Part shown: one piece after another, positions 1 to 64,000 of the stretch
Numbering within the stretch: the stretch's first letter is position 1
Layout: every line of letters starts with the position of its first letter
DNA from: Lachnospiraceae bacterium
GTDB lineage: Bacteria; Bacillota; Clostridia; Lachnospirales; Lachnospiraceae
DNA: 64,000 nucleotides
NCBI GenBank assembly: GCA_024690825.1
Contig: JAILOK010000129.1
Span: forward strand, 62,001 to 126,000
Direction of reading: 5' to 3'
Translations under genes and position numbers: made by a program
The notes under the pieces: model-generated
The model's input: the letters and a program-made list of their open reading frames with translations, nothing else
What the model was told of the DNA's origin: nothing
Databases searched by the model: none

Positions 1-89
1 TTGACGGGAGTTTTTTCAGATTCTGCTTCATGGATGAAAAAAACAATGACATGCTTATTAAGACCATTAAAGATTATTTATTGGAGTAA
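1..89 (+). CDS. C-terminal end of an unidentified protein (partial)
   Basis: An open frame (codons starting at position 3) enters from the left edge and stops at TAA 87-89. About 28 residues are visible; they begin DGSFFRFCFMDEKNND and end in a helical tail KTIKDYLLE. The FFRFCF block followed by a short helix vaguely recalls the C-terminus of fold-type I PLP-dependent aminotransferases, but this is too short to name. The next gene starts three bases after the stop, so the two are probably translationally coupled and in one operon. Confidence 0.55.
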   Translation, partial: DGSFFRFCFMDEKNNDMLIKTIKDYLLE

Positions 90-92
90 CTG

Positions 93-3000
93 ATGGAGAA
101 ATATATCGAAAACCTTATCAGAGGTCATTTTGAATATGAGACGGAAAAGATAACGGTATCGACAAGAAAAATTGAGGCTGATGTCACTCCTTTACAGGAT
201 AAGGACGGAAGCTTCGTCATCAGCTGCAGGGACAATAAAAAAATAAAACTTTCCGTCATGACTTCGGATCCGCGCATAAGGGTCTCGGTCGAAGAGTATG
301 AAGGCTCTCTTGATGAGGGCCTTGAAGTGATGTACAGTGTTTCGACAAAAGGCCTTGACAGCGGATTTGTGTTCAAGGGCGACATTTACATTATATCCGA
401 TGCGGGAGAAGCCCAGATAAGCGTTGTCATAGAGGTTGTAAGAAAGCATATCGAGTCTTCGGCAGGTCCGATAAAAAATCTGTTTCATTTTACAAATCTG
501 GCCCGTTCTGATTTTGATGAGGCTGTGCGGGTCTTTTATACAAAAGAATTCAGGGATATCTTTAAGAATGCGGAAAAGGCACACATGTTAAAATACCGGG
601 CCTTTTCAGCCAGGGAGATGTCCTATGAAAATGTCGAGGAATTTCTGATATGCGTAAACAAGAAGACTCCGGTTGTTTACAGCTTTGACCGTGAGAATAT
701 CACGGTTCTGGACCTGGACAATGAAGGAGAGGGGAGTTTTACCATCAGGAAGTCCGGCTGGGGTTATACGCGTCTTAAACTTGAATCGGATTCGGATATA
801 TTGTCGCTTTCAAAAGATGAGATCAATTCTTATGACTTCATAGGAAATTCCATAGATATACATTATACCGTAAGAACGGAAAAGCTTCACAGGGGCATTA
901 ATTACGCGTCAGTGAGGCTGCGTTCGTCACATACGGATATCACGCTTCCGGTCTTTATCAGATACAGGACTGCGGATAAGGCCGAACTTGATGCCGATTA
1001 CAGGCAGAAAAAACTGAGAAGTGAGCTTACGGAATGCTATGTGCGTTTCAGGATAAAGGATATTACCGCAAACGCCTGGATAAATGAATCAAAAGAGCTT
1101 ATAGACAGGATGCTTTATATAAATATGGAGGATCCTCTGACAAGGCTTTATCAGGCTCACAGCCTTATCGTATCAAAAAGAGACAGAGAAGCTTCAATAC
1201 TTCTGGAAAAGATAGGATCGGAATTTGATACATCAAAGTTTGCGCCGGATCTTAAAGGCTATCTCATATACCTGAAGGCGATGAACGCAAAAGACGATGC
1301 GGATATCGAGGATGCCGTCAAATCGGTATGGGCCCTGTATGAGGGCCACAGAGACAAGGATTTTCTCCTATGGATACTGATCTATCTTGATGAGACGGTA
1401 AAGCGGTCGCCGGAGAGAGAAAAGGAACTGCTCATCAGACAGTTTGAAAGAAATTCATCAAGTCCGCTTCTTCTGATAGAGGCTTATGTGATGTTTTCAA
1501 AGGAACCCTCACTTCTGACGAAACTCGAGAACATAGAAGTGCGTATCCTTTATTATGCAATAAAGAAAGGGCTTTTCAACAAATCCCTCGAAGAAAGAGT
1601 GATAACCCTGGTATCACGGTGCAGAAATTTCAATTCGCTGCTTTTCAAGGTCCTTTCCGAATATTTCAGGGAATTTGATGATGATGACATTCTTACGGCG
1701 CTCTGTTCATATCTCATAAGGAACGAAAAGACAGATAAGGAGTATGGCGAATATTTCAGGGAGGCGGTCGAAAGAGAACTGCGGATCACCAATCTGTATG
1801 AGTATTATCTCTATACGCTTCCGGAAAATCATACAGCCCTGTTACCGAGACATGTACTCCTTTATTTCGGGCTGCAGAACAATCTTCCTCCGATACTGAC
1901 TGAATATGTTTTTGCAAACATGATAGTACATGAATCGGAAGTGCCCGACCTCCTGGAAGAATGCAGGATGAGGCTTTCGGATTTTGCCGTCAAGGAAATA
2001 TATGACGGACATATAGATGAGAATCTGGCTGTTATTTATGATTATCTTGACTACTTTAAAGGAAGTGAATTCGGCCAGATGAAGCAGCGTTTTGCGGTAG
2101 ACAACGCTCTTGCAGATGTAGCCTTTATCAGGCTCATCAGATGCAGGGACAGAAGGATGAGTTCCGTTGTCGTAATAGAGAGACAGCTTGCCGAAGAAAA
2201 GGTATATACATTAAAAAACGGGCAGGCTTATGTCAAGATATGCGGGAATGATTATGAGATCTTTTTTGAGGATGCATACGGCAACAGGATGCTTCGGATT
2301 GAAAACGGCTATGAGGAAATACCGCTTCTTCACACCGCAACCGCAGTCAGACAGATCGATTCTCTTTCGCAGGATGATACATCCCTCAATGTGTATCTGT
2401 CGCTTCGCGGACGAAACGCGTTTGCGGTAGACAGCTTCAATGTGGTTTTTGTAAGACGCTGTCTTGAGTCCGGGGAGATCGATGATGAATTTAAGGATGA
2501 GATACGCATGGAGCTTTTCAGATATTATTTTGATGAGGACATGCTCCGTGAACTTGACAGTCTCATCGATATTACCGATATAAGCGCCCTTGACATGGAG
2601 GACCGCAGCCAGATAGTAAGATATATGGTTATAAGAGACATGACACAGAGGGCCTGTCAGGTAATAAGTGACTACGGAATCTCCGGAACCGACGCCAAGA
2701 CCATGGTAAGGCTGCTGTCGCTGTTTCTTTCACAGAACGGTGCTTCAGGTCCCAAAGACCTGATATATATGGCATATTATGTTTTTAATGAGGGAAAGTA
2801 TAATGAACAGATACTGTCATATCTGATCGATTTCTTTGACGGTACGACAAGAAACTTAAGAAGGATATGGAAGGCCGGTGAGGATTTTGAACTTGATGTC
2901 AGGAATATCGAGGAAAAGATCATTCTGCAGATGCTCAAGACGGGAAGCTTTATCGGGGAAAAGGATGATATATTCTTTGATTATGTGAAACGCGGCGCCT

Positions 3001-3665
3001 CGGGTCCGATAGTTTCGGCATACCTTTCCTACAATGCCTATGACTATTTTGTCAGGGAGCGTATACCGGACAAAAGGATATTCCCCGAGCTTCTGAGGCT
3101 GTATGAGGATGATGAGATAAATGATGTATGTCTCCTTGCGCTTATCAGATACTACAGGGAGAGGGAGAAGGATGAGAAAACTCTTTCGATACTTTGTGAA
3201 TGTATCAGAAAGATGCTTGAAAAGAATATCATTTTTGATTTCTTTTCCGCGTATTCACAGTATGTTGAGGAATTAAAGCTTTACGGCGACCTTTCCTTTG
3301 TCGAATACAGATCAAATCCCAAAAACAGGGTAGTGCTGCATTATCTTTTAAATGACGGAAATGACGACCGCATGAGCTATTCCAAAGAGGAGATGACAAA
3401 TATCTACGGCGGAATCTTCTCAAAGAGATTTGTGATGTTTCGAGGGGAAAGACTGCAGTATTATATCACGGAGGAGTCGGGCGGAAGCGAGAATCTGACG
3501 CAGAGCGGGGTTATCGAGATAGAACCTGACGAAAGCGCGGACAATACTTTAAGGTACTGTCTTTTAAATGAAGTCATACTGTGCAATATACTGGAAGATT
3601 ATGAAAGCATGGAAGGGGCGCTTAAGGATTATCTGAAGAAGCGCGCCCTGTTGAAGGATCTTTGA
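93..3665 (+). CDS. Giant DUF5717-type protein: N-terminal beta domains plus long helical-repeat region
   Basis: This 1190-residue protein has no catalytic motif that I recognise. Residues 1-115 and about 195-300 read as two beta-rich Ig/ASH-like domains. The second has the pattern of a 'DLDNEGEGSFTIRKSG' strand pair followed by 'RGINYASVRLRSSHTDITLPV'. From about residue 305 to the end the sequence is almost wholly helical and acidic, with TPR/HEAT-like helix pairs such as 'DPLTRLYQAHSLIVSKRDREASILLEKI'. No signal peptide or membrane segment is visible, so it is probably cytoplasmic. From memory it matches the Lachnospiraceae family DUF5717, which sits beside DUF5716 as it does here. The start ATG follows TTGGAG and lies three bases after the upstream stop. 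Function unknown; a scaffold or client-binding partner for the Hsp70-like protein encoded next is an inference. Confidence 0.85.
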   Translation: MEKYIENLIRGHFEYETEKITVSTRKIEADVTPLQDKDGSFVISCRDNKKIKLSVMTSDPRIRVSVEEYEGSLDEGLEVMYSVSTKGLDSGFVFKGDIYIISDAGEAQISVVIEVVRKHIESSAGPIKNLFHFTNLARSDFDEAVRVFYTKEFRDIFKNAEKAHMLKYRAFSAREMSYENVEEFLICVNKKTPVVYSFDRENITVLDLDNEGEGSFTIRKSGWGYTRLKLESDSDILSLSKDEINSYDFIGNSIDIHYTVRTEKLHRGINYASVRLRSSHTDITLPVFIRYRTADKAELDADYRQKKLRSELTECYVRFRIKDITANAWINESKELIDRMLYINMEDPLTRLYQAHSLIVSKRDREASILLEKIGSEFDTSKFAPDLKGYLIYLKAMNAKDDADIEDAVKSVWALYEGHRDKDFLLWILIYLDETVKRSPEREKELLIRQFERNSSSPLLLIEAYVMFSKEPSLLTKLENIEVRILYYAIKKGLFNKSLEERVITLVSRCRNFNSLLFKVLSEYFREFDDDDILTALCSYLIRNEKTDKEYGEYFREAVERELRITNLYEYYLYTLPENHTALLPRHVLLYFGLQNNLPPILTEYVFANMIVHESEVPDLLEECRMRLSDFAVKEIYDGHIDENLAVIYDYLDYFKGSEFGQMKQRFAVDNALADVAFIRLIRCRDRRMSSVVVIERQLAEEKVYTLKNGQAYVKICGNDYEIFFEDAYGNRMLRIENGYEEIPLLHTATAVRQIDSLSQDDTSLNVYLSLRGRNAFAVDSFNVVFVRRCLESGEIDDEFKDEIRMELFRYYFDEDMLRELDSLIDITDISALDMEDRSQIVRYMVIRDMTQRACQVISDYGISGTDAKTMVRLLSLFLSQNGASGPKDLIYMAYYVFNEGKYNEQILSYLIDFFDGTTRNLRRIWKAGEDFELDVRNIEEKIILQMLKTGSFIGEKDDIFFDYVKRGASGPIVSAYLSYNAYDYFVRERIPDKRIFPELLRLYEDDEINDVCLLALIRYYREREKDEKTLSILCECIRKMLEKNIIFDFFSAYSQYVEELKLYGDLSFVEYRSNPKNRVVLHYLLNDGNDDRMSYSKEEMTNIYGGIFSKRFVMFRGERLQYYITEESGGSENLTQSGVIEIEPDESADNTLRYCLLNEVILCNILEDYESMEGALKDYLKKRALLKDL

Positions 3666-3680
3666 TAGGAAAGAGGATAA

Positions 3681-4910
3681 ATGAGAACTGTTGCGGGATT
3701 GGATCTTTGTGATGATGTGACGCAGATAAGTCTGCTTACATCGGGGGAAACCGGGAAAATGGAGGTCGTGACAAGGCCTGTTCTTATGGGAACTGAAAAA
3801 TACTGCATTCCCACTAAAGCCATGAAGATCAATGATAAGGAAGAATGGATATTCGGACAGGAAGCGGACAGGGCCCCGGAAGGGTTCGGCACGATGTACC
3901 GGGATCTGATAGAACTGGCCTCGGATGATGAATCAAAAATACCGGTCCTTTCCGGTTTTATCAGGCATGCTCTTAAAGGGGTGACTTTTAAGAGCGAGTG
4001 GCCGGCAAAGCCGATGCTTTTTATTACATTAAGACAGTTGGATTCAAAATCCTTAAGGACCGTAAAAAGAGCGGTGGAGCTGCTGGAATTAAATGATGTG
4101 GATATCAGGTTTTTAAGCCATGCCGAGAGTTATTTTTATTATTCAGCAAGCCAGTCCGAAGAATTAAAGATCAACAAGGTATGTCTGGTCGATTATGACG
4201 GAAAGACCGTAAGGACAGGGATGCTGTCCACCAACCGCAATATGAAGCCCAATGTCACATTTATCGATGAGAGGCAGTTTGAACTTGCGGAAAAAAGTGA
4301 TATCGGAATGCTTAATATATGCCGTCAGGTCATGGACAGCGAGATAATTTCAAGCGTGTATCTTGCCGGTACCGGGTTTGAGGGTGACTGGGCCAAAGAG
4401 ACCGTAAAATATCTTTGCGATGACGGACGCAGGGTGTTTCAGGGCATGAACCTGTATACAAAGGGTGCCTGCTATGCGGCAATGGATGTATCGGGAATAA
4501 AAAAGCTTGAGACGGGCGAGATCTTTTTGGACAGAGACAAACTGAAAGTAAATATAGGAATGGATCTTTGCATTGAGGGACAGATAAAATACAGATCCCT
4601 GATAGATGCAGGGATCAACTGGTTTGAAGCATCAAATGAGATAGAGGTAATGCTGGGAAAGGAAAGAGAGATAAGGATAACCTTAACTCCCATAAGCGGA
4701 GACGGCGACAGGATAGTCGTGATAAGGACAAACGGCATACCCGAAAGGCCGGAAAGAGCTTCGAGGGTAAGGCTGAGATTTGAGATGATCTCCGTATCGG
4801 AACTGAAGGTGACGGTTACCGATATGGGATTCGGAGAGATCTTTCCTGCTTCCGGAAATGAGATCACGCAGATCGTGGGTATCGAGGATGTGAAGGGAGA
4901 GGCTTCATGA
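3681..4910 (+). CDS. DUF5716-type Hsp70/actin-fold protein with degenerate nucleotide site
   Basis: A 409-residue protein that I read as an Hsp70-like fold. The phosphate-1 region is GLDLCDD (residues 6-12), where Hsp70 has DLGTT. The phosphate-2 region is LVDYDGKT (D171), where Hsp70 has DLGGGT. The adenosine region is LAGTGFEG (229-232) followed by KGACYAA (261-267), close to the GAA segment of Hsp70. Residues about 285-405 resemble an Hsp70 substrate-binding beta domain: 'GIPERPERASRVRLRFEM' then 'ELKVTVTDMGFGEIF' parallels the family's 'aprG.p.I.V.F.iD.nGil.V.a.d..tG'. The helical lid is absent. The conserved glycines of the phosphate loops are partly lost, so ATP hydrolysis is uncertain. 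It starts 15 bases after the giant gene, with GGAAAGAGG as ribosome site, and overlaps the next gene by ATGA. The Hsp70 relationship is my inference from the pattern. Confidence 0.82.
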   Translation: MRTVAGLDLCDDVTQISLLTSGETGKMEVVTRPVLMGTEKYCIPTKAMKINDKEEWIFGQEADRAPEGFGTMYRDLIELASDDESKIPVLSGFIRHALKGVTFKSEWPAKPMLFITLRQLDSKSLRTVKRAVELLELNDVDIRFLSHAESYFYYSASQSEELKINKVCLVDYDGKTVRTGMLSTNRNMKPNVTFIDERQFELAEKSDIGMLNICRQVMDSEIISSVYLAGTGFEGDWAKETVKYLCDDGRRVFQGMNLYTKGACYAAMDVSGIKKLETGEIFLDRDKLKVNIGMDLCIEGQIKYRSLIDAGINWFEASNEIEVMLGKEREIRITLTPISGDGDRIVVIRTNGIPERPERASRVRLRFEMISVSELKVTVTDMGFGEIFPASGNEITQIVGIEDVKGEAS

Positions 4911-5707
4911 CCTATGAATGTATAGGGAAAAAAACGGGCACACCGTTTTATATAGAACAGCTCGGCCTTAATGTTTATTCATTTGAGGAACTGCTGTATT
5001 TTCTTAAGGGGAATGCATATATCCTTGACGATTCGGTCATAAACGAAGTCCTGTTTGATTTTATCGGAAAGGAACTGGAACTTCCGGATCTGCATGCCCA
5101 GCTTAAGGAACTGTACAGAAAAAACAAGGGACTTTCTGATTATGTATGTACGATCCTTGCGTACGGACACTATGTCAATGAAGAGGAACTTGAGAATATA
5201 CGCCGTATAATCGAAGGAAATACGGATGTAAAACCCTTCATCAGAAGGAAGGCCAGAGGTGATTTCTTTTTTCAGAACAAAAACCATGTTGCGGCTGCCG
5301 AAGAATACAGGGCCGCGATCAGTGAATGCGACGGCAGTGACAGGAGACTTATATCCGTATATCACAATCTGGGCATGATATATGCAGGTTCATATCTGTT
5401 CAGGGAAAGCTCTGCTTATTTCAGAAAGGAATGGGAACTGTCCGAAGACAGGGATGCTCTGAAAAGATATCTGAAGGTTCTGAAGATCGGTGTATCAAAA
5501 TCCGAGTTTGAAGAAGAAGTGCTGAAAACCGATCCTGATCCGGAAGTTTTTGAAATGGCAAAGGAAGAGATTGAAAAGGCGGAAACGGAAGCCGGAAATG
5601 AGGTTTCCGCGCTGATGGATCTGCAGTATCAGGACAGGGTGGGCTTTATCAGAAAGGCGGAAGAAATGATACTGGAACTGAAGAACGAATACAGGGTTAC
5701 GGTTTAA
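4907..5707 (+). CDS. TPR-like repeat protein
   Basis: A 266-residue soluble protein overlapping the Hsp70-like gene by four bases (ATGA), so translation is probably coupled. Residues about 112-195 contain tetratricopeptide-like helix pairs: 'RRKARGDFFFQNKNHVAAAEEYRAA', then 'YHNLGMIYAGSYLFRESSAYFRKEW', have the spacing of small and large residues expected of TPRs. The C-terminal 60 residues are a charged helix. There are no catalytic motifs, signal peptide or membrane segments. TPR proteins often serve as adaptors, including for Hsp70 systems, and position in this operon suggests such a role here, but that is inference. Its stop codon lies inside a long dyad (5696-5741). Confidence 0.82.
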   Translation: MTYECIGKKTGTPFYIEQLGLNVYSFEELLYFLKGNAYILDDSVINEVLFDFIGKELELPDLHAQLKELYRKNKGLSDYVCTILAYGHYVNEEELENIRRIIEGNTDVKPFIRRKARGDFFFQNKNHVAAAEEYRAAISECDGSDRRLISVYHNLGMIYAGSYLFRESSAYFRKEWELSEDRDALKRYLKVLKIGVSKSEFEEEVLKTDPDPEVFEMAKEEIEKAETEAGNEVSALMDLQYQDRVGFIRKAEEMILELKNEYRVTV

Positions 5708-5741
5708 GATCCTGAAAGGATTAAGCATTTTAAACCGTAAC
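5696..5741 (+). repeat. Nested inverted repeat spanning a stop codon
   Basis: A perfect 12-base inverted repeat, GTTACGGTTTAA (5696-5707) and TTAAACCGTAAC (5730-5741), encloses a second small hairpin, ATCCT-GAA-AGGAT (5709-5721). The left arm contains the last codons and stop of the TPR gene. No T-run follows, so it is not a typical terminator. It could be an RNA processing or stability element that sets different expression for the downstream membrane gene, or a protein-binding dyad. Confidence 0.75.
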
Positions 5742-5757
5742 GATACAGGATAGAAAA

Positions 5758-6963
5758 ATGGGCATATTCAAAAAAATAGGCGATTTTTTTGCTAAATACA
5801 GTATAGAGGCCGGGTTTGAAGAGGAAGATCTGTTTGACGGTGAAGATATTGCGAAGATAGAAACACCCGACAGAAATGAGATAGATATTTCAAACCCCAT
5901 GATGCGTGAAAGATATGTCAGAAACTGCTGCGACCAGATGCTCGAATCCACGCGTGAAATAGATGAGGCAACGAGGGAATACAGGCTGGTAACGGATTAT
6001 TTAAACGATATGGAAACGATAGACAAGCTTCCACCGGAAAGATACGGTCCGTTAAAGCATGCCGCCGAAGAAGTGATGAGACTTGAAACCAAGAGCCGGC
6101 TGCATTCCGAAAAGATAGGCAGGATAAGCAATGACAGATATGAAGATATGGAAGCCATTGCCTCCGACATGCCCGGTGCCCTTGAAGAAATGAAAAAAAA
6201 CGAGGATTATAAATTTCTTGTCCGGGGAGATCTGCAGAAGCTTGAGGGCGAAAAAGGAGCGTACGCTTTCCAGAAGAAAGAGATGTCGGTAAAGCAGGTA
6301 AGCTGCAGGAATTTTGTGATGATCACAATATGCTCGTTAAGCTTTATCATTCTGATGCTTCTGGTCCTCAAATACATGTATCAGATGGATGTTATCTTGG
6401 GCTGCGTGATAGCCTCCTTTGCCGCTGCTGTTGCCATGACTCTGATATTCGTGGAATATATAGGCGCGGGATCGGAGATGAGAAAGGCGTCGAACTTCTT
6501 AAACCAGGTGATAGCAAAACAGAATACGGTAAAAATAAGATATGTGAATGTCGAAAATCTTCTCCAGTATCAGTACAGGAAGTATCATGTGAATTCTTCA
6601 GACGAACTTGAGTATTTCTGGGATATGTATCTGGAGGAAAAAAACGAAAGACAACTGCTTGATGAAGCGGGAGGCGATCTTAAACACGCCATGGATACCT
6701 TCATGAGCCTGCTTAAATCCATCAGATTAAAATATCCTACAATATGGTCCCGTCAGGCTTATGCTGTCGTTGACAGAAGAGAGATGGTTGAGCTGCGTCA
6801 CGATCTGGTTGAAAGAAGACAGTCGCTTCGAAAAAGAATCGAATATAATAACGAGAACAGAAACATGGCAAAGGATGAGGTGAATGAACTGGTGAAGAAA
6901 TATCCGAACTATGCTTCCCAGATCATAGCTATCGTCTCGGCCTATGAAAAAGATGAAAAATAA
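5758..6963 (+). CDS. Membrane protein with two adjacent helices between coiled-coil domains
   Basis: A 401-residue protein not assigned to a named family. Residues 1-45 are acidic, 50-180 are predicted coiled coil (rich in E, K, R), and two hydrophobic helices follow at about 186-206 ('FVMITICSLSFIILMLLVL') and 211-233 ('VILGCVIASFAAAVAMTLIFV'). Residues 240-401 are again charged helix. A helical hairpin anchor with both long arms in the cytoplasm is the simplest topology. It is the fourth gene in the operon with the giant protein, the Hsp70-like protein and the TPR protein, so it may tether that assembly to the membrane (inference). The gene starts 50 bases after the TPR gene, downstream of the nested dyad. 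No terminator is evident after it. Confidence 0.8.
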   Translation: MGIFKKIGDFFAKYSIEAGFEEEDLFDGEDIAKIETPDRNEIDISNPMMRERYVRNCCDQMLESTREIDEATREYRLVTDYLNDMETIDKLPPERYGPLKHAAEEVMRLETKSRLHSEKIGRISNDRYEDMEAIASDMPGALEEMKKNEDYKFLVRGDLQKLEGEKGAYAFQKKEMSVKQVSCRNFVMITICSLSFIILMLLVLKYMYQMDVILGCVIASFAAAVAMTLIFVEYIGAGSEMRKASNFLNQVIAKQNTVKIRYVNVENLLQYQYRKYHVNSSDELEYFWDMYLEEKNERQLLDEAGGDLKHAMDTFMSLLKSIRLKYPTIWSRQAYAVVDRREMVELRHDLVERRQSLRKRIEYNNENRNMAKDEVNELVKKYPNYASQIIAIVSAYEKDEK

Positions 6964-7005
6964 AATACAGACTGATCCGGCAGCAACATGGTAGCGGCTT
7001 TAAGG

Positions 7006-7034
7006 TTGTAATAAACATTTTTGTGTAATATAAT
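7006..7034 (+). promoter_or_regulatory. Sigma-A-type promoter for purB-purA
   Basis: TTGTAA (7006-7011) and TATAAT (7029-7034) are separated by 17 bases, with a transcription start expected near 7041. This leaves a leader of about 60 bases before purB. I saw no recognisable purine riboswitch or PurR box in this short leader. Confidence 0.65.
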
Positions 7035-7102
7035 CTTGTGCGGTCTGTCGCATCCGGCCGGGCAGGTCAGATATGAAACTTTGTTTTACACAAGGAGGGA
7101 AA

Positions 7103-8539
7103 ATGGCAGATACGGATAAATACATAAGTCCGCTTTCGGAAAGATATGCAAGTTATGAGATGCAGAATATCTTTTCCCAGGACAGGAAGTTCACGACATG
7201 GAGAAAATTATGGATAGCTCTTGCCGAAACGGAAAAGGAACTTGGGCTTGATATCACAGATGAACAGATAGAAGAGCTGAAAAAACACCGCGATGATATC
7301 AATTATGAAACGGCGCGTGAAAGGGAAAAGGTTGTTAGACATGATGTGATGAGTCATGTTTATGCTTATGGAGTGCAGTGCCCGAAAGCCGCAGGGATAA
7401 TTCATCTGGGAGCCACATCCTGCTATGTGGGAGACAATACCGATATCATCATAATGGCGGATGCCTTAAAGCTTGTCAGAAAAAAGATCCTGAATGTGAT
7501 AGAAAAGTTATCTGCCTTTGCGGATAAATATAAGGATGTTCCGACACTTGCGTTTACTCATTTCCAGCCGGCTCAGCCGACTACAGTAGGAAAGAGGGCA
7601 ACGCTATGGATTCAGGACTTTCTCATGGATCTTGAGGATCTCGAATATGTATCGGGAAGCTTGAAACTCCTCGGTTCAAAAGGAACAACCGGAACCCAGG
7701 CAAGTTTTCTTGAACTGTTTGAAGGAGATCAAGAAAAAGTTGACGCCCTTGACGGCATGATAGCCGAAAAGATGGGCTTTAAGGAGTGCTACGCAGTTTC
7801 GGGACAGACTTACTCAAGGAAAGTTGATCTTCGGGTGATGAATGTCCTTTCGGGGATAGCGGTCTCGGCTCACAAGATGTCGAATGACATAAGGCTTCTG
7901 CAGCATTTAAAGGAGGTTGAGGAACCTTTTGAAAAAACTCAGATCGGATCATCTGCCATGGCGTATAAAAGAAATCCCATGAGAAGCGAAAGGATAGCGT
8001 CTCTTGCAAGATATGTGATGATCGATGCCCTCAATCCTGCCATAACCGCTTCGGTTCAGTGGTTTGAACGCACGCTTGATGATTCTGCAAACAAGAGACT
8101 ATCCATACCGGAGGGCTTTCTTGCAGCTGACGGCATCCTTGATCTTTGCATGAATGTTGTCGACGGTCTTGTAGTCAATGAAAAGGTGATACATAAAAGA
8201 CTCATGCAGGAACTGCCTTTCATGGCTACCGAAAACATAATGATGGATTGTGTTAAAAAGGGCGGAAACAGACAGGAACTCCATGAGCTGATAAGAGAGC
8301 ACAGCATGGAAGCGGCGCTCCATGTCAAAAGAGACGGTCTTGAAAATGATATGTTGAAACTGATCGCCGATGATGAAAACTTCGGTGTTTCGTATGAAGA
8401 ACTTGTAAATAATATGGATCCAAAAAAATATGTGGGATGCGCGCCCCACCAGGTTGAAAAATTCCTCAAAGAAAAAGTTAACGGGATCCTTGAAAAAAAC
8501 AAAGAACTGCTTGGAGCAGAAGCTGACATAAAAGTCTGA
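7103..8539 (+). CDS. purB: Adenylosuccinate lyase
   Basis: Catalyses two fumarate-releasing steps of purine synthesis: SAICAR to AICAR, and adenylosuccinate to AMP. The protein is 478 residues when started at the ATG at 7103, which has AAGGAGGG just upstream; an in-frame ATG 30 bases earlier lacks such a site and adds an atypical leader. The fumarase/aspartase superfamily signature is present as 'SSAMAYKRNPMRSE', and the HLGATS and TFQPAQPTT-like blocks ('THFQPAQPTTVGKR') are intact. It is followed after 18 bases by purA, so the two enzymes that convert IMP to AMP are made together from the promoter at 7006-7034. Confidence 0.97.
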   Translation: MADTDKYISPLSERYASYEMQNIFSQDRKFTTWRKLWIALAETEKELGLDITDEQIEELKKHRDDINYETAREREKVVRHDVMSHVYAYGVQCPKAAGIIHLGATSCYVGDNTDIIIMADALKLVRKKILNVIEKLSAFADKYKDVPTLAFTHFQPAQPTTVGKRATLWIQDFLMDLEDLEYVSGSLKLLGSKGTTGTQASFLELFEGDQEKVDALDGMIAEKMGFKECYAVSGQTYSRKVDLRVMNVLSGIAVSAHKMSNDIRLLQHLKEVEEPFEKTQIGSSAMAYKRNPMRSERIASLARYVMIDALNPAITASVQWFERTLDDSANKRLSIPEGFLAADGILDLCMNVVDGLVVNEKVIHKRLMQELPFMATENIMMDCVKKGGNRQELHELIREHSMEAALHVKRDGLENDMLKLIADDENFGVSYEELVNNMDPKKYVGCAPHQVEKFLKEKVNGILEKNKELLGAEADIKV

Positions 8540-8557
8540 TTATTTGGAGGTTGTAAA

Positions 8558-9847
8558 ATGGTAAAGGCTATAGTTGGAGCAAACTGGGGTGATGAAGGAA
8601 AGGGAAAGATGACCGATGTCCTCGCAAAGACAGCTGATGTTGTCGTGAGGTTCCAGGGGGGCGCAAATGCCGGTCATACCATAAAGAATCAATACGGAAA
8701 GTTTGCGCTTCACACCTGTCCTTCGGGCGTGTTCAATGAAAATGTCACAAACATCATAGGAAACGGAGTGGCTTTGGATATCCCGAAGCTTATCGATGAA
8801 CTTGAATATATAGCGGAAACCGGAAAGGATAAGGGAGTTCCCAAGCCGAAGCTTCTGGTCTCGGACAGGGTTCAGATAGTGATGCCTTATCATAAGATGT
8901 TCGATGCTTATGAGGAGGAGAGGCTTAAGGGGCGGTCGTTCGGATCCACAAAGTCCGGCATAGCACCGTTTTATTCGGATAAATATGCCAAGATAGGCAT
9001 ACAGGTAAACGAGCTTTTTGATGAGGAATACCTTAAGGAAAAGCTTGAAAACATATGCAGCATAAAGAATGCTCTGCTTGTAAATCTTTATGAAAAAGAA
9101 CCTCTCGATAAGGATGAGCTTTTTGAGACCTGCATGGAATACAGGGAGATGATAAGCCCTTTCCTTGCAGATACGGCGCTGTTTCTTGATGAGGCCCTGA
9201 AAGCCGGAAAGACGGTGCTTTTGGAGGGACAGCTCGGCACCATGAAGGATCCGGATCACGGGATATATCCGATGGTCACATCAAGTTCCACGGTTGCGGG
9301 TTACGGCGCAGTTGGCGCAGGAATACCGCCTTATGAGATCAAACAGATAGTTGCGGTTACGAAAGCGTATTCTTCGGCAGTCGGAGCAGGAGCCTTTACT
9401 ACTGAGATCCTTGATGAAGAGGAAGCAGAGGAACTCAGGAAACGAGGCGGAGACGGAGGAGAGTATGGGGCTACAACAGGCAGACCAAGAAGGATGGGAT
9501 GGTATGACTGTGTGGCATCAAGGTACGGATGCAGGCTTCAGGGCACTACCGATGTAGCATTAACAGTGCTGGATGTACTCGGATATCTTGATAAGATCCC
9601 TGTATGTACCGCATATGAGATAGACGGAAAAAAGGTTACGGAGTTTCCCACGACGAGGCTTCTTGAAAAGGCAAAACCTGTATATGAGATCCTTCCCGGA
9701 TGGAAATGTGATATCGGGGGAATTAAAAAGTATGAGGATCTTCCCGAAAACTGCAGAAATTATATAGAATTCATTGAAAAGCAGCTCGGTTACAGGATAA
9801 GCATGGTCTCTAACGGACCGGGGAGAGAAGATATCATTTACAGATAG
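8558..9847 (+). CDS. purA: Adenylosuccinate synthetase
   Basis: Joins IMP and aspartate using GTP to give adenylosuccinate, the first committed step to AMP. The 429-residue length is normal. The GTP-binding 'GANWGDEGKGKMTD' sits at the very N-terminus (residues 7-20), followed by the conserved 'QGGANAGHTI'. Later family blocks 'LLEGQLGTMKDPDHG' and 'GGEYGATTGRPRRMGW' are intact. The start ATG has TTGGAGG eight bases upstream. It lies between purB and a HAD phosphatase gene 10 bases downstream, all probably one transcript. Confidence 0.98.
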   Translation: MVKAIVGANWGDEGKGKMTDVLAKTADVVVRFQGGANAGHTIKNQYGKFALHTCPSGVFNENVTNIIGNGVALDIPKLIDELEYIAETGKDKGVPKPKLLVSDRVQIVMPYHKMFDAYEEERLKGRSFGSTKSGIAPFYSDKYAKIGIQVNELFDEEYLKEKLENICSIKNALLVNLYEKEPLDKDELFETCMEYREMISPFLADTALFLDEALKAGKTVLLEGQLGTMKDPDHGIYPMVTSSSTVAGYGAVGAGIPPYEIKQIVAVTKAYSSAVGAGAFTTEILDEEEAEELRKRGGDGGEYGATTGRPRRMGWYDCVASRYGCRLQGTTDVALTVLDVLGYLDKIPVCTAYEIDGKKVTEFPTTRLLEKAKPVYEILPGWKCDIGGIKKYEDLPENCRNYIEFIEKQLGYRISMVSNGPGREDIIYR

Positions 9848-9857
9848 GATACAGCCG

Positions 9858-10469
9858 ATGATAAAAAATGTGATATTTGATATAGGCAATGTTCTTGCCG
9901 CTTTCAGGTGGCGTGAATTTATAAAGGATTTCGGTTTTGATGACGAAATATGCGAAAGGATCGGAAATGCCGCCATGGCTTCGCAGGCCTGGTTTGATTT
10001 TGACGCAGGACTGGATGAAGATCTGGTCCTTCAGGAATTTATCTCAAATGATCCGGGCATTGAAAAGGAACTGCGTCTGATCTTTTCGGATATAGGCAGA
10101 ACCATTGAAATGTATGATACCTCGATTCCTCTGCTTGAGGCTTTGAAGGCTGCGGGATACAGGAGGCTGATCCTCTCAAATCTTTCAAAAAAGACCGTGA
10201 GAGAATGCGCCAAAGATCTTGTGTTTCTGGATCATGTTGACGGAGGAATACTGTCATACAGGGTCGGAACGGTTAAGCCGGGGCAGGAGATATATAAGCT
10301 CCTAATAAAACGGTATGATCTTGTGCCTTCAGAATGTGTATTTATTGATGACAGGGAAGAAAATATCCGTACTGCCACGGAACTGGGCATGAACGGTATT
10401 GTTCATAAAAGTTACGAAAACACTCTCAACGAACTTAAAGATCTTGGAGTAGTCATACCTGTTGCTTAA
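9858..10469 (+). CDS. HAD-superfamily hydrolase (YihX-like)
   Basis: A 203-residue HAD phosphatase. Motif I is FDIGNV (residues 8-13), where the usual DxD is DxG; this form is known from the YihX/epoxide-hydrolase-like HAD-IA group (FDLGNV). Motif II is the serine in LILSNLS, motif III the lysine of 'GTVKPGQEIY', and motif IV 'FIDDREENI'. The cap is a short helical insertion after motif I. YihX-type enzymes hydrolyse small phosphosugars, but the substrate here cannot be read from sequence. It follows purA by 10 bases and converges on the DUF1846 gene, the two stops overlapping by four bases. Confidence 0.88.
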   Translation: MIKNVIFDIGNVLAAFRWREFIKDFGFDDEICERIGNAAMASQAWFDFDAGLDEDLVLQEFISNDPGIEKELRLIFSDIGRTIEMYDTSIPLLEALKAAGYRRLILSNLSKKTVRECAKDLVFLDHVDGGILSYRVGTVKPGQEIYKLLIKRYDLVPSECVFIDDREENIRTATELGMNGIVHKSYENTLNELKDLGVVIPVA

Positions 10470-11929
10470 TTTCCAAATGAAGGATCACATGTGAGACGAA
10501 GTCCCAGTTTTCTGAACATCCGCTGGTCAACCTCTGAAAGTATGACAGTTGAGTGAGCTTCGCATCCGCGCAGGAAGGGAAGCTGTTTTAAGGCCTTTGC
10601 CGCATCGGGATTGGTGGCGGCGGATACGGAAAGGGCGATCAGCATCTCGTCGGTATGAAGTCTGGGATTGCGGCTTCCCAGATAATTTGTCTTTAACCCC
10701 TGGATGGGTTCTATTGCTTCCCTCGATATCAGATGAACGGCATGATCGATTCCTGCAATAAGCTTCATGGAATTGAGCAGACATGAAGCAGCAGCTCCGA
10801 GAAGATCGTTTGTACGGCCTGTCATTATGCGCCCGTCATCAAGCTGGATGGCCGCGCAGGGGTTAACGGTATCTTCTTTTCTTTTCCTGGCTGCCACAAC
10901 AACCTTTCTGTCATCCTCGGTAACTCCGGCCTGTTTCATGAGAAGCTGGAGCTTCATGCCCATATCCTTTGGAGCATTACCGATCTTTGCATCACAGATT
11001 CCCTTAAAATATCTGCGTATTATTTCCTGTTTTGAGGCCTCACAGCATACATCGTCATCTATGATGCAGTTGCCGGCCATATTTACACCCATATCAGTAG
11101 GTGATTTATATGGAGACTTTCCGAGGATCATCTCAAACATCGTATTCAGAACAGGAAAGATCTCGATATCCCTGTTGTAATTTATAGTCGTCTGTCCGTA
11201 GGCCTCCAGATGGAAGGGGTCGATCATATTGACATCATTTAAGTCGGCAGTAGCGGCTTCGTAGGCGATATTTACGGGATGCTTTAAGGGGAGGTTCCAT
11301 ATCGGAAAAGTCTCAAACTTTGCATATCCTGCTGTGACACCGCGCTTATGTTCATGATAAAGCTGTGACAGGCATGTTGCCATTTTACCGGAGCCGGGAC
11401 CCGGAGCCGTGACAACCACGAGAGGACGGGTAGTCTTTACAAATTCATTTTTGCCGTAGCCTTCCTCGCTGACGATCCTCGTGATATCTCCGGGATAGCC
11501 GGGTATCACATAGTGAAGATAGGTATTGATATTATGTGTTTCAAGTTTTAAGCGGAATCTGTCAGCGGCTGCCTGACCGGTGTATTTTGTGATAACTACC
11601 GATGAAACATAGAATCCGAGATTTCTGAATGAATCGATGAGCCTTAAGACATCAACATCGTATGTAATGCCGAGGTCTTCTCTGGTCTTGTTCTGTTCAA
11701 TGGCATCTGCGCTGATCGCAAATACTATCTCTGCCTCATCCTTTAAGTTTTCAAGCATCTTGAGCTTGCTGTCGGGTTCAAATCCGGGAAGGACCCTGGA
11801 AGCATGATAATCATCGAAAAGCTTTCCCCCGAATTCGAGATAGAGTTTTTCGAATTTGTCTATCCTTTCCCTGATATGCTCCGACTGGATGCGGACATAC
11901 TTTTCATTGTCAAAACCGGTCTTATTCAT
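10466..11929 (-). CDS. DUF1846 family protein
   Basis: A 487-residue protein of the DUF1846 family, which is widespread in Firmicutes and has solved structures but no settled function that I know of. The central 'VTAPGPGSGKMATCLSQLYH' looks like a P-loop variant (GPGSGK), suggesting nucleotide or phosphate binding. Conserved family blocks include 'GFDNEKYVRIQSEHI' at the N-terminus and 'GVNMAGNCIIDDDVC'. The start chosen is the ATG at 11929, with GGAGG upstream; the longer frame begins at a TTG within the ribosome-site region and is unlikely. It is the only clear minus-strand gene in the window. Its leader contains the nested hairpin at 11974-12008. Confidence 0.93.
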   Translation of the reverse strand: MNKTGFDNEKYVRIQSEHIRERIDKFEKLYLEFGGKLFDDYHASRVLPGFEPDSKLKMLENLKDEAEIVFAISADAIEQNKTREDLGITYDVDVLRLIDSFRNLGFYVSSVVITKYTGQAAADRFRLKLETHNINTYLHYVIPGYPGDITRIVSEEGYGKNEFVKTTRPLVVVTAPGPGSGKMATCLSQLYHEHKRGVTAGYAKFETFPIWNLPLKHPVNIAYEAATADLNDVNMIDPFHLEAYGQTTINYNRDIEIFPVLNTMFEMILGKSPYKSPTDMGVNMAGNCIIDDDVCCEASKQEIIRRYFKGICDAKIGNAPKDMGMKLQLLMKQAGVTEDDRKVVVAARKRKEDTVNPCAAIQLDDGRIMTGRTNDLLGAAASCLLNSMKLIAGIDHAVHLISREAIEPIQGLKTNYLGSRNPRLHTDEMLIALSVSAATNPDAAKALKQLPFLRGCEAHSTVILSEVDQRMFRKLGLRLTCDPSFGN

Positions 11930-11973
11930 CCTATCCTCCAAAGAATATTTGTGGTATAATCGTGAAGAAAAAT

Positions 11974-12008
11974 GAATCGCGAAAGTTGCTTCAGCAACGG
12001 AGCGATTC
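11974..12008. repeat. Nested hairpin in the divergent intergenic region
   Basis: The outer arms GAATCGC (11974-11980) and GCGATTC (12002-12008) enclose an inner hairpin GTTGC-TTCA-GCAAC (11985-11998). It lies in the leader of the DUF1846 gene and upstream of the DUF4317 gene. No T-run adjoins it. The layout resembles the nested dyad at 5696-5741, although the sequences differ. Confidence 0.7.
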
Positions 12009-12022
12009 GTAACATTATTGTA

Positions 12023-12051
12023 AGTATATCAAATGATAAAAACGGTGTAAA
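12023..12051 (-). promoter_or_regulatory. Sigma-A-type promoter for the DUF1846 gene
   Basis: Read on the minus strand, TTTACA (12051-12046) and TATACT (12028-12023) are 17 bases apart. Transcription would begin near 12016 and run through the nested hairpin into the DUF1846 gene. The -35 box lies just before the divergent DUF4317 start codon, so the two genes may interfere with each other. Confidence 0.55.
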
Positions 12052-12054
12052 CAC

Positions 12055-13206
12055 ATGACTAAAAGCGAGATAAACGAGATAAAGAAGCAGTTTACGATGG
12101 ACGGGTGCACCATAGACCGCATCTGCGGCTGCTATGTTAATAACGAAAAGGAAAAGATGTGCGTTTCGGCGGAGAATTTCCAGTCACTTCCGGATGAGGA
12201 AATGCACAAATATTTCGATATCCTGAAAAGATCACTTTCCGGTATCGAGGGTAAAAACCTTCTTACGATGGAATATAAAACATCCGATGAGGGCGAGGGC
12301 AGTAAACAGGATCTCTTACTGAAACTGAGAAACAGCGAATTAAAAGACCCTGAACTTGTAGATGCCTTTTTTGATCAGGTCATCGAAAGCTATGATACGG
12401 TCGAGAAATATTACATAGTGCTTGTCCATGCCTCATATGATGTTCCGCAGATCGGGACTGACAGGATAATGCAGGATGATGCCTCGGAAACGGTATTTGA
12501 TTATATAATCTGCAGCATATGTCCTGTAAGACAGACAAAAGCAGCGCTGACCTATATTGCGGATGAAAAAAGAATGGGCGAAAAAGCGAGAGACTGGATA
12601 GTAGCGGATCCCGACAAGGCATTCATGTTTCCGCTTTTTTCAGACAGAGCCGCCGATATCCACGGTCTTCTGTATTACAGCAAAAAAAGCGGAGAACTTA
12701 TGGAGAGCTTTACCGATGGGGTTTTTGGCTTGAAGGAACCGGTTTCCGCGGATGAACAGGCAGAGGTGTTTAACAACCTGATCACAAGGACTGTCGGAGA
12801 GGATGTATCATTTGAGACCGTAAAGGATATACATGAAAATGTGTCGGTCATGCTAAGGCAGTATGACGATCCCGAAGAACCCCTGTCCTTCGGCAGGGAC
12901 GATGTAAAGAAACTGTTTGAAAAAAGCGGAGTCAGCGATGATGACATGAGGGACTTCGGCAATAAATACGAGGAGACCGTAAAGGAGACCCTTGAAGATG
13001 AGGATGCGGATGTTTCGGACACAAGGATCAGAGCTGCCAATATAAACGGGATGAAAAAATTTGATATAAAGACGCCTGATGTTGTGATCAGGGTGAATCC
13101 CGAAAGGACAGATCTTATCACCACGCGGGTCATAGACGGGAGACAGTGTATAGTCATAGCGGTTAATGACAGGGTTGAAGTAAACGGGATCACGGTAAAA
13201 GTTTAG
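12055..13206 (+). CDS. DUF4317 family protein
   Basis: A 383-residue cytoplasmic protein matching, from memory, the Clostridia family DUF4317. Diagnostic features are the N-terminal 'MTKSEINEIKKQFTMDGC' and 'ICGCYVNNEKEKM', and the block 'CPVRQTKAALTYIADE'. I recognise no catalytic motif, membrane segment or signal peptide; its function is unknown. The C-terminal 40 residues are beta-rich ('DVVIRVNPERTDLITTRVIDG'). The ribosome site is poor (ACGGTG), and the start region overlaps the -35 box of the divergent promoter. A TATAAT at 11955-11960 could serve it but has no good -35 partner. A hybrid kinase gene starts 23 bases after its stop, so the two may be co-transcribed. Confidence 0.9.
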   Translation: MTKSEINEIKKQFTMDGCTIDRICGCYVNNEKEKMCVSAENFQSLPDEEMHKYFDILKRSLSGIEGKNLLTMEYKTSDEGEGSKQDLLLKLRNSELKDPELVDAFFDQVIESYDTVEKYYIVLVHASYDVPQIGTDRIMQDDASETVFDYIICSICPVRQTKAALTYIADEKRMGEKARDWIVADPDKAFMFPLFSDRAADIHGLLYYSKKSGELMESFTDGVFGLKEPVSADEQAEVFNNLITRTVGEDVSFETVKDIHENVSVMLRQYDDPEEPLSFGRDDVKKLFEKSGVSDDDMRDFGNKYEETVKETLEDEDADVSDTRIRAANINGMKKFDIKTPDVVIRVNPERTDLITTRVIDGRQCIVIAVNDRVEVNGITVKV

Positions 13207-13229
13207 GATTACATGAGGATCTTTCATAT

Positions 13230-16200
13230 ATGAGTGATGATTTAAAGATATATAAGGATGAAAACAAAATAGGGAATGTTTCGAAGAAACTTTTTGTAAT
13301 AATGTTCCTTTGGTTTTCGGCATCATGTGTCGTGGTTACGATGTTATATATCGCAGGATTCATAGAGGCATCTTTTACGGCGCTTTTGCTGATCCTTGCG
13401 GTTGCTTTTTTCATCAGCTTCTCGCCTGCAGTCATTTTTATAATCCTGTACACAAAAAAACAGACAGAAAAGGAATATGAGCTGTTTGTCGAACTTGCCA
13501 CGGAGGAAGAAAGATACAGGCTGGCTTTTGAAAATTCCAAGGATCTGATCTATGAGTACGACTTTGCAAACGGCGCCCTGTCCTGCTTTGGAAACTATGA
13601 GGATGAAAGCGGTCAGGCAGGTGACATGACAAGATTTACGGGTACCCTTGAGAGCATGGTACTGAACGGCGACTATGTTTATCATGAGGATATCCAGAAG
13701 GTGGTGGATTTTAAGAACGGCAAGACTTCCGAAAGCTTTGCGATAAGACTTCGACGCAGTTCAGAGAGCCCTTACAGATGGTATATGGTAGAAGGCTCAG
13801 TGGTTTCCGACAATGAGAAACCGGTAAGGCTTGTCGGAAAACTACGGGACATAGACAGGGAAAAACAGCAGGAAAAAGAATTCCTGGAAAATTCCAAAAA
13901 GGATGATGCGACCGGTTTTTATACATGGGATGTCGGCGCAAAGATCATCGAATCAAAACTTGACGGCTCAAAAAAGAGCGTGATGTTCATGTTCTTCAAG
14001 ATACTCAACATGGGCATGATGGATGAAGATTACGGAACGATCTTTGCCGACGCGCTGATCGTGCATGTCGCAAATGTCCTGAAGAGCAGCACCAGAGAAG
14101 AGGATACCCTCATAAGGATAAACAGGTCGGCTTTTGCGGCTGTACTGCCTGATATCTCCTCCGACGGAATGATGATGATGCATACCGGTATAGAAAGACA
14201 GCTTGAGCACATGTACACCGGAGCTGATAATACAGGAGGGCTCGACTATATTATCAGGTTCTTTGATAAAAAGAGCGATCTTGAAAATGCCGCCGCGTCC
14301 GAGCTGCAGGCGGATGATCCGGGACTTAACAAGGTCGTGGGCATCAGATACGATACCGTCAGTTTTGCATTCAACATCCTTGAGCACACCAGAGATATAA
14401 ACAGTGCCATGGGTATGCTCCTTGAGTATATCGGATCGCAGTTCAATGTAACCGCCATTCATGTAATGGAAAAGGAAGAAACACCGGGTGTCGAGACATG
14501 TCTTTTTGAGTGGAGATCGGGGCCGATGAGCTTCGGCGCGCACCCTGGCGAAAGAAGAGAGACCGATCCCATCGACATGGAACATATTTACGAGATGTTT
14601 GCGAACCACGATTTTGTCATTTTGGACAGACATGCCCTCATAAGTCTTACGGACAAGACCAGGGGCAGGTATCTGCGCAATCATACTTCGCATCTTCTCG
14701 TTGCCATGCTTTCGGGCGGAGAATGTGTCGGAGTGATCGATTACGAGCATCTGAATCCGGAATATCTGTGGCCGGAAGAGACCAGCGCCACCTTAAATGA
14801 AGTGACGAGAGTCATATCCACATACATCCTGAAAAACAAATCGGATAACGCAAGCCGCGCCAAGTCGGACTTTCTCTCATCAATGTCGCATGAAATAAGG
14901 ACTCCGATGAATGCGATCTCCGGTTTTTCGGAGCTGATCCTTGCCGAAAAGGATCTGAACGAAAATACCAGAAAATATGCCAATGATATCAAAGCTTCTT
15001 CCGAAAGCTTGATCTCCATAATAAACGATATCCTTGACTTTTCAAAGATCGAAGCCGGAAAGTTTGAGATCGTTGAGGGCAATTACAGACTGTCCTCCAT
15101 GTTAAATGATGTTTATTCCATCATCGGCGTGAGAATAGGCGAAAAAGGCATTGCTCTTGATGTGATAACGGAAGGAAAGATTCCCGACGGACTTGTGGGA
15201 GACGAATCGAGAGTCAAGCAGGTCTTCTTAAACATTCTGAACAATGCGGTAAAGTTCACTAACAAGGGAAGCATCACGCTGACCATCTCATGGGAAAAAC
15301 AGACTGAGGACAGCGGCATTCTCCATGCTTCGGTAAAGGATACCGGCATAGGCATAAAGGAGGATGATCTCGAAAGGATATTTGAATCTTTCAGCCAGGT
15401 TGATATCGTAAGAAACAAATCCATAAAGGGAACCGGCCTTGGACTTGCCATATGCAAGAATCTGGTTGGCCTGATGGGCGGAAAGATAAATGCCGTATCA
15501 ACCTATGGACAGGGCACGACATTCAGCTTCTCGTTCAAACAGAAGATATATGATGACAGCGACTGTATTTTTGATCCAAACAATCTTAAACGCATCGAAA
15601 GAAAAGCATTTACCGTTCCGTTCATCGCTCCGGAAGCGAGAGTTCTCATAGTCGATGACAACAAGGTGAACCTTGAAGTTGCCAAGGGTCTGCTCGGTCA
15701 GTATAAGTCTCATGTATATGCCGCGCTTTCAGGCGAGGAAGCGCTTGATATCATATTCAGGGAAGAACCGTTTGATATCATCTTTATGGATCACATGATG
15801 CCGAAGATGGACGGTGTGGAGACCACAGCTCATATACGACACAGAGAGATGGGAGGAAATAATGTTCCGATAATCGCCCTGACTGCCAATGCGATAAAAG
15901 GAGCCGACAAGCTTTTCCTTGATGCCGGGATGAATGATTATATCTCAAAGCCCATTGACTTAAGACTTCTTGCTTCCGTTATGGACAGGTGGCTTCCCGA
16001 GGAAAAGAAGATAAGAGATTTCGATGCGGGACAGGAAACAAAAGAAAACGAAAGTCAGTCCGAGGGCGGTTATGAAAATACCGCGGGTCAGGCTGCGGCT
16101 TCTGTCGGTGATGACATAGTAAACGAAGGAGAGTTTTCGGTGCTGAAGGGCATCGATGCAAGCCTGGGACTTTCGAACTGCCTGGGTGATTCGGATACCT

Positions 16201-16739
16201 ACAGCGGACTTTTGAAGACCTTCATTGATTCCGATTCATACAACGAGGCGAATAAATTCTATCTGGAAAACGATCTGGAAAACTACAAGATCACGGTACA
16301 TGGCTTGAAAAGCGCTGCGAACTATATCGGAGCATCAAAACTTTCGGCTTATGCAAAGATGCTTGAAATGTTTGCAAAAGACGGCGATTCCAAATCCATA
16401 GACAGGGACCATCCCGGACTGAAGCCCCTGTATACGGAAGTGGCGGATTCGATCGTTGAATTCTTAGGCGGACAGGCAGATGACAGTAAAGAGATAAACA
16501 AGACCGAGATAGGAAAAGATGAGGTGCTTCAGCTTACAGAGAATCTGCTGGGATTCATTGAAGACATGGATCTGGACGCGGTATCCCGCAAAGCAGAAGA
16601 AATGGCGGGGCTTAAATATGATAATGAAGAGATAAACGAACTGATAAACGGGATAGTAAATGATGCTTCAAACTTCGATTTTGACGAAGCTGCCCAAAAA
16701 GCAGAAAAAATCAAAATGATGTTGACACAGTCGAATTAA
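13230..16739 (+). CDS. Membrane-bound hybrid sensor histidine kinase with PAS, GGDEF-like, GAF, REC and Hpt domains
   Basis: An 1169-residue phosphorelay protein. Two membrane helices (about 20-42 and 48-72) with almost no external loop are followed by a PAS domain (95-215), a degenerate GGDEF-like domain (about 228-340, lacking the GG[D/E]EF motif), a GAF-like domain (about 375-535), a HisKA domain with 'SMSHEIRTPMN' (H554), an ATPase domain with 'GTGLGLAICKNLVGLMGG', a receiver domain (D854 in 'IIFMDHMMPKMDG') and an Hpt domain ('TVHGLKSAANYIG', H1024). All relay residues are present, so His-Asp-His transfer inside one protein is expected. A final output regulator is not encoded next to it. 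The small periplasmic part suggests cytoplasmic or membrane signals (inference). The start ATG has a weak ribosome site (GAGGATC), spaced about 12 bases away. Confidence 0.93.
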   Translation: MSDDLKIYKDENKIGNVSKKLFVIMFLWFSASCVVVTMLYIAGFIEASFTALLLILAVAFFISFSPAVIFIILYTKKQTEKEYELFVELATEEERYRLAFENSKDLIYEYDFANGALSCFGNYEDESGQAGDMTRFTGTLESMVLNGDYVYHEDIQKVVDFKNGKTSESFAIRLRRSSESPYRWYMVEGSVVSDNEKPVRLVGKLRDIDREKQQEKEFLENSKKDDATGFYTWDVGAKIIESKLDGSKKSVMFMFFKILNMGMMDEDYGTIFADALIVHVANVLKSSTREEDTLIRINRSAFAAVLPDISSDGMMMMHTGIERQLEHMYTGADNTGGLDYIIRFFDKKSDLENAAASELQADDPGLNKVVGIRYDTVSFAFNILEHTRDINSAMGMLLEYIGSQFNVTAIHVMEKEETPGVETCLFEWRSGPMSFGAHPGERRETDPIDMEHIYEMFANHDFVILDRHALISLTDKTRGRYLRNHTSHLLVAMLSGGECVGVIDYEHLNPEYLWPEETSATLNEVTRVISTYILKNKSDNASRAKSDFLSSMSHEIRTPMNAISGFSELILAEKDLNENTRKYANDIKASSESLISIINDILDFSKIEAGKFEIVEGNYRLSSMLNDVYSIIGVRIGEKGIALDVITEGKIPDGLVGDESRVKQVFLNILNNAVKFTNKGSITLTISWEKQTEDSGILHASVKDTGIGIKEDDLERIFESFSQVDIVRNKSIKGTGLGLAICKNLVGLMGGKINAVSTYGQGTTFSFSFKQKIYDDSDCIFDPNNLKRIERKAFTVPFIAPEARVLIVDDNKVNLEVAKGLLGQYKSHVYAALSGEEALDIIFREEPFDIIFMDHMMPKMDGVETTAHIRHREMGGNNVPIIALTANAIKGADKLFLDAGMNDYISKPIDLRLLASVMDRWLPEEKKIRDFDAGQETKENESQSEGGYENTAGQAAASVGDDIVNEGEFSVLKGIDASLGLSNCLGDSDTYSGLLKTFIDSDSYNEANKFYLENDLENYKITVHGLKSAANYIGASKLSAYAKMLEMFAKDGDSKSIDRDHPGLKPLYTEVADSIVEFLGGQADDSKEINKTEIGKDEVLQLTENLLGFIEDMDLDAVSRKAEEMAGLKYDNEEINELINGIVNDASNFDFDEAAQKAEKIKMMLTQSN

Positions 16740-16749
16740 GTGGTATAAA
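16722..16749 (+). promoter_or_regulatory. Promoter for rpsT
   Basis: TTGACA (16722-16727) and TATAAA (16744-16749), 16 bases apart with a TG extension before the -10, lie over the last codons of the hybrid kinase gene. Transcription would start near 16756, giving rpsT its own promoter and a leader of about 105 bases. Confidence 0.7.
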
Positions 16750-16768
16750 ATACCATCTGTGTGTGTTT

Positions 16769-16811
16769 TGGGATGAATTTCCCGCCGTGTAGGGAATATA
16801 CCCAGTTTTTT
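16769..16811 (+). promoter_or_regulatory. rpsT leader stem-loop followed by a T-run (possible attenuator)
   Basis: Arms TGGG (16769-16772) with CCCA (16801-16804) and TTCCC (16779-16783) with GGGAA (16792-16796) form an interrupted stem, followed by six Ts (16806-16811). It lies downstream of the rpsT promoter and upstream of the GTG start. It could be an attenuator controlling S20 synthesis, or the terminator of the kinase gene read through by rpsT transcripts. Confidence 0.5.
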
Positions 16812-16860
16812 AATGAACATATAATAGACCCGCATCGTTATAATGATAGGAGGTGTAGTC

Positions 16861-17124
16861 GTGGCAAATATCAAATCGGCAAAGAAGAGGATACTTACAA
16901 GCCGTAAGAGAGCCGAAGCAAACAAAGCTGTAAAGAGCGGCGTGAAGACATCGATAAAGAAGGTATATTCAGCAATTGAGTCTTCTGACAAAGCAGCAGC
17001 ATCGGAAGCTCTGAAGGCAGCGATTTCCGACATTGAAAAAGCCGGTTCCAAGGGAGTATATCACAAGAGCAATGCTTCCAGGAAAGTTTCCCGTCTTACT
17101 AAGGCCGTTAACAGGATGGTCTGA
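16861..17124 (+). CDS. rpsT: 30S ribosomal protein S20
   Basis: Binds 16S rRNA early in small-subunit assembly. The 87-residue protein begins at GTG 16861 (VANIKSAKKRI, read as Met), which has ATAGGAGGTG about six bases upstream; the in-frame ATG at 16843 overlaps that ribosome site and is not used. Family features are the basic N-terminus 'NIKSAKKRILTSRKRAEAN', the alternating helix with 'SGVKTSIKKV', and the C-terminal 'KGVYHKSNASRKVSRLTKAVN'. It has its own promoter and is closed by the terminator at 17149-17174. Confidence 0.97.
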   Translation: MANIKSAKKRILTSRKRAEANKAVKSGVKTSIKKVYSAIESSDKAAASEALKAAISDIEKAGSKGVYHKSNASRKVSRLTKAVNRMV

Positions 17125-17148
17125 TATCTACAGTTTTTTAGGAATGCG

Positions 17149-17174
17149 CGGGCCGTATCAAGCGGCCCGTTTTT
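17149..17174 (+). terminator. Rho-independent terminator after rpsT
   Basis: CGGGCCG (17149-17155) and CGGCCCG (17163-17169) form a perfect seven-base GC-rich stem with a seven-base loop, followed by TTTTT. Confidence 0.9.
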
Positions 17175-17208
17175 GTGCATTGTCAGATCATAAGAGATTA
17201 AAGATCCC

Positions 17209-19020
17209 ATGAATATTCAAAAAGACCATATCAGAAATTTTTGTATCATAGCCCATATAGATCACGGAAAATCAACTCTTGCCGACAGGATACTTGAAAA
17301 GACGGGACTTCTTACAGAAAGAGAGATGCAGGATCAGGTCCTTGATAATATGGAACTTGAACGAGAACGGGGAATTACGATTAAATCCCAGGCTGTCCGT
17401 ACGGTATACAGGGCGAAAAACGGAGAGGAATATATCCTTAACCTGATCGATACACCGGGCCATGTCGACTTTAACTATGAAGTCAGCAGGTCTTTGGCTG
17501 CGTGTGACGGGGCGATCCTCGTCGTTGACAGTGCTCAGGGGATAGAGGCACAGACGCTTGCCAATGTTTATCTGGCAATGGAACATGATCTGGATGTGTT
17601 TCCTGTATTAAACAAGATCGATCTTCCAAGCGCGGATCCCGACCGGGTTGCAAATGAGATAGAAGATGTGATAGGGATAGAGGCCATGGATGCCCCCAGG
17701 ATCTCGGCAAAAGCCGGGACCGGCATAGATGAAGTGCTCGAAGAGATCGTAAACAGGATCCCGGAACCTGCTGGATCCGAATCCGAGCCCTTAAAGTGTC
17801 TGATATTTGATTCTGTCTACGATCCGTACAAGGGAGTTATAGTTTTCCTGCGCGTATTTGACGGCAGCGTAAAAGCCGGAGACAGCATCAGGTTTATGGC
17901 TACGGGAAAAACCGATGAAGTGGTGGAAGTCGGATATTTCGGGGCGGGAAGGTTCATACCCTGTGATGAACTGTCGGCAGGGATGGTCGGGTATATCACG
18001 GCCTCAATAAAGGATCTTCGCCAGACAAGGGTTGGTGATACAGTTACAAGCGCCGACCGTCCGTGCAAAGAAGCTCTGCCCGGATATAAAAAAGTCAATC
18101 CGATGGTGTACTGCGGTGTTTATCCGGCGGACACCAAAAGATATCCCGACCTTCGGGATGCTTTGGAAAAACTGCAGCTTAATGATGCTTCGCTAAGCTA
18201 TGAACCGGAGACATCCGTGGCATTGGGATTTGGGTTCAGGTGCGGTTTTCTGGGTCTTCTTCACCTTGACATCATTACCGAAAGACTTGAGAGGGAATAT
18301 GGTCTCGAACTTGTAACAACGGCGCCGGGAGTTGTTTATAAGGTCCATAAAACAGACGGTGAAGTGATAGAACTCACAAATCCGTCAAACCTGCCCGATG
18401 TTTCCGAGATCGATTATATGGAAGAACCGCTGGTCAGCGCCCAGATAATGGTCTCAACGGAATTTTTGGGTTCCATCATCAGTCTGTGCCAGGAAAGAAG
18501 AGGCGTTCAGAAGGACATGGAATACATGGAAGAGACAAGGGTAATGTTAAAATACGATCTTCCGTTAAATGAGATAATCTATGACTTTTTTGATGCATTA
18601 AAAAGCAGATCAAAGGGTTATGCAAGTTTTGATTATGAGATGAAGGAATATGTCCGTTCCGAACTTGTGAAGCTTGATATCCTCATCAACAGGGAATATG
18701 TGGATGCCTTGTCATTTATAGTGTTTAAGGACAGCGCATATGAGAGGGGCAGCAAAATGTGCGCCAAACTCAAGGAAGAGATTCCCAGACATCTCTTTGA
18801 GATACCGATACAGGCTGCGGTGGGAGGAAGGATAATTGCCCGGGAAACTGTCAAGGCTGTACGGAAGGATGTGCTTGCCAAGTGTTACGGAGGAGATGTT
18901 TCCAGAAAGAAAAAGCTTCTTGAAAAACAGAAGGAGGGCAAAAAGAAGATGCGTGAGATCGGAAATGTCCAGATCCCGCAAAAGGCCTTTTTGTCGGTGC
19001 TGAAGTTGGATGAAGAATGA
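17209..19020 (+). CDS. lepA: Elongation factor 4 (LepA)
   Basis: A 603-residue translational GTPase that acts on stalled or misplaced ribosomes. G-motifs are intact: '[12 protein letters not shown]' near residues 13-24 (G1), 'RGITI' (G2), 'DTPGHVDF' (G3), 'NKIDLP' (G4) and 'SAKAG' (G5). The LepA-specific C-terminal region is present, ending '[24 protein letters not shown]', which distinguishes it from EF-G. The length is normal. hemW begins inside its last codons (11-base overlap), the same lepA-hemW order as in Bacillus, so the two are translationally coupled. Confidence 0.98.
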
Positions 19021-20134
19021 GATTTCGGTATATGTTCATCTGCCTTTCTGCGTAAAAAAATGCAGGTACTGCGATTTTCTGTCGGGGGTTTTCGATGATG
19101 ATCTTGTAGCGTCTTATATTGAACGTCTCTTAGGCGAGATAGGTTTTTATGAAAAACTGATCTTTGACAGGGAGATAAAGACCGTCTATTTTGGCGGCGG
19201 GACGCCATCTGCTATCCCGCCATCCTTCATAAATACCATTATTAAAAAACTTAACGGAATAAGCGGATTCGGGAACGGATGCGAGATTTCGATAGAGATG
19301 AACCCGGGAACCGTAAACGAGGAAAAGGTGAAGGCTTATCTTGAATGCGGGATAAACAGGTTCAGCATAGGACTCCAGTCCGTGAATGATAATGAGCTTG
19401 CCGCATTGGGAAGGATTCATTCCTATGATGATTTTCTTTATGCTTATGATCTGCTGAGAAAGAACGGTGTTTCAAACATCAATGTTGATCTTATGACCGG
19501 TATACCTCACGAAACTGTATCTTCCGCAGTAAGATCTCTTGAGAGTGTGTGCCGTCTTGATCCCGAACATATATCCGTATATACGCTTATCCTTGAAGAA
19601 GGCACTGTATTTTACGGTATGGAAAGAAAAGATCTTGATCTTCCCGATGAAGATACCGGATTCATGATCTACGAAGAAACGCACAGGATCTTAAAAGATC
19701 ACGGTTTTGAAAGATATGAGATCTCAAATTTTGCAAAAAAAGGTTATGAATGCCGTCATAACATTGTTTACTGGGAACTGGGAGACTATATCGGATTCGG
19801 GGCGGGCGCCGCGTCACGCCTGGGAATGCACAGGTTTTCCAACATACATGATGTAAAGGGTTATATCTCTTCAGACGGATTGAGATTAGAGGAAGATCTG
19901 CAGCTTAATGAAACAGAATGCATGAGCGAGTATCTTATCATGGGCCTTCGGATGATACGGGGGATAAGCATGAGATCCTTTAAGAAGCGGTTTGGCAGGG
20001 AACTTAAGGATGTATACGGGGATATCATTGCAAAGTATGAAAAAGAGGGCCTTTTGAGCATTTCGGATGACAGGCTTAAATTTACCCCGAGAGGACTTGA
20101 CCTGTCCAATATTGTTCTTAAGGAATTCGTGTGA
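19010..20134 (+). CDS. hemW: Radical SAM protein HemW (heme chaperone family)
   Basis: A 374-residue radical SAM protein. The cluster-binding motif is [10 protein letters not shown] (residues 16-25), i.e. CxxxCxYC as in HemW, followed by '[12 protein letters not shown]' and the family blocks 'IEMNPGTV' and '[11 protein letters not shown]'. HemW-family proteins were long annotated as oxygen-independent coproporphyrinogen oxidases, but most are now considered heme-binding chaperones; sequence alone does not decide which applies here. The C-terminal winged-helix part ('[31 protein letters not shown]') is present. It overlaps lepA by 11 bases. Confidence 0.95.
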
Positions 20135-20140
20135 TTTTCA

Positions 20141-20169
20141 TTGTTTTTTTGTGGTTTTATTGGTAGAAT
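20141..20169 (+). promoter_or_regulatory. Promoter for the GGDEF/EAL operon
   Basis: TTGTTT (20141-20146) and TAGAAT (20164-20169) are 17 bases apart, with a start expected near 20176 and a short leader ending in GGGGGG before the ATG at 20205. Confidence 0.6.
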
Positions 20170-20204
20170 AGAGGGGTATGTATATCTAACATCGGGGGGA
20201 TGTT

Positions 20205-23200
20205 ATGACAAGTTTTGATTTCCGTTATTATACGCAAGAGGATAAGCTGGTAGCTACATCTGATATAAAGGATATACTGCCGGGTTTTTCCACGATCAAA
20301 CCCTTTGTCGGAAATATTGAGCTTGGAGCAAGGGTGTATTCCGATGACTGCAAACGGGCCATTGATTTTTTCTCTCATCTGGAGGATCTCGCCCACGATG
20401 CATGCTGCTTTATCCGTATGATGGATATAAACGGTGAGTATCCGTGGTTTCAGGTTTTTGTCCCGTACAATTCCCAAAATGAAGACTATATATCGGGTAC
20501 CTTCACAAAAATCGAGGATAATGTTGAATTTCCTTTCGGTGAAGTGACTGACAGGATGACATTCTTTTCGGTTCTGCGTTTAAGACTCGATGAGATGCCG
20601 CTTTATGATGTGGCAAATCTTATGATCATCGAACTTACATATTACAAAACGCTTGAACTGATGAATAAAGAAAAAGCGGCAAAAGCGCTTGCGGAATCGG
20701 AAGAGATAATAAGAGGCACTCTGCGTGATTCCGATCTTATCGCTTATGTCGGAAACGGCATATATCTTGCATCCTTAAACGGCATAAAGGATGACAAGAT
20801 TCTTTGTGACAAGGCTGTTCTGATGATATCCACATTAAAGATCACATGGGGAGTATACAGTGAAGATGTTCTCCCGCAGACAGTCGCCATAGGAATGAGC
20901 ACCGTCCCCCATGATTCAAGCCTTAATATCGCGGAGATCTACGACAAGGCCGCAAAAGCGCTGGTTGCGGCAAAGGACAGCCGGAAGAACACCTATATGT
21001 TCTTCACAAATACGATCAAGAAAGAAGAGGAGTTTGTAGGAAGGAACGTTTCCCTTCATGACATAGAACTTGTAAAGACGATCCTCAACCCTATACATAC
21101 ATGGGCTTATGCTGTAGATGAAAGACTTCACCTCATATACAAGAATGAGGCGCTCAATGAGAGGATACCGGGTGAATGCATAGGGTACTGCTATGATCTT
21201 ATCAAAGGCGCAAAACAGCAGTGTGTGGATTGCCCGTTAAAGAGATTTGACAAGGAGAATTCATCTGTTGATTCCGATGTATATTCTCCCGGGCTTCGCA
21301 GGATCGTTCACTGCAGGACCACCAAGCTGATCATGAGGAACAATATCCGTGTTTATATCATCGCGGAGAGCCGCGAGGATATAACCAAACATATGAACCA
21401 GCTTTCGGAAAGCATGGAAAACTTCAATAAAGCCATGCTGAAGACTCAGGATATAGTCTGGGATATAGATCTCGTGCGTAATTCGTGTACGAGGATCCGC
21501 GAGGTCAACATCCTTGCCATGACCGAGAGGAGAGTGGACAATTACGAAAATCTGCGGAGATATTTCCACGATAATGTTGTCTGTCCCGATGACAGAGAGG
21601 ACTTCTTAAATGCATCCTCGCCTGCATACTTAAGGGAGGCCGCAAAGATAGGCAGGGATTCGGTCGAGACAAAAGTCAGGCTCATGTATCAGGACGGAAC
21701 ATATCACTGGTATTCATTTAATACCGTTTTTGAGGATGACAGGGTTTTTCTGACCGCAAGGGATATCAATGACTTAAGCCAGGACATAGTAAAGGATTTC
21801 GTGACGGGCCGCAAATATGACCAGGTGAAGGATCTGAACGAAACGCAGAACGAGCTTGCCCAGAATTATGAAAGAAGCGAACATGTCAATGAACTGACAG
21901 GCATCTTTGTTTTTGAATATGATGTTCCGCAGTCGAAATACTATGTGTCGACTACTTTTGACAAGATGTTCAAGATACAGGATAATGCCCTCAAAAATGA
22001 GTGGTCGCTGCTTGAGAGTCTTGTGCCCTATGTGGATGACAAGGAGAAGTTTGATGACTTTGTGGGACGGGTAAAAAGAGAGCCCGATACTCATGAGATA
22101 ACCCTCAGGCTTGTTAATAAATATGATGTTGCGCTTTATTTCACGATCACCATTCAGACACTTAAGGGCCTGAACAACCGGATAACCAGGGTTACAGGCT
22201 GTATTCAGGATGTCAATACGGAGATGGAGATCAAAGCCGAACTGGAATTCAGGGCTGATTACGATTCCATAACGGGACTTTACAATTCCGAAGCGTTCTA
22301 CAGAAAGACCATGGAAAGGATATTCTTAAAGAACAAGTCGGAATTTGCCATGGTCGCCCTTGATATCAACAGGTTCAGGCTGATAAATGACAGATTCGGC
22401 GTTGAAGTCGGCAATAACTGTCTGAAGGAACTCGGCAAACAGATAACAAAATCCCTTCCGTGGGATGGCATAGCGGGAAGATATCAGGCAGATAATTTCT
22501 CGGTTCTCATCGAATATGAAAAAGATCAGGATATCCTTGATTATATTGAAAAACTCGGTATGGCATTCCATTTTGATGCCGCGGCAAGAAGCGGATCAAC
22601 GCTTTCCTTCGGTATTTACAAGATAGTAGACAGGGATATACCGGTCCGGCTTATGTGCGACAGGGCAAGACTTGCAAAGAAGGATATAAAGGGCAACACG
22701 CTTACGAATTTTGCCGTTTATGATGACCGCATCAGACTGCAGCAGATAAGGCTTGCGGAGATGGAAAGCGAAATGCAGGTGGCTTTGGACAGACATGAAT
22801 TCATAATGTATCTCCAGCCAAAGGTAGATCTTAACACGAACCGTATATGCGGTGCCGAGGCTTTGGTGCGCTGGCAGCATCCTGTCAAGGGACTCCGTAT
22901 GCCCGGTGATTTCCTGCCGCTTTTTGAAAATAACGGATTTATCAAAAAGATCGATGAGTATATGTGGGAGACTACCGCCATCTATCTTTCAAAACTTAAG
23001 GAAAAAGGGATACATATTCCGATCTCCGTAAATATTTCAAGACTTCATATAAACAACACCGATCTCATTGGAGAGCTTGTCGGACTGGTCAAAAAATATG
23101 ACATAGATCCGGCTCTGCTCGAGCTTGAGATAACCGAGACCATGTTTGTCGAAGATACCGACAATCTGTATGAAACCATGAGAAAACTCAAGGAGAACGG

Positions 23201-23516
23201 ATTTATCATAGAAATGGATGATTTCGGTTCTGGTTATTCTTCGCTTAATATGCTGAAGGATGCTCCCGTTGATGTGATAAAGATAGACCGCTTCTTCATA
23301 GATGAGGTGATCGATACAAAGAGAGGCAAGGTGATAGTGGCAAATTCCATAGCCATGTCAAAACAGCTTGGATTAAAGGTTATAGCCGAGGGCGTGGAAA
23401 ATCTTGAGCAGGTAGAATTCCTTAAATCAGTAAACTGTGATATAGCACAGGGCTATTATTATTCCAAGCCTGTTCCGCAGGAAGAATTTGAGGAGCTGCT
23501 TAAAAAACAGATATAA
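20205..23516 (+). CDS. GGDEF/EAL protein, EAL apparently active, GGDEF degenerate
   Basis: An 1103-residue cytoplasmic signalling protein predicted to degrade cyclic di-GMP. No membrane helices are seen. An N-terminal sensory region is followed by a cryptic GGDEF-like domain whose motif position reads GNGIY (G183). Next comes a PAS domain with a cysteine cluster ('CIGYCYDLIKG' then 'QQCVDCPL'), two further PAS-like regions (about 400-530 and 560-670), a second GGDEF domain whose motif reads YQADN after R759 (so no cyclase activity is expected), and an EAL domain. The EAL domain keeps EALVRW (E885), the Asn of 'ISVNISR', 'ELEITETMF', 'MDDFGSGYSSL', 'DVIKIDRFF' and 'IAEGVEN', so phosphodiesterase activity is likely. 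It is first in a run with the HD and PilT-like genes. Confidence 0.93.
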   Translation: MTSFDFRYYTQEDKLVATSDIKDILPGFSTIKPFVGNIELGARVYSDDCKRAIDFFSHLEDLAHDACCFIRMMDINGEYPWFQVFVPYNSQNEDYISGTFTKIEDNVEFPFGEVTDRMTFFSVLRLRLDEMPLYDVANLMIIELTYYKTLELMNKEKAAKALAESEEIIRGTLRDSDLIAYVGNGIYLASLNGIKDDKILCDKAVLMISTLKITWGVYSEDVLPQTVAIGMSTVPHDSSLNIAEIYDKAAKALVAAKDSRKNTYMFFTNTIKKEEEFVGRNVSLHDIELVKTILNPIHTWAYAVDERLHLIYKNEALNERIPGECIGYCYDLIKGAKQQCVDCPLKRFDKENSSVDSDVYSPGLRRIVHCRTTKLIMRNNIRVYIIAESREDITKHMNQLSESMENFNKAMLKTQDIVWDIDLVRNSCTRIREVNILAMTERRVDNYENLRRYFHDNVVCPDDREDFLNASSPAYLREAAKIGRDSVETKVRLMYQDGTYHWYSFNTVFEDDRVFLTARDINDLSQDIVKDFVTGRKYDQVKDLNETQNELAQNYERSEHVNELTGIFVFEYDVPQSKYYVSTTFDKMFKIQDNALKNEWSLLESLVPYVDDKEKFDDFVGRVKREPDTHEITLRLVNKYDVALYFTITIQTLKGLNNRITRVTGCIQDVNTEMEIKAELEFRADYDSITGLYNSEAFYRKTMERIFLKNKSEFAMVALDINRFRLINDRFGVEVGNNCLKELGKQITKSLPWDGIAGRYQADNFSVLIEYEKDQDILDYIEKLGMAFHFDAAARSGSTLSFGIYKIVDRDIPVRLMCDRARLAKKDIKGNTLTNFAVYDDRIRLQQIRLAEMESEMQVALDRHEFIMYLQPKVDLNTNRICGAEALVRWQHPVKGLRMPGDFLPLFENNGFIKKIDEYMWETTAIYLSKLKEKGIHIPISVNISRLHINNTDLIGELVGLVKKYDIDPALLELEITETMFVEDTDNLYETMRKLKENGFIIEMDDFGSGYSSLNMLKDAPVDVIKIDRFFIDEVIDTKRGKVIVANSIAMSKQLGLKVIAEGVENLEQVEFLKSVNCDIAQGYYYSKPVPQEEFEELLKKQI

Positions 23517-23552
23517 GCTTAAGCTGCCGTCCGAATAAGGGAGGATGTATAA

Positions 23553-24653
23553 ATGTTATTTATCAGGCAGGAAAACCTGAAAGTGGGAATGAGGCTTGCA
23601 AAGCCGATCTACAACAAAAAAGGGGTACTTCTCTACGAAAGAGATTCGAAGCTTACCAGTCAGGGCATAGAGAGCGTAAAAAATTTCGGGATCATCGGTT
23701 TATATATTCTTGAACCTGCAGAACCCGTGCCCCCCATGACCGAGGATGATATCGAATTTGAACGCTTCCAGATGGTAAGTTCCTTTATCATTCAGGATGA
23801 ATTAAAGGTTATAAAGGAAAATCACAAACAGTCGCAGCTGCAGACTTTGACGGCTTCCGTAATAAAAGGATACGGGAGACTTGACCGGAAGATCAATTTT
23901 GTACAGAATCTTCGAAGCAAGGAAGACAAGCTTGCCAAACATTCATTGAATGTTGCGATGCTTACCGCCATGATCACACATAAGCTTAATGTAAAGCTTT
24001 CCGAGCAGAACGACTGTGTTGTGGCGGCCATAGTACATGATATAGGAAAACTCGATGTTCCGCCCCAGATCCTCGAAAAGAAGGAAAGATCAAACGAGGA
24101 TGAACGGGTCATCTTAACCTGTCAGAGAAGGGGAGAACAGGATATAGAGGCTACATTCCTTGCCACCCCTTCCATAAAAAGGATCGTATCACAGTTCAAC
24201 AAACTGCTTGAAGGCGCCAGACAGGGCGTGGGAAGCGATAACCCCAAGATAGTAACGGGGGCAAAGGTGCTTCTTGTAGCAAATGATTATGACAGGATGA
24301 CTGCCATGGATGATTCCGGTGAACCGCGTTCTGAAGTGTCGGCATTGAGAGTTCTGCTTGAGAACCACTCAATATATGACCAGGATGTGGTAAATGCCCT
24401 GATACAGAGTGTTAATTTCCTTGCTCCGGGCACCTGTGTTGAGCTTACAAACGGTGAAAAAGGTCTGGTGCTTGCTGAAAATCCGGGAAATGTTCTCGAA
24501 CCCATGATACTCTGCTTTTCGGATAACAAGATCATCGATCTCGGACAGAAGCTGATCTACGGTGATCTCAAGATAAAGGATATGATGAAAACTCTGGATA
24601 ACCGGTGCATCATGGATCATGATTCACTTTCCAGGATGGGCGTCAGTTTATGA
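23553..24653 (+). CDS. HD-domain protein, partial HD-GYP resemblance
   Basis: A 366-residue protein with the N-terminal extension typical of HD-GYP proteins ('NLKVGMRLAKPIYNKKGVLL', residues 7-26) and an HD core containing 'KHSLNVAMLTAMITHKL' and 'VHDIGKLDVPPQIL' (H162, D163). The downstream HD-GYP features, a conserved His pair and the GYP tripeptide, are missing: where they are expected the sequence reads 'ILTCQRRGEQDIEATFLA'. Metal binding by the first half is plausible, but cyclic di-GMP hydrolysis is doubtful. It starts 36 bases after the GGDEF/EAL gene, with GGGAGG, and overlaps the PilT-like gene by ATGA, suggesting a regulatory role linked to both (inference). Confidence 0.88.
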   Translation: MLFIRQENLKVGMRLAKPIYNKKGVLLYERDSKLTSQGIESVKNFGIIGLYILEPAEPVPPMTEDDIEFERFQMVSSFIIQDELKVIKENHKQSQLQTLTASVIKGYGRLDRKINFVQNLRSKEDKLAKHSLNVAMLTAMITHKLNVKLSEQNDCVVAAIVHDIGKLDVPPQILEKKERSNEDERVILTCQRRGEQDIEATFLATPSIKRIVSQFNKLLEGARQGVGSDNPKIVTGAKVLLVANDYDRMTAMDDSGEPRSEVSALRVLLENHSIYDQDVVNALIQSVNFLAPGTCVELTNGEKGLVLAENPGNVLEPMILCFSDNKIIDLGQKLIYGDLKIKDMMKTLDNRCIMDHDSLSRMGVSL

Positions 24654-25705
24654 TCGATATCAAAGGACTTCTTTCGGAAGCGGTCAGGAGAGGCGCTTCC
24701 GATCTTCACATATGCTGTGGCGCATCACCGCAGTACAGGATTCACGGTAAATTAACGGATTCCAATCTTCAGAAGATGACACCTTCTGACTGTCTTGGCG
24801 TACTCCTTGATATGACAGATGAGGAACAGCGTATCGCCTTTGAAAAAGACGGCGTGATCGATGTTTCCGTATCTTTTGAGGGAGGGAGATTCAGGGTCAA
24901 TGCTTATAAACAAAGAGGAACCATCACACTGGTGATAAGGATAGTTGACACCGAGCTCCCCGATCCGAAAGAATTATTCATCCCCGGACAGGTGATGGGT
25001 CTTTGCGAAAAGGAAAAGGGACTGGTTGTTGTCTCCGGTCCGTCGGGTTCGGGAAAATCCACGGTTCTGGCTGCATTTCTTGATCATATCAATTCCACCA
25101 GAAAGAAAAATATCATAACTTTGGAAGATCCTATCGAATATCTGCATGATCATAAGGTTTCGATCGTCAACCAGAGAGAGATAGGCATAGATGCCGATTC
25201 GTATGAAGATGCTCTCGACTGCGCATTAAGAGAGGATCCGGATGTCATATTTGTTTCAAGGATAGATTCATGCGAAGTTTTACTGTCGGTTCTCAGAGCC
25301 GTTGAAAACGGCAAACTCGTATTCATTGCATCTTTCTTCACAGGTGTGAGCGATGTTGTGGCGGGATTTATCGATATGTTTGAACCCGCCAAAAGATCCT
25401 CCGTCCTGACAAGGCTTTCTTCGGCATTGGAGGGGATAGTATGCAGACAGCTTATTCCGACTAAGGACGGATACAGAAGACCTGCCTATGAGGTTCTGCT
25501 GGCAGATAATAATGTAAGAAACACGATAAGAGCAGGCAAGATCTCTCTTTTGGGAAGTCTTTTGCATAACGGACATGACAGGGGAATGTTCACCATGGAC
25601 GAATCTGTCTTTGGTCTTTATAAAAGCGGGATCATTGATGCTGATACGGCTGTCCGTTATTCTGTAAATACCGATGTTATGAAAAATATTGTTTCGCAAT
25701 CCTGA
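24650..25705 (+). CDS. PilT-like secretion ATPase with altered catalytic motifs
   Basis: A 351-residue member of the PilT/GspE superfamily: 'RGASDLHICCGASPQYRIHG' at the N-terminus, Walker A 'SGPSGSGKST' (K136), Asp box 'TLEDPIEYLHD', and 'VSIVNQREIGID'. The active site is degraded. The Walker B/catalytic segment, normally VGE[MI]RD, reads VSRIDS (R204 where the catalytic Glu belongs). The His box, normally HLV..TLHT, reads KLVFIASFFT (K222; FFT for LHT). ATP binding may remain but hydrolysis-driven retraction is unlikely. No pilin, PilB, PilC or PilM genes are nearby. It overlaps the HD gene by four bases, so it may have become a regulatory or assembly partner (inference). Confidence 0.9.
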   Translation: MIDIKGLLSEAVRRGASDLHICCGASPQYRIHGKLTDSNLQKMTPSDCLGVLLDMTDEEQRIAFEKDGVIDVSVSFEGGRFRVNAYKQRGTITLVIRIVDTELPDPKELFIPGQVMGLCEKEKGLVVVSGPSGSGKSTVLAAFLDHINSTRKKNIITLEDPIEYLHDHKVSIVNQREIGIDADSYEDALDCALREDPDVIFVSRIDSCEVLLSVLRAVENGKLVFIASFFTGVSDVVAGFIDMFEPAKRSSVLTRLSSALEGIVCRQLIPTKDGYRRPAYEVLLADNNVRNTIRAGKISLLGSLLHNGHDRGMFTMDESVFGLYKSGIIDADTAVRYSVNTDVMKNIVSQS

Positions 25706-25848
25706 GTTTCTTTGATTTTTTCTTTTTTTATTTATTAAGATTCTTAAAAGCTCCATTAACCTGAGCTCCTGATCCGGGAGTTGAAGTTTCTCTTGGGTTT
25801 ATGTGTATTTCCACAAAAAACAAATGAATATATAAGGAGGTTTTTATT

Positions 25849-27387
25849 ATGTTTGGCAGTGTTGACTCACTGGCAATGACGGGTCTTGACGCCAGACCTG
25901 TCTGCGTCGAGGCGGACATTTCCGACGGTCTGCCGGTTTTTGACATGGTCGGATACCTTGCAAAAGAGGTTGGCGAGGCAAAAGAAAGAGTGCGGACAGC
26001 GTTAAAAAACAGCGGTATCCATCTGCCGCCAAAAAGGATCACTGTAAATATCTCGCCCGGAGATATCAGAAAAAACGGGACATCATTTGATCTGCCTGTT
26101 GCTGTATCGCTGATGACTGCCATGGAGATGATCGATCCGCAATCGATAAAAGATATGATGATCTTTGGCGAACTCGGTCTGGAGGGTAAAGTCAAACCGG
26201 TGCCCGGTATACTCCCGATGGTCATAGAGGCAAGAAAACTCGGATATAAGCAATGCCTTGTTCCTTTTGACAATACGGAAGAAGGAAGCATAATAGAAGG
26301 AATAGATGTCCTGGGAGTAAAAAGCATAAATGAAACACTGTCACTCCTGACAGGAAAGACAAAGATCACTCCGGTAAAAAATGACCTAAAAATGATCCTG
26401 GCTAACGGGAAGAAGCCGCCGGATTCCGATCTGGCCGATGTAAACGGTCAGGAAGAGGTGAAAAGAGCCATGGAGATAGCGGCGGCAGGAATGCATAATA
26501 TTCTCATCATAGGTCCTCCGGGAGCCGGAAAAACCATGATGGCTAAAAGACTTCCGGGCATTCTTCCGGCACTTTCGGTTCCGGAATGCATGGAGCTTAC
26601 CAAGATCTACAGCATATCCGGTCTTCTTTCCAAAGAAGAAGGTCTTGTGACCAAAAGACCTTTTGTAAATCCCCACCACACCATAACACCGCAGGCTCTG
26701 TCGGGCGGCGGTTCAATACCCAAACCCGGCGAATGCTCGCTTGCGCATAAGGGAGTGCTCTTTCTTGATGAACTCCCCGAATTTGCGAAGAATTCTCTTG
26801 AAATATTAAGACAGCCTCTTGAGGACAGAAAGGTCCGTATTTCAAGAACACACGGAAACTATGTATTTCCGGCAGATTTTCTTTTGTGCGCGGCAATGAA
26901 TCCGTGTAAATGCGGTTATTATCCCGACAGGAGCAGATGTACCTGCACCGAAAATGATGTCAGAAAATATCTCTCAAAGATCTCCGGTCCGCTGCTTGAC
27001 CGGATAGATATATGCGTTGAGGCTTCAAGGATCGGATTTGAAGATCTTCGAAAAAAGTCCCGGAATAACGAAACGAGCACTATGGCGCGAAAAAGAGTTG
27101 AGGAAGCGGCAAAGATACAGGAGGAAAGATATAAAGGCACCGGGATCAGGTTTAACGGAGAACTGAAGATTTCGGATATGGACAGATACTGCCGACTGGG
27201 GGCCAAAGAAGAAAAACTGCTGCAGAAAGCCTATGAGACCCTTGGTCTGTCTGCAAGGAGCTGTCATCGTATCATCAGATGCGCAAGGACAATTGCGGAT
27301 CTTGACAAAAGCGAAGATATAAAAACCGTACATATCAGTGAAGCCATAGCCTACAAGAGCATTGACAGGAGGTACTGGAATGGATGA
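25849..27387 (+). CDS. yifB: YifB/ComM family Mg-chelatase-like AAA+ ATPase
   Basis: A 512-residue ATPase. The N-terminal Lon-protease-like domain has 'VEADISDGLPVFDMVG' and 'ITVNISPGDIRKNGTSFDLP'. The AAA+ core has Walker A 'GPPGAGKTMMAKRLPGILP', Walker B 'LFLDELPEF', the 'HHTITPQALSGGG' block and a cysteine cluster 'CAAMNPCKCGYYPDRSRCTC'. The C-terminus is the Mg-chelatase-type small domain. Relatives called ComM act as branch-migration helicases during natural transformation. dprA follows, overlapping by eight bases, which supports a role in DNA uptake or recombination. The start ATG has AAGGAGG upstream; the 143-base gap before it holds no convincing promoter. Confidence 0.95.
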   Translation: MFGSVDSLAMTGLDARPVCVEADISDGLPVFDMVGYLAKEVGEAKERVRTALKNSGIHLPPKRITVNISPGDIRKNGTSFDLPVAVSLMTAMEMIDPQSIKDMMIFGELGLEGKVKPVPGILPMVIEARKLGYKQCLVPFDNTEEGSIIEGIDVLGVKSINETLSLLTGKTKITPVKNDLKMILANGKKPPDSDLADVNGQEEVKRAMEIAAAGMHNILIIGPPGAGKTMMAKRLPGILPALSVPECMELTKIYSISGLLSKEEGLVTKRPFVNPHHTITPQALSGGGSIPKPGECSLAHKGVLFLDELPEFAKNSLEILRQPLEDRKVRISRTHGNYVFPADFLLCAAMNPCKCGYYPDRSRCTCTENDVRKYLSKISGPLLDRIDICVEASRIGFEDLRKKSRNNETSTMARKRVEEAAKIQEERYKGTGIRFNGELKISDMDRYCRLGAKEEKLLQKAYETLGLSARSCHRIIRCARTIADLDKSEDIKTVHISEAIAYKSIDRRYWNG

Positions 27388-28273
27388 TATAAGATATATC
27401 ACGGCCTTCGAAAAGGAGTATCCGGAAAAATTAAGGGAAATAAAAAATGCGCCTGCAGGAATCTATGTCAGGGGAAAACTTCCGGACAAAAACAAAAAAA
27501 GCGTTGCGATCGTCGGCTCGAGACAGTGTTCGATGTATGGGGCAAAGACCGCTGAATATTTCAGTTCAACTCTGGCTGCAAACGGTGTTCAGATAATAAG
27601 CGGGATGGCATGCGGAATAGACGGGATATCTCAGAAAGCCGCGATAGGTGCCGGTGGGACCACCTTTGCGGTTCTCGGATCGGGAGCGGATGTGGTATAT
27701 CCTAAAAGCAACACTGAACTCTATGAAGATATCCTGAAAGAAGGGGGGATAATATCGGAACAGCCCCCGGGAACAGAACCTCTGGGACCTTATTTTGCCG
27801 AAAGGAACAGGATCATCTCGGCGCTCTGTGACTGTCTGCTTGTAATAGAAGCCAGGGTGAGATCCGGTACAGGCATAACCGTAAGGCATGCGCTCGAACA
27901 GGGGAAGGATATATTTGCTGTTCCGGGGAGGATAAATGATCCGATGTCAGCAGGCACGAACAAACTGATCGCGGACGGAGCGCTTGTGGCATTAAGCCCT
28001 GACTGCATACTGCAGGAACTGTTTAAGACCGGACCGGATGCCGTGATGATAAAGAAAGGAAAAAACGATAAAAACACGGCTGTTAGGATACCGCTTTCGG
28101 GAAATGAAAAGATCATTTATTCCCTGATGGACATGTACCCGAAAAAGACTGATGAACTCATGGCACAGTCGGGTCTGTCACTTGTCTGCGTGCATGATGC
28201 GGTACTGGAATTAAGGCTTAAGGGACTGGTTTTGGAATGCGGCAAGAACCATTATATTAGAAGCAATCTTTAA
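27380..28273 (+). CDS. dprA: DNA-processing protein DprA (Smf)
   Basis: Loads RecA on incoming single-stranded DNA during transformation. The 297-residue protein starts at ATG 27380, seven bases after AGGAGG; a longer frame from TTG 27362 overlaps that site and is rejected. The Rossmann-like core is intact: 'VAIVGSRQCSMYGAKTAEYF', 'IISGMACGIDGISQKAAI', 'TFAVLGSGADVVYP', 'FAERNRIISALCDCLLVIEA' and 'GKDIFAVPGRINDP'. The C-terminal region has a winged-helix-like DML1-type segment ('KTDELMAQSGLSLVCVHDAVLELRLKGLV' in parts). The gene overlaps yifB by eight bases and is followed by topA. Confidence 0.96.
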   Translation: MDDIRYITAFEKEYPEKLREIKNAPAGIYVRGKLPDKNKKSVAIVGSRQCSMYGAKTAEYFSSTLAANGVQIISGMACGIDGISQKAAIGAGGTTFAVLGSGADVVYPKSNTELYEDILKEGGIISEQPPGTEPLGPYFAERNRIISALCDCLLVIEARVRSGTGITVRHALEQGKDIFAVPGRINDPMSAGTNKLIADGALVALSPDCILQELFKTGPDAVMIKKGKNDKNTAVRIPLSGNEKIIYSLMDMYPKKTDELMAQSGLSLVCVHDAVLELRLKGLVLECGKNHYIRSNL

Positions 28274-28294
28274 AAGGCCGGAATAAAAAACAGA

Positions 28295-28323
28295 CTTGTC
28301 GATACAAAAAAAGTAGTGTATAG
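28295..28323 (+). promoter_or_regulatory. Promoter for topA
   Basis: TTGTCG (28295-28300) and TATAGT (28318-28323) are 17 bases apart in the 94-base gap between dprA and topA, with a start expected near 28330. Confidence 0.5.
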
Positions 28324-28367
28324 TACATGATTGTTTAATAACAGGCTCGAAAGGAAGTATTTGTTAA

Positions 28368-30443
28368 ATGGCAAAAAACTTAGTTATTGTGGAGTCTCCG
28401 GCAAAGGTGAAGACTATCAGAAAATTCCTCGGGAGTAATTATGAGGTCAGCGCATCGATGGGACATGTCAGGGATCTGCCCAAGTCCCAGCTCGGAGTAG
28501 ACATTGAAAATGATTTTGAACCCAAATATATCACGATCAGAGGAAAAGGCGATCTTCTGGCATCCTTAAGGAAGCAGGTAAAAAAAGCCGATACCGTGTT
28601 TCTGGCAACCGACCCTGATCGGGAAGGCGAAGCGATATCATGGCATCTGATGACAGCCCTTAAACTTGAGCCCGGACAGACAGACAAAAGCGTAAAGAGG
28701 ATCACCTTTAATGAGATCACAAAATCTGCCATAAAGAAATCGTTGAAGGAACCCAAAGAATTAAATATGGATCTCGTTGATGCCCAGCAGGCCAGAAGAG
28801 TGCTTGACAGGATGGTCGGATACAATATCTCTCCATTATTATGGGCAAAGATCAAGAGAGGCCTTTCGGCAGGAAGGGTACAGTCGGTTGCTTTAAGGAT
28901 CATATGTGACAGGGAAGATGAGATAGAGGCCTTTATTCCCGATGAGTACTGGACCATAGATGTGGATCTGGATGTAAAGGGCGAAAAAAAGCCTCTGCAG
29001 ATCAGATTCTACGGAGATGAAAACGGAAAGACAGATATAAAGACCAGAGAACAGGCCGAAGAGATAAAAAAATTCTGTGAAAGCGCGGAATTTTCCGTAA
29101 AAGAGATCAAAAAGGGAGAGCGGATAAGAAAAAGCCCGCTTCCTTTCACCACAAGCACCATGCAGCAGGAAGCAAGCAAGGTTCTGAATTTTTCGACACA
29201 GAAGACCATGAGGGTGGCACAGCAGCTTTATGAGGACGGCCATATATCATATCTTCGTACCGATTCGACGAGGGTTTCCGATGAAGCAAAGGCTGCTGCA
29301 AAGGATTATATTTCTTCCGAATACGGAGAAAAGTATCTCGGAGAGGACAAAACGCAAAAGACGGAAGAGGGCAGAAATGTGCAGGATGCGCACGAAGCAA
29401 TCAGGCCGACTGACATAACTCATACTCCGGCTTCGCTTAAATCAGCCTTTTCAAATGATCAGTACAAGCTTTATCAGCTTATATGGAAGAGATTTGTATC
29501 AAGCAGGATGTCAAATGCCGTATATGATACGACAAATGTCAGGATTTCCGCTTCAGACAGATATCTGTTTACAGTCAGTGCTTCAAAACTTAAGTTTGAC
29601 GGATTCTTAAGCGTATATAAACCTTCGGATGACGAAGAAAAGGAATCCAATGTCCTTTCAAACGGACTCAGCGAAAACAGCAGACTTAAGCTTTTATCTG
29701 TAAAGCCTGCCCAGCATTTCACCCAGCCTCCGGCTCACTATACCGAAGCATCCCTTGTCCGGGCGCTTGAAGAACAGGGTATCGGAAGACCCAGTACCTA
29801 TGCCCCCACGATAACAACCCTGCTTGCAAGAAGGTATATTACAAAAGAAGCAAAGAATATATATGTTACCGAGATGGGAAATGCGGTGAATAATATTATG
29901 AAGGATGCATTCCCGGAGATAGTCGATGCAAAATTCACCGCAACCATGGAATCCCTGCTTGATGAAGTCGAGGAGGGAAAAGTGAAATGGAAGAGTGTGA
30001 TCGAAAATTTCTATCCCGATCTTGAAGAAGCCATAAAAAAAGCTGAAAAAGAGATAGAAGAGGTTAAGATTTCCGACGAAGAAACCGATATAATATGTGA
30101 AAAGTGCGGTCGTAACATGGTGATAAAATACGGACCTCACGGCAAATTCCTGGCATGTCCCGGATTTCCCGAATGTCAGAACACCAAACCCTATTTTGAG
30201 CCGATCGGAGTTACCTGCCCGAGATGCGGCGGCGATGTTGTAATGAAAATGTCCAAAAAAGGACGCAGGTATTACGGATGTTCAGGCTTCCCGAATTGTG
30301 ATTTTTTAAGCTGGGCAAGACCTACAGATGAGAAGTGCCCCAAGTGCGGCAGCATGATGGTCGAAAGAGGTGCGCATCTGGTGTGTTCGAACGAGGAATG
30401 CAAGCATTCCGTAAAAAAGGAAACACAGACACAGCAGAACTGA
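28368..30443 (+). CDS. topA: DNA topoisomerase I
   Basis: A type IA topoisomerase that relaxes negative supercoils. The 691-residue protein opens with the Toprim domain ('LVIVESPAKVKTIRKFLG', metal-binding 'ATDPDREGEAISWH'), then the cleavage domain with the active-site tyrosine in 'HISYLRTDSTRVSDEA' (Y295), and 'ARRVLDRMVGYNISPLLW'. Three C-terminal zinc-ribbon modules follow: 'CEKCGRNMV...CPGFPEC', 'CPRCGGDVV...CSGFPNC' and 'CPKCGSMMV...CSNEEC'. The length and domain order are normal for Firmicutes. It lies between dprA and codY. Confidence 0.98.
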   Translation: MAKNLVIVESPAKVKTIRKFLGSNYEVSASMGHVRDLPKSQLGVDIENDFEPKYITIRGKGDLLASLRKQVKKADTVFLATDPDREGEAISWHLMTALKLEPGQTDKSVKRITFNEITKSAIKKSLKEPKELNMDLVDAQQARRVLDRMVGYNISPLLWAKIKRGLSAGRVQSVALRIICDREDEIEAFIPDEYWTIDVDLDVKGEKKPLQIRFYGDENGKTDIKTREQAEEIKKFCESAEFSVKEIKKGERIRKSPLPFTTSTMQQEASKVLNFSTQKTMRVAQQLYEDGHISYLRTDSTRVSDEAKAAAKDYISSEYGEKYLGEDKTQKTEEGRNVQDAHEAIRPTDITHTPASLKSAFSNDQYKLYQLIWKRFVSSRMSNAVYDTTNVRISASDRYLFTVSASKLKFDGFLSVYKPSDDEEKESNVLSNGLSENSRLKLLSVKPAQHFTQPPAHYTEASLVRALEEQGIGRPSTYAPTITTLLARRYITKEAKNIYVTEMGNAVNNIMKDAFPEIVDAKFTATMESLLDEVEEGKVKWKSVIENFYPDLEEAIKKAEKEIEEVKISDEETDIICEKCGRNMVIKYGPHGKFLACPGFPECQNTKPYFEPIGVTCPRCGGDVVMKMSKKGRRYYGCSGFPNCDFLSWARPTDEKCPKCGSMMVERGAHLVCSNEECKHSVKKETQTQQN

Positions 30444-30478
30444 AATGTCAAAATATTTAAGGGTTTTCATATAATTGC

Positions 30479-30507
30479 TTGTTCATATACTTAAATTGTG
30501 TTAAAAT
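30479..30507 (+). promoter_or_regulatory. Promoter for codY
   Basis: TTGTTC (30479-30484) and TAAAAT (30502-30507) are 17 bases apart, giving a start near 30514 and a leader of about 30 bases. I saw no good match to the CodY box (AATTTTCWGAAAATT) here. Confidence 0.55.
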
Positions 30508-30543
30508 TGAACATAATAAAAAAGAAACAAGCAGGAATTGATT

Positions 30544-31326
30544 TTGGGTAATATTGAGCTTTTAGACAAGACACGAAAGATAAACAAACTTCTTCACAAC
30601 AACAAAAAAAGCAAGGTCGTATTTGATGACATGTGTGTGGTGATGAGGGACATTCTTTCATCAAATGTCATCTGTCTTTCAAAAAAAGGAAAAGTGCTCG
30701 GCTTGGGGCTGGGTACCAGAGAAGAAAAGGAGAGGCCGATCTTCGGAACGGCAAGAGGAAGCTTTATCGATGAGGTACAAAACGAAAGGCTTCTGGGAAT
30801 CCTTTCCACAAAGGAAAACGTCAATCTCGAGACACTTGGATTTGATGAGGAAAAGTCGGGATTGTACAAGGCTCTCATCACACCTATTGATATAGGAGGA
30901 CGCAGGCTCGGAACACTGTTTTTTTACAAGAGCAGTGAGGACTTTTCAATAGAAGATATAATCCTGTGCGAATACGGTGCAACAGTTGTCAGCCTCGAAA
31001 TGCTCCGCTCGGTGAGGGAAGAGGACGAACTTGAAAACAGGATGAGTCTTGCAATAGAGGGAGCGTTTGCAGCGCTTTCATATTCGGAAAAGGAAGCTGT
31101 CATAAGAGTATTTGATGAGCTTGGAGGATGTGAAGGCATCGTCGTCGCATCGAGGATAGCGGATCAGTCCAATATAACAAGGTCAGTTATCGTGAATGCT
31201 CTCCGCAAATTTGAAAGCGCGGGCATAATCGAGGCCAAATCCTCAGGGATGAAAGGAACTTATATCAGGGTCCTGAACAATCAGATATTCGATGAGATAG
31301 AAGGATTAAAAAATAAAACCGTGTAA
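30544..31326 (+). CDS. codY: GTP-sensing transcriptional pleiotropic repressor CodY
   Basis: A global regulator that binds branched-chain amino acids and GTP and represses stationary-phase genes, including motility genes in Bacillus subtilis. The GAF domain is N-terminal ('LLDKTRKINKLLHNN' at its head). The DNA-binding winged helix at the C-terminus has the family block 'RSVIVNALRKFESAGIIEAK' and 'SGMKGTYIRVLN'. There is no ATG start. TTG at 30544 is seven bases after GCAGGA and gives 260 residues; TTG at 30538 is too close to that site. The gene has its own promoter and terminator and lies directly before the flagellar operon. Confidence 0.96.
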   Translation: MGNIELLDKTRKINKLLHNNKKSKVVFDDMCVVMRDILSSNVICLSKKGKVLGLGLGTREEKERPIFGTARGSFIDEVQNERLLGILSTKENVNLETLGFDEEKSGLYKALITPIDIGGRRLGTLFFYKSSEDFSIEDIILCEYGATVVSLEMLRSVREEDELENRMSLAIEGAFAALSYSEKEAVIRVFDELGGCEGIVVASRIADQSNITRSVIVNALRKFESAGIIEAKSSGMKGTYIRVLNNQIFDEIEGLKNKTV

Positions 31327-31364
31327 AGCGGCTTTCATATTTCCGAAACGGACATCGGACTTGA

Positions 31365-31402
31365 AAAAAAGGGATTTTACCACTCGATAAAATCCCTTTT
31401 TT
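31365..31402 (+). terminator. Rho-independent terminator after codY
   Basis: A perfect 15-base stem (31365-31379 with 31388-31402) of the form AAAAAAGGGATTTTA around an eight-base loop, ending in a T-run. The A-run on the left arm would let it work in both directions. Confidence 0.92.
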
Positions 31403-31489
31403 GTACTCATAAGATATTGACATATTATTTTTATGTAGCCACAATATATAGTGGGTGAAAAGAAACAGATACAAGTATAGTGTGTTTTA

Positions 31490-31517
31490 TTGACTTTTCG
31501 GGTTCAGGAATTATAAT
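31490..31517 (+). promoter_or_regulatory. Sigma-A-type promoter of the flagellar operon
   Basis: TTGACT (31490-31495) and TATAAT (31512-31517) are 16 bases apart, with a start expected near 31524. The leader then carries AAAGGAGGTG (about 31544-31553) before the flgB ATG. No clear CodY box overlaps it. Confidence 0.75.
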
Positions 31518-31560
31518 GATTATGTTCTTTTTGGGAACGGCGTAAAGGAGGTGTTTACGG

Positions 31561-31950
31561 ATGGTCAATTCCGGTATTTATGATTATATCGATGTGCTTG
31601 ATAAGGCTGCGGACGCGGCCGAACTTCGGAACAAGACTATAGCAAACAATATTGCAAATGTTAATACACCGCACTACAAAAGACAGGATGTATCCTTTGC
31701 GGAAAATCTGCAGAGGGCATTAAAGAATTCAAAGTTCAAGACCCTTGATGAAAAAGTGGATTCTCTTAAGATGTCGAGGCTTAAGGGTACTGTTTATACC
31801 GACAGCGAGGGCTATTCATACAGACTTGACGGAAATAATGTCGATATAGACACGGAAAATGTACAGATGGCGGCAAACCAGCTCGTATATAACGGACTGA
31901 CGCAGAGTATGGATGCCGAATTCAAGAATATTAAATCTGTACTCAAGTAA
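31561..31950 (+). CDS. flgB: Flagellar basal-body rod protein FlgB
   Basis: A 129-residue proximal rod subunit, exported through the flagellar type III apparatus. The N-terminal rod signature is 'RNKTIANNIANVNTPHYKRQDV', and the C-terminus ends with the conserved helix 'QMAANQLVYNGLTQSMDAEFKNIKSVLK'. The start ATG is preceded by a near-perfect AAAGGAGGTG. It is the first gene of the long motility operon. Confidence 0.96.
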   Translation: MVNSGIYDYIDVLDKAADAAELRNKTIANNIANVNTPHYKRQDVSFAENLQRALKNSKFKTLDEKVDSLKMSRLKGTVYTDSEGYSYRLDGNNVDIDTENVQMAANQLVYNGLTQSMDAEFKNIKSVLK

Positions 31951-31973
31951 TGATCGGGAAAGGGTGATATGAT

Positions 31974-32432
31974 ATGGGTATATTCAACAGCTTCAGCATA
32001 AATGCATCGGGACTTACGGCAGAGCGTTTCAGAATGGATGTGATAGCCGAAAATGTCGCAAACTCCGAGACCACACGTACCGAAGACGGTACCCCTTATG
32101 TCAGGAAAGTCGTCACCTTCAGGGAAAGACAGAATCCTGTCGCTTCATTTTCGAGCATGCTTGCTTCCACACAGAGCAAGTACAACAGATGGGTGGGCTC
32201 CGGCGTAAAAGTCGGCGGCGTATATCACGATGTCACCACCGAGATGAAGATGGTATATGATCCTTCTCATCCCGATGCCGATGAGAACGGTTATGTGTGG
32301 TATCCGAATGTCGACATAGTCACGGAGATGACAAACCTTATTGATGCCAGCCGTGCCTATGAAGCAAACGCGACAGCTTTCAATACGAGCAAACAGATCG
32401 CGCTTAAGGGACTTGATATCGGACAGGCTTAA
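31974..32432 (+). CDS. flgC: Flagellar basal-body rod protein FlgC
   Basis: A 152-residue proximal rod subunit. The rod motif appears as 'ENVANSETTRTEDGTPYVRK' near the N-terminus, and the C-terminal helix is 'EMTNLIDASRAYEANATAFNTSK', typical of FlgC. The central 'YDPSHPDADENGYVWYPNVD' is also diagnostic. It lies 24 bases after flgB and 16 before fliE, the standard flgB-flgC-fliE order. Confidence 0.97.
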   Translation: MGIFNSFSINASGLTAERFRMDVIAENVANSETTRTEDGTPYVRKVVTFRERQNPVASFSSMLASTQSKYNRWVGSGVKVGGVYHDVTTEMKMVYDPSHPDADENGYVWYPNVDIVTEMTNLIDASRAYEANATAFNTSKQIALKGLDIGQA

Positions 32433-32447
32433 TGAAAGGAGCAGATC

Positions 32448-32762
32448 ATGGATATTACTTCTTTTTATAATCTGACATCTGATGCGGTCAAGGGAGCGGC
32501 GCGCAATTCGTCGACTGCCACGATATCTGACGAAAAAAACTTCAATGTGTTTCTTGATGCAGCAAAAAACCAGATAAATGAGACAAACGGATATCTGCAG
32601 GATCAGGAAAACGAAGAGATAAAATTTGCGCTGGGTCTTACGGAAAACACTCACGACCTTGCCGTTGCACAGGCTAAAGCGCAGACATCGCTGCAGTATA
32701 CGGTGGCTCTTCGTGACAGATTCCTGGAAGCCTACCGTGAGATAATGCAGATGCAGATATGA
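32448..32762 (+). CDS. fliE: Flagellar hook-basal body protein FliE
   Basis: A 104-residue adaptor joining the MS ring to the rod. The C-terminal half carries the family signature 'HDLAVAQAKAQTSLQYTVALRD' followed by 'REIMQMQI'. The N-terminal half is variable as usual. Position between flgC and fliF supports the call. Confidence 0.94.
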   Translation: MDITSFYNLTSDAVKGAARNSSTATISDEKNFNVFLDAAKNQINETNGYLQDQENEEIKFALGLTENTHDLAVAQAKAQTSLQYTVALRDRFLEAYREIMQMQI

Positions 32763-32782
32763 TGATATCAGGGAGGCTTTAA

Positions 32783-34396
32783 ATGCTTGAACGAATATTG
32801 GAAAGACTCCGAACTTTCTGGGACAGGATCCTGGAATGGTGGGGCAAATTTAACGCAAAACAGAAGACTTTGATTATTTCCGTGACGGCGGCCGTGATAG
32901 TGGCCGTTGTTATTGTCGTAACCATAATTTCCCAGCCGGAATATGAAACCCTTATAGTAAGTGACAGTACCAAGCAGACATCGGAGGTACAGAACCTTCT
33001 CGATGAGAATAATATCACCTACAGAACATCAAATGACGGCCTTACCGTATCCGTCCTGAAGGAACAGTATTCCGATGCGAACATACTGTTGGGCGCAAAT
33101 GACATACCGACGGTAGGAGCTGATGTGGAAAGTGTCTTTACCGGCGGATTTTCAACGACGGAATCCGACAAGCAGAAAAGATACAAGGTCTATCTGCAGC
33201 AGTATATAGCTGAAAGTCTGGAGGGACAGGATAATATCAAATCGGCTACGGTCACTTTGAGCATTCCGGAAAACGACGGGACGCTGCTTGCAAAGGAAAA
33301 GGAATCCTATGCAAGCGTAATGCTGACCTTAAAGGAAGCAAATTCCATAGATGATGATCAGGCTGCCGGACTTGCAAGATTCATTGCAACATCAATAGGA
33401 AACGATACAACACAGAACATCGTTATTATGGATTCCAACGGAAACATGCTTTATTCCGGAGAGGACAATGCAAGCCTTGCGGGAAATGCGAGCAGCAGAC
33501 TTTCCTATGAAGCCAAGTATGACGCGCTTGTCAGAAGCGAGATAAGGGAAGCACTGGTCGGCGCAAAGATCTATGATAATGTCCAGGTCGTGCCGAACCT
33601 TGATCTTAACTGGGATATAATAAAAAAGACCGAACATACCTATACTCCAGCAGAGGGACAGGATCAGGGTGTCCTTTCACACAGGGATACTTATTCGCAG
33701 ACTGCAACAAACAGCAACGGAGACATACCGGGTACCGATACGAACGGTGAAGTGACATACGAATATCAGGACAGCGCATATTCGAGCACGCAGACAGATG
33801 AGGAAAGCAATGATTATCTGCCCAATGAGACGATAACCGATACTCAGACTGCCGGCGGCGTGATAAACCGTGAATCTTCTTCGCTCGGTATCACGGCCAT
33901 TCATTATGTGATCTATAATGAGGATGATCTGCGCACACAGGGAACGCTCGACGGCATGACCTTTGAGGAGTTCAGGCTGGCAAACAGTGACCGGGTCAAG
34001 CAGGATGTGGACCAGGATGTTTACAGTATGGTAAGCAATGCGACAGGCATACCGGAAGCAAGGATCAGCATCGTCGCTTATGATGAGCCTGTGTTTGTGG
34101 AGAGTGAGCAGACAAACTTCCTTACTTCAAATTACATGCTCATAATCCTTATCATATTGATCCTCGGACTTCTGGCCTTCGTTGTTATAAGATCCATGAG
34201 GGCGGAGCGCGCTACCGAGGAACAGGAGGAGCTGTCGCTTGACAGCCTGCTTCAGAGTACGCAGGAAACGGAACTTGAAGAGATTGATGCCGAGGGTAAA
34301 TCCGAGGTAAGCATGCTTATAGAAAAATTTGTGGATGAAAATCCTGATGCCGTTGCAAATCTTCTTCGCAACTGGCTTCAAGAGGATTGGGGGTAA
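32783..34396 (+). CDS. fliF: Flagellar MS-ring protein FliF
   Basis: A 537-residue membrane protein that forms the MS ring. Two membrane helices flank the periplasmic part: residues about 31-50 ('IISVTAAVIVAVVIVVTII') and about 450-470 ('MLIILIILILGLLAFVVI'). Between them are the ring-building motifs, including 'QKRYKVYLQQYIAESLEG' and 'ASVMLTL'. The cytoplasmic tail 'EKFVDENPDAVANLLRNWL' is the FliG-binding site. The start ATG follows GGGAGG. Confidence 0.97.
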   Translation: MLERILERLRTFWDRILEWWGKFNAKQKTLIISVTAAVIVAVVIVVTIISQPEYETLIVSDSTKQTSEVQNLLDENNITYRTSNDGLTVSVLKEQYSDANILLGANDIPTVGADVESVFTGGFSTTESDKQKRYKVYLQQYIAESLEGQDNIKSATVTLSIPENDGTLLAKEKESYASVMLTLKEANSIDDDQAAGLARFIATSIGNDTTQNIVIMDSNGNMLYSGEDNASLAGNASSRLSYEAKYDALVRSEIREALVGAKIYDNVQVVPNLDLNWDIIKKTEHTYTPAEGQDQGVLSHRDTYSQTATNSNGDIPGTDTNGEVTYEYQDSAYSSTQTDEESNDYLPNETITDTQTAGGVINRESSSLGITAIHYVIYNEDDLRTQGTLDGMTFEEFRLANSDRVKQDVDQDVYSMVSNATGIPEARISIVAYDEPVFVESEQTNFLTSNYMLIILIILILGLLAFVVIRSMRAERATEEQEELSLDSLLQSTQETELEEIDAEGKSEVSMLIEKFVDENPDAVANLLRNWLQEDWG

Positions 34397-34399
34397 GAA

Positions 34400-35428
34400 A
34401 TGCCGGTACCGGCAACCAGCTCAGGAGCGGATAACTTAAGCGGATTACAAAAAGCAGCCGTGCTGCTCATAGCACTGGGACCTGAAAAGTCCAGTAAGAT
34501 ATTCAAACATCTCAAGGAGGAGGAAATTGAGGAACTCACTCTTGAGATAGCCAATACCAGAAGCGTTACGCCGCAGATAAAAGAAGCGGTGGTGAATGAG
34601 TTTTACCAGATATGTCTCGCACAGCAGTATATCGCTGAAGGCGGTATCGGATACGCCAAGGAACTTTTGGAACAGGCTTTGGGCGAAGAGAAGGCAACGG
34701 ATGTCATATCAAGACTTACGGCTTCTTTACAGGTCAAGCCTTTCGAGTTTGTCAGAAAGACAGATGCGTCCCAGCTTCTTAACTTTATCCAGGACGAGCA
34801 TCCTCAGACTATCGCCCTTATTTTGTCATACCTGTCACCTTCACAGGCGGCACAGATAATAGGAGCTCTTCCGCCTGACAAACAGGCAGATGTTGCAAAA
34901 AGGATAGCAATGATGGACAGGACATCGCCTGATGTCATCAAGGAGGTTGAAAGAGTGCTGGAATCAAAGATCTCTTCGCTTGTCAATCAGGATTACACGA
35001 TCATCGGCGGTGTGGATTCCATAGTGGAAATCCTCAATACCGTAGACCGTGGAACGGAAAAACACATCATGGAAACTCTGGAAGTGGACGAGCCGGAGCT
35101 TGCCGACGAGATCAGAAAGAAGATGTTCGTGTTCGAAGATGTATTGCTGCTTGATGACAGGGCAATCCAGAGAGTCTTAAGGGATGTTGACAATAATGAT
35201 CTTGCGATGGCTTTAAAGGGTGCCAATGAGCAGGTTCAGGCAGCCATTTTCAAGAACCTTTCAAAGCGTCTTGCCGCCATGATCAAGGAAGATATGGAAT
35301 TTATGGGTCCTGTCAGAATGAAGGATGTCGAGGAAGCGCAGCAGAAGATAGTAAACATCATCAGAAAGCTCGAGGATTCTGCAGAGATCGTTATTTCAAG
35401 AGGCGGAGGAGACGAGATAGTTGTCTAA
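34400..35428 (+). CDS. fliG: Flagellar motor switch protein FliG
   Basis: A 342-residue rotor protein that transmits torque and controls direction. The N-terminal domain has 'KAAVLLIALGPEKSSKIFKH', the middle domain the 'EHPQTIALILSYL' motif, and the C-terminal stator-facing domain 'MFVFEDVLLLDDRAIQRVLR' with its charged ridge. It starts three bases after the fliF stop. The fliH start lies within its last codons. Confidence 0.98.
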   Translation: MPVPATSSGADNLSGLQKAAVLLIALGPEKSSKIFKHLKEEEIEELTLEIANTRSVTPQIKEAVVNEFYQICLAQQYIAEGGIGYAKELLEQALGEEKATDVISRLTASLQVKPFEFVRKTDASQLLNFIQDEHPQTIALILSYLSPSQAAQIIGALPPDKQADVAKRIAMMDRTSPDVIKEVERVLESKISSLVNQDYTIIGGVDSIVEILNTVDRGTEKHIMETLEVDEPELADEIRKKMFVFEDVLLLDDRAIQRVLRDVDNNDLAMALKGANEQVQAAIFKNLSKRLAAMIKEDMEFMGPVRMKDVEEAQQKIVNIIRKLEDSAEIVISRGGGDEIVV

Positions 35429-36305
35429 TTTGGTTAAAAGAGCCTTTGTCGCCGAGGATACGGAAAAAAAGAAGATCATTGATTCAAATGATCTGGTGGC
35501 GATGAGGGTAGAACATCAGATACAGCTTCAAAGAGAGGCACAGCTTTCTGCCGCTTCCGGATTTACCCCTTTGGGGGAAGGCGGTGAGGATGACGGCTTC
35601 ACGGAGGGGCTTAATGCAGAAAATGTTGAACTTCTCCTGTCTGACGGAGAAGAGGGCACTGTTGAGCAGGAACCACAGCTTTCACTTGAGGAAATAAACG
35701 AAGAGGCTGAAAGGATAATAGAAGATGCAAGGCTGCAGGCACAGGAGATAGTTGAGGAGGCGGCTGCCGAAGCTGAAGCAAATAAACAGGCTGTCTATGA
35801 AAAAGCCCGAAATGCCGGACACGATAAAGGCTATTCGGAGGGCTTGAGACAGGTGGATGCCATGAAGGAAGAACTGGAGAACCAGGCTGCCCTTCTTGAA
35901 GCACAGTATAATGAAAACATAGAAAAACTTGAGCCGATGTTCATAGATACTCTTACGGATATTTATGAACATATTTTTAATGTTTCCTTAAGTGAGAACA
36001 GGGAGATCATTTATTATCTGATACAGACAGCATTAAAAAGCATTGATACTTCGGGCGGAATGATGATCCATGTATCGAGTGATGATTACGGATTCGTATC
36101 GATGCAGAAAAAGGAACTGCTTGCCGGAATATCCGGCGCGGAGAATGTCGAGATAGTAGAAGACGGCACTCTGCAGCCCAATGAAGCTTTCATAGAAACC
36201 GGAGGCGGTATTTTTGACTGTTCGCTTGAAACCCAGTTAAAGGGCCTTAAAAAGATGCTGTGCCTGCTTTCCTACGAAGGAAAAGAAGATACTGACGGAG
36301 AATAA
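35421..36305 (+). CDS. fliH: Flagellar assembly protein FliH
   Basis: A 294-residue peripheral stalk protein that regulates the FliI export ATPase. The region around residues 90-175 is a long coiled coil rich in Ala, Glu and Gln ('EEINEEAERIIEDARLQAQE'), and the C-terminal domain is FliH/V-type ATP synthase subunit E-like. The start is TTG at 35421, 10 bases after GGAGGA and overlapping fliG by eight bases; no ATG is suitably placed. The N-terminal about 85 residues are acidic and probably disordered. Confidence 0.9.
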   Translation: MSNLVKRAFVAEDTEKKKIIDSNDLVAMRVEHQIQLQREAQLSAASGFTPLGEGGEDDGFTEGLNAENVELLLSDGEEGTVEQEPQLSLEEINEEAERIIEDARLQAQEIVEEAAAEAEANKQAVYEKARNAGHDKGYSEGLRQVDAMKEELENQAALLEAQYNENIEKLEPMFIDTLTDIYEHIFNVSLSENREIIYYLIQTALKSIDTSGGMMIHVSSDDYGFVSMQKKELLAGISGAENVEIVEDGTLQPNEAFIETGGGIFDCSLETQLKGLKKMLCLLSYEGKEDTDGE

Positions 36306-36309
36306 AAAT

Positions 36310-37638
36310 ATGGAACCCGTCTTTGATTTCGCAAAATATGCAGCTGTTAAGGAAATGTCCTTTATCAAAAAACTCGGCAGGGTTGTAAATGTTGTCGGAC
36401 TTACGATCGAGTCGAACGGACCGGATGCCAGACTTGCGGACATGTGTCATATCATGCCGGCGGATCCCGCAAGGGAGCCGATACTTGCGGAAGTTGTCGG
36501 TTTTAAAAACCAGAAAACGCTTCTGATGCCCTACGAATCTACAGACGGCATAGGAAACGGATGCATAGTTGAAAATCTCGGCCATCCGCTGACGGTCAGC
36601 TGCAGCAATGAAATGCTCGGGATGAGCCTTGACGGACTTGGCAATCCGATCGATAAAACAACCATAATCGGCCGTGAATACCCCGTGGATGCCGCACCGC
36701 CGGATCCGATGGACAGGGTCATAATAAATGAGGTGCTGCCTTTGGGCGTAAAGGCAGTTGACGGTCTGCTCACTGTAGGCAAGGGCCAGCGTATAGGCAT
36801 ATTTGCAGGAAGCGGTGTCGGGAAAAGCACGCTCATGGGTATGTTTGCAAGAAATACGAGGGCTGACATAAATGTTATCGCTCTGATCGGAGAACGAGGC
36901 AGAGAGGTAAGGGAATTCATAGAAAGAGACCTCGGTGAAGAAGGCATGAGAAGATCTGTCGTTGTAGTGGCAACCTCCGATAAGCCTGCCCTTGAAAGAA
37001 AAAAAGCGGCGATGACCGCAACAGCTGTGGCCGAATTCTTCAGAGATCAGGGCAAAGATGTTCTGTTGATGATGGATTCACTTACGCGTTTTTCAATGGC
37101 GCAGAGAGAGATAGGACTTGCCTCCGGGGAACCCCCTGTTACGAGAGGCTATCCTCCTTCCGTATATGCCGAGATGCCGAAACTCCTCGAAAGGGCGGGA
37201 AATGCCGCAAAAGGATCCATTACCGGACTTTATACGGTCCTGGTTGACGGAGACGATTTCAACGAACCCATTACGGATACGGCGCGTTCGATCCTTGACG
37301 GACATATAATGCTGAACAGGAGACTGGCGCAGCAGAATCATTATCCTGCCATAGATGTGCTGCAGAGCATATCCAGATGCATGAGCCAGATAACGGCAAA
37401 AGAGCACAAGAAATATGCAGGCCAGCTAAAGAATGTGATGGCAACCTATAACGAAGCAGAGGACCTTATAAATATCGGTGCTTACAAGGCGGGATCCAAT
37501 CCGAGGATCGATTTTGCCATCAGCAAGATAGATGCGGTAAATGAATACCTTCTGCAGGAAACCGATTCCAAATTTGAATTTGAGGATGAGGTAATGATGC
37601 TCAAGGGAATATTTGAAGAGGAACCTCTCGATGGCTAA
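36310..37638 (+). CDS. fliI: Flagellum-specific ATPase FliI
   Basis: A 442-residue export ATPase related to F1-beta. Walker A is 'GIFAGSGVGKSTLMG', Walker B 'DVLLMMDSLTRFSMAQREIG', and 'GEPPVTRGYPPSVYAEMPKL' is the family block. The length is normal. It drives substrate delivery to FlhA/FlhB together with FliH and FliJ, which flank it. fliJ starts within its last codons. Confidence 0.98.
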   Translation: MEPVFDFAKYAAVKEMSFIKKLGRVVNVVGLTIESNGPDARLADMCHIMPADPAREPILAEVVGFKNQKTLLMPYESTDGIGNGCIVENLGHPLTVSCSNEMLGMSLDGLGNPIDKTTIIGREYPVDAAPPDPMDRVIINEVLPLGVKAVDGLLTVGKGQRIGIFAGSGVGKSTLMGMFARNTRADINVIALIGERGREVREFIERDLGEEGMRRSVVVVATSDKPALERKKAAMTATAVAEFFRDQGKDVLLMMDSLTRFSMAQREIGLASGEPPVTRGYPPSVYAEMPKLLERAGNAAKGSITGLYTVLVDGDDFNEPITDTARSILDGHIMLNRRLAQQNHYPAIDVLQSISRCMSQITAKEHKKYAGQLKNVMATYNEAEDLINIGAYKAGSNPRIDFAISKIDAVNEYLLQETDSKFEFEDEVMMLKGIFEEEPLDG

Positions 37639-38074
37639 GTTCATATACCGGATGCAGAATATCCTGAATATCAAGGAAAAACTGGAGGAACAGGCAAGAA
37701 ACGAATATGCGGCTCAGAGAGCGGCCTTAAACGAGGCTGAGGAGGAAGAGGAAAGACTGAAACAGGAAAAAAGCCGCTATGAAGAGGAAGGCCGGAGGAT
37801 AAGAAACTCAAAACTTAATTTGCGTGACATAGAAGAAAACGCCAATTCCATAGCCATTTTGGAGGGTTTTATCAGGGAACAGCACAAGGCAGTCCTGAAG
37901 GAAGAAAAGAAACTCGAAGAAAGAAGGGCCGAACTGGAAGATGCGATCAAAGAGAGAAAGATACAGGATAAACTCAAGGAGCATGCCTTTGATGAGTTCA
38001 AGGCTGATCTGAACAGGGAAGAGGCCAAGGAAATAGACCAGCTGACAAGTTATACCTACGGTTCAAAGAAGTAA
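37631..38074 (+). CDS. fliJ: Flagellar export chaperone FliJ
   Basis: A 147-residue, almost wholly coiled-coil protein, the central stalk of the export ATPase. The N-terminus 'FIYRMQNILNIKEKLEEQAR' is typical, and the remainder is charged helix rich in E, K and R. I take ATG 37631, with GAGGAA upstream, overlapping fliI by eight bases; a longer frame from 37613 has no ribosome site. Position after fliI supports the call. Confidence 0.92.
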   Translation: MAKFIYRMQNILNIKEKLEEQARNEYAAQRAALNEAEEEEERLKQEKSRYEEEGRRIRNSKLNLRDIEENANSIAILEGFIREQHKAVLKEEKKLEERRAELEDAIKERKIQDKLKEHAFDEFKADLNREEAKEIDQLTSYTYGSKK

Positions 38075-38087
38075 AGGAACAAAAGAT

Positions 38088-38987
38088 ATGGCTGATGATA
38101 AGGAACTGCCTGTACAGAGCAAGGAAGAGAGAAAAGAGGCAGCCAAAAAAATAAAAGAAGAAAAAAAGGCTTTACGCGCTCAGGCAAAGGAACTGAAAAA
38201 ACAGCAGAAAGCCATAGACGAAGCCGCAGCCGAAGACGAGGAAGAGGGAGGGGCTTTATCGGTCATACTGGTCACTGTGGTCATAGTGATCATATGGCTT
38301 GCCATTCTTGCCCTTCTTATCAAGCTTGACATCGGCGGATTCGGGTCCAATGTACTCGCGCCTGTATTGAAGGATGTTCCGGTGATAAACAAGGTCCTTC
38401 CTGAAGGCGCTGTAAAAACTGTATCCGATAATGAGGCCGGTTCTATCGCTGCGGGATACGAGAATCTGGAAGAGGCGGTAGACCGCATCAAGGAACTTGA
38501 GCAGGAGCTGGATCATGAAAGACAGGTAAATGAAAAAGCGGAAGATACGATAGATGAGCTTACCGCAGAGCTTGCAAGGCTCAAGACCTATGAAGACAAT
38601 CAGATAGAGTTTGAAAAGATCAAGGATGAGTTCGATAATGAGGTGGTTTTCAACAGCAAGGCGCCGGACATATCCGAATATCAGAAGTACTATGAGAAGA
38701 TAGATCCTACGAATGCCGAGATCCTGTATAAGGAAGTGATCAGAAAACAGGAGGTTGACAAAGAAGTTAAGGACTATGCTAAAGCGTATTCATCAATGAA
38801 ACCCGCAAAAGCGGCGGCCATTTTTGCAAGCGACCCGCTGCGCAGCGACCTGGAGCTTGCGGCCAAGATCCTCGGAACAATGAGCGCTGATGCAAGAGGA
38901 GCCATACTGGCGCAGATAGGAGATCTTGATGCCGATCTTGCCGGTAATATCACAAGGATAATGGAACCTGAAGAAGACGGTCAGTGA
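38088..38987 (+). CDS. MotE-like (YlxF-type) membrane protein with MgtE-N-like C-terminus
   Basis: A 299-residue protein between fliJ and fliK, the place held by ylxF in Bacillus. A charged N-terminal helix (residues 1-50) is followed by one membrane helix at about 56-80 ('ALSVILVTVVIVIIWLAILA'), a coiled coil (about 125-190), and a C-terminal 'MKPAKAAAIFASDPLRSDLE' / 'ILGTMSADARGAILAQIG' segment that matches the MgtE intracellular N-domain seen in MotE proteins. In MotE/YlxF proteins this arrangement is linked to motor or basal-body function, but the exact role is uncertain. Confidence 0.85.
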   Translation: MADDKELPVQSKEERKEAAKKIKEEKKALRAQAKELKKQQKAIDEAAAEDEEEGGALSVILVTVVIVIIWLAILALLIKLDIGGFGSNVLAPVLKDVPVINKVLPEGAVKTVSDNEAGSIAAGYENLEEAVDRIKELEQELDHERQVNEKAEDTIDELTAELARLKTYEDNQIEFEKIKDEFDNEVVFNSKAPDISEYQKYYEKIDPTNAEILYKEVIRKQEVDKEVKDYAKAYSSMKPAKAAAIFASDPLRSDLELAAKILGTMSADARGAILAQIGDLDADLAGNITRIMEPEEDGQ

Positions 38988-39026
38988 TCCCTGAGAAAAA
39001 ACCTGTTTTTTTATAAAAAATTATGT

Positions 39027-39053
39027 TAAGTTTTGTTATTCTTTTGCCGATAA
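39027..39053 (+). promoter_or_regulatory. Sigma-28 (FliA)-type promoter upstream of fliK
   Basis: TAAG (39027-39030), 15 bases, then GCCGATAA (39046-39053). The sigma-28/sigma-D consensus is TAAA-N15-GCCGATAA/T, so the -10 and spacing match exactly and the -35 matches three of four. It sits in the 115-base gap before fliK and could let FliA boost the fliK-flgD-flgE genes. Confidence 0.75.
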
Positions 39054-39102
39054 ATACTTTAGCAGAGTACGTGCACCACAAAAACGAAAGGAGGATGATG
39101 AT

Positions 39103-40638
39103 TTGACAACCCCGAACATTGCGGTAAACGACGCTTGGGGTACTATTGTTGCAGGTGCCGGCAGTCAGGGAAATGAAATGTTACCGGAAACCGGAACCGA
39201 TTTCATGTCGGTGATGGACAGGACGGTAAAGAACCAGATGCCGAAGGTCGAAGAAGGAGTAAGTGCTCCAGTAAAGACAGATAACCGGACAAATACAGCC
39301 GACACGAAGACCGAAAATAAAACACCTGAAAAAAAGACCGAAAATACGGACAGCAGTACCGGGCGCGAGAGCAGGGATGCGAAGGTTGAAAGCAGGGAAG
39401 CAAAAAAGACAACTGAAGATACCTCGGAAAGCGAAGTAAAAGATGAGGTAAAAGAGACGGTAGTCTCAAAAGCGGAAGAAGTAAAGGCAAATATAGTCCT
39501 GAAACTTGAGATCGATGTGGAAGATCTTGAAAATGCGATGGAAGTCTTAAACATTTCGGCATTGGATCTCCTGAATCCGCAGATCGTACCTGAACTTGTG
39601 GCAGAAGTCACCGGGGAAGACATTTCGGCGGTGCTCACAGACGAAGATATCTACACCAAAGTGGCAGATATAACCGGAATGATCCGTGAAGAAGTATCGG
39701 AACTGATGCAGACATTTGACCAGACAGCAGAAGAATTTGCCGGGACACTTGAAACCATCAGAAAAGAGCCACAGATAACAGTACCGGAAGAACAGACGGA
39801 AAATGTAAACATCAAAGAACAGGTACCGGTCGAAAAAAATGAAGAAGGTTTTGAAAAAGTAAAGATCGAAGTTGAAAGCTCACTAAAGGATGTGGTAAGG
39901 ACCCCAGCGGAAGCCAATCCGAAGGAAAAAGCCGAGACGGATGTGACCGAAAGGAAATCCGTATCGGATGAGCCTGAAAACAGGGGACAGTCTGAAACAG
40001 TTGCCCAAAATGTCACTGAAGGGAAAGAAACCCGAAGGGACACAAAGGGTGAACATCACGATACAGATCCCAAAAACGAAAACACAAATACCTTTGTTCA
40101 AAACCTTACGCAGACAGTAAAAGATGCAGTCATAGGAAATGAGACCGTAAGCAATGTGGCCGAACCCTATGTAAGGGCAGAGCAGATCCTCGACCAGATC
40201 GAAAGCAGCATCAGACTGGGATTTCATGAGGATACGACATCGATGGAGCTTCAGCTTCATCCTGCATCCCTCGGAAAGATCAATGTGAAGATCGTATCTG
40301 CAAACGGCGAGGTTACGGCACAGTTTGAAGCGCAGAATGCATCAGTAAAGGCAGCTTTGGAAGGACATGTGGCACAGCTGAAAACAACCCTCGAACAGCA
40401 GGGAGTAAAGATCGAAAGTGTCGAAGTAACGGTTGCATCGCATGAATTCGAGCAGAACCTCATGCAGGGCGGACAGCAGAACGCACAGGATACAAACGAA
40501 GGCAAAAGATCCGGACTTAGAAGGATAAACCTGAATGCGGAAGACGATGAAGAGATCGAAGGACCTGCAAAAGATGCAGAGAGGATAGCAAGAAGCATGA
40601 TGGCAGCAAACGGAACCTCAGTCGATTTCCAGGCATAG
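39103..40638 (+). CDS. fliK: Flagellar hook-length control protein FliK
   Basis: A 511-residue exported ruler that sets hook length. Residues about 60-350 are low-complexity, rich in E, K, T, V and N, and probably unfolded. The C-terminal domain (about 375-470) has the FliK signature 'SMELQLHPASLGKINVKI' and 'VTAQFEAQNASVKAALEGH'. The start is TTG 39103, with GGAGGATGATGAT before it; the ATGs inside that ribosome site lead to an immediate stop. It lies just after a sigma-28-type promoter and before flgD. Confidence 0.93.
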   Translation: MTTPNIAVNDAWGTIVAGAGSQGNEMLPETGTDFMSVMDRTVKNQMPKVEEGVSAPVKTDNRTNTADTKTENKTPEKKTENTDSSTGRESRDAKVESREAKKTTEDTSESEVKDEVKETVVSKAEEVKANIVLKLEIDVEDLENAMEVLNISALDLLNPQIVPELVAEVTGEDISAVLTDEDIYTKVADITGMIREEVSELMQTFDQTAEEFAGTLETIRKEPQITVPEEQTENVNIKEQVPVEKNEEGFEKVKIEVESSLKDVVRTPAEANPKEKAETDVTERKSVSDEPENRGQSETVAQNVTEGKETRRDTKGEHHDTDPKNENTNTFVQNLTQTVKDAVIGNETVSNVAEPYVRAEQILDQIESSIRLGFHEDTTSMELQLHPASLGKINVKIVSANGEVTAQFEAQNASVKAALEGHVAQLKTTLEQQGVKIESVEVTVASHEFEQNLMQGGQQNAQDTNEGKRSGLRRINLNAEDDEEIEGPAKDAERIARSMMAANGTSVDFQA

Positions 40639-40659
40639 GAAGAAAGGACAGGTGAAAAA

Positions 40660-41322
40660 ATGAGCGTAGATGCTTCAATTTTGGACGGAAAGGTAACAAA
40701 TAACACATCGAATACGGCCAAAGAGACCAAGACTGCAAAGGAGAGCTCGACACTTGACAAACAGGCCTTCCTCCAGCTTTTGGTTGCGCAGATGAAATAT
40801 CAGGATCCTTTAGAGCCTACCGACAATACGGAATATGTTGCCCAGCTTGCACAGTTCTCCTCACTTGAAGCAATGAACAATGTGAGCGAATCAATGGATC
40901 TTCAGAGAGCAACGGCTCTTGTGGGCAAGACGGTAACCGTAAGCAGCACGAATGAAACGACCGGTGTTACCACAGAAGTTACGGGAACGGTAGATTATGT
41001 AACACATTCAGGATCCAAGACATTCTTAACGATCGACGGAAACCAGTACAATGTGGATGATGTGAAACAGGTCTGGGATGACACCTATATCGAAGCCGAC
41101 ACGGTGGCAACAGCCTGGAGATCAACCTACGAACTGCTTCCGAAGGTGGATTCGATAGATGAACAGAATGTCGGACAGTATAAAGATGCCATTCAGAATC
41201 TCGTTACGGTATTTAACAGCATGTCCACCTACCAGCAGTCATTCCTGACAGATGATGAAAAGAACGGACTTGCGGCCTATGTTGCAAAGATGAAGGAACT
41301 TGGTGTTGAAATACAGACTTAA
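40660..41322 (+). CDS. flgD: Flagellar hook capping protein FlgD
   Basis: A 220-residue scaffold for hook assembly. The N-terminal export and cap region carries the signature 'LDKQAFLQLLVAQMKYQDPL' and 'NTEYVAQLAQFSSLEAM'. The C-terminal half has the beta segment 'ALVGKTVTVSS' and continues with a helical extension. Gene order fliK-flgD-TIGR02530-flgE is as in Bacillus and many Clostridia. Confidence 0.95.
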   Translation: MSVDASILDGKVTNNTSNTAKETKTAKESSTLDKQAFLQLLVAQMKYQDPLEPTDNTEYVAQLAQFSSLEAMNNVSESMDLQRATALVGKTVTVSSTNETTGVTTEVTGTVDYVTHSGSKTFLTIDGNQYNVDDVKQVWDDTYIEADTVATAWRSTYELLPKVDSIDEQNVGQYKDAIQNLVTVFNSMSTYQQSFLTDDEKNGLAAYVAKMKELGVEIQT

Positions 41323-41341
41323 GGAAAAGGAGTGATGATTT

Positions 41342-41752
41342 ATGAAGATAAATCAAAACGGCTATTCCTCAATTGAACAGGCTGCGGCGGCCTACCTTTC
41401 AGGGACGAAGGAAACAACCTTAACGGTTGAGATCCCGGAAAACGGCAGATCCTTTGCCGAGATCCTCTCTGAAAAGTCAGGAAAGGCAAAAGAAGTTCCC
41501 GGCGTAAACTTTACAAAACATGCAGCGCAGAGACTCAACGACAGGAACATAGAACTTTCCGAGGCCCAGCTTACAAGACTTTTTAACGGAACGCAGGAAG
41601 CCGGAAATAAGGGAATTAATTCATCGCTTGTCATGGTGGACGATTTGGCATTCATAGTAAACACAAAGTCCAATACAGTGGTGACAGCGATGGACCCGGC
41701 ATCAAATGATAAAAACGTTTTCACAAACATCGATGGAGCGGTGATTGCATAG
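41342..41752 (+). CDS. TIGR02530-type flagellar operon protein
   Basis: A 136-residue protein of the small family found between flgD and flgE in Firmicutes. Diagnostic are 'VNFTKHAAQRLNDRNIELS' and 'SLVMVDDLAFIVNTKSNTVV'. The N-terminal 50 residues are variable. The family's function is not settled; a link to hook assembly is suggested by position. After its stop comes a 158-base gap with three consecutive hairpins. Confidence 0.9.
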   Translation: MKINQNGYSSIEQAAAAYLSGTKETTLTVEIPENGRSFAEILSEKSGKAKEVPGVNFTKHAAQRLNDRNIELSEAQLTRLFNGTQEAGNKGINSSLVMVDDLAFIVNTKSNTVVTAMDPASNDKNVFTNIDGAVIA

Positions 41753-41757
41753 CGAGT

Positions 41758-41858
41758 CAAATTTCTTCACGAAATTTGGCGAGCGTATTTGGCAGGGGGC
41801 TTTAGCCGCCTGTCCTGCGAAGCAGGATTTTCGAGCACATTCCGCAGGTGCTCGAAAA
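41758..41858. repeat. Cluster of four palindromes forming consecutive hairpins before flgE
   Basis: Within 101 bases four hairpins follow one another: CAAATTTC-TTCAC-GAAATTTG (41758-41778); an imperfect stem of CAGGGGGC and GCCGCCTG around TTTA (about 41793-41812); TCCTGC-GAA-GCAGGA (41813-41827); and an 11-base stem TTTTCGAGCAC with GTGCTCGAAAA (41828-41838 and 41848-41858). None is followed by a clear T-run and no frame is conserved through them. The density is unusual for this compact operon and recalls REP-like or MITE-like palindromic elements. Confidence 0.75.
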
Positions 41859-41910
41859 CCCGTAAAAATAACTCAATGGTTTAATTTCTAATGAAAGAAG
41901 GTAAACGCTT

Positions 41911-43494
41911 ATGATGAGATCACTTTTCTCCGGTGTGGCAGGTCTTCGTACCCACCAGACCAGGATGGATGTAATAGGTAACAATATAGCAAACGTAAAC
42001 ACCGTAGCATACAAGTCAAGTTCAGTAACCTTCCAGGATCTGCTCTATCAGACGACGCAGAACGCTACAGGCGCAAATGAAAAGACCGGACGCGCCGGTA
42101 TCAACGCAAAGCAGATCGGTCTCGGTGTTTCCACCGGTTCCATCTCCACAAACATATCAACCTCAGGTTCAGCCCAGACAACGGGAAGTCCCTTTGATAT
42201 CCGTATCACCGGCGACAGCTTCTTTGTTGTAAGCGACGGCAGCAACCAGTACTTTACCAGGGCAGGCGCTTTTAATGTCGATGCAAACGGAACGCTCTGC
42301 ATGGCAACAAACGGATATACGGTACAGGGATACGGCACAACAAAGGACGCCACCACAGGTGAGATCGTTATTGATACTTCAAACCTTAAAGCGCTTGATA
42401 TCATGAGTGACGAGAATCTGATTTCTGATCCGGTGGCTACAACAAATGCATATATCACCGGAATACTTGATGAGAATTCGGATGCCTTGAAAACGGATGC
42501 CGGACAGGTTGTATCGGTTCCCTTCATAGATAATCTTGGTTACAGCTATTCGGCACAGTTCAAAATCGAATTTAATTATGATACTTCAACAGATCCTCCG
42601 ACAAAGCTTGACGGACAGTATCAGATGTCACTGACCGATATACTTGATTCCAAGGGAAAATCAATCTTTTATTACGGGATTGACGATACTCTGGGCGGTG
42701 TAAGCGGAGTGGCAGGAGAAGAAATGTCGTCAGCTGACAAGCTGAAAACACTTAAGGCTGCAAAAGTATTTAATTTTGGAACCGGAACAACCCCCGACGG
42801 AAATACAGCATACCTTACATTTGATACATATAAGACGCCTTCGGGTGCAAAACCCAAGGGTACCCTGATGAAGGTCAGCGGCACATCGGGAGGAGCCAAT
42901 GTACCGGATCCGCCGGTAAAGACAGAGATAAACGGTCAGGATGTCACCGGTGTGGGACTTGATCTGGATGCACTCAGAACATTTGCTACCGGTATGGCAG
43001 GAATGATGGATGATGCCAATCATGATAATGCAGTATCAATAGATCTTTCAACTATGAAAAACATCGACAACAAGGGAACCTCTACCGTAAACGGCAAGAG
43101 AGGAAGCCTTACATCCGACGCAGGCGCAGGCTGCAAGGTCGGTGATATGAGCTCCATTTCCATAGGACAGGACGGAAAGATCGTAGCCACCTATACAAAC
43201 GGCCAGACAAAGCTTTTGGGACAGATCGCAACAGCGACCTTCGCAAATGCTTCGGGTCTTGAAAAAGAGGGAGACAACCTCTATGCCGCAACCCTCAACT
43301 CCGGTGAAGCTGTTATCAACGATATCACCGCAAACGGCGGATCGATGACCACCGGCGAGCTTGAAATGAGTAATGTTGATCTTTCCGCAGAATTCACGGA
43401 TATGATCACAACACAGAGAGGATTCCAGGCAAACAGCCGTATCATCACCGTTTCCGACACCATGCTTGAGGAACTCGTCAATCTGAAGAGATAA
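41911..43494 (+). CDS. flgE: Flagellar hook protein FlgE
   Basis: A 527-residue hook subunit. The N-terminal rod/hook motif is 'MDVIGNNIANVNTVAYKSSS', followed by 'TFQDLLYQTTQNATGANEKT'. The C-terminal motif is 'EFTDMITTQRGFQANSRIIT' and 'DTMLEELVNLKR'. The central part (about 180-380) is the variable surface region. It is the last gene of the first flagellar unit; a strong terminator follows. Confidence 0.97.
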   Translation: MMRSLFSGVAGLRTHQTRMDVIGNNIANVNTVAYKSSSVTFQDLLYQTTQNATGANEKTGRAGINAKQIGLGVSTGSISTNISTSGSAQTTGSPFDIRITGDSFFVVSDGSNQYFTRAGAFNVDANGTLCMATNGYTVQGYGTTKDATTGEIVIDTSNLKALDIMSDENLISDPVATTNAYITGILDENSDALKTDAGQVVSVPFIDNLGYSYSAQFKIEFNYDTSTDPPTKLDGQYQMSLTDILDSKGKSIFYYGIDDTLGGVSGVAGEEMSSADKLKTLKAAKVFNFGTGTTPDGNTAYLTFDTYKTPSGAKPKGTLMKVSGTSGGANVPDPPVKTEINGQDVTGVGLDLDALRTFATGMAGMMDDANHDNAVSIDLSTMKNIDNKGTSTVNGKRGSLTSDAGAGCKVGDMSSISIGQDGKIVATYTNGQTKLLGQIATATFANASGLEKEGDNLYAATLNSGEAVINDITANGGSMTTGELEMSNVDLSAEFTDMITTQRGFQANSRIITVSDTMLEELVNLKR

Positions 43495-43508
43495 TAGGAT
43501 CATAATAC

Positions 43509-43554
43509 AAAAGTCATCAGGTTAAGCTGTAAAGCCCGGCCTGATGACTTTTTT
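43509..43554 (+). terminator. Rho-independent terminator after flgE
   Basis: A perfect 13-base stem, AAAAGTCATCAGG (43509-43521) with its complement (43540-43552), around an 18-base loop, ending in six Ts. It divides the flagellar region into two transcription units, unless readthrough occurs. Confidence 0.9.
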
Positions 43555-43599
43555 ATTGCAGATGCAGAATATATCCTGTCAGACATATACTATCAAAAT

Positions 43600-43628
43600 T
43601 TGGCATAAACAGACTTTTATGGTATCAT
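43600..43628 (+). promoter_or_regulatory. Promoter at the head of the flbD-motA unit
   Basis: TTGGCA (43600-43605) and TATCAT (43623-43628) are exactly 17 bases apart. The expected start of transcription (about 43635) coincides with the flbD ATG, so the flbD message may be leaderless or nearly so. Confidence 0.6.
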
Positions 43629-43634
43629 GTTTCC

Positions 43635-43805
43635 ATGCTTATCGAGGTCACAAAACTGAATGACGAAAAGATAACGATCAATTCTGATTACATCGAAGTC
43701 ATCGAAGCGACGCCCGATACTGTCATAACCATGACAAACGACAGAAAAATAATAGTAAAAGAAAGTAGACAACAAATCGGAAATTTAGTAAAATTGTCTG
43801 GTTAG
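43635..43805 (+). CDS. flbD: FlbD/SwrD-family small flagellar protein
   Basis: A 56-residue protein with the FlbD-family pattern: 'MLIEVTKLNDEKITINSDYI', then 'EVIEATPDTVITMTNDRKII', then 'VKESRQQI'. The Bacillus relative SwrD (YlzI) lies in the same place, between flgE and fliL/motility genes, and increases motor power. The family alignment fixes the start at ATG 43635, although no ribosome site is visible upstream (TTATGGTATCATGTTTCC). The motA gene with its TTG start follows 53 bases after the stop. Confidence 0.88.
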   Translation: MLIEVTKLNDEKITINSDYIEVIEATPDTVITMTNDRKIIVKESRQQIGNLVKLSG

Positions 43806-43858
43806 CGGTATTGCGCTCTTTTTGTCGTGCATAAAACAATTTAGGAAGTGAGAATATT

Positions 43859-44659
43859 TTGGATATAGCAAGTATAGTAGGACTCGTCGGCTGTTTTGCC
43901 CTCATGTTCTACGGTATTGTAGGCTCTAACGGAATGACCGCCCTTTTCTCCTTCATCGACAGAGACTCGATCCTGATCACCTTTGGTGGTGCGATCATGT
44001 GTATTCTGGCGATGAACACGCTGCAATCATTTGTGGCGGGTCTGAAGACCTTTCCTCTGATCTTCAAGCTTGAGAAGGGAAATGCGGCCGAAGTAATAAA
44101 ACAGATAATAGATCTTTCCAATGTGGCCAGAAAGGAAGGACTTCTTTCTTTGGAAGAGGCTGCAGGAAACATAGACGATGATTTCCTCAAAAAAGGCATA
44201 ATGCTTGTTGTAGACGGTACGGATCCGGAACTTGTTCGTGCGATCATGGAAACGGAGATGGACGGAATAGCCGGCAGGCATAAAGAAGGTATCGGATTCT
44301 GGGACAATTTAGGCTCCATGGGACCTGCCTGGGGAATGATCGGAACTTTGATCGGACTTATAAACATGCTTAAGAATCTGTCGGATCCTTCATCGCTCGG
44401 ACCGGCTATGGCTGTGGCGCTTGTTACAACATTCTACGGGTCGCTGCTGGCCAACTGGATATGTGCGCCGGTTGCGGGAAAGCTTAAAATGAAGGACGGA
44501 CAGGAATTCGCGATCAAGGGTATAGAAGTCGAGGGACTCCTTTCGATACAGGCCGGAGAAAATCCCCGTGTTATAGAGGAAAAGCTGAAATCATTTATTG
44601 CGCCTAAAGAAAGAGGAGGCGGCGGTGAAGAAGAAGGCGGAGGAGCCGGAGGTGAATAA
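43859..44659 (+). CDS. motA: Flagellar motor stator protein MotA
   Basis: A 266-residue membrane protein that forms the ion channel with MotB. Four membrane helices: about 3-23, 35-52, 150-172 and 182-203, with the cytoplasmic loop between helices two and three carrying the FliG-contacting charged residues. The family signature 'NLGSMGPAWGMIGTLIGLI' with its conserved prolines is present ('GPAWGMIGTLIGL'). The start is TTG 43859 after AGGAAGTGAGAAT. The C-terminus is Gly/Glu-rich ('GGGGEEEGGGAGGE'). It overlaps motB at TAATG. Confidence 0.95.
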   Translation: MDIASIVGLVGCFALMFYGIVGSNGMTALFSFIDRDSILITFGGAIMCILAMNTLQSFVAGLKTFPLIFKLEKGNAAEVIKQIIDLSNVARKEGLLSLEEAAGNIDDDFLKKGIMLVVDGTDPELVRAIMETEMDGIAGRHKEGIGFWDNLGSMGPAWGMIGTLIGLINMLKNLSDPSSLGPAMAVALVTTFYGSLLANWICAPVAGKLKMKDGQEFAIKGIEVEGLLSIQAGENPRVIEEKLKSFIAPKERGGGGEEEGGGAGGE

Positions 44660-45588
44660 TGGCCAAGAAGAGAGAAGAAGAGCCTCCTAAGGGTTCGCCG
44701 GCATGGATGGCCACCTTCGGAGACCTGATGAATCTGCTGCTGTGCTTCTTCGTGCTGCTGTTTTCGATGTCTTCGACAGATGTTAACAAATTTGAAGCAA
44801 TAGCTGCTTCCCTGCAAAGGACATTTTCGGTATTTCAGGGAGGAAATGACTCCATAGGCGAAGGCAACCTGGTGGGAAACGGAGTCAGCCAGTTGAACCA
44901 GATATCCGAATACTTCTCCTCGATGGGAAAAAACAGTACCGGTAATCAGGACAATACCGATTACGATGAGGCTTCCGAAGATCTTTCCGAGGCTGCTGAA
45001 AATGTGGACAGCGCCCAGGATTCCAAAGGACAGGAGGATTTGAAAGACAGCGGAAAGCAGGATGATGACAAGGCGATGTCCGATGCCGAGGCCAAGGAAC
45101 AGCTTGAAAAATCGGGCTTGAAAGAATCTGAGGCACTGGCCGAAAAGATAGAGGAAACTTTAAACGAGGAAGATCTTGACAAGCAGATAGATATAGATTT
45201 TACATCACAGTATGTTACTCTTACGATGAACGGCTCATTGTTATTTGACTCGGGAAGTGCTACAATAAAGAGTGACGCTGAATTATTGCTTGATAAAGTC
45301 GGCAAGATCCTGGAGACATATGCAGGCTCCACTATTGAGATAGAAGGACACACGGATAACATACCGATCAGCAATGCGCGTTTTGCAAACAATGATGAAC
45401 TTTCGGGAGCCAGAGCTCTTTCGGTATTTGAATATTTAAGAGACAACAGCGATCTGGATCCGGCGTATATCAAACATACAGGCAGGGGCGCATACATACC
45501 GGTTGCCGACAACGGCACGCCCGAGGGAAGGCAGCTGAACAGGAGAGTCGAGATCAGGATCTATAATCAGTTATCCGATGTTTCATGA
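44659..45588 (+). CDS. motB: Flagellar motor stator protein MotB
   Basis: A 309-residue stator subunit. The single membrane helix has the ion-binding aspartate in 'WMATFGDLMNLLLCFFVLLF' (D22). The plug and linker region (about 60-170) is acidic and low-complexity. The OmpA-like peptidoglycan-binding domain is C-terminal, with 'TIEIEGHTDNIPIS' and 'GARALSVFEYLRD'. Whether protons or sodium drive the motor cannot be read safely from the sequence. Translation is coupled with motA at the shared TAATG. Confidence 0.95.
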   Translation: MAKKREEEPPKGSPAWMATFGDLMNLLLCFFVLLFSMSSTDVNKFEAIAASLQRTFSVFQGGNDSIGEGNLVGNGVSQLNQISEYFSSMGKNSTGNQDNTDYDEASEDLSEAAENVDSAQDSKGQEDLKDSGKQDDDKAMSDAEAKEQLEKSGLKESEALAEKIEETLNEEDLDKQIDIDFTSQYVTLTMNGSLLFDSGSATIKSDAELLLDKVGKILETYAGSTIEIEGHTDNIPISNARFANNDELSGARALSVFEYLRDNSDLDPAYIKHTGRGAYIPVADNGTPEGRQLNRRVEIRIYNQLSDVS

Positions 45589-45651
45589 TCCCTGATCTTA
45601 AAGAAACAGTCCGGCAGCTAAATATAAGGGGAAGGAATATATAGACATTAT

Positions 45652-46191
45652 ATGAAAAAGAACATGATCTCAATCATCATACTCGCTCTTCTTGTGGTCA
45701 ACATCGCAATGACTGCGATTATGATGTTTTCTGTTATTCCGGCAAACAAAAAAACCATAGGACTCATCGATGAGATATCGGGGGCGATCAAACTCGATCT
45801 TGCGGCAGACACTCCGGAGGGAGAGGCAGCCGGAAGTTCCGCCCAGAATGTCTCTTTGGCAGATTCGGCGACTTACAGCATAGAAGATCAGCAGACATTC
45901 CAGCTGAAGAAGGGTGAGGATGGTGAAGCTCACTATGTAGTATGCAAGGTTGCAGTTCTCATGAATAAGACTTCCGATGATTATGCTTCCTACGGAGCCG
46001 ATGTGGAATCGGGAGTAAGAGATCCTCTGATACTAAATGCCATGAGCGAGGTTGTCGGAGGTTACACATATGAAGATATAGAGGCTCTCGGCCAGACAGG
46101 ACTTCAGGAAGCGGCTCTTGACAGGATACAGACCATGTTTGATTCTGATTTCATATATCAGGTGGCCTTAAGCGGATATATAGTACAGTAA
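45652..46191 (+). CDS. fliL: Flagellar basal body-associated protein FliL
   Basis: A 179-residue single-pass membrane protein supporting stator function. The N-terminal helix is 'ISIIILALLVVNIAMTAIMMF' (about 5-26). The C-terminal domain follows FliL lines ('VVCKVAVLMNK', 'LILNAMSEVVGGYTYEDIE' in parts, 'ALDRIQTMFDSDFIYQVALSG'). It lies between motB and fliM in the normal order. Confidence 0.85.
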   Translation: MKKNMISIIILALLVVNIAMTAIMMFSVIPANKKTIGLIDEISGAIKLDLAADTPEGEAAGSSAQNVSLADSATYSIEDQQTFQLKKGEDGEAHYVVCKVAVLMNKTSDDYASYGADVESGVRDPLILNAMSEVVGGYTYEDIEALGQTGLQEAALDRIQTMFDSDFIYQVALSGYIVQ

Positions 46192-46218
46192 AACCACAAA
46201 ATCACAGGGGTTTAGACT

Positions 46219-47202
46219 ATGGGAGACGTACTTTCCCAGGCGGAAATCGACAATCTCCTGCAGGCTATCAGCAGCGGAGAAATAGATGCGGATGACATCA
46301 AAGAGGATGCCGGCAAAAATGTCAAGGAATACGACTTCAAGAGGCCGGCTAAATTCTCAAAAGAGCATCTTCGTACGCTTGAGATAATATTTGAACATTA
46401 CGGGAGACTTCTCTCGACCAATTATCCGGTTTATCTGCGAAAGAATGTGCAGGTAAGCGTAGTGAATTCGGAAGCGCTGACTTTTTCGGAGTTTACGAAT
46501 TCATTGTCAAACCCTGTTATACTCGGAGTTGTTAATTTCCTGCCGTTAAACGGCAATATCATGATAGAGTTGTCCGCAACACTTGGATTTGCCATGATCG
46601 ACAGGCTGCTTGGCGGACAGGGAGATCCCCTGGAAAAGAACAGGGAATTTTCCGAGATCGAGCTTTCGCTCGTGGAAAAGATGGTGGCGGTTTCCGTATC
46701 GCTTCTTCGAGAACCGTGGAAGAATGTTGTGGAAGAGTTGAATCCCGTGCTTGAAAGGGTTGAGACGAATCCGCAGTTTGCGCAGATCATAGCCCCCACC
46801 GAAATGATAGCTATTGTCACTCTCAATATAAAGATAGGAGAGGTGGAAGGACTTATGAATGTCTGTTTGCCTTACTTCACGTTAGAGAGTATCATGGATA
46901 AGCTGAATACGAAATTCTGGTTTTCGACCATGCAGGATAATTCTGATGAGAGTTACATGGAACACATGGAAGACCTCATCAAGCATGTTCAGATACCCAT
47001 CATGGCTGTATTGGGAGAAAGCTCCATCACTGTCACGGATTTTGTCAATCTTCAGGTTGGCGATATCATACGGCTTGACAGCAAGGTGGCACAGGATATG
47101 GATATCTATGTTGGAAACATCAGGAAATTCAAGGCTCTTCCGGGTTCAACAAAAGAATCATATGCCGTGAGAGTGACTGAAGTAATCAGAGAGGAGGATT
47201 GA
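46219..47202 (+). CDS. fliM: Flagellar motor switch protein FliM
   Basis: A 327-residue switch protein. The N-terminal CheY-P-binding peptide is 'LSQAEIDNLLQA' (residues 5-16). A CheC-like middle domain follows, with 'YDFKRPAKFSKEHLRTLEI', and the C-terminal SpoA domain ends with 'VGNIRKFKALPGSTKESYAV'. The length is normal. fliY starts five bases downstream. Confidence 0.97.
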   Translation: MGDVLSQAEIDNLLQAISSGEIDADDIKEDAGKNVKEYDFKRPAKFSKEHLRTLEIIFEHYGRLLSTNYPVYLRKNVQVSVVNSEALTFSEFTNSLSNPVILGVVNFLPLNGNIMIELSATLGFAMIDRLLGGQGDPLEKNREFSEIELSLVEKMVAVSVSLLREPWKNVVEELNPVLERVETNPQFAQIIAPTEMIAIVTLNIKIGEVEGLMNVCLPYFTLESIMDKLNTKFWFSTMQDNSDESYMEHMEDLIKHVQIPIMAVLGESSITVTDFVNLQVGDIIRLDSKVAQDMDIYVGNIRKFKALPGSTKESYAVRVTEVIREED

Positions 47203-47206
47203 CCGG

Positions 47207-48442
47207 ATGGACGGAATGCTGTCACAGGACGAGATAAACGCCCTGCTATCCGGGATGGCAACCGACGACGGGGGTGGCGGAGAGCCTCAGGAGACTGAAG
47301 CAGCGGCCCCGGAAGGCGGAGGAGATTCACTGACAGACGCCGAAAAGGACGCCGTCGGCGAGGTAGCCAACATAAGCATGGGAACATCGGCGACTACGCT
47401 GTATTCCCTTGTAAACAGAAAAGTTAATATAACTACTCCGACTGTTGAAATGGCAACATGGGATTCGATAGCAAGAGATTACGAGAGGCCCTGCGTTTTC
47501 ATACAGATCCACTATAAAGTAGGTCTTGACGGTACCAACATTCTGGTATTGAAGGAAAATGACGTAAAGGTCATTACCGACCTGATGATGGGTGGAGACG
47601 GAACCAATACAGACGGCGAACTCGGAGAGCTGCATCTGTCGGCGATCTCTGAAGCGATGAACCAGATGATGGGATCATCGGCAACATCTCTGTCATCGAT
47701 GCTTGGAAGGATGATAGACATCAGTCCGCCGGAGGCTTCACTGATCGATCTTGGGGAGTTCGGCAATCCGGGTGACATAGCAGAGTTCCTTGGAGGATCA
47801 TTCGTAAAAGTATCCTTCAGCATGCAGATAGGCGATCTCGTTGATTCGACCATAATGCAGCTGTATCCCATAGATTTCGCCAGGGAGCTGTACAACCATT
47901 TCGTATCCGGACAGAGCGAAGAGGAAGCGGCACCGGCACCGGAAGCACCGAGTGCGGCGCCCGAATCGGCACCTCAGGCTGCGGCTCCTCCGCCAATGGA
48001 TATGTCAGGCGGCCAGGCACCGGGAATGCAGCCCCAGATGGGAATGCCTCAGATGGGAATGCCCCAGATGGGAATGCCTCAGATGGGAATGCCCCAAATG
48101 GGAATGCCTCAGATGGGAATGCCTCAGATGATGCCGCAGATGGCAAATGTAAATGTTCAGCCTGCGCAGTTTACGGCATTTACGAGCGATTTCAATCCGA
48201 TGCAGGCACAGGAGAATATCGAACTTATCAGAGATGTTCCTCTTGAAGTTACGGTGGAACTGGGAAGAACGCATAAGTCGATAAATGATATCCTTGATTT
48301 TTCGCCGGGTACCATCATAGAACTTGAGAAGATAGCAGGTGAACCGGTAGATGTGCTGGTAAACGGCAAAAATGTCGCCAAAGGCGAAGTTGTTGTTATA
48401 GAAGAAAGTTTTGGAGTCAGAGTAACAGAAATAATAAAATAG
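47207..48442 (+). CDS. fliY: FliY: switch protein fused with CheC-type phosphatase domain
   Basis: A 411-residue FliN-type switch protein with CheY-P phosphatase domain, as in Bacillus. The N-terminal peptide is 'LSQDEINALLSG'. The CheC-like domain has two apparent active sites of the D/SxxxExxN type: 'DAVGEVANISMG' and 'SAISEAMNQMMG'. The C-terminal SpoA/FliN domain begins at 'LIRDVPLEVTVELGRTHKS' and ends 'GEVVVIEESFGVRVTEII'. Between them is a Pro/Ala/Gln/Met-rich linker with six PQMGM repeats (48032-48121). Confidence 0.96.
   Translation: MDGMLSQDEINALLSGMATDDGGGGEPQETEAAAPEGGGDSLTDAEKDAVGEVANISMGTSATTLYSLVNRKVNITTPTVEMATWDSIARDYERPCVFIQIHYKVGLDGTNILVLKENDVKVITDLMMGGDGTNTDGELGELHLSAISEAMNQMMGSSATSLSSMLGRMIDISPPEASLIDLGEFGNPGDIAEFLGGSFVKVSFSMQIGDLVDSTIMQLYPIDFARELYNHFVSGQSEEEAAPAPEAPSAAPESAPQAAAPPPMDMSGGQAPGMQPQMGMPQMGMPQMGMPQMGMPQMGMPQMGMPQMMPQMANVNVQPAQFTAFTSDFNPMQAQENIELIRDVPLEVTVELGRTHKSINDILDFSPGTIIELEKIAGEPVDVLVNGKNVAKGEVVVIEESFGVRVTEIIK
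48032..48130 (+). repeat. 15-base tandem repeat in the fliY linker (PQMGM units)
   Basis: Six copies of a 15-base unit of form CC[C/T]CARATGGGAATG follow each other, with a seventh partial copy. CCC- and CCT-started units alternate, so the array is three copies of a 30-base unit. It stays in frame and encodes PQMGM. Such arrays are prone to copy-number change in multiples of five residues. Confidence 0.9.
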
Positions 48443-48454
48443 GAGTGAAAAATT

Positions 48455-48817
48455 ATGGCAAAGAACATTCTGATTTGTGATGACGCAGCGTTCATGAGAA
48501 TGATGATCAAGGACATTCTCTCAAAGAATGGCTACAATGTTGCGGGCGAAGCCGAAAACGGCGCCAAGGCCGTTGAAAAGTACGGCGAAGTTAAGCCTGA
48601 CCTTGTTCTCATGGATATCACAATGCCCGAGATGGACGGAATCCAGGCATTGAAAAAGATCAAGGAGAATGATCCGGCAGCTCTTGTCATCATGTGCTCA
48701 GCCATGGGTCAGCAGGCAATGGTTATCGAAGCCATTCAGGCCGGCGCCAAGGACTTTATTGTTAAACCGTTCCAGGCAGAGAGAGTTCTCGAGGCTGTAA
48801 AGAAGGTCGTGGGCTGA
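48455..48817 (+). CDS. cheY: Chemotaxis response regulator CheY
   Basis: A single-domain receiver of 120 residues, phosphorylated by CheA and binding FliM/FliY. Acidic pair 'ICDDAAFMR', phosphorylation site D54 in 'VLMDITMPEMDG', the Ser/Thr of 'IMCSAMGQ', and K of 'FIVKPFQ' are all present. The position between fliY and fliO is as in Bacillus. Confidence 0.96.
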   Translation: MAKNILICDDAAFMRMMIKDILSKNGYNVAGEAENGAKAVEKYGEVKPDLVLMDITMPEMDGIQALKKIKENDPAALVIMCSAMGQQAMVIEAIQAGAKDFIVKPFQAERVLEAVKKVVG

Positions 48818-49171
48818 TTGGAAAGAGTCATCCAGCTTGTTACCGTTCTGCTGATATTTATTTTCGTGCTCTTCATCACCTTTTTCACAACGAGATGGGT
48901 GGCAGGATTTGCAAAGAAGGCATCATACAGCAGAAACATCGAGGTTATTGAGTCATACAGGATAGCGCCGTCCAAATTTATTGCCATAGTAAGGACGGGA
49001 TCCAGATATCTTGTTATAGGAGTCGGCAAGGATGAGATATCGAAACTTGCCGAACTTGAAGAGGAGAGTATTGACTTTAACACTGACGCCTCAATGAAGG
49101 GCTTTGATTTTGCAGGCATCATCGAAAAAGCAAAAGAACGGCTGGGAAATAATAAAGACGGCCGCATTTAA
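48818..49171 (+). CDS. fliO: Flagellar biosynthetic protein FliO/FliZ
   Basis: A 117-residue small membrane protein of the export gate. One N-terminal helix 'LVTVLLIFIFVLFITFFTTRW' is followed by a beta domain 'IEVIESYRIAPSKFIAIVRTG' and 'YLVIGVGKDEIS', typical of FliO. The start is TTG 48818, directly after the cheY stop. The order FliO-FliP-FliQ-FliR-FlhB-FlhA is standard. Confidence 0.88.
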   Translation: MERVIQLVTVLLIFIFVLFITFFTTRWVAGFAKKASYSRNIEVIESYRIAPSKFIAIVRTGSRYLVIGVGKDEISKLAELEEESIDFNTDASMKGFDFAGIIEKAKERLGNNKDGRI

Positions 49172-49179
49172 GGAGCGTT

Positions 49180-50109
49180 ATGAAAAGGTTATATGTTTCT
49201 TTCGCATTGATCCTGCTCTTGTTTACGGCAGTCTTTTTCGGGTATGAGAGGATCGCTTATGCGAATGAATCAGCCACCGGAAGAAGCGGCGGTATAGCAA
49301 GCGGTTCCACCCAGGATGTCGAGGGTACGAGAACTGACGATTACAACGCCATCGGAATATATGATAATGATTATAATTCAAGTACGGTCATAAATGAACC
49401 GGGTACAGCCGATGACAGAAGTGATCTTCAGGAACTGAATGTAGGAAACAACCTGAACATTACCTATACAGACAGGAACGGAAATCTTTCGGGAGCCTTG
49501 AGGATACTGATCATCCTCACTTTGGTTGCGATGGCTCCGCTCCTGCTTTTAATGCTGACATCCTTTACAAGGATATTGGTCGTTATGCATTTTACAAGAG
49601 CGGCTGTAGGTACGCAGACGGCACCTCCAAACCAGGTTCTGATCGGACTTACGCTGCTTTTAACATTTTTTATCATGTCCCCGATCATAAATGATATAAA
49701 CAACAATGCGGTAAAGCCGTTTGAAGCCGGGGAAATGACTCAGCAGGAATTTTTTGAGACGGCGATGGAGCCTTTAAGGGAATTCATGTACCGCCAGACA
49801 CAGACAAAGGATGTAAGGCTGTTTCTGGATATCGCCGGAATAGAAGAGGTAGAAGAACTCGATGACATACCGAATACGGTGCTCACATCTGCTTTTGTTA
49901 TCTCCGAACTCCGTACGGCATTTATCATCGGTTTTATGATATACATACCTTTTATAGTGATAGACATGGTTGTTGCGTCAACGCTTATGAGCATGGGCAT
50001 GATGATGCTTCCACCGACCACCATATCGATGCCGTTCAAAATACTGCTCTTTGTACTTGCGGACGGATGGAATCTGGTGATAGGAGGTCTGGTAAAAACC
50101 TTCTACTGA
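49180..50109 (+). CDS. fliP: Flagellar export gate protein FliP, long N-terminus
   Basis: A 309-residue export-gate membrane protein. A signal peptide (residues 1-28, ending near 'ERIAYANES') is followed by a hydrophilic Gly/Ser/Asp/Asn-rich stretch to about residue 90, longer than in typical FliP (about 250 residues in total). The four-helix core begins at 'LSGALRILIILTLVAMAPLL' and includes 'SFTRILVVMHFTRAAVGTQT' and 'NQVLIGLTLLLTFFIM', and ends with 'MMMLPPTTISMPFKILLFVL' and 'DGWNLVIGGLVKTF'. Confidence 0.96.
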   Translation: MKRLYVSFALILLLFTAVFFGYERIAYANESATGRSGGIASGSTQDVEGTRTDDYNAIGIYDNDYNSSTVINEPGTADDRSDLQELNVGNNLNITYTDRNGNLSGALRILIILTLVAMAPLLLLMLTSFTRILVVMHFTRAAVGTQTAPPNQVLIGLTLLLTFFIMSPIINDINNNAVKPFEAGEMTQQEFFETAMEPLREFMYRQTQTKDVRLFLDIAGIEEVEELDDIPNTVLTSAFVISELRTAFIIGFMIYIPFIVIDMVVASTLMSMGMMMLPPTTISMPFKILLFVLADGWNLVIGGLVKTFY

Positions 50110-50135
50110 TATCGGGATAGTACGGGAGTTGTGAT

Positions 50136-50405
50136 ATGAATATTGATACTGTCACGGATCTGACTTCGGAAACTTTATATGTGATAATAAAAACATCTGC
50201 TCCGCTTCTGCTGATCTCGCTGATCATAGGACTTGCCATATCCATATTTCAGACGGTCACCTCGATCCAGGAGCAAACTCTGACATTTGTCCCCAAGGTT
50301 CTTGGGATCTTTGTAGGGATAATGATCCTGGGACACTGGATGTTAAACAATATGGTGGGTTTCATGACGGAATTATGGGCTGATTTCAGTCTGTATGTGA
50401 GATAG
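50136..50405 (+). CDS. fliQ: Flagellar export gate protein FliQ
   Basis: An 89-residue protein with two membrane helices: about 15-37 ('IIKTSAPLLLISLIIGLAIS') and 50-72 ('FVPKVLGIFVGIMILGHWML'), and the FliQ motif 'QTVTSIQEQTLTFVPKVL'. It lies between fliP and fliR. Confidence 0.96.
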   Translation: MNIDTVTDLTSETLYVIIKTSAPLLLISLIIGLAISIFQTVTSIQEQTLTFVPKVLGIFVGIMILGHWMLNNMVGFMTELWADFSLYVR

Positions 50406-50419
50406 GTAGGTCTCTTTAG

Positions 50420-51208
50420 TTGATTGATTACTCTTTTTCCATCCAGGACCTGGAGTTTTTTCTTTTGATAGTTACCAGAGTGACGGCATTTGTTCATGCA
50501 GCACCCTTTTTCGGGATGAACAATGTGCCAAGAAGAGCAAAGATAGGTTTTTCTCTTCTTGTGTCACTCCTTTTATATCAGTATGTGGTACCGCATTTTG
50601 CGCTGCAGTATGATACCGTTCTCGGTTATGCGATACTTGTGCTGAAAGAGAGTATGGCCGGCATACTTCTTGGTTTTTCCGGAAACATCTGTCTTTATAT
50701 CATAAATCTTGCAGGATCGCTCATTGATATGGACATAGGTCTTTCCATGGTCTCTCTCTTTGATCCTGCCACCAGACAGCAGGTTGGTTTTTCGGGTGCG
50801 CTTTATAATTATTCGCTGATGCTGATACTTATACTTTCGGATATGCATCACTGGATCTTAAGAGCATTCGTCGATTCATACAACACCATACCGACCGGCA
50901 GGATTGCGTTTGATCTTGAAGACCTGGTTGGATCCGCCGTAAAGTTCCTTGGTGATTATTTTGTGATCGGTTTCAGAATTTTCCTGCCTGTTTTTGCGGG
51001 GATGCTGATATTGAACGCGGTGCTGGGAATCCTGGCAAAGGTCGCTCCGCAGATGAACATGTTTTCCGTGGGTATCCAGATAAAGATAATCGTCGGACTC
51101 GGAATCATGTTTGTGACTGTAGGCATGCTCCCCGGACTTTCGGATTTTGTTTTTAGCGAAATGAAGCAGCTTATGACCGCATTTGCGAAAGGTATGAGCA
51201 GCCAATGA
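50420..51208 (+). CDS. fliR: Flagellar export gate protein FliR
   Basis: A 262-residue polytopic membrane protein with several hydrophobic helices and the family features 'LLIVTRVTAFVHAAPFFG', 'VLKESMAGILLGFSGNICLY' and 'LAKVAPQMNMFSVGIQIKII'. The start is TTG 50420 with a weak ribosome site (TAGGTAGG), no ATG being suitably placed. It overlaps flhB by ATGA. Confidence 0.94.
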   Translation: MIDYSFSIQDLEFFLLIVTRVTAFVHAAPFFGMNNVPRRAKIGFSLLVSLLLYQYVVPHFALQYDTVLGYAILVLKESMAGILLGFSGNICLYIINLAGSLIDMDIGLSMVSLFDPATRQQVGFSGALYNYSLMLILILSDMHHWILRAFVDSYNTIPTGRIAFDLEDLVGSAVKFLGDYFVIGFRIFLPVFAGMLILNAVLGILAKVAPQMNMFSVGIQIKIIVGLGIMFVTVGMLPGLSDFVFSEMKQLMTAFAKGMSSQ

Positions 51209-52326
51209 TCCTAAGATATGATCTTCAGTTTTTTGCCAAAGAGGGGCCCGGCGGAGAAAAGACAGAGGCGCCTACCAGCAAAAAACTGAGGGATGCGCGA
51301 AAAGAAGGACAGGTAGCAAGGAGCCAGGAACTCGGAAATGCCGTAGGCCTGATAATGGTCTTTTTGATCATCAGGATCTTCGGCCAGTTCATGGGAAAGA
51401 ATTTCCTTGAGATATTTAATTATATTTATGCGATAATTCCTGATTATATAAGACTTCCCGACGGTATGATACAGAGAAAGGATTTCACTTCCCTTATCAA
51501 TACCGTGATGATAAAGATGCTGATCATCCTGCTCCCGGTTTTTGCGACGGGAGTCGTGGTTGGTGTGATAGTCAATGTCATACAGGTAAAGTGGGCGCCG
51601 ACGGCAAAACCGTTAATGCCGAAATTATCAAAACTCAACCCCGTAAACGGCATGAAAAAGCTGTTTTCCAAGGAAAAGATCTTTGAACTTTTAAAATCGA
51701 TCCTGAAGGTTGGGGTTATAACCTATGTTGTCTATAATTATATGAAAGACAGGATAGGCGCATTGCTTTTGATGTATGATCTGTCTGTGAAGAGCGCTAT
51801 AGCCTTCACCTGCCAGACAGTCATAGATGTGGGACTGCGTATCAGCATATTTTATCTGATTGTGGGAATAGCGGATTATCTGTATCAGCGTCATAAATTC
51901 ATGGAAGACATGAAAATGACCAAGCAGGAAGTCAAGGATGAATACAAGGACGCTGAAGGAGATCCCCAGATCAAAGGGAAGATACGGCAGAGGATGATGG
52001 AAGCATCAAGGCGAAGGATGATGCAGGCAGTTCCCGAAGCTGATGTAGTCATCACGAACCCGACTCATTTTGCGGTTGCGCTCAAATATGACAGTCAGGT
52101 TGCCGATGCTCCGATAGTAGTTGCCAAGGGACAGGATTTTCTGGCTCAGAGGATAAGGAATGCCGCAAAGGATGCGGGTGTCGATGTAATAGAAAACAAG
52201 CCGCTTGCAAGGATGCTTTATCATAATGTGGATGTGGGAGCAATGATCCCTCCGGAACTGTACCAGTCGGTGGCCGAAGTACTTGCCATGGTCTACAGGA
52301 TGCGCGAGGAAAGAAATCCCGCATGA
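51205..52326 (+). CDS. flhB: Flagellar export switch protein FlhB
   Basis: A 373-residue export component that changes substrate class when its cytoplasmic domain self-cleaves. The N-terminus 'GGEKTEAPTSKKLRDARKEG' and the four membrane helices precede the NPTH cleavage site in 'VVITNPTHFAVALKYD', followed by the family C-terminus 'VIENKPLARMLYHNVDVG'. It overlaps fliR by four bases and precedes flhA by 25. Confidence 0.97.
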   Translation: MILRYDLQFFAKEGPGGEKTEAPTSKKLRDARKEGQVARSQELGNAVGLIMVFLIIRIFGQFMGKNFLEIFNYIYAIIPDYIRLPDGMIQRKDFTSLINTVMIKMLIILLPVFATGVVVGVIVNVIQVKWAPTAKPLMPKLSKLNPVNGMKKLFSKEKIFELLKSILKVGVITYVVYNYMKDRIGALLLMYDLSVKSAIAFTCQTVIDVGLRISIFYLIVGIADYLYQRHKFMEDMKMTKQEVKDEYKDAEGDPQIKGKIRQRMMEASRRRMMQAVPEADVVITNPTHFAVALKYDSQVADAPIVVAKGQDFLAQRIRNAAKDAGVDVIENKPLARMLYHNVDVGAMIPPELYQSVAEVLAMVYRMREERNPA

Positions 52327-52351
52327 TATTTTTTAAGATTACAGATGATAA

Positions 52352-54409
52352 ATGGATACTGCTAAAAAAAGACCTTTTTCAATACAGGATGTCGGCGTAG
52401 CGATCTATCTGCTCGCAGCGTTTCTCTTTATGATCATAACGCTGCCGAGTACATTGCTCGATGTTATGCTGGCCATCAATATGGCAGTGGCGTTTGCGAT
52501 ACTTTTTAATTCGCTCTTTGTCAAGGAAGTGCTGGATATGTCGTTTTATCCGACAATTCTGCTTTTTACGACTATATTCCGTATTTCTTTGAATGTTTCG
52601 TCAACAAAGCTGATACTTACGACCGGAAACCCGGGAAATGTCGTCGTGACATTCGGGCAGTTCGTCGGCAGGAATGACCTGATCGTCGGAGGTATCGTTT
52701 TTGTCATTCTGCTGATAGTACAGTTTGTAGTAATAAACAAAGGTTCCGAGCGTGTTTCGGAGGTTACGGCAAGATTCACGCTTGATGCCATGCCCGGTAA
52801 ACAGATGGCTATAGACGCCGACCTTAATACCGGTGCAATAGATGACAAGGAAGCAAAGAAAAGAAGAGACAAGATACAGGAAGAGGCGTCCTTTTTCGGT
52901 TCCATGGACGGTGCCGTAAAATATGTCAAAGGAGATGCCACAGCGGGTCTTCTGATTACCGGCATCAACATCGTGGGCGGACTGGCGATGGGAATGCTCA
53001 GACGCGGGGAAACCTTCAATGATGCATTAAATCACTATGTTGTCCTGACCATAGGAGACGGACTGGTCTCGGCAATACCCTCGCTTCTCATTTCGCTTTC
53101 GACCGGTATCCTTGTAACAAAGGGAGCAAAGCAGGCGGATTTCGGACCGACGCTTGTCAACCAGCTTTTCGGTACGCCGAAGGTAATGTACTTAAGCGGC
53201 GCCGTTATCGCACTGCTCGGTGTTGTCACACCCTTAAATCCTATCATTTTTGTCTCTTTGGGAGCGCTGTTCATCATAGGCGGAAGGGTTATGAGAACCC
53301 AGCTTGAGGTTGAGACTGTTCAGAGTGAGGCGGCAGAAGAGGAAGTCGGAGCCGAGGAGATCAGAAAACCCGAAAATGTTGTTTCACTGCTGTCGGTAGA
53401 TCCTATAGAACTCGAATTCGGTTATGGTATCATTCCCCTGGCAGATGTTAACCAGGGCGGCGACCTTCTTGACAGAGTTGTCATGATAAGAAGACAGATA
53501 GCGCTGGAGCTTGGTACCGTAGTGCCCATCATAAGACTGAGAGACAATATCCAGCTTAATCCGAACCAGTACATCATAAAGATCAAGGGTGTGCAGGTTG
53601 CCGAAGGCGAGATCATGTTTGATCACTATATGGCCATGAATCCCGGATATGTGGAGGAGGAGATAACGGGTATAGAAACCTTCGAGCCTTCATTCCACCT
53701 GCCGGCATTGTGGATAACGGAAGGACAGAGAGAACGGGCTGAATCCATGGGATATACCGTGGTGGATCCTCCTTCCATCATCGCCACTCATCTGACCGAG
53801 ATAATAAGAACGCACATAAGCGAGCTTCTGACCCGTCAGGATACGCAGAACCTTATCAACAACCTCAAGGAATCAAATCCTTCGGTCGTCGAAGAACTTA
53901 CGCCGAAGCTTCTGGGACTCGGAGAGATACAGAAGGTTTTGCAGAATCTGCTTAAAGAGGGTATATCAATAAGGGATCTGCTGACGATCTTTGAAACGAT
54001 GGCTGATTATGCCGCAACGACAAGGGATACCGATGTTCTTACGGAATACTGCCGTCAGGCATTAAAGAGGGCGATCTCTGCCAGATTTTTTGAGCCGGGA
54101 GATACAACAAGCGTTGTCACGCTCGATCCTGTCATAGAACAGGAGATAATGGCATCCGTCAAACAGACTGAACAGGGAGCTTATCTGACTCTGCCGCCCG
54201 AGAGGACAAAGGCTATCATTGCCGCCACCGAGACGGAACTGAAAAAGCTTGACGATATCGGAAAGAGCCAGATCGTCATTACCTCACCGATAGTGAGAAT
54301 TTACTTCAAGAAACTTGTAGAGGATTATTTTGAAGAGATCATAGTTATTTCGTACAACGAAATCGAAAATGATGTTGAACTTCAGAGTGTTGGGATAATC
54401 AAAACATGA
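52352..54409 (+). CDS. flhA: Flagellar export component FlhA
   Basis: A 685-residue export-gate protein. About eight N-terminal membrane helices are followed by the conserved FHIPEP-type loop 'VSEVTARFTLDAMPGKQMAI' and 'DADLNTGAIDDKEAKKRRDK', then a large cytoplasmic domain that docks FliH/FliI/FliJ and export chaperones, ending near residue 685. The length is normal. It overlaps flhF by ATGA. Confidence 0.98.
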   Translation: MDTAKKRPFSIQDVGVAIYLLAAFLFMIITLPSTLLDVMLAINMAVAFAILFNSLFVKEVLDMSFYPTILLFTTIFRISLNVSSTKLILTTGNPGNVVVTFGQFVGRNDLIVGGIVFVILLIVQFVVINKGSERVSEVTARFTLDAMPGKQMAIDADLNTGAIDDKEAKKRRDKIQEEASFFGSMDGAVKYVKGDATAGLLITGINIVGGLAMGMLRRGETFNDALNHYVVLTIGDGLVSAIPSLLISLSTGILVTKGAKQADFGPTLVNQLFGTPKVMYLSGAVIALLGVVTPLNPIIFVSLGALFIIGGRVMRTQLEVETVQSEAAEEEVGAEEIRKPENVVSLLSVDPIELEFGYGIIPLADVNQGGDLLDRVVMIRRQIALELGTVVPIIRLRDNIQLNPNQYIIKIKGVQVAEGEIMFDHYMAMNPGYVEEEITGIETFEPSFHLPALWITEGQRERAESMGYTVVDPPSIIATHLTEIIRTHISELLTRQDTQNLINNLKESNPSVVEELTPKLLGLGEIQKVLQNLLKEGISIRDLLTIFETMADYAATTRDTDVLTEYCRQALKRAISARFFEPGDTTSVVTLDPVIEQEIMASVKQTEQGAYLTLPPERTKAIIAATETELKKLDDIGKSQIVITSPIVRIYFKKLVEDYFEEIIVISYNEIENDVELQSVGIIKT

Positions 54410-55686
54410 TAATCAAGAAATTTACGGCAAAAACTGAAGAAGAGGCTACAAAGGCTGCTAAGGAAGAACTTGGTGCCCGTTCAGTCATAATGAATGTAAG
54501 AAAGGTCAAGACCAAGGGGTTTTTCAGTTTCCTGAAAAAACCCCTGATCGAGGTCACTGCGGCAGTAGAGGAGGATACCGATTCTCTGGTGGCTCATGTC
54601 CGCAGGCCGATGGAGCCTAATATAAGGACCGTTACAAAGGTTCCCTTCAAAGAAAAGCCTAAGGACGAGAAGCCGCAGTTTAAGGATGTGATCCCGGATG
54701 AAGAAGAAAAACAGCCTGCTCCCGCGCCGGAAAGAAAGAATGAATCAAAGAATGATGACAAGGGCATCGAAGAAAAAATAGACAATCTGCATACTCTTAT
54801 CGAGCAGCAGCTCAAGAATGTGATGGAAAACAATGATGATGCAGATGAAGATTCCGGAAAGAAGAGTGACGAAACAGACCGTGAATTCATAGGCTTTGTA
54901 AAGCTTATTTACAATACGCTCATCAATAATGAGGTTGATGAAAAATATGCAAACGAACTGGTTGACGAAATAGAAAAGCTCAAAAAACCCGGTGTTACGA
55001 TAGATTATCTGATATCCAATATATATCAGAAACTGATCTTGAAATTCGGCGAACCCGCAAAGATCACTCCGAGGGAGGACGGACCAAAGATAATCTTCTT
55101 TATCGGACCTACGGGAGTCGGAAAGACCACTACCATCGCCAAGATAGCCGCGGAACTTGCCGTAATAGAAAAGAAGAAGGTTGCTCTCATCACAACGGAT
55201 ACATACCGCATCCAGGCCAAGGAACAGCTGAGGAGTTTTGCGGAAATGATGAAACTTCCGTTCAGGGTCGCTTATAACGAAGATGATGTCAAGGACGGAC
55301 TGGAAGAGTTTTCGGAATATGATTATATCCTTGTTGATACGGCCGGTTATTCTCCAAAGGACGAGGAGAGGAGAATGGAGATGAAACAGCTCCTTGACAG
55401 CGCAAAAAAAGTCTCCGAGATCGATACGTATCTTGTAATGTCAATAACCACGAAGTACAGGGATCTCATAGCGATCTCCGATCTATACAAGCAGATTACC
55501 GATTATAAGCTTATTTTCACAAAGCTTGACGAAACCGAATGCTTTGGAAATATGCTGAATATCAAGCTTCATACGGGCGTGGAGATAGCTTATGTTACTA
55601 ACGGACAGGATGTTCCCAAAGATATAGAGGTTTTCAATCCCCAGAGCATAGTAAGATCCCTTCTGGGCGGAGAGAAACAGTCCTGA
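54406..55686 (+). CDS. flhF: Flagellar SRP-like GTPase FlhF
   Basis: A 426-residue SRP-type GTPase that sets flagellum position and number. The B domain (about 1-130) is charged and disordered, followed by the N domain and the G domain with 'FFIGPTGVGKTTTIAKIAAE', 'ALITTDTYRIQAKEQLRSFA', 'ILVDTAGYSPKDEERR' and the guanine-specificity block 'LIFTKLDETECFG'. It overlaps flhA by four bases and precedes flhG by 15. Confidence 0.96.
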   Translation: MIIKKFTAKTEEEATKAAKEELGARSVIMNVRKVKTKGFFSFLKKPLIEVTAAVEEDTDSLVAHVRRPMEPNIRTVTKVPFKEKPKDEKPQFKDVIPDEEEKQPAPAPERKNESKNDDKGIEEKIDNLHTLIEQQLKNVMENNDDADEDSGKKSDETDREFIGFVKLIYNTLINNEVDEKYANELVDEIEKLKKPGVTIDYLISNIYQKLILKFGEPAKITPREDGPKIIFFIGPTGVGKTTTIAKIAAELAVIEKKKVALITTDTYRIQAKEQLRSFAEMMKLPFRVAYNEDDVKDGLEEFSEYDYILVDTAGYSPKDEERRMEMKQLLDSAKKVSEIDTYLVMSITTKYRDLIAISDLYKQITDYKLIFTKLDETECFGNMLNIKLHTGVEIAYVTNGQDVPKDIEVFNPQSIVRSLLGGEKQS

Positions 55687-55701
55687 AGGAAAAGGTAGGC
55701 A

Positions 55702-56586
55702 ATGGATCAGGCTGAAAGATTAAGAAATATAATAAAACAGAATCAGGTTGCTCCCGCAAAAGCGGCAAGAGTCATAACGGTAACTTCGGGAAAGGGCGGA
55801 GTCGGAAAAAGCAATGTTTCCATCAATCTTGCGGTTGAATTCAAGAAAATGGGGAAACGGGTGATAATTTTTGATGCTGATTTCGGACTGGCAAATATCG
55901 AGGTTATGTTCGGCACCATACCAAAGAACAATCTGGCGGACCTGATATACCAGGGAAAGGGCATCAAAGATGTCATTACCTGGGGTCCGATGGATATAGG
56001 CTTTATCTCGGGAGGTTCGGGTATCGCCGGACTTACAAATCTCGGGAGGGAATACATCAATTATCTTGTTCAGCAGCTGGCAGAACTTGACAGCATAGCC
56101 GATGTCATCATCATCGATACCGGCGCCGGCATCTCGGATTCGGTAATGGAATTTTTAGTCGCATCGGGAGAAGTTATCCTTGTGACCACACCGGAACCGA
56201 CTTCGATAACGGACTCTTATTCGCTGCTGAAGGCTTTAAAGAGAAATTCAAAGTTTAACGAAGAGTCATCTTTGATAAAGGTAATATCCAACAAGGTTTC
56301 AACCAGCGAAGAGGGAAAACTGCTCTTCAGCAAACTCAACACGGTAGTCCAGAGATATCTGCATCTGAATATTGAATACATCGGATGCATACCTCAGGAT
56401 AAGGAACTTTCGGATGCGGTAATGCAGCAGAGTCCCATCTGCATATCAAATGAAAATGCGAAATCTTCAAAGGCCTTCAAGGATATAGCGATGACACTCA
56501 TGGACATACCGCATGAGGCTCAGGTATACAGAAGAGGAATGGCAGGATTCTTTGCCAATATGGTAAGAGGAAAGCATTTCAGTTAA
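55702..56586 (+). CDS. flhG: Flagellar number regulator FlhG (MinD/ParA-type ATPase)
   Basis: A 294-residue ATPase of the MinD/ParA family. The N-terminal DQAERLR (residues 2-8) is the motif by which FlhG activates FlhF. The deviant Walker A is 'TSGKGGVGKSNVSINLA', with 'IIFDADFGLANIEVMFG' and 'VIIIDTGAGISDSVMEF'. The C-terminal amphipathic helix ('MAGFFANMVRGKHFS') may bind membranes. Position after flhF is standard. Confidence 0.96.
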   Translation: MDQAERLRNIIKQNQVAPAKAARVITVTSGKGGVGKSNVSINLAVEFKKMGKRVIIFDADFGLANIEVMFGTIPKNNLADLIYQGKGIKDVITWGPMDIGFISGGSGIAGLTNLGREYINYLVQQLAELDSIADVIIIDTGAGISDSVMEFLVASGEVILVTTPEPTSITDSYSLLKALKRNSKFNEESSLIKVISNKVSTSEEGKLLFSKLNTVVQRYLHLNIEYIGCIPQDKELSDAVMQQSPICISNENAKSSKAFKDIAMTLMDIPHEAQVYRRGMAGFFANMVRGKHFS

Positions 56587-56611
56587 ACGATAAAGATATA
56601 TGAGGTAAAGT

Positions 56612-57349
56612 ATGATCACGGATTACATAGTACCGGGTGACAAAATAGAATTAACGGACAAAAGAAGCGCTGAAAGACCTAATAAAGACGGCATCATCGC
56701 AAGAAAAGTATACCGAACCAGAGTCTATGACATCACATCTGAGGATGAGATAAAAGTCAATATGCCCATGGATAAGGATAAGCTTATCCTCCTGCCGATC
56801 GACAGTGAATTTGATCTCTGTTTTTATACGCAGAACGGACTTTATCAGTGCTATGGAAGAGTGACCGACAGATATAAGTCAAAAAATATCTATGTTCTGG
56901 TACTTGAACTTACGACGCCGTTAAAAAAGTTCCAGAGACGCGAATATTACCGTCTGAACTGCATACTTAACATGAAATGCAGGATGATGGAGGATGACGA
57001 ATATGCAATGGTGAATGAGCTTAATTCGGTACAGTTTGTCAATACGGATCTGACTCTTCAGAACGGTACGATAGTGGATATAAGCGGTGGCGGCGCAAGA
57101 TTCATTTCCAAGGTGTATTTTCCGCCGGATTCAAAGCTGCTGTTCAAATTTGCCCTTCCCGGCGCAAAAGAGCCTGTGGAATATGAGGTCGTGGGAAGGA
57201 TCCTGGCCTGCGAGGAAACGGAAAAAATGAAGGGCGTTTATCAGAATCATGTCCAATTCATAAAAATTGACACAGATCAGAGAGAAAGTATCATAAAGTA
57301 CATCTTTGAGGAAGAAAGACGGAAAAGAAGAAGAGAAAGGGGCGAATAG
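56612..57349 (+). CDS. PilZ-domain protein (YcgR/YpfA type)
   Basis: A 245-residue cyclic di-GMP receptor candidate. An N-terminal PilZN-like domain precedes the PilZ domain, which has the ligand motif 'FQRREYYRLNC' (RxxxR) and 'VDISGGGARFIS' (D/NxSxxG). In Bacillus the relative YpfA (DgrA) slows the motor by acting on the stator when cyclic di-GMP rises. Its place between flhG and cheB, together with the GGDEF/EAL and HD genes at 20205-24653, suggests cyclic di-GMP control of motility here. Confidence 0.92.
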   Translation: MITDYIVPGDKIELTDKRSAERPNKDGIIARKVYRTRVYDITSEDEIKVNMPMDKDKLILLPIDSEFDLCFYTQNGLYQCYGRVTDRYKSKNIYVLVLELTTPLKKFQRREYYRLNCILNMKCRMMEDDEYAMVNELNSVQFVNTDLTLQNGTIVDISGGGARFISKVYFPPDSKLLFKFALPGAKEPVEYEVVGRILACEETEKMKGVYQNHVQFIKIDTDQRESIIKYIFEEERRKRRRERGE

Positions 57350-57356
57350 TCTGAAA

Positions 57357-58436
57357 ATGGGTAAAAAAATACTTGTAGTTGACGACTCTGCACTCATGAG
57401 AAAGGTTGCCTGTGATATAATAAAAAGCGACGGCAGATATGATGAGCCGGAGCGGTGTCGTGACGGGGAAGAAGCCTGGGCCCTCGTTACCAAAAATAAA
57501 TATGACGCGATAGTTCTGGATGTCAACATGCCCAAACTTGACGGATTATCGTTTTTAAGACGCCTTAAGAACGAAGACCGCAAAGAGCATGTTATGATGT
57601 TCTCCACCACTACCGGAGAAGGAACTAAGCAGACCATAGAAGCGCTGGAACTGGGCGCGATGGAATTTATCAAAAAGCCCGATAATCTCGCTGATTTTTC
57701 CACTGAAGATTTTGCGGCGCAGTTCCTGGATCTTCTGGCTGTAGTATCGGGCGCGGGATCGGCTCTTTCTCCATCGGTGAAACGGGACCATTTCGAATCC
57801 GCAAAGCCTGCGGCTCCGGAAAAGATCGTATTAAGACCGGCAGTCAGGGTTAACGGTGAAAAACTTGTTGCAATAGCAAGTTCAACAGGAGGTCCAAAAG
57901 CTCTACACAGTCTTATTCCGATGCTGCCCGCCGCGTTAAATGCTCCGGTTGTGATCGTACAGCATATGCCGATGGGTTTTACCAAGTCGCTTGCCGACAG
58001 GCTCAATGAGCTCAGTCCGCTTAATGTAAAGGAAGCGGAAGAGGGGGATGTGCTTGAAAAGGGATGTGTATATATCGCGCCCGGTGACAAACATCTGAAA
58101 GTTGCCAAAAGCGGTAACCACACAAGGATCTATTTTTCAAATGAACCTAAAAGAGAAGGCGTAAGACCCTGCGCAAACTATATGTATGAAACGATCGCCG
58201 CCACAGCTTACAGCGAGATATGCTGTGTCGTCCTGACAGGGATGGGCGCCGACGGCACTGCCGGCATAAAGGAACTTGTCAGGAGCAAACCGTTGCACAT
58301 AATCGCGCAGAACGAGGCTACCTGCGCAGTTTACGGTATGCCCAGAGCCATAGCTAACACAGGTCTTGTAAACGAGGTTCTTCCTCTTGAAAAGATAGCA
58401 AATGCAATTGTAAAAGAAGTAGGTTTGACTGGCTGA
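57357..58436 (+). CDS. cheB: Chemotaxis protein-glutamate methylesterase/deamidase CheB
   Basis: Removes methyl groups from chemoreceptors once its receiver is phosphorylated. The 359-residue protein starts at ATG 57357 ('MGKKILVVDDSALMR'); the longer open frame back to a TTG at 57306 lies within the PilZ gene. Receiver D55 in 'VLDVNMPKLDG' is present. The C-terminal domain has the catalytic serine in 'IASSTGGPKAL', the histidine in 'VQHMPMGF', and aspartate in 'LTGMGADGTAG'. No cheR lies in the window. Confidence 0.96.
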   Translation: MGKKILVVDDSALMRKVACDIIKSDGRYDEPERCRDGEEAWALVTKNKYDAIVLDVNMPKLDGLSFLRRLKNEDRKEHVMMFSTTTGEGTKQTIEALELGAMEFIKKPDNLADFSTEDFAAQFLDLLAVVSGAGSALSPSVKRDHFESAKPAAPEKIVLRPAVRVNGEKLVAIASSTGGPKALHSLIPMLPAALNAPVVIVQHMPMGFTKSLADRLNELSPLNVKEAEEGDVLEKGCVYIAPGDKHLKVAKSGNHTRIYFSNEPKREGVRPCANYMYETIAATAYSEICCVVLTGMGADGTAGIKELVRSKPLHIIAQNEATCAVYGMPRAIANTGLVNEVLPLEKIANAIVKEVGLTG

Positions 58437-58476
58437 AGGTCAAGGCAAATTATTTTTATCGATTGGAGGGTGCAAA

Positions 58477-60615
58477 ATGGATGTAAGCCAATACTTGGGA
58501 ATCTTTCTTGATGAAGCAAAGGAACATATTCAGGTCCTCTCGGATCAAATGCTGATCCTGGAGCAGGAGCCTGATAATCAGGACGCTATCAATGAGATAT
58601 TCCGCGCCGCTCATTCCTTAAAGGGTATGGCGGGAACCATGGGATATAAAAGACTTCAGCGTCTGACCCATGATATGGAGGACTGTTTCTCTGCAGTCCG
58701 CTCCGGGCAGATGAGTGTCACAAGCGAACTCATGGATGTCCTTTTTCAGGCTCTCGATGCCATAGAGGGTTATGTGGAGACGATCCAGAACACCTCCGAC
58801 GAGGGCGACAACGATAATGACAGTATCGTTAACGAGCTCAACAGACTTTTAAAGAGCGGAACAGGCGAGAATGGCGGCCAGAAGAAGGCTGCCGAAAAGC
58901 CCGCTGAAGAAGCAAAGGCTGAGGCACCTGCAAAGGCTGCATCCGCTCCGGACAGCGAAAAGGCCGAATACAGAAATATCGAGCTTGACGAATCACAGAA
59001 AAACACGCTGAAGGATGCAATAGTTTCAGGAAAGCATGTTTACGGATTTACGGTTTTCATCCAGGAAACATGTCTGTTGAAAGCTGCGAGAGCCTTCCTT
59101 GTATTCAAGGCTATCGAGGAGTCGGGCGATGTTGTGGTGTCTTCTCCTTCATCACAGGATATCGAGGATGAAAAGTTTGAGTTCAGATTCAGTCTTTTTG
59201 CCATATGTGATGCCGATATCGAAAAGGTTAAAGCGGCTATCATGAGTGTTTCCGAAATAGAAGATGCCGTAGGCGAGGAATACACAGAGGATATGATCGA
59301 TTCTCCTTCGGGCGATGCCGAAACGGCTTCCGAAAGCACTCCCGAAGAAAGAATGCTTGAAAATGCTCCGGCTCCTGTAGGAGGAAATGTTCCCGCTGCA
59401 AAAGAAGCAAAGGGAAGCGGCGGAGCAAAGAAGCCTGCCGTTAAGCCTGTTGTCAGCAGAACGATCAGGGTGGATATCGAGAAACTCGATACACTGATGA
59501 ATCTCGTATCCGAGCTCATCATAGCAAAGAATACCATCGTATCAGCCGCAAATTCCGATACGCAGACGGGAGGCGGCGGTAGAAATCCTCTGGTTGAGAA
59601 TGTTGAATATCTTGAGAGCGTGACCACGAATCTTCACGAAGCGGTAATGAAGGTCAGAATGGTGCCTATCGAGAGCGCCGTTCAGAAATTCCCGCGTATG
59701 GTGCGTGATCTTGAAAAGAAACTCGACAAGAAGATGAATCTTACCATTACCGGTGAAGATACAGAACTTGACCGTACCGTGGTCGATGAGATCGGTGATC
59801 CTCTGATGCACCTTATCAGAAACAGCGCCGACCATGGTCTTGAAAATACGGCAACACGTATTGAAAGAGGTAAACCCGAGACAGGTACGATTTTCCTCAA
59901 CGCATATCAGGACGGCAACAATGTTGTCATCGAAGTCGGTGATGACGGTAACGGTATTGATGTTGAGGCCGTAAGAAGTAAGATAATAGAAAGAGGTTAC
60001 GCATCCGAAGAGACAGCCAACCAGATGTCTGACAAGGATATCATAAATGTGCTGTTTGACCCCGGATTCTCCATGGCAAAACAGGTTACGGATATCTCCG
60101 GAAGAGGTGTCGGTCTTGATGTTGTCAAGTCTAACATTGAATCATTGGGTGGAGATGTCGAAGTCAAGACAAAGCTTGGAGAAGGAAGCACCTTCATAGT
60201 ACGTCTTCCTCTTACGCTTGCCATCATCCAGGCTCTCATGGTCATTGTCGGAGGAGAGAAATATGCGATTTCTCTTGATTCCATTACGACTATTGAGGAT
60301 GTACCGGTATCCGACATCAAACTTGTCCAGCAGAAGGAAGTTATCCAGCTTCGAGGCACGGTAATACCGATCATCAGGCTTTCAAATGTGCTTGGCGTGG
60401 AATCGACAAAGGACGACAGCGAAAATCTTGTGGCTGTTATCGTCAAGAAGGGCGATACTCTTGCCGGTCTTGTGGTTGACGAACTTATGGGACAGCAGGA
60501 GATAGTTATCAAGTCGCTTGGAAAATATATCAATAATGACAGGATAATCAGCGGCGCAACGATACTCGGAGACGGTGAGGTCGCACTTATCATAGATGCG
60601 AATGCTCTTATCTGA
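58477..60615 (+). CDS. cheA: Chemotaxis histidine kinase CheA
   Basis: A 712-residue kinase coupling receptors to CheY and CheB. The P1 (Hpt) site is H46 in 'FRAAHSLKGMAGTMG'. A long P1-P2 linker is rich in Ala, Glu and Lys (about 125-170), and P2 ends near 275. The P3 dimerisation helix begins at 'TIRVDIEKLDTLMNLVSELI'. The P4 ATPase domain has 'HLIRNSADHGLE', 'VGDDGNGID' and 'GRGVGLDVVKSNIESLGG'. The P5 CheW-like domain is C-terminal ('VGGEKYAISLDSITTIEDVP'). The length is normal. Confidence 0.97.
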   Translation: MDVSQYLGIFLDEAKEHIQVLSDQMLILEQEPDNQDAINEIFRAAHSLKGMAGTMGYKRLQRLTHDMEDCFSAVRSGQMSVTSELMDVLFQALDAIEGYVETIQNTSDEGDNDNDSIVNELNRLLKSGTGENGGQKKAAEKPAEEAKAEAPAKAASAPDSEKAEYRNIELDESQKNTLKDAIVSGKHVYGFTVFIQETCLLKAARAFLVFKAIEESGDVVVSSPSSQDIEDEKFEFRFSLFAICDADIEKVKAAIMSVSEIEDAVGEEYTEDMIDSPSGDAETASESTPEERMLENAPAPVGGNVPAAKEAKGSGGAKKPAVKPVVSRTIRVDIEKLDTLMNLVSELIIAKNTIVSAANSDTQTGGGGRNPLVENVEYLESVTTNLHEAVMKVRMVPIESAVQKFPRMVRDLEKKLDKKMNLTITGEDTELDRTVVDEIGDPLMHLIRNSADHGLENTATRIERGKPETGTIFLNAYQDGNNVVIEVGDDGNGIDVEAVRSKIIERGYASEETANQMSDKDIINVLFDPGFSMAKQVTDISGRGVGLDVVKSNIESLGGDVEVKTKLGEGSTFIVRLPLTLAIIQALMVIVGGEKYAISLDSITTIEDVPVSDIKLVQQKEVIQLRGTVIPIIRLSNVLGVESTKDDSENLVAVIVKKGDTLAGLVVDELMGQQEIVIKSLGKYINNDRIISGATILGDGEVALIIDANALI

Positions 60616-60639
60616 TGAAAATAAGGAGGGATTATTCTT

Positions 60640-61104
60640 ATGCAGGAACTTGAAGTATACGAAGAAGATAAGGTTATTCAATATATAGTTGTTAATCTGG
60701 GTATCGAGCATTACGGCATTGATATCCGATATGTGGATAATATCGTAAGAGTGCCTCAGATAACCAGAGTGCCCAATGTTCAGTCATATTTTAAGGGAGT
60801 GATCAACTTAAGAGGTGAAGTTATTCCGGTAATGAGCCTCAGACTGAAGTTTGATATGCCCGAGATCGAATATACCGGCAAAACCAGGATAATCATAATA
60901 AAGATCGATCCTTCTGCAGCGATCGGCATAATCGTTGACGAGGTGGAAGAAGTCCGCGATCTTCCGGAGTCAATGGTTGAAAAGAAAACACCGGATAAAA
61001 ATGATCCCGGACAGTTCTATATCACCGGTGTAGGAAAAACTGACAAGGGACTTGTATCTATTCTTGATCTTGCCACAGTGATAGGTGAGAAAGAAATCGG
61101 ATGA
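60640..61104 (+). CDS. cheW: Chemotaxis coupling protein CheW
   Basis: A 154-residue SH3-like adaptor joining CheA to chemoreceptors. Family blocks are 'YIVVNLGIEHYGIDIRYVD', 'VPNVQSYFKGVINLRGEVIP' and 'IGIIVDEVEEVRDLPES'. The start ATG has AAGGAGGG upstream. It is 25 bases after cheA. Confidence 0.96.
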   Translation: MQELEVYEEDKVIQYIVVNLGIEHYGIDIRYVDNIVRVPQITRVPNVQSYFKGVINLRGEVIPVMSLRLKFDMPEIEYTGKTRIIIIKIDPSAAIGIIVDEVEEVRDLPESMVEKKTPDKNDPGQFYITGVGKTDKGLVSILDLATVIGEKEIG

Positions 61105-61148
61105 TGTGGGAAATGTTTTGATGGTTTTCCCGATAACAGGAGGAATTA

Positions 61149-61763
61149 ATGGCTGATCTTGATCTTAATAATGTAGAAGGCGTTTATTATGATGTGCTGA
61201 AGGAAATCGGCAACATCGGTGCAGGAAATGCCGCAACGGCTCTCGCATCAATGCTTTCCCAAAAGGTCGACATGAAGGTTCCCAGAGTTGAGCTGCTCGA
61301 TTTCAAGGAACTTGGCGAAGCTATGGGCGGAGAAGAACAGATCATGGCCGGCATTTACCTTCGCATAGAAGGTGACCTGCAGGGCTCGATCATGTTTCTG
61401 CTTGAAGAAAAATCGGCTTATACGCTTGTCGGCAAGCTTATGTGCACACAGGTTACCGAGCTTGATGAAATGGCACAGTCTGCACTGAAGGAGATTGGAA
61501 ATATCATAACAGGTTCATACCTGAATTCACTTTCCACCCTTACTAATCTGACGATCTCGGAATCCGTGCCTGATCTGGCTGTAGATATGGCAGGAGCCAT
61601 CCTTTCGGTTCCCGCGATCGAATTCGGAATGGTCGGAGATAAGATGCTTTTGATCCAGACTGCGTTTACTGATGATGAAGAGATCAACGGCTTTTTCATA
61701 CTTGTTCCCGATCTGCCCTCATACAGCAAACTGCTCAGGGCTTTAGGTGTTATAACGGATTGA
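61149..61763 (+). CDS. cheC: CheY-P phosphatase CheC
   Basis: A 204-residue phosphatase of CheY-P that also binds CheD. Both active-site motifs of the D/SxxxExxN type are intact: 'YDVLKEIGNIGAGNAATAL' and 'SALKEIGNIITGSYLN'. With FliY this gives two CheC-type phosphatases in one unit, as in Bacillus. It has AGGAGGAATTA before the start. Confidence 0.95.
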   Translation: MADLDLNNVEGVYYDVLKEIGNIGAGNAATALASMLSQKVDMKVPRVELLDFKELGEAMGGEEQIMAGIYLRIEGDLQGSIMFLLEEKSAYTLVGKLMCTQVTELDEMAQSALKEIGNIITGSYLNSLSTLTNLTISESVPDLAVDMAGAILSVPAIEFGMVGDKMLLIQTAFTDDEEINGFFILVPDLPSYSKLLRALGVITD

Positions 61764-61793
61764 TAATGAACTGATTATAGAAGAGGAATTCAA

Positions 61794-62282
61794 ATGGCTG
61801 AAATGATAAAAGTCGGCATGGCCGATCTTAAATTATGTATCAGCCCTGACAGCATTACCACGCTGGGACTGGGATCCTGTGTCGGTGTGGCTATAAGGGA
61901 CACAGGAAACAAAGTCGGCGGGTTAGCTCATGTGATGCTTCCCGACAGTACCGAAATTAAAAACAACTCAAATATTGCCAAATTTGCCGATACAGGGGTA
62001 GAGGAACTCGTCAGGCAGATGGAAAAGGCCGGTGCCAGACGAAACATGATGGTTGCCAAGATCGCCGGCGGAGCACAGATGTTCAGTTTTCAGAACTCGT
62101 CGTCCCCGTTAGTGCGTGTCGGAGACAGGAATGTTGCGGCAGTCAAGAAAAAGCTTCAGGAATTAAAGATACCTGTCAAGGCAGAGGATACCGGATTAAA
62201 TTACGGACGCACAGTGGAATTTTATCCGGAGACAGGTGATTTTGTGATCAAAGCCGTAGGAAAGCCCGTTAGTAAGATATGA
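61794..62282 (+). CDS. cheD: Chemoreceptor glutamine deamidase CheD
   Basis: A 162-residue enzyme that deamidates receptor glutamines and stimulates CheC. The catalytic cysteine is in 'TLGLGSCVGVAIRD' and the histidine in 'GLAHVMLPDS'. The C-terminal 'GLNYGRTVEFYPETGDFVIK' is typical. It overlaps the next gene by ATGA. Confidence 0.96.
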   Translation: MAEMIKVGMADLKLCISPDSITTLGLGSCVGVAIRDTGNKVGGLAHVMLPDSTEIKNNSNIAKFADTGVEELVRQMEKAGARRNMMVAKIAGGAQMFSFQNSSSPLVRVGDRNVAAVKKKLQELKIPVKAEDTGLNYGRTVEFYPETGDFVIKAVGKPVSKI

Positions 62283-62752
62283 GCGCAGATGATAACAAAA
62301 GCTTTGATGATATCTCCAAAGAGCAGGAAAAGCTAAAAAAACAGCAGGAGGCTTCAAGGCACGAACGTGAGAAACTGATCGAACGGGCGCGGGAGCTGGA
62401 AGAAGAGAAAAAGAAAGCTCCGATAAACTTAAAGACCAAACCGGTGCCGCCGGTCGTTACACTGATCGGAGGAGCGGTTGCGGCAACGGTAGCTTTCATT
62501 AAACATTTTGAACTGCATACAGCTCTGATCTTTACATTGATATGTCTGTGCATTTTTCTCATTCTGGGGGATATAGTCAAGATCTTATTGGATAAGGTAC
62601 AGCTTCCTCCGCCTGTTGAAGAAGACAGTAATCAGGTTGACAGTGAAGGAGAGATGATAGAAAAAGGTTCGACCGGCGATGATGAGACACTGCTCGAAGA
62701 AAACGGAGAAGCGGCCGATGAAGAAAATGCCGATGCTTCGGGTTCATATTAG
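62279..62752 (+). CDS. Hypothetical membrane protein between cheD and fliA
   Basis: A 157-residue protein that I do not recognise. Residues 3-45 form a charged coiled coil ('KLKKQQEASRHEREKLIERA'). Two hydrophobic helices follow at about 57-75 ('VVTLIGGAVAATVAFIKHF') and 80-100 ('ALIFTLICLCIFLILGDIVK'). The C-terminal 45 residues are strongly acidic ('EDSNQVDSEGEMIEKGS'). It overlaps cheD by four bases (ATGA), and fliA follows 44 bases later. In Bacillus the gene next to sigD is swrB (ylxL), also a small membrane and coiled-coil protein but on the other side of sigD; homology is not shown. Confidence 0.75.
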   Translation: MSADDNKSFDDISKEQEKLKKQQEASRHEREKLIERARELEEEKKKAPINLKTKPVPPVVTLIGGAVAATVAFIKHFELHTALIFTLICLCIFLILGDIVKILLDKVQLPPPVEEDSNQVDSEGEMIEKGSTGDDETLLEENGEAADEENADASGSY

Positions 62753-62796
62753 GAACTTGTATATCAGGGATGATACGGGAGAATATTTGACAGTAA

Positions 62797-63576
62797 ATGA
62801 ATGAAAACGCAAGAGCAAAACTGTGGGATGAGTATGCTAAAAATAAAACTCCCCAGCTTCGCGAAAAGATTATAATTGAATACGCGCCGTTGGTAAAGAT
62901 CGTTGCGGGACGTTTAAGCATGTATCTCGGTTACAATGTGGAATATGACGATCTTTGCGGATACGGTGTTTTCGGTCTGATAGATGCCATCGACAAATAT
63001 GATGCTTCAAAGGATGTAAAATTTGAAACCTATGCTTCTCTTCGCATCAGAGGTTCCATCCTTGACCAGATAAGGAAGATGGACTGGATACCGCGAACCA
63101 TCAGACAGAAGCAGAAGCAGATCGATGATGCGGTTAAAGCTATCGAAGCTGAGACCGGACAGGGAGCGTCGGATGCTGATATAGCAAAGAAACTCGGACT
63201 TTCCGATGAGGAATTTGCTGAGTGGCAGTCACAGATGGCCGTCACGAATGTCGTATCATTAAATGAATTTAACGAAAACAGCAGTGATGAGGGAAGTTCG
63301 GAAAGAGAAACGATCGCGTCAAACGACCCGGGTCCCGAGGATATAATCGAGCAGGATGAACTGCGAAAAATGCTGGCTGATTCCCTTGAACTTCTGACAG
63401 AAAAAGAGAGAAAAGTCATTCTGCTTTATTACTATGAAGAACTGACATTAAAAGAAGTAAGTAATGTTTTGGAAGTATCCGAATCAAGAGTTTCCCAGCT
63501 TCATATAAAGGCTCTTGCCAAGATGAAGAAAAAACTCGGGAAATACATGGGTTATCTTACCAGCCAGAATGAATAA
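62797..63576 (+). CDS. fliA: RNA polymerase sigma-28 factor (FliA/SigD/WhiG)
   Basis: A 259-residue sigma factor for late flagellar genes. Region 2 has 'GYGVFGLIDAIDKYDASKDV' and 'FETYASLRIRGSILDQIRKM'. Region 3 has 'WIPRTIRQKQKQIDDAVKAI'. Region 4 has 'LTEKERKVILLYYYEELTLK' and the HTH 'EVSNVLEVSESRVSQLHIKA'. The start ATG is 62797 with GGGAGA about 13 bases upstream. The anti-sigma FlgM is not in the window. It could act on the promoter at 39027-39053. Confidence 0.97.
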   Translation: MNENARAKLWDEYAKNKTPQLREKIIIEYAPLVKIVAGRLSMYLGYNVEYDDLCGYGVFGLIDAIDKYDASKDVKFETYASLRIRGSILDQIRKMDWIPRTIRQKQKQIDDAVKAIEAETGQGASDADIAKKLGLSDEEFAEWQSQMAVTNVVSLNEFNENSSDEGSSERETIASNDPGPEDIIEQDELRKMLADSLELLTEKERKVILLYYYEELTLKEVSNVLEVSESRVSQLHIKALAKMKKKLGKYMGYLTSQNE

Positions 63577-63630
63577 AACGACCTGAATAAACAGCATGAA
63601 AACTCGCGGTGTTTAACAGGGGAGAAATGT

Positions 63631-64000
63631 ATGGGTACACAGATTAACGGCTATTTCAGGCTTGAAGAAGGTGACGGAGAAACTTTTATAAAGCTTTTTG
63701 GCGCAAAAGAAGGCGGAAAGCCGCTCGATATGAATGAACTCGAGGAGTATCTGCTTACACGCCGCATAAATTTTGACAAGATAGCGCTTGCTCCCGTGGT
63801 AAAAGAAAACAAGGATACGACAGTCAGGCTCAACAGGGAAACGATACATCCCGTCAACGAGGGCATCAAGCTCATCGTATCCGAAGACAAAATGACTGTT
63901 ACGGCGCGTTTTTATCCGCCTACCCAGCACGGCGGTCTGGTGACGGCAGATGAGATACAGGGAGACTTCAGGGCAAAGCATATTAAGGCAAATGCCAATC
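63631..64000 (+). CDS. FapA (DUF342) family protein, N-terminal part
   Basis: The frame opens at ATG 63631 after AGGGGAGAAATGT and runs off the window end with 123 residues visible. Residues 85-123 include 'VSEDKMTVTARFYPPTQHGG' and 'LVTADEIQGDFRAKHI', the start of the FapA/DUF342 N-terminal domain, which is often found next to fliA in Firmicutes. FapA-type proteins are linked to flagellar assembly or polar signalling (Vibrio); the role here is not known. An overlapping out-of-frame ATG at 63627 is not used. Confidence 0.8.
   Translation, partial: MGTQINGYFRLEEGDGETFIKLFGAKEGGKPLDMNELEEYLLTRRINFDKIALAPVVKENKDTTVRLNRETIHPVNEGIKLIVSEDKMTVTARFYPPTQHGGLVTADEIQGDFRAKHIKANAN

Follow-up and report, generated by a model that had tools for sequence, protein, structure and literature searches.

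What can a protein of the Hsp70 lineage do without ATP? The question is raised by a run of four genes, P1 to P4 (Table 1), at the start of the window, the whole 64,000-nucleotide stretch of Lachnospiraceae DNA that was analysed here. A preliminary description of this DNA had proposed that the four products form an Hsp70-like chaperone or scaffold system in one membrane-linked assembly. Using a combination of profile searches, structure prediction, genome surveys and comparison with related operons in other families of the order, we ask where the Hsp70-like protein P2 came from, what it has lost and what its partners may be.

Gene order and distribution in Lachnospiraceae

The four reading frames lie on one strand with the tight spacing first described, their coordinates and gaps being reproduced exactly: 15 bases separate P1 from P2, P2 and P3 overlap at an ATGA, and 50 bases lie between P3 and P4. 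An aminotransferase gene (PF00155 by Pfam) stops 3 bases upstream of P1 in the window genome, preceded by genes that we take from their sequence to resemble trkA and trkH, so that the cotranscribed unit may exceed four genes and the gene run in this genome probably starts further upstream than P1; downstream of P4 lie purB and then purA. The operon as originally drawn is thus real in its reading frames and their order, but it is probably longer at its 5' end, and P4 is not a family-wide partner.

Among the best 80 of 588 matches from one search, which by that choice form a biased sample, 76 loci have the genes in the order P1-P2-P3-P4, all in the same orientation. Of the other four, L078 and L112 lack a detected P1 (the L112 stretch opens at a contig end), and L100 and L108 lack P4 (L and G numbers are our labels for loci and genomes). 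The conserved order is not chance. Other genes recur in this neighbourhood. Upstream of P1, in the same orientation and 0.1 to 5.4 kb away, 25 of these best 80 loci have an HtpG-like (Hsp90) gene, and the single one scanned, that of L088, is HSP90 by Pfam; relatives of a peptidoglycan-binding-domain protein of L043 occur near the operon, on either strand, in 54 of the same 80. The class I/II aminotransferase that adjoins the operon in the window genome differs in orientation between genomes and, by eye, also stands by the operon in the sister genomes L151, L153, L154, L155 and L157 (by Pfam for L151 only).

Table 1. Coordinates of the genes discussed; positions of P1 to P4 are those of the window, the others those of the locus named.
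Feature	Coordinates	Strand	Length	Description
P1	93..3665	+	1190 aa	DUF5717_N and DUF5717
P2	3681..4910	+	409 aa	DUF5716_C; lidless pseudo-Hsp70, nucleotide-binding domain without subdomain IIB, plus SBD-beta
P3	4907..5707	+	266 aa	shortened TPR adaptor
P4	5758..6963	+	401 aa	membrane hairpin with long flanking segments
Hsp70-D with VWA domain	L119:5495-7573			also in L117, L118, L120, L123, L125, L135
P1 and Hsp70-B of G461	L136:3814-8913			reduced sister locus
Protein directly 5' of P1	L152:1328-2650; L158:1821-2993		390-440 aa	in two sister loci
HtpG-like protein	L088:4206-6254			HSP90 by Pfam
Peptidoglycan-binding-domain protein	L043:2523-3794			PF01471 in L043
Aminotransferase of the window genome	L002:10992-12089			class I/II

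Across 150 Lachnospiraceae genomes, P1 and P2 were each found in 145, P3 in 144 (145 listed, from which a weak match in G029, E 3.1e-4, was dropped) and P4 in 65 (66 listed, less a weak match in G013, E 7.9e-4). P1 and P2 occur together in 144 of the 150, nearly always in single copy, and P1, P2 and P3 are all absent from four (G029, G091, G098 and G128), of which G029, G091 and G098 are at least 93% complete. P1, P2 and P3 are thus conserved together across the family, and the scattering in relatives that would have told against the proposed system is not seen for them; P4, missing or unrecognised in 85 of the genomes, shares in this conservation only partly.

Domain content and the loss of ATPase residues in P2

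Pfam places P2 in DUF5716_C (PF18980; E 2.6e-86, 289.7 bits against a gathering threshold of 34.7) and P1 in DUF5717_N and DUF5717 (PF18984, PF18983; E 6.5e-236 and 2.2e-90, 785.7 and 303.4 bits against 25), far above cut-off and as stated in the preliminary description. The Pfam descriptions of these families carry no function, NCBIfam returned no match above cut-off for any of P1 to P4, and we found no functional work on DUF5716, DUF5717 or this operon in the open-licence literature searched, where DUF5716 is named in a single paper, unrelated to judge by its title and abstract, and DUF5717 nowhere.

The kinship of P2 emerges from its predicted model. PF00012 missed the window P2 even with E allowed up to 1, and a PDB sequence search found DnaK with a diverse alignment (A1; E 0.007 to 0.027) and nothing at E up to 1 with a closer one (A8). 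The best structural matches of the model are Hsp70s over the nucleotide-binding domain (NBD) and SBD-beta together, residues 2-409 aligning with DnaK 2-510. The actin-fold NBD is present, as its matches to the DnaK NBD show, with the exception of subdomain IIB; SBD-beta is present in the model alignment and in a weak profile match to DnaK 400-461; and the SBD-alpha lid is absent, P2 stopping after SBD-beta. The Hsp70/actin-like fold first proposed for P2 is that of its model.

An alignment of 123 P2 rows (119 different sequences) with the window genome's own DnaK and with Hsp70s of sister families reveals how far the catalytic site has changed. Equivalents of Lys70, Glu171 and Asp201 occur in none of the 123 rows and that of Thr199 in eight, the window P2 having I, H, T and R at the Lys70, Glu171, Thr199 and Asp201 positions, and the subdomain IIB stretch, with its adenine contacts, is empty in all 123. 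Compared with canonical Hsp70 (DnaK, PF00012), P2 is thus without lid, IIB, Lys70 and Glu171, and the altered nucleotide loops that had been suspected from sequence alone now have stronger support in the loss of the ATPase residues. Judged by these residues, P2 itself is unlikely to run a conventional chaperone cycle powered by ATP, so that of the two terms first offered for the system, scaffold fits better than chaperone. Conversely, 117 of the 123 rows retain the Asp8 equivalent and 109 have an acid where Asp194 would be, and residues 5-17, formerly the phosphate-1 stretch, are constrained above average (3.18 against a mean of 2.65), so that the cleft may still bind a ligand or metal ion. 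An invariant Glu lies two residues past the Glu171 column, and a shifted role for it is possible. Within P2, constraint is low in what was the phosphate-2 loop (2.13 against the same mean) and highest in residues 246-266, the linker region and the SBD-beta strand 304-314.

By fold matches, the P1 model (pLDDT 85.4, pTM 0.58) has two Ig domains of the PapD/MSP/ASH type at about 16-291 and, after them, TPR-like alpha-solenoids with small beta domains, which agrees with the beta-domain and helical-solenoid layout first read from the sequence. The beta-sandwich of PapD-like/ASH domains (HYDIN, CEP192) is a widespread one, so that the match is one of fold and not of function, and in P1 a long solenoid comes after it. 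P3 had been called a TPR protein; the window P3 has only sub-threshold TPR matches in Pfam, but its orthologue in sister families, a 387-aa protein, has several TPRs, and much of this C-terminal repeat region is lost from the Lachnospiraceae form. Five genomes encode P2 and P3 as a single reading frame of 684 to 723 aa to which both profiles match separately, and these fusions, although a hint, are the strongest computed sign that P2 and P3 work together. P4 has no Pfam family above cut-off and, consistent with the two-helix membrane protein described, two hydrophobic segments by hydropathy (186-204 and 212-230).

Taken together, the actin fold of the P2 core, the membrane hairpin of P4, the PapD/ASH-like domains of P1 and a single-copy near-universality that suits a housekeeping structural role could also be read as a system whose function has nothing to do with chaperones: P2 would be an adaptor of cytoskeletal or pilus type, comparable to FtsA, PilM or MreB, that serves a structure of the envelope and has P4 for its partner in the membrane. 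We consider this unlikely, since the best structural matches of P2 are Hsp70s across NBD and SBD-beta, its same-operon relatives are Hsp70s accompanied by GrpE (see below), and P4 was not found in 85 of the 150 genomes.

Sister-family operons and the descent of P2

Thirteen loci from other families of the order reveal a fuller gene set. Ten carry P1 (mostly split in two reading frames), Hsp70-A, a GrpE-domain protein, Hsp70-B, Hsp70-C, Hsp70-D and P3, with P4 following P3 in four of these ten; P4 orthologues lie in the sister operons L121, L122, L125 and L135. Three loci deviate: L124 has GrpE, B, C and D (A, P1 and P3 are not in the stretch fetched), L159 has GrpE, B and C only, and L136 has only P1 and Hsp70-B. 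In L119 the HSP70 family of Pfam matches A, C and D at E 5.1e-76, 7.4e-63 and 4.5e-96 and B at 1.4e-17, and B also matches DUF5716_C (E 1.5e-26). Every row of A (9), C (9) and D (8) keeps Lys70, Glu171, Asp194, the GGGT loop and Asp201, as well as the adenine contacts Lys270 and Ser274, Glu267 being found in D only; Hsp70-B is the degenerate member of the four, and A, C and D have intact ATPase residues. To judge from where their Pfam matches end, all four are lidless, A, B and C stopping after SBD-beta and D having a VWA domain in the position of the lid, as in all seven Hsp70-D proteins scanned. The GrpE domain was above the Pfam cut-off in eight of nine operon proteins scanned, and Pfam scans of the window proteins and of the scanned sister-operon proteins gave no J domain.

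Two further features of these loci deserve mention. The operon of L121 (genome G450) is transitional, its GrpE gene being shortened to 279 aa and Hsp70-D and P3 each being in two reading frames, and L152 and L158 encode directly 5' of P1 an extra protein with an N-terminal part that is hydrophobic by eye and, in one of them, a weak TACC coiled-coil match, a possible further component.

P2 matches Hsp70-B over its full length (E 4.5e-53), Hsp70-C at E 7.4e-23, and A, D and DnaK at 5e-6 to 9e-5. In a tree with DnaK as outgroup, the 19 P2 rows taken from the 123 form one clade (100/100) inside the Hsp70-B lineage, joined (100/100) to Hsp70-B of G450, the genome with the shortened GrpE; the alignment and tree exclude L124, L159, L136, L160 (which has the full set) and the two-frame Hsp70-D of L121, and long branches make the fine placement of P2 unsure. 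That P2 descends from the degenerate Hsp70-B of an operon with several Hsp70s and GrpE is, on these sequence comparisons, well supported.

Genome surveys trace the same gene set. DUF5716_C occurs in 71 of 146 genomes of the order, and in 56 of the 131 outside Lachnospiraceae, there mostly in more than one place; of these 131, 60 carry the operon GrpE, against none of the 15 inside. Outside Lachnospiraceae, 55 genomes have both, five GrpE only, 70 neither and one, G461, only DUF5716_C. G461, the genome of L136, gave no operon GrpE genome-wide at E 1e-10, and it is possible that the machine was there reduced a second time, independently. The operon GrpE was found in none of 291 genomes of a class sample (278 outside the order), GrpE of any kind numbers two in each of five sister genomes and one in each of five Lachnospiraceae, and among 299 genomes sampled from the phylum only four, all of them Lachnospiraceae and the window's own included, have DUF5716_C.

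The combination of HSP70, GrpE and beta-sandwich/TPR proteins is shared with some GAP1-N2 systems of Firmicutes, a class to which belong clusters of Actinobacteria and Firmicutes that encode HSP70, GrpE and fusions of FNIII proteins with TPRs or DnaJ (eLife 2020, PMC7159879). It is nevertheless very improbable that the operon is a conflict or immunity system of this GTPase-centred kind. In the operon flanks as covered (a few reading frames by Pfam, including the aminotransferase, an RlmL-like gene and others, the rest by eye from their N-termini), neither a GTPase nor a GAP1 gene was recognised; most sister operons examined have four Hsp70-like genes; the genes, present in 145 of the 150 Lachnospiraceae genomes and rarely in more than one copy, have the distribution of a housekeeping trait, unlike that of patchy defence; and PADLOC gave 0 matches for the four window proteins. 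For the sister Hsp70-D of L119 it gave one weak match, PDC-M61B (E 4.4e-7), within the Hsp70 part.

A candidate remnant of an Hsp70 machine

With intact Hsp70s and GrpE in the sister operons, the Lachnospiraceae cluster looks like a chaperone machine minus its ATP engine. We suggest, with about even confidence, that the operon is what is left, its energy source lost, of the order's dedicated Hsp70 machine and that P2 acts as an ATP-independent scaffold or holdase resembling Ssz1. In many genomes of the sister families the same operon encodes four lidless Hsp70-like proteins, a GrpE-domain exchange factor for them, P1, P3 and in some cases P4. The Lachnospiraceae locus no longer holds A, C, D or the operon GrpE; B alone remains, as P2, and has in addition lost subdomain IIB. 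P2 would then be nucleotide-independent and non-cycling, like Ssz1 in the yeast RAC, its actin-fold core docking P3 and P1 as a PapD-like/TPR platform and its lidless SBD-beta holding either a constant segment of a partner or, weakly, a client. P4, where present, would anchor the assembly to the membrane. Since P4 was found in only 65 of 150 genomes, the single membrane-linked assembly proposed at the outset is supported only where P4 exists, and the P2-P3 fusions are the best hint that there is a complex.

The nearest precedent is Ssz1, a lidless Hsp70 without ATP hydrolysis whose SBD-beta grips a segment of its partner Zuo1 (PMC7083937). P2 is further reduced: Ssz1 keeps ATP binding and a J-protein partner, whereas P2 has lost IIB and the operon proteins scanned have no J domain. 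In the open-licence literature we found no description of this Hsp70-derived protein with its unusual IIB deletion or of the ancestral gene set.

P2 could instead be a regulator or co-chaperone of the canonical cytosolic DnaK, or of HtpG: a partner like Hsp110 or Ssz1 that acts on the clients of DnaK, P1 and P3 serving as adaptors. Hsp110 functions with ATP bound, and P2, without IIB and catalytic residues, differs from it in this respect; the one canonical DnaK of the window genome (by PF00012) is encoded on a contig other than the operon's, and where an HtpG-like gene is found upstream, other genes usually lie between it and P1. We therefore give this reading, too, a low probability. Two further partial PF00012 matches in the window genome are reading frames of 336 and 340 aa, the size of MreB.

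Returning to the remnant of a dedicated machine, a fuller version can be offered more tentatively still. Lachnospirales may possess an Hsp70 machine of their own, so far undescribed, with four lidless Hsp70-like proteins (one with a VWA domain), a GrpE reserved to it, a scaffold of PapD-like and TPR domains and a membrane-hairpin protein, which Lachnospiraceae would have made into a permanent, ATP-free structural assembly. The pseudo-Hsp70 would be a building block of it, with cleft and SBD-beta turned over to the binding of partners. Lachnospiraceae belong to the most common gut bacteria, and an Hsp70 lineage that lacks its ATPase residues and yet is a fixed trait of such a family is unusual. 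The sister operons provide the comparison with the engine still in place and, for two families of proteins so far known as DUFs, turn the role of an Hsp70 without ATP into a testable question.
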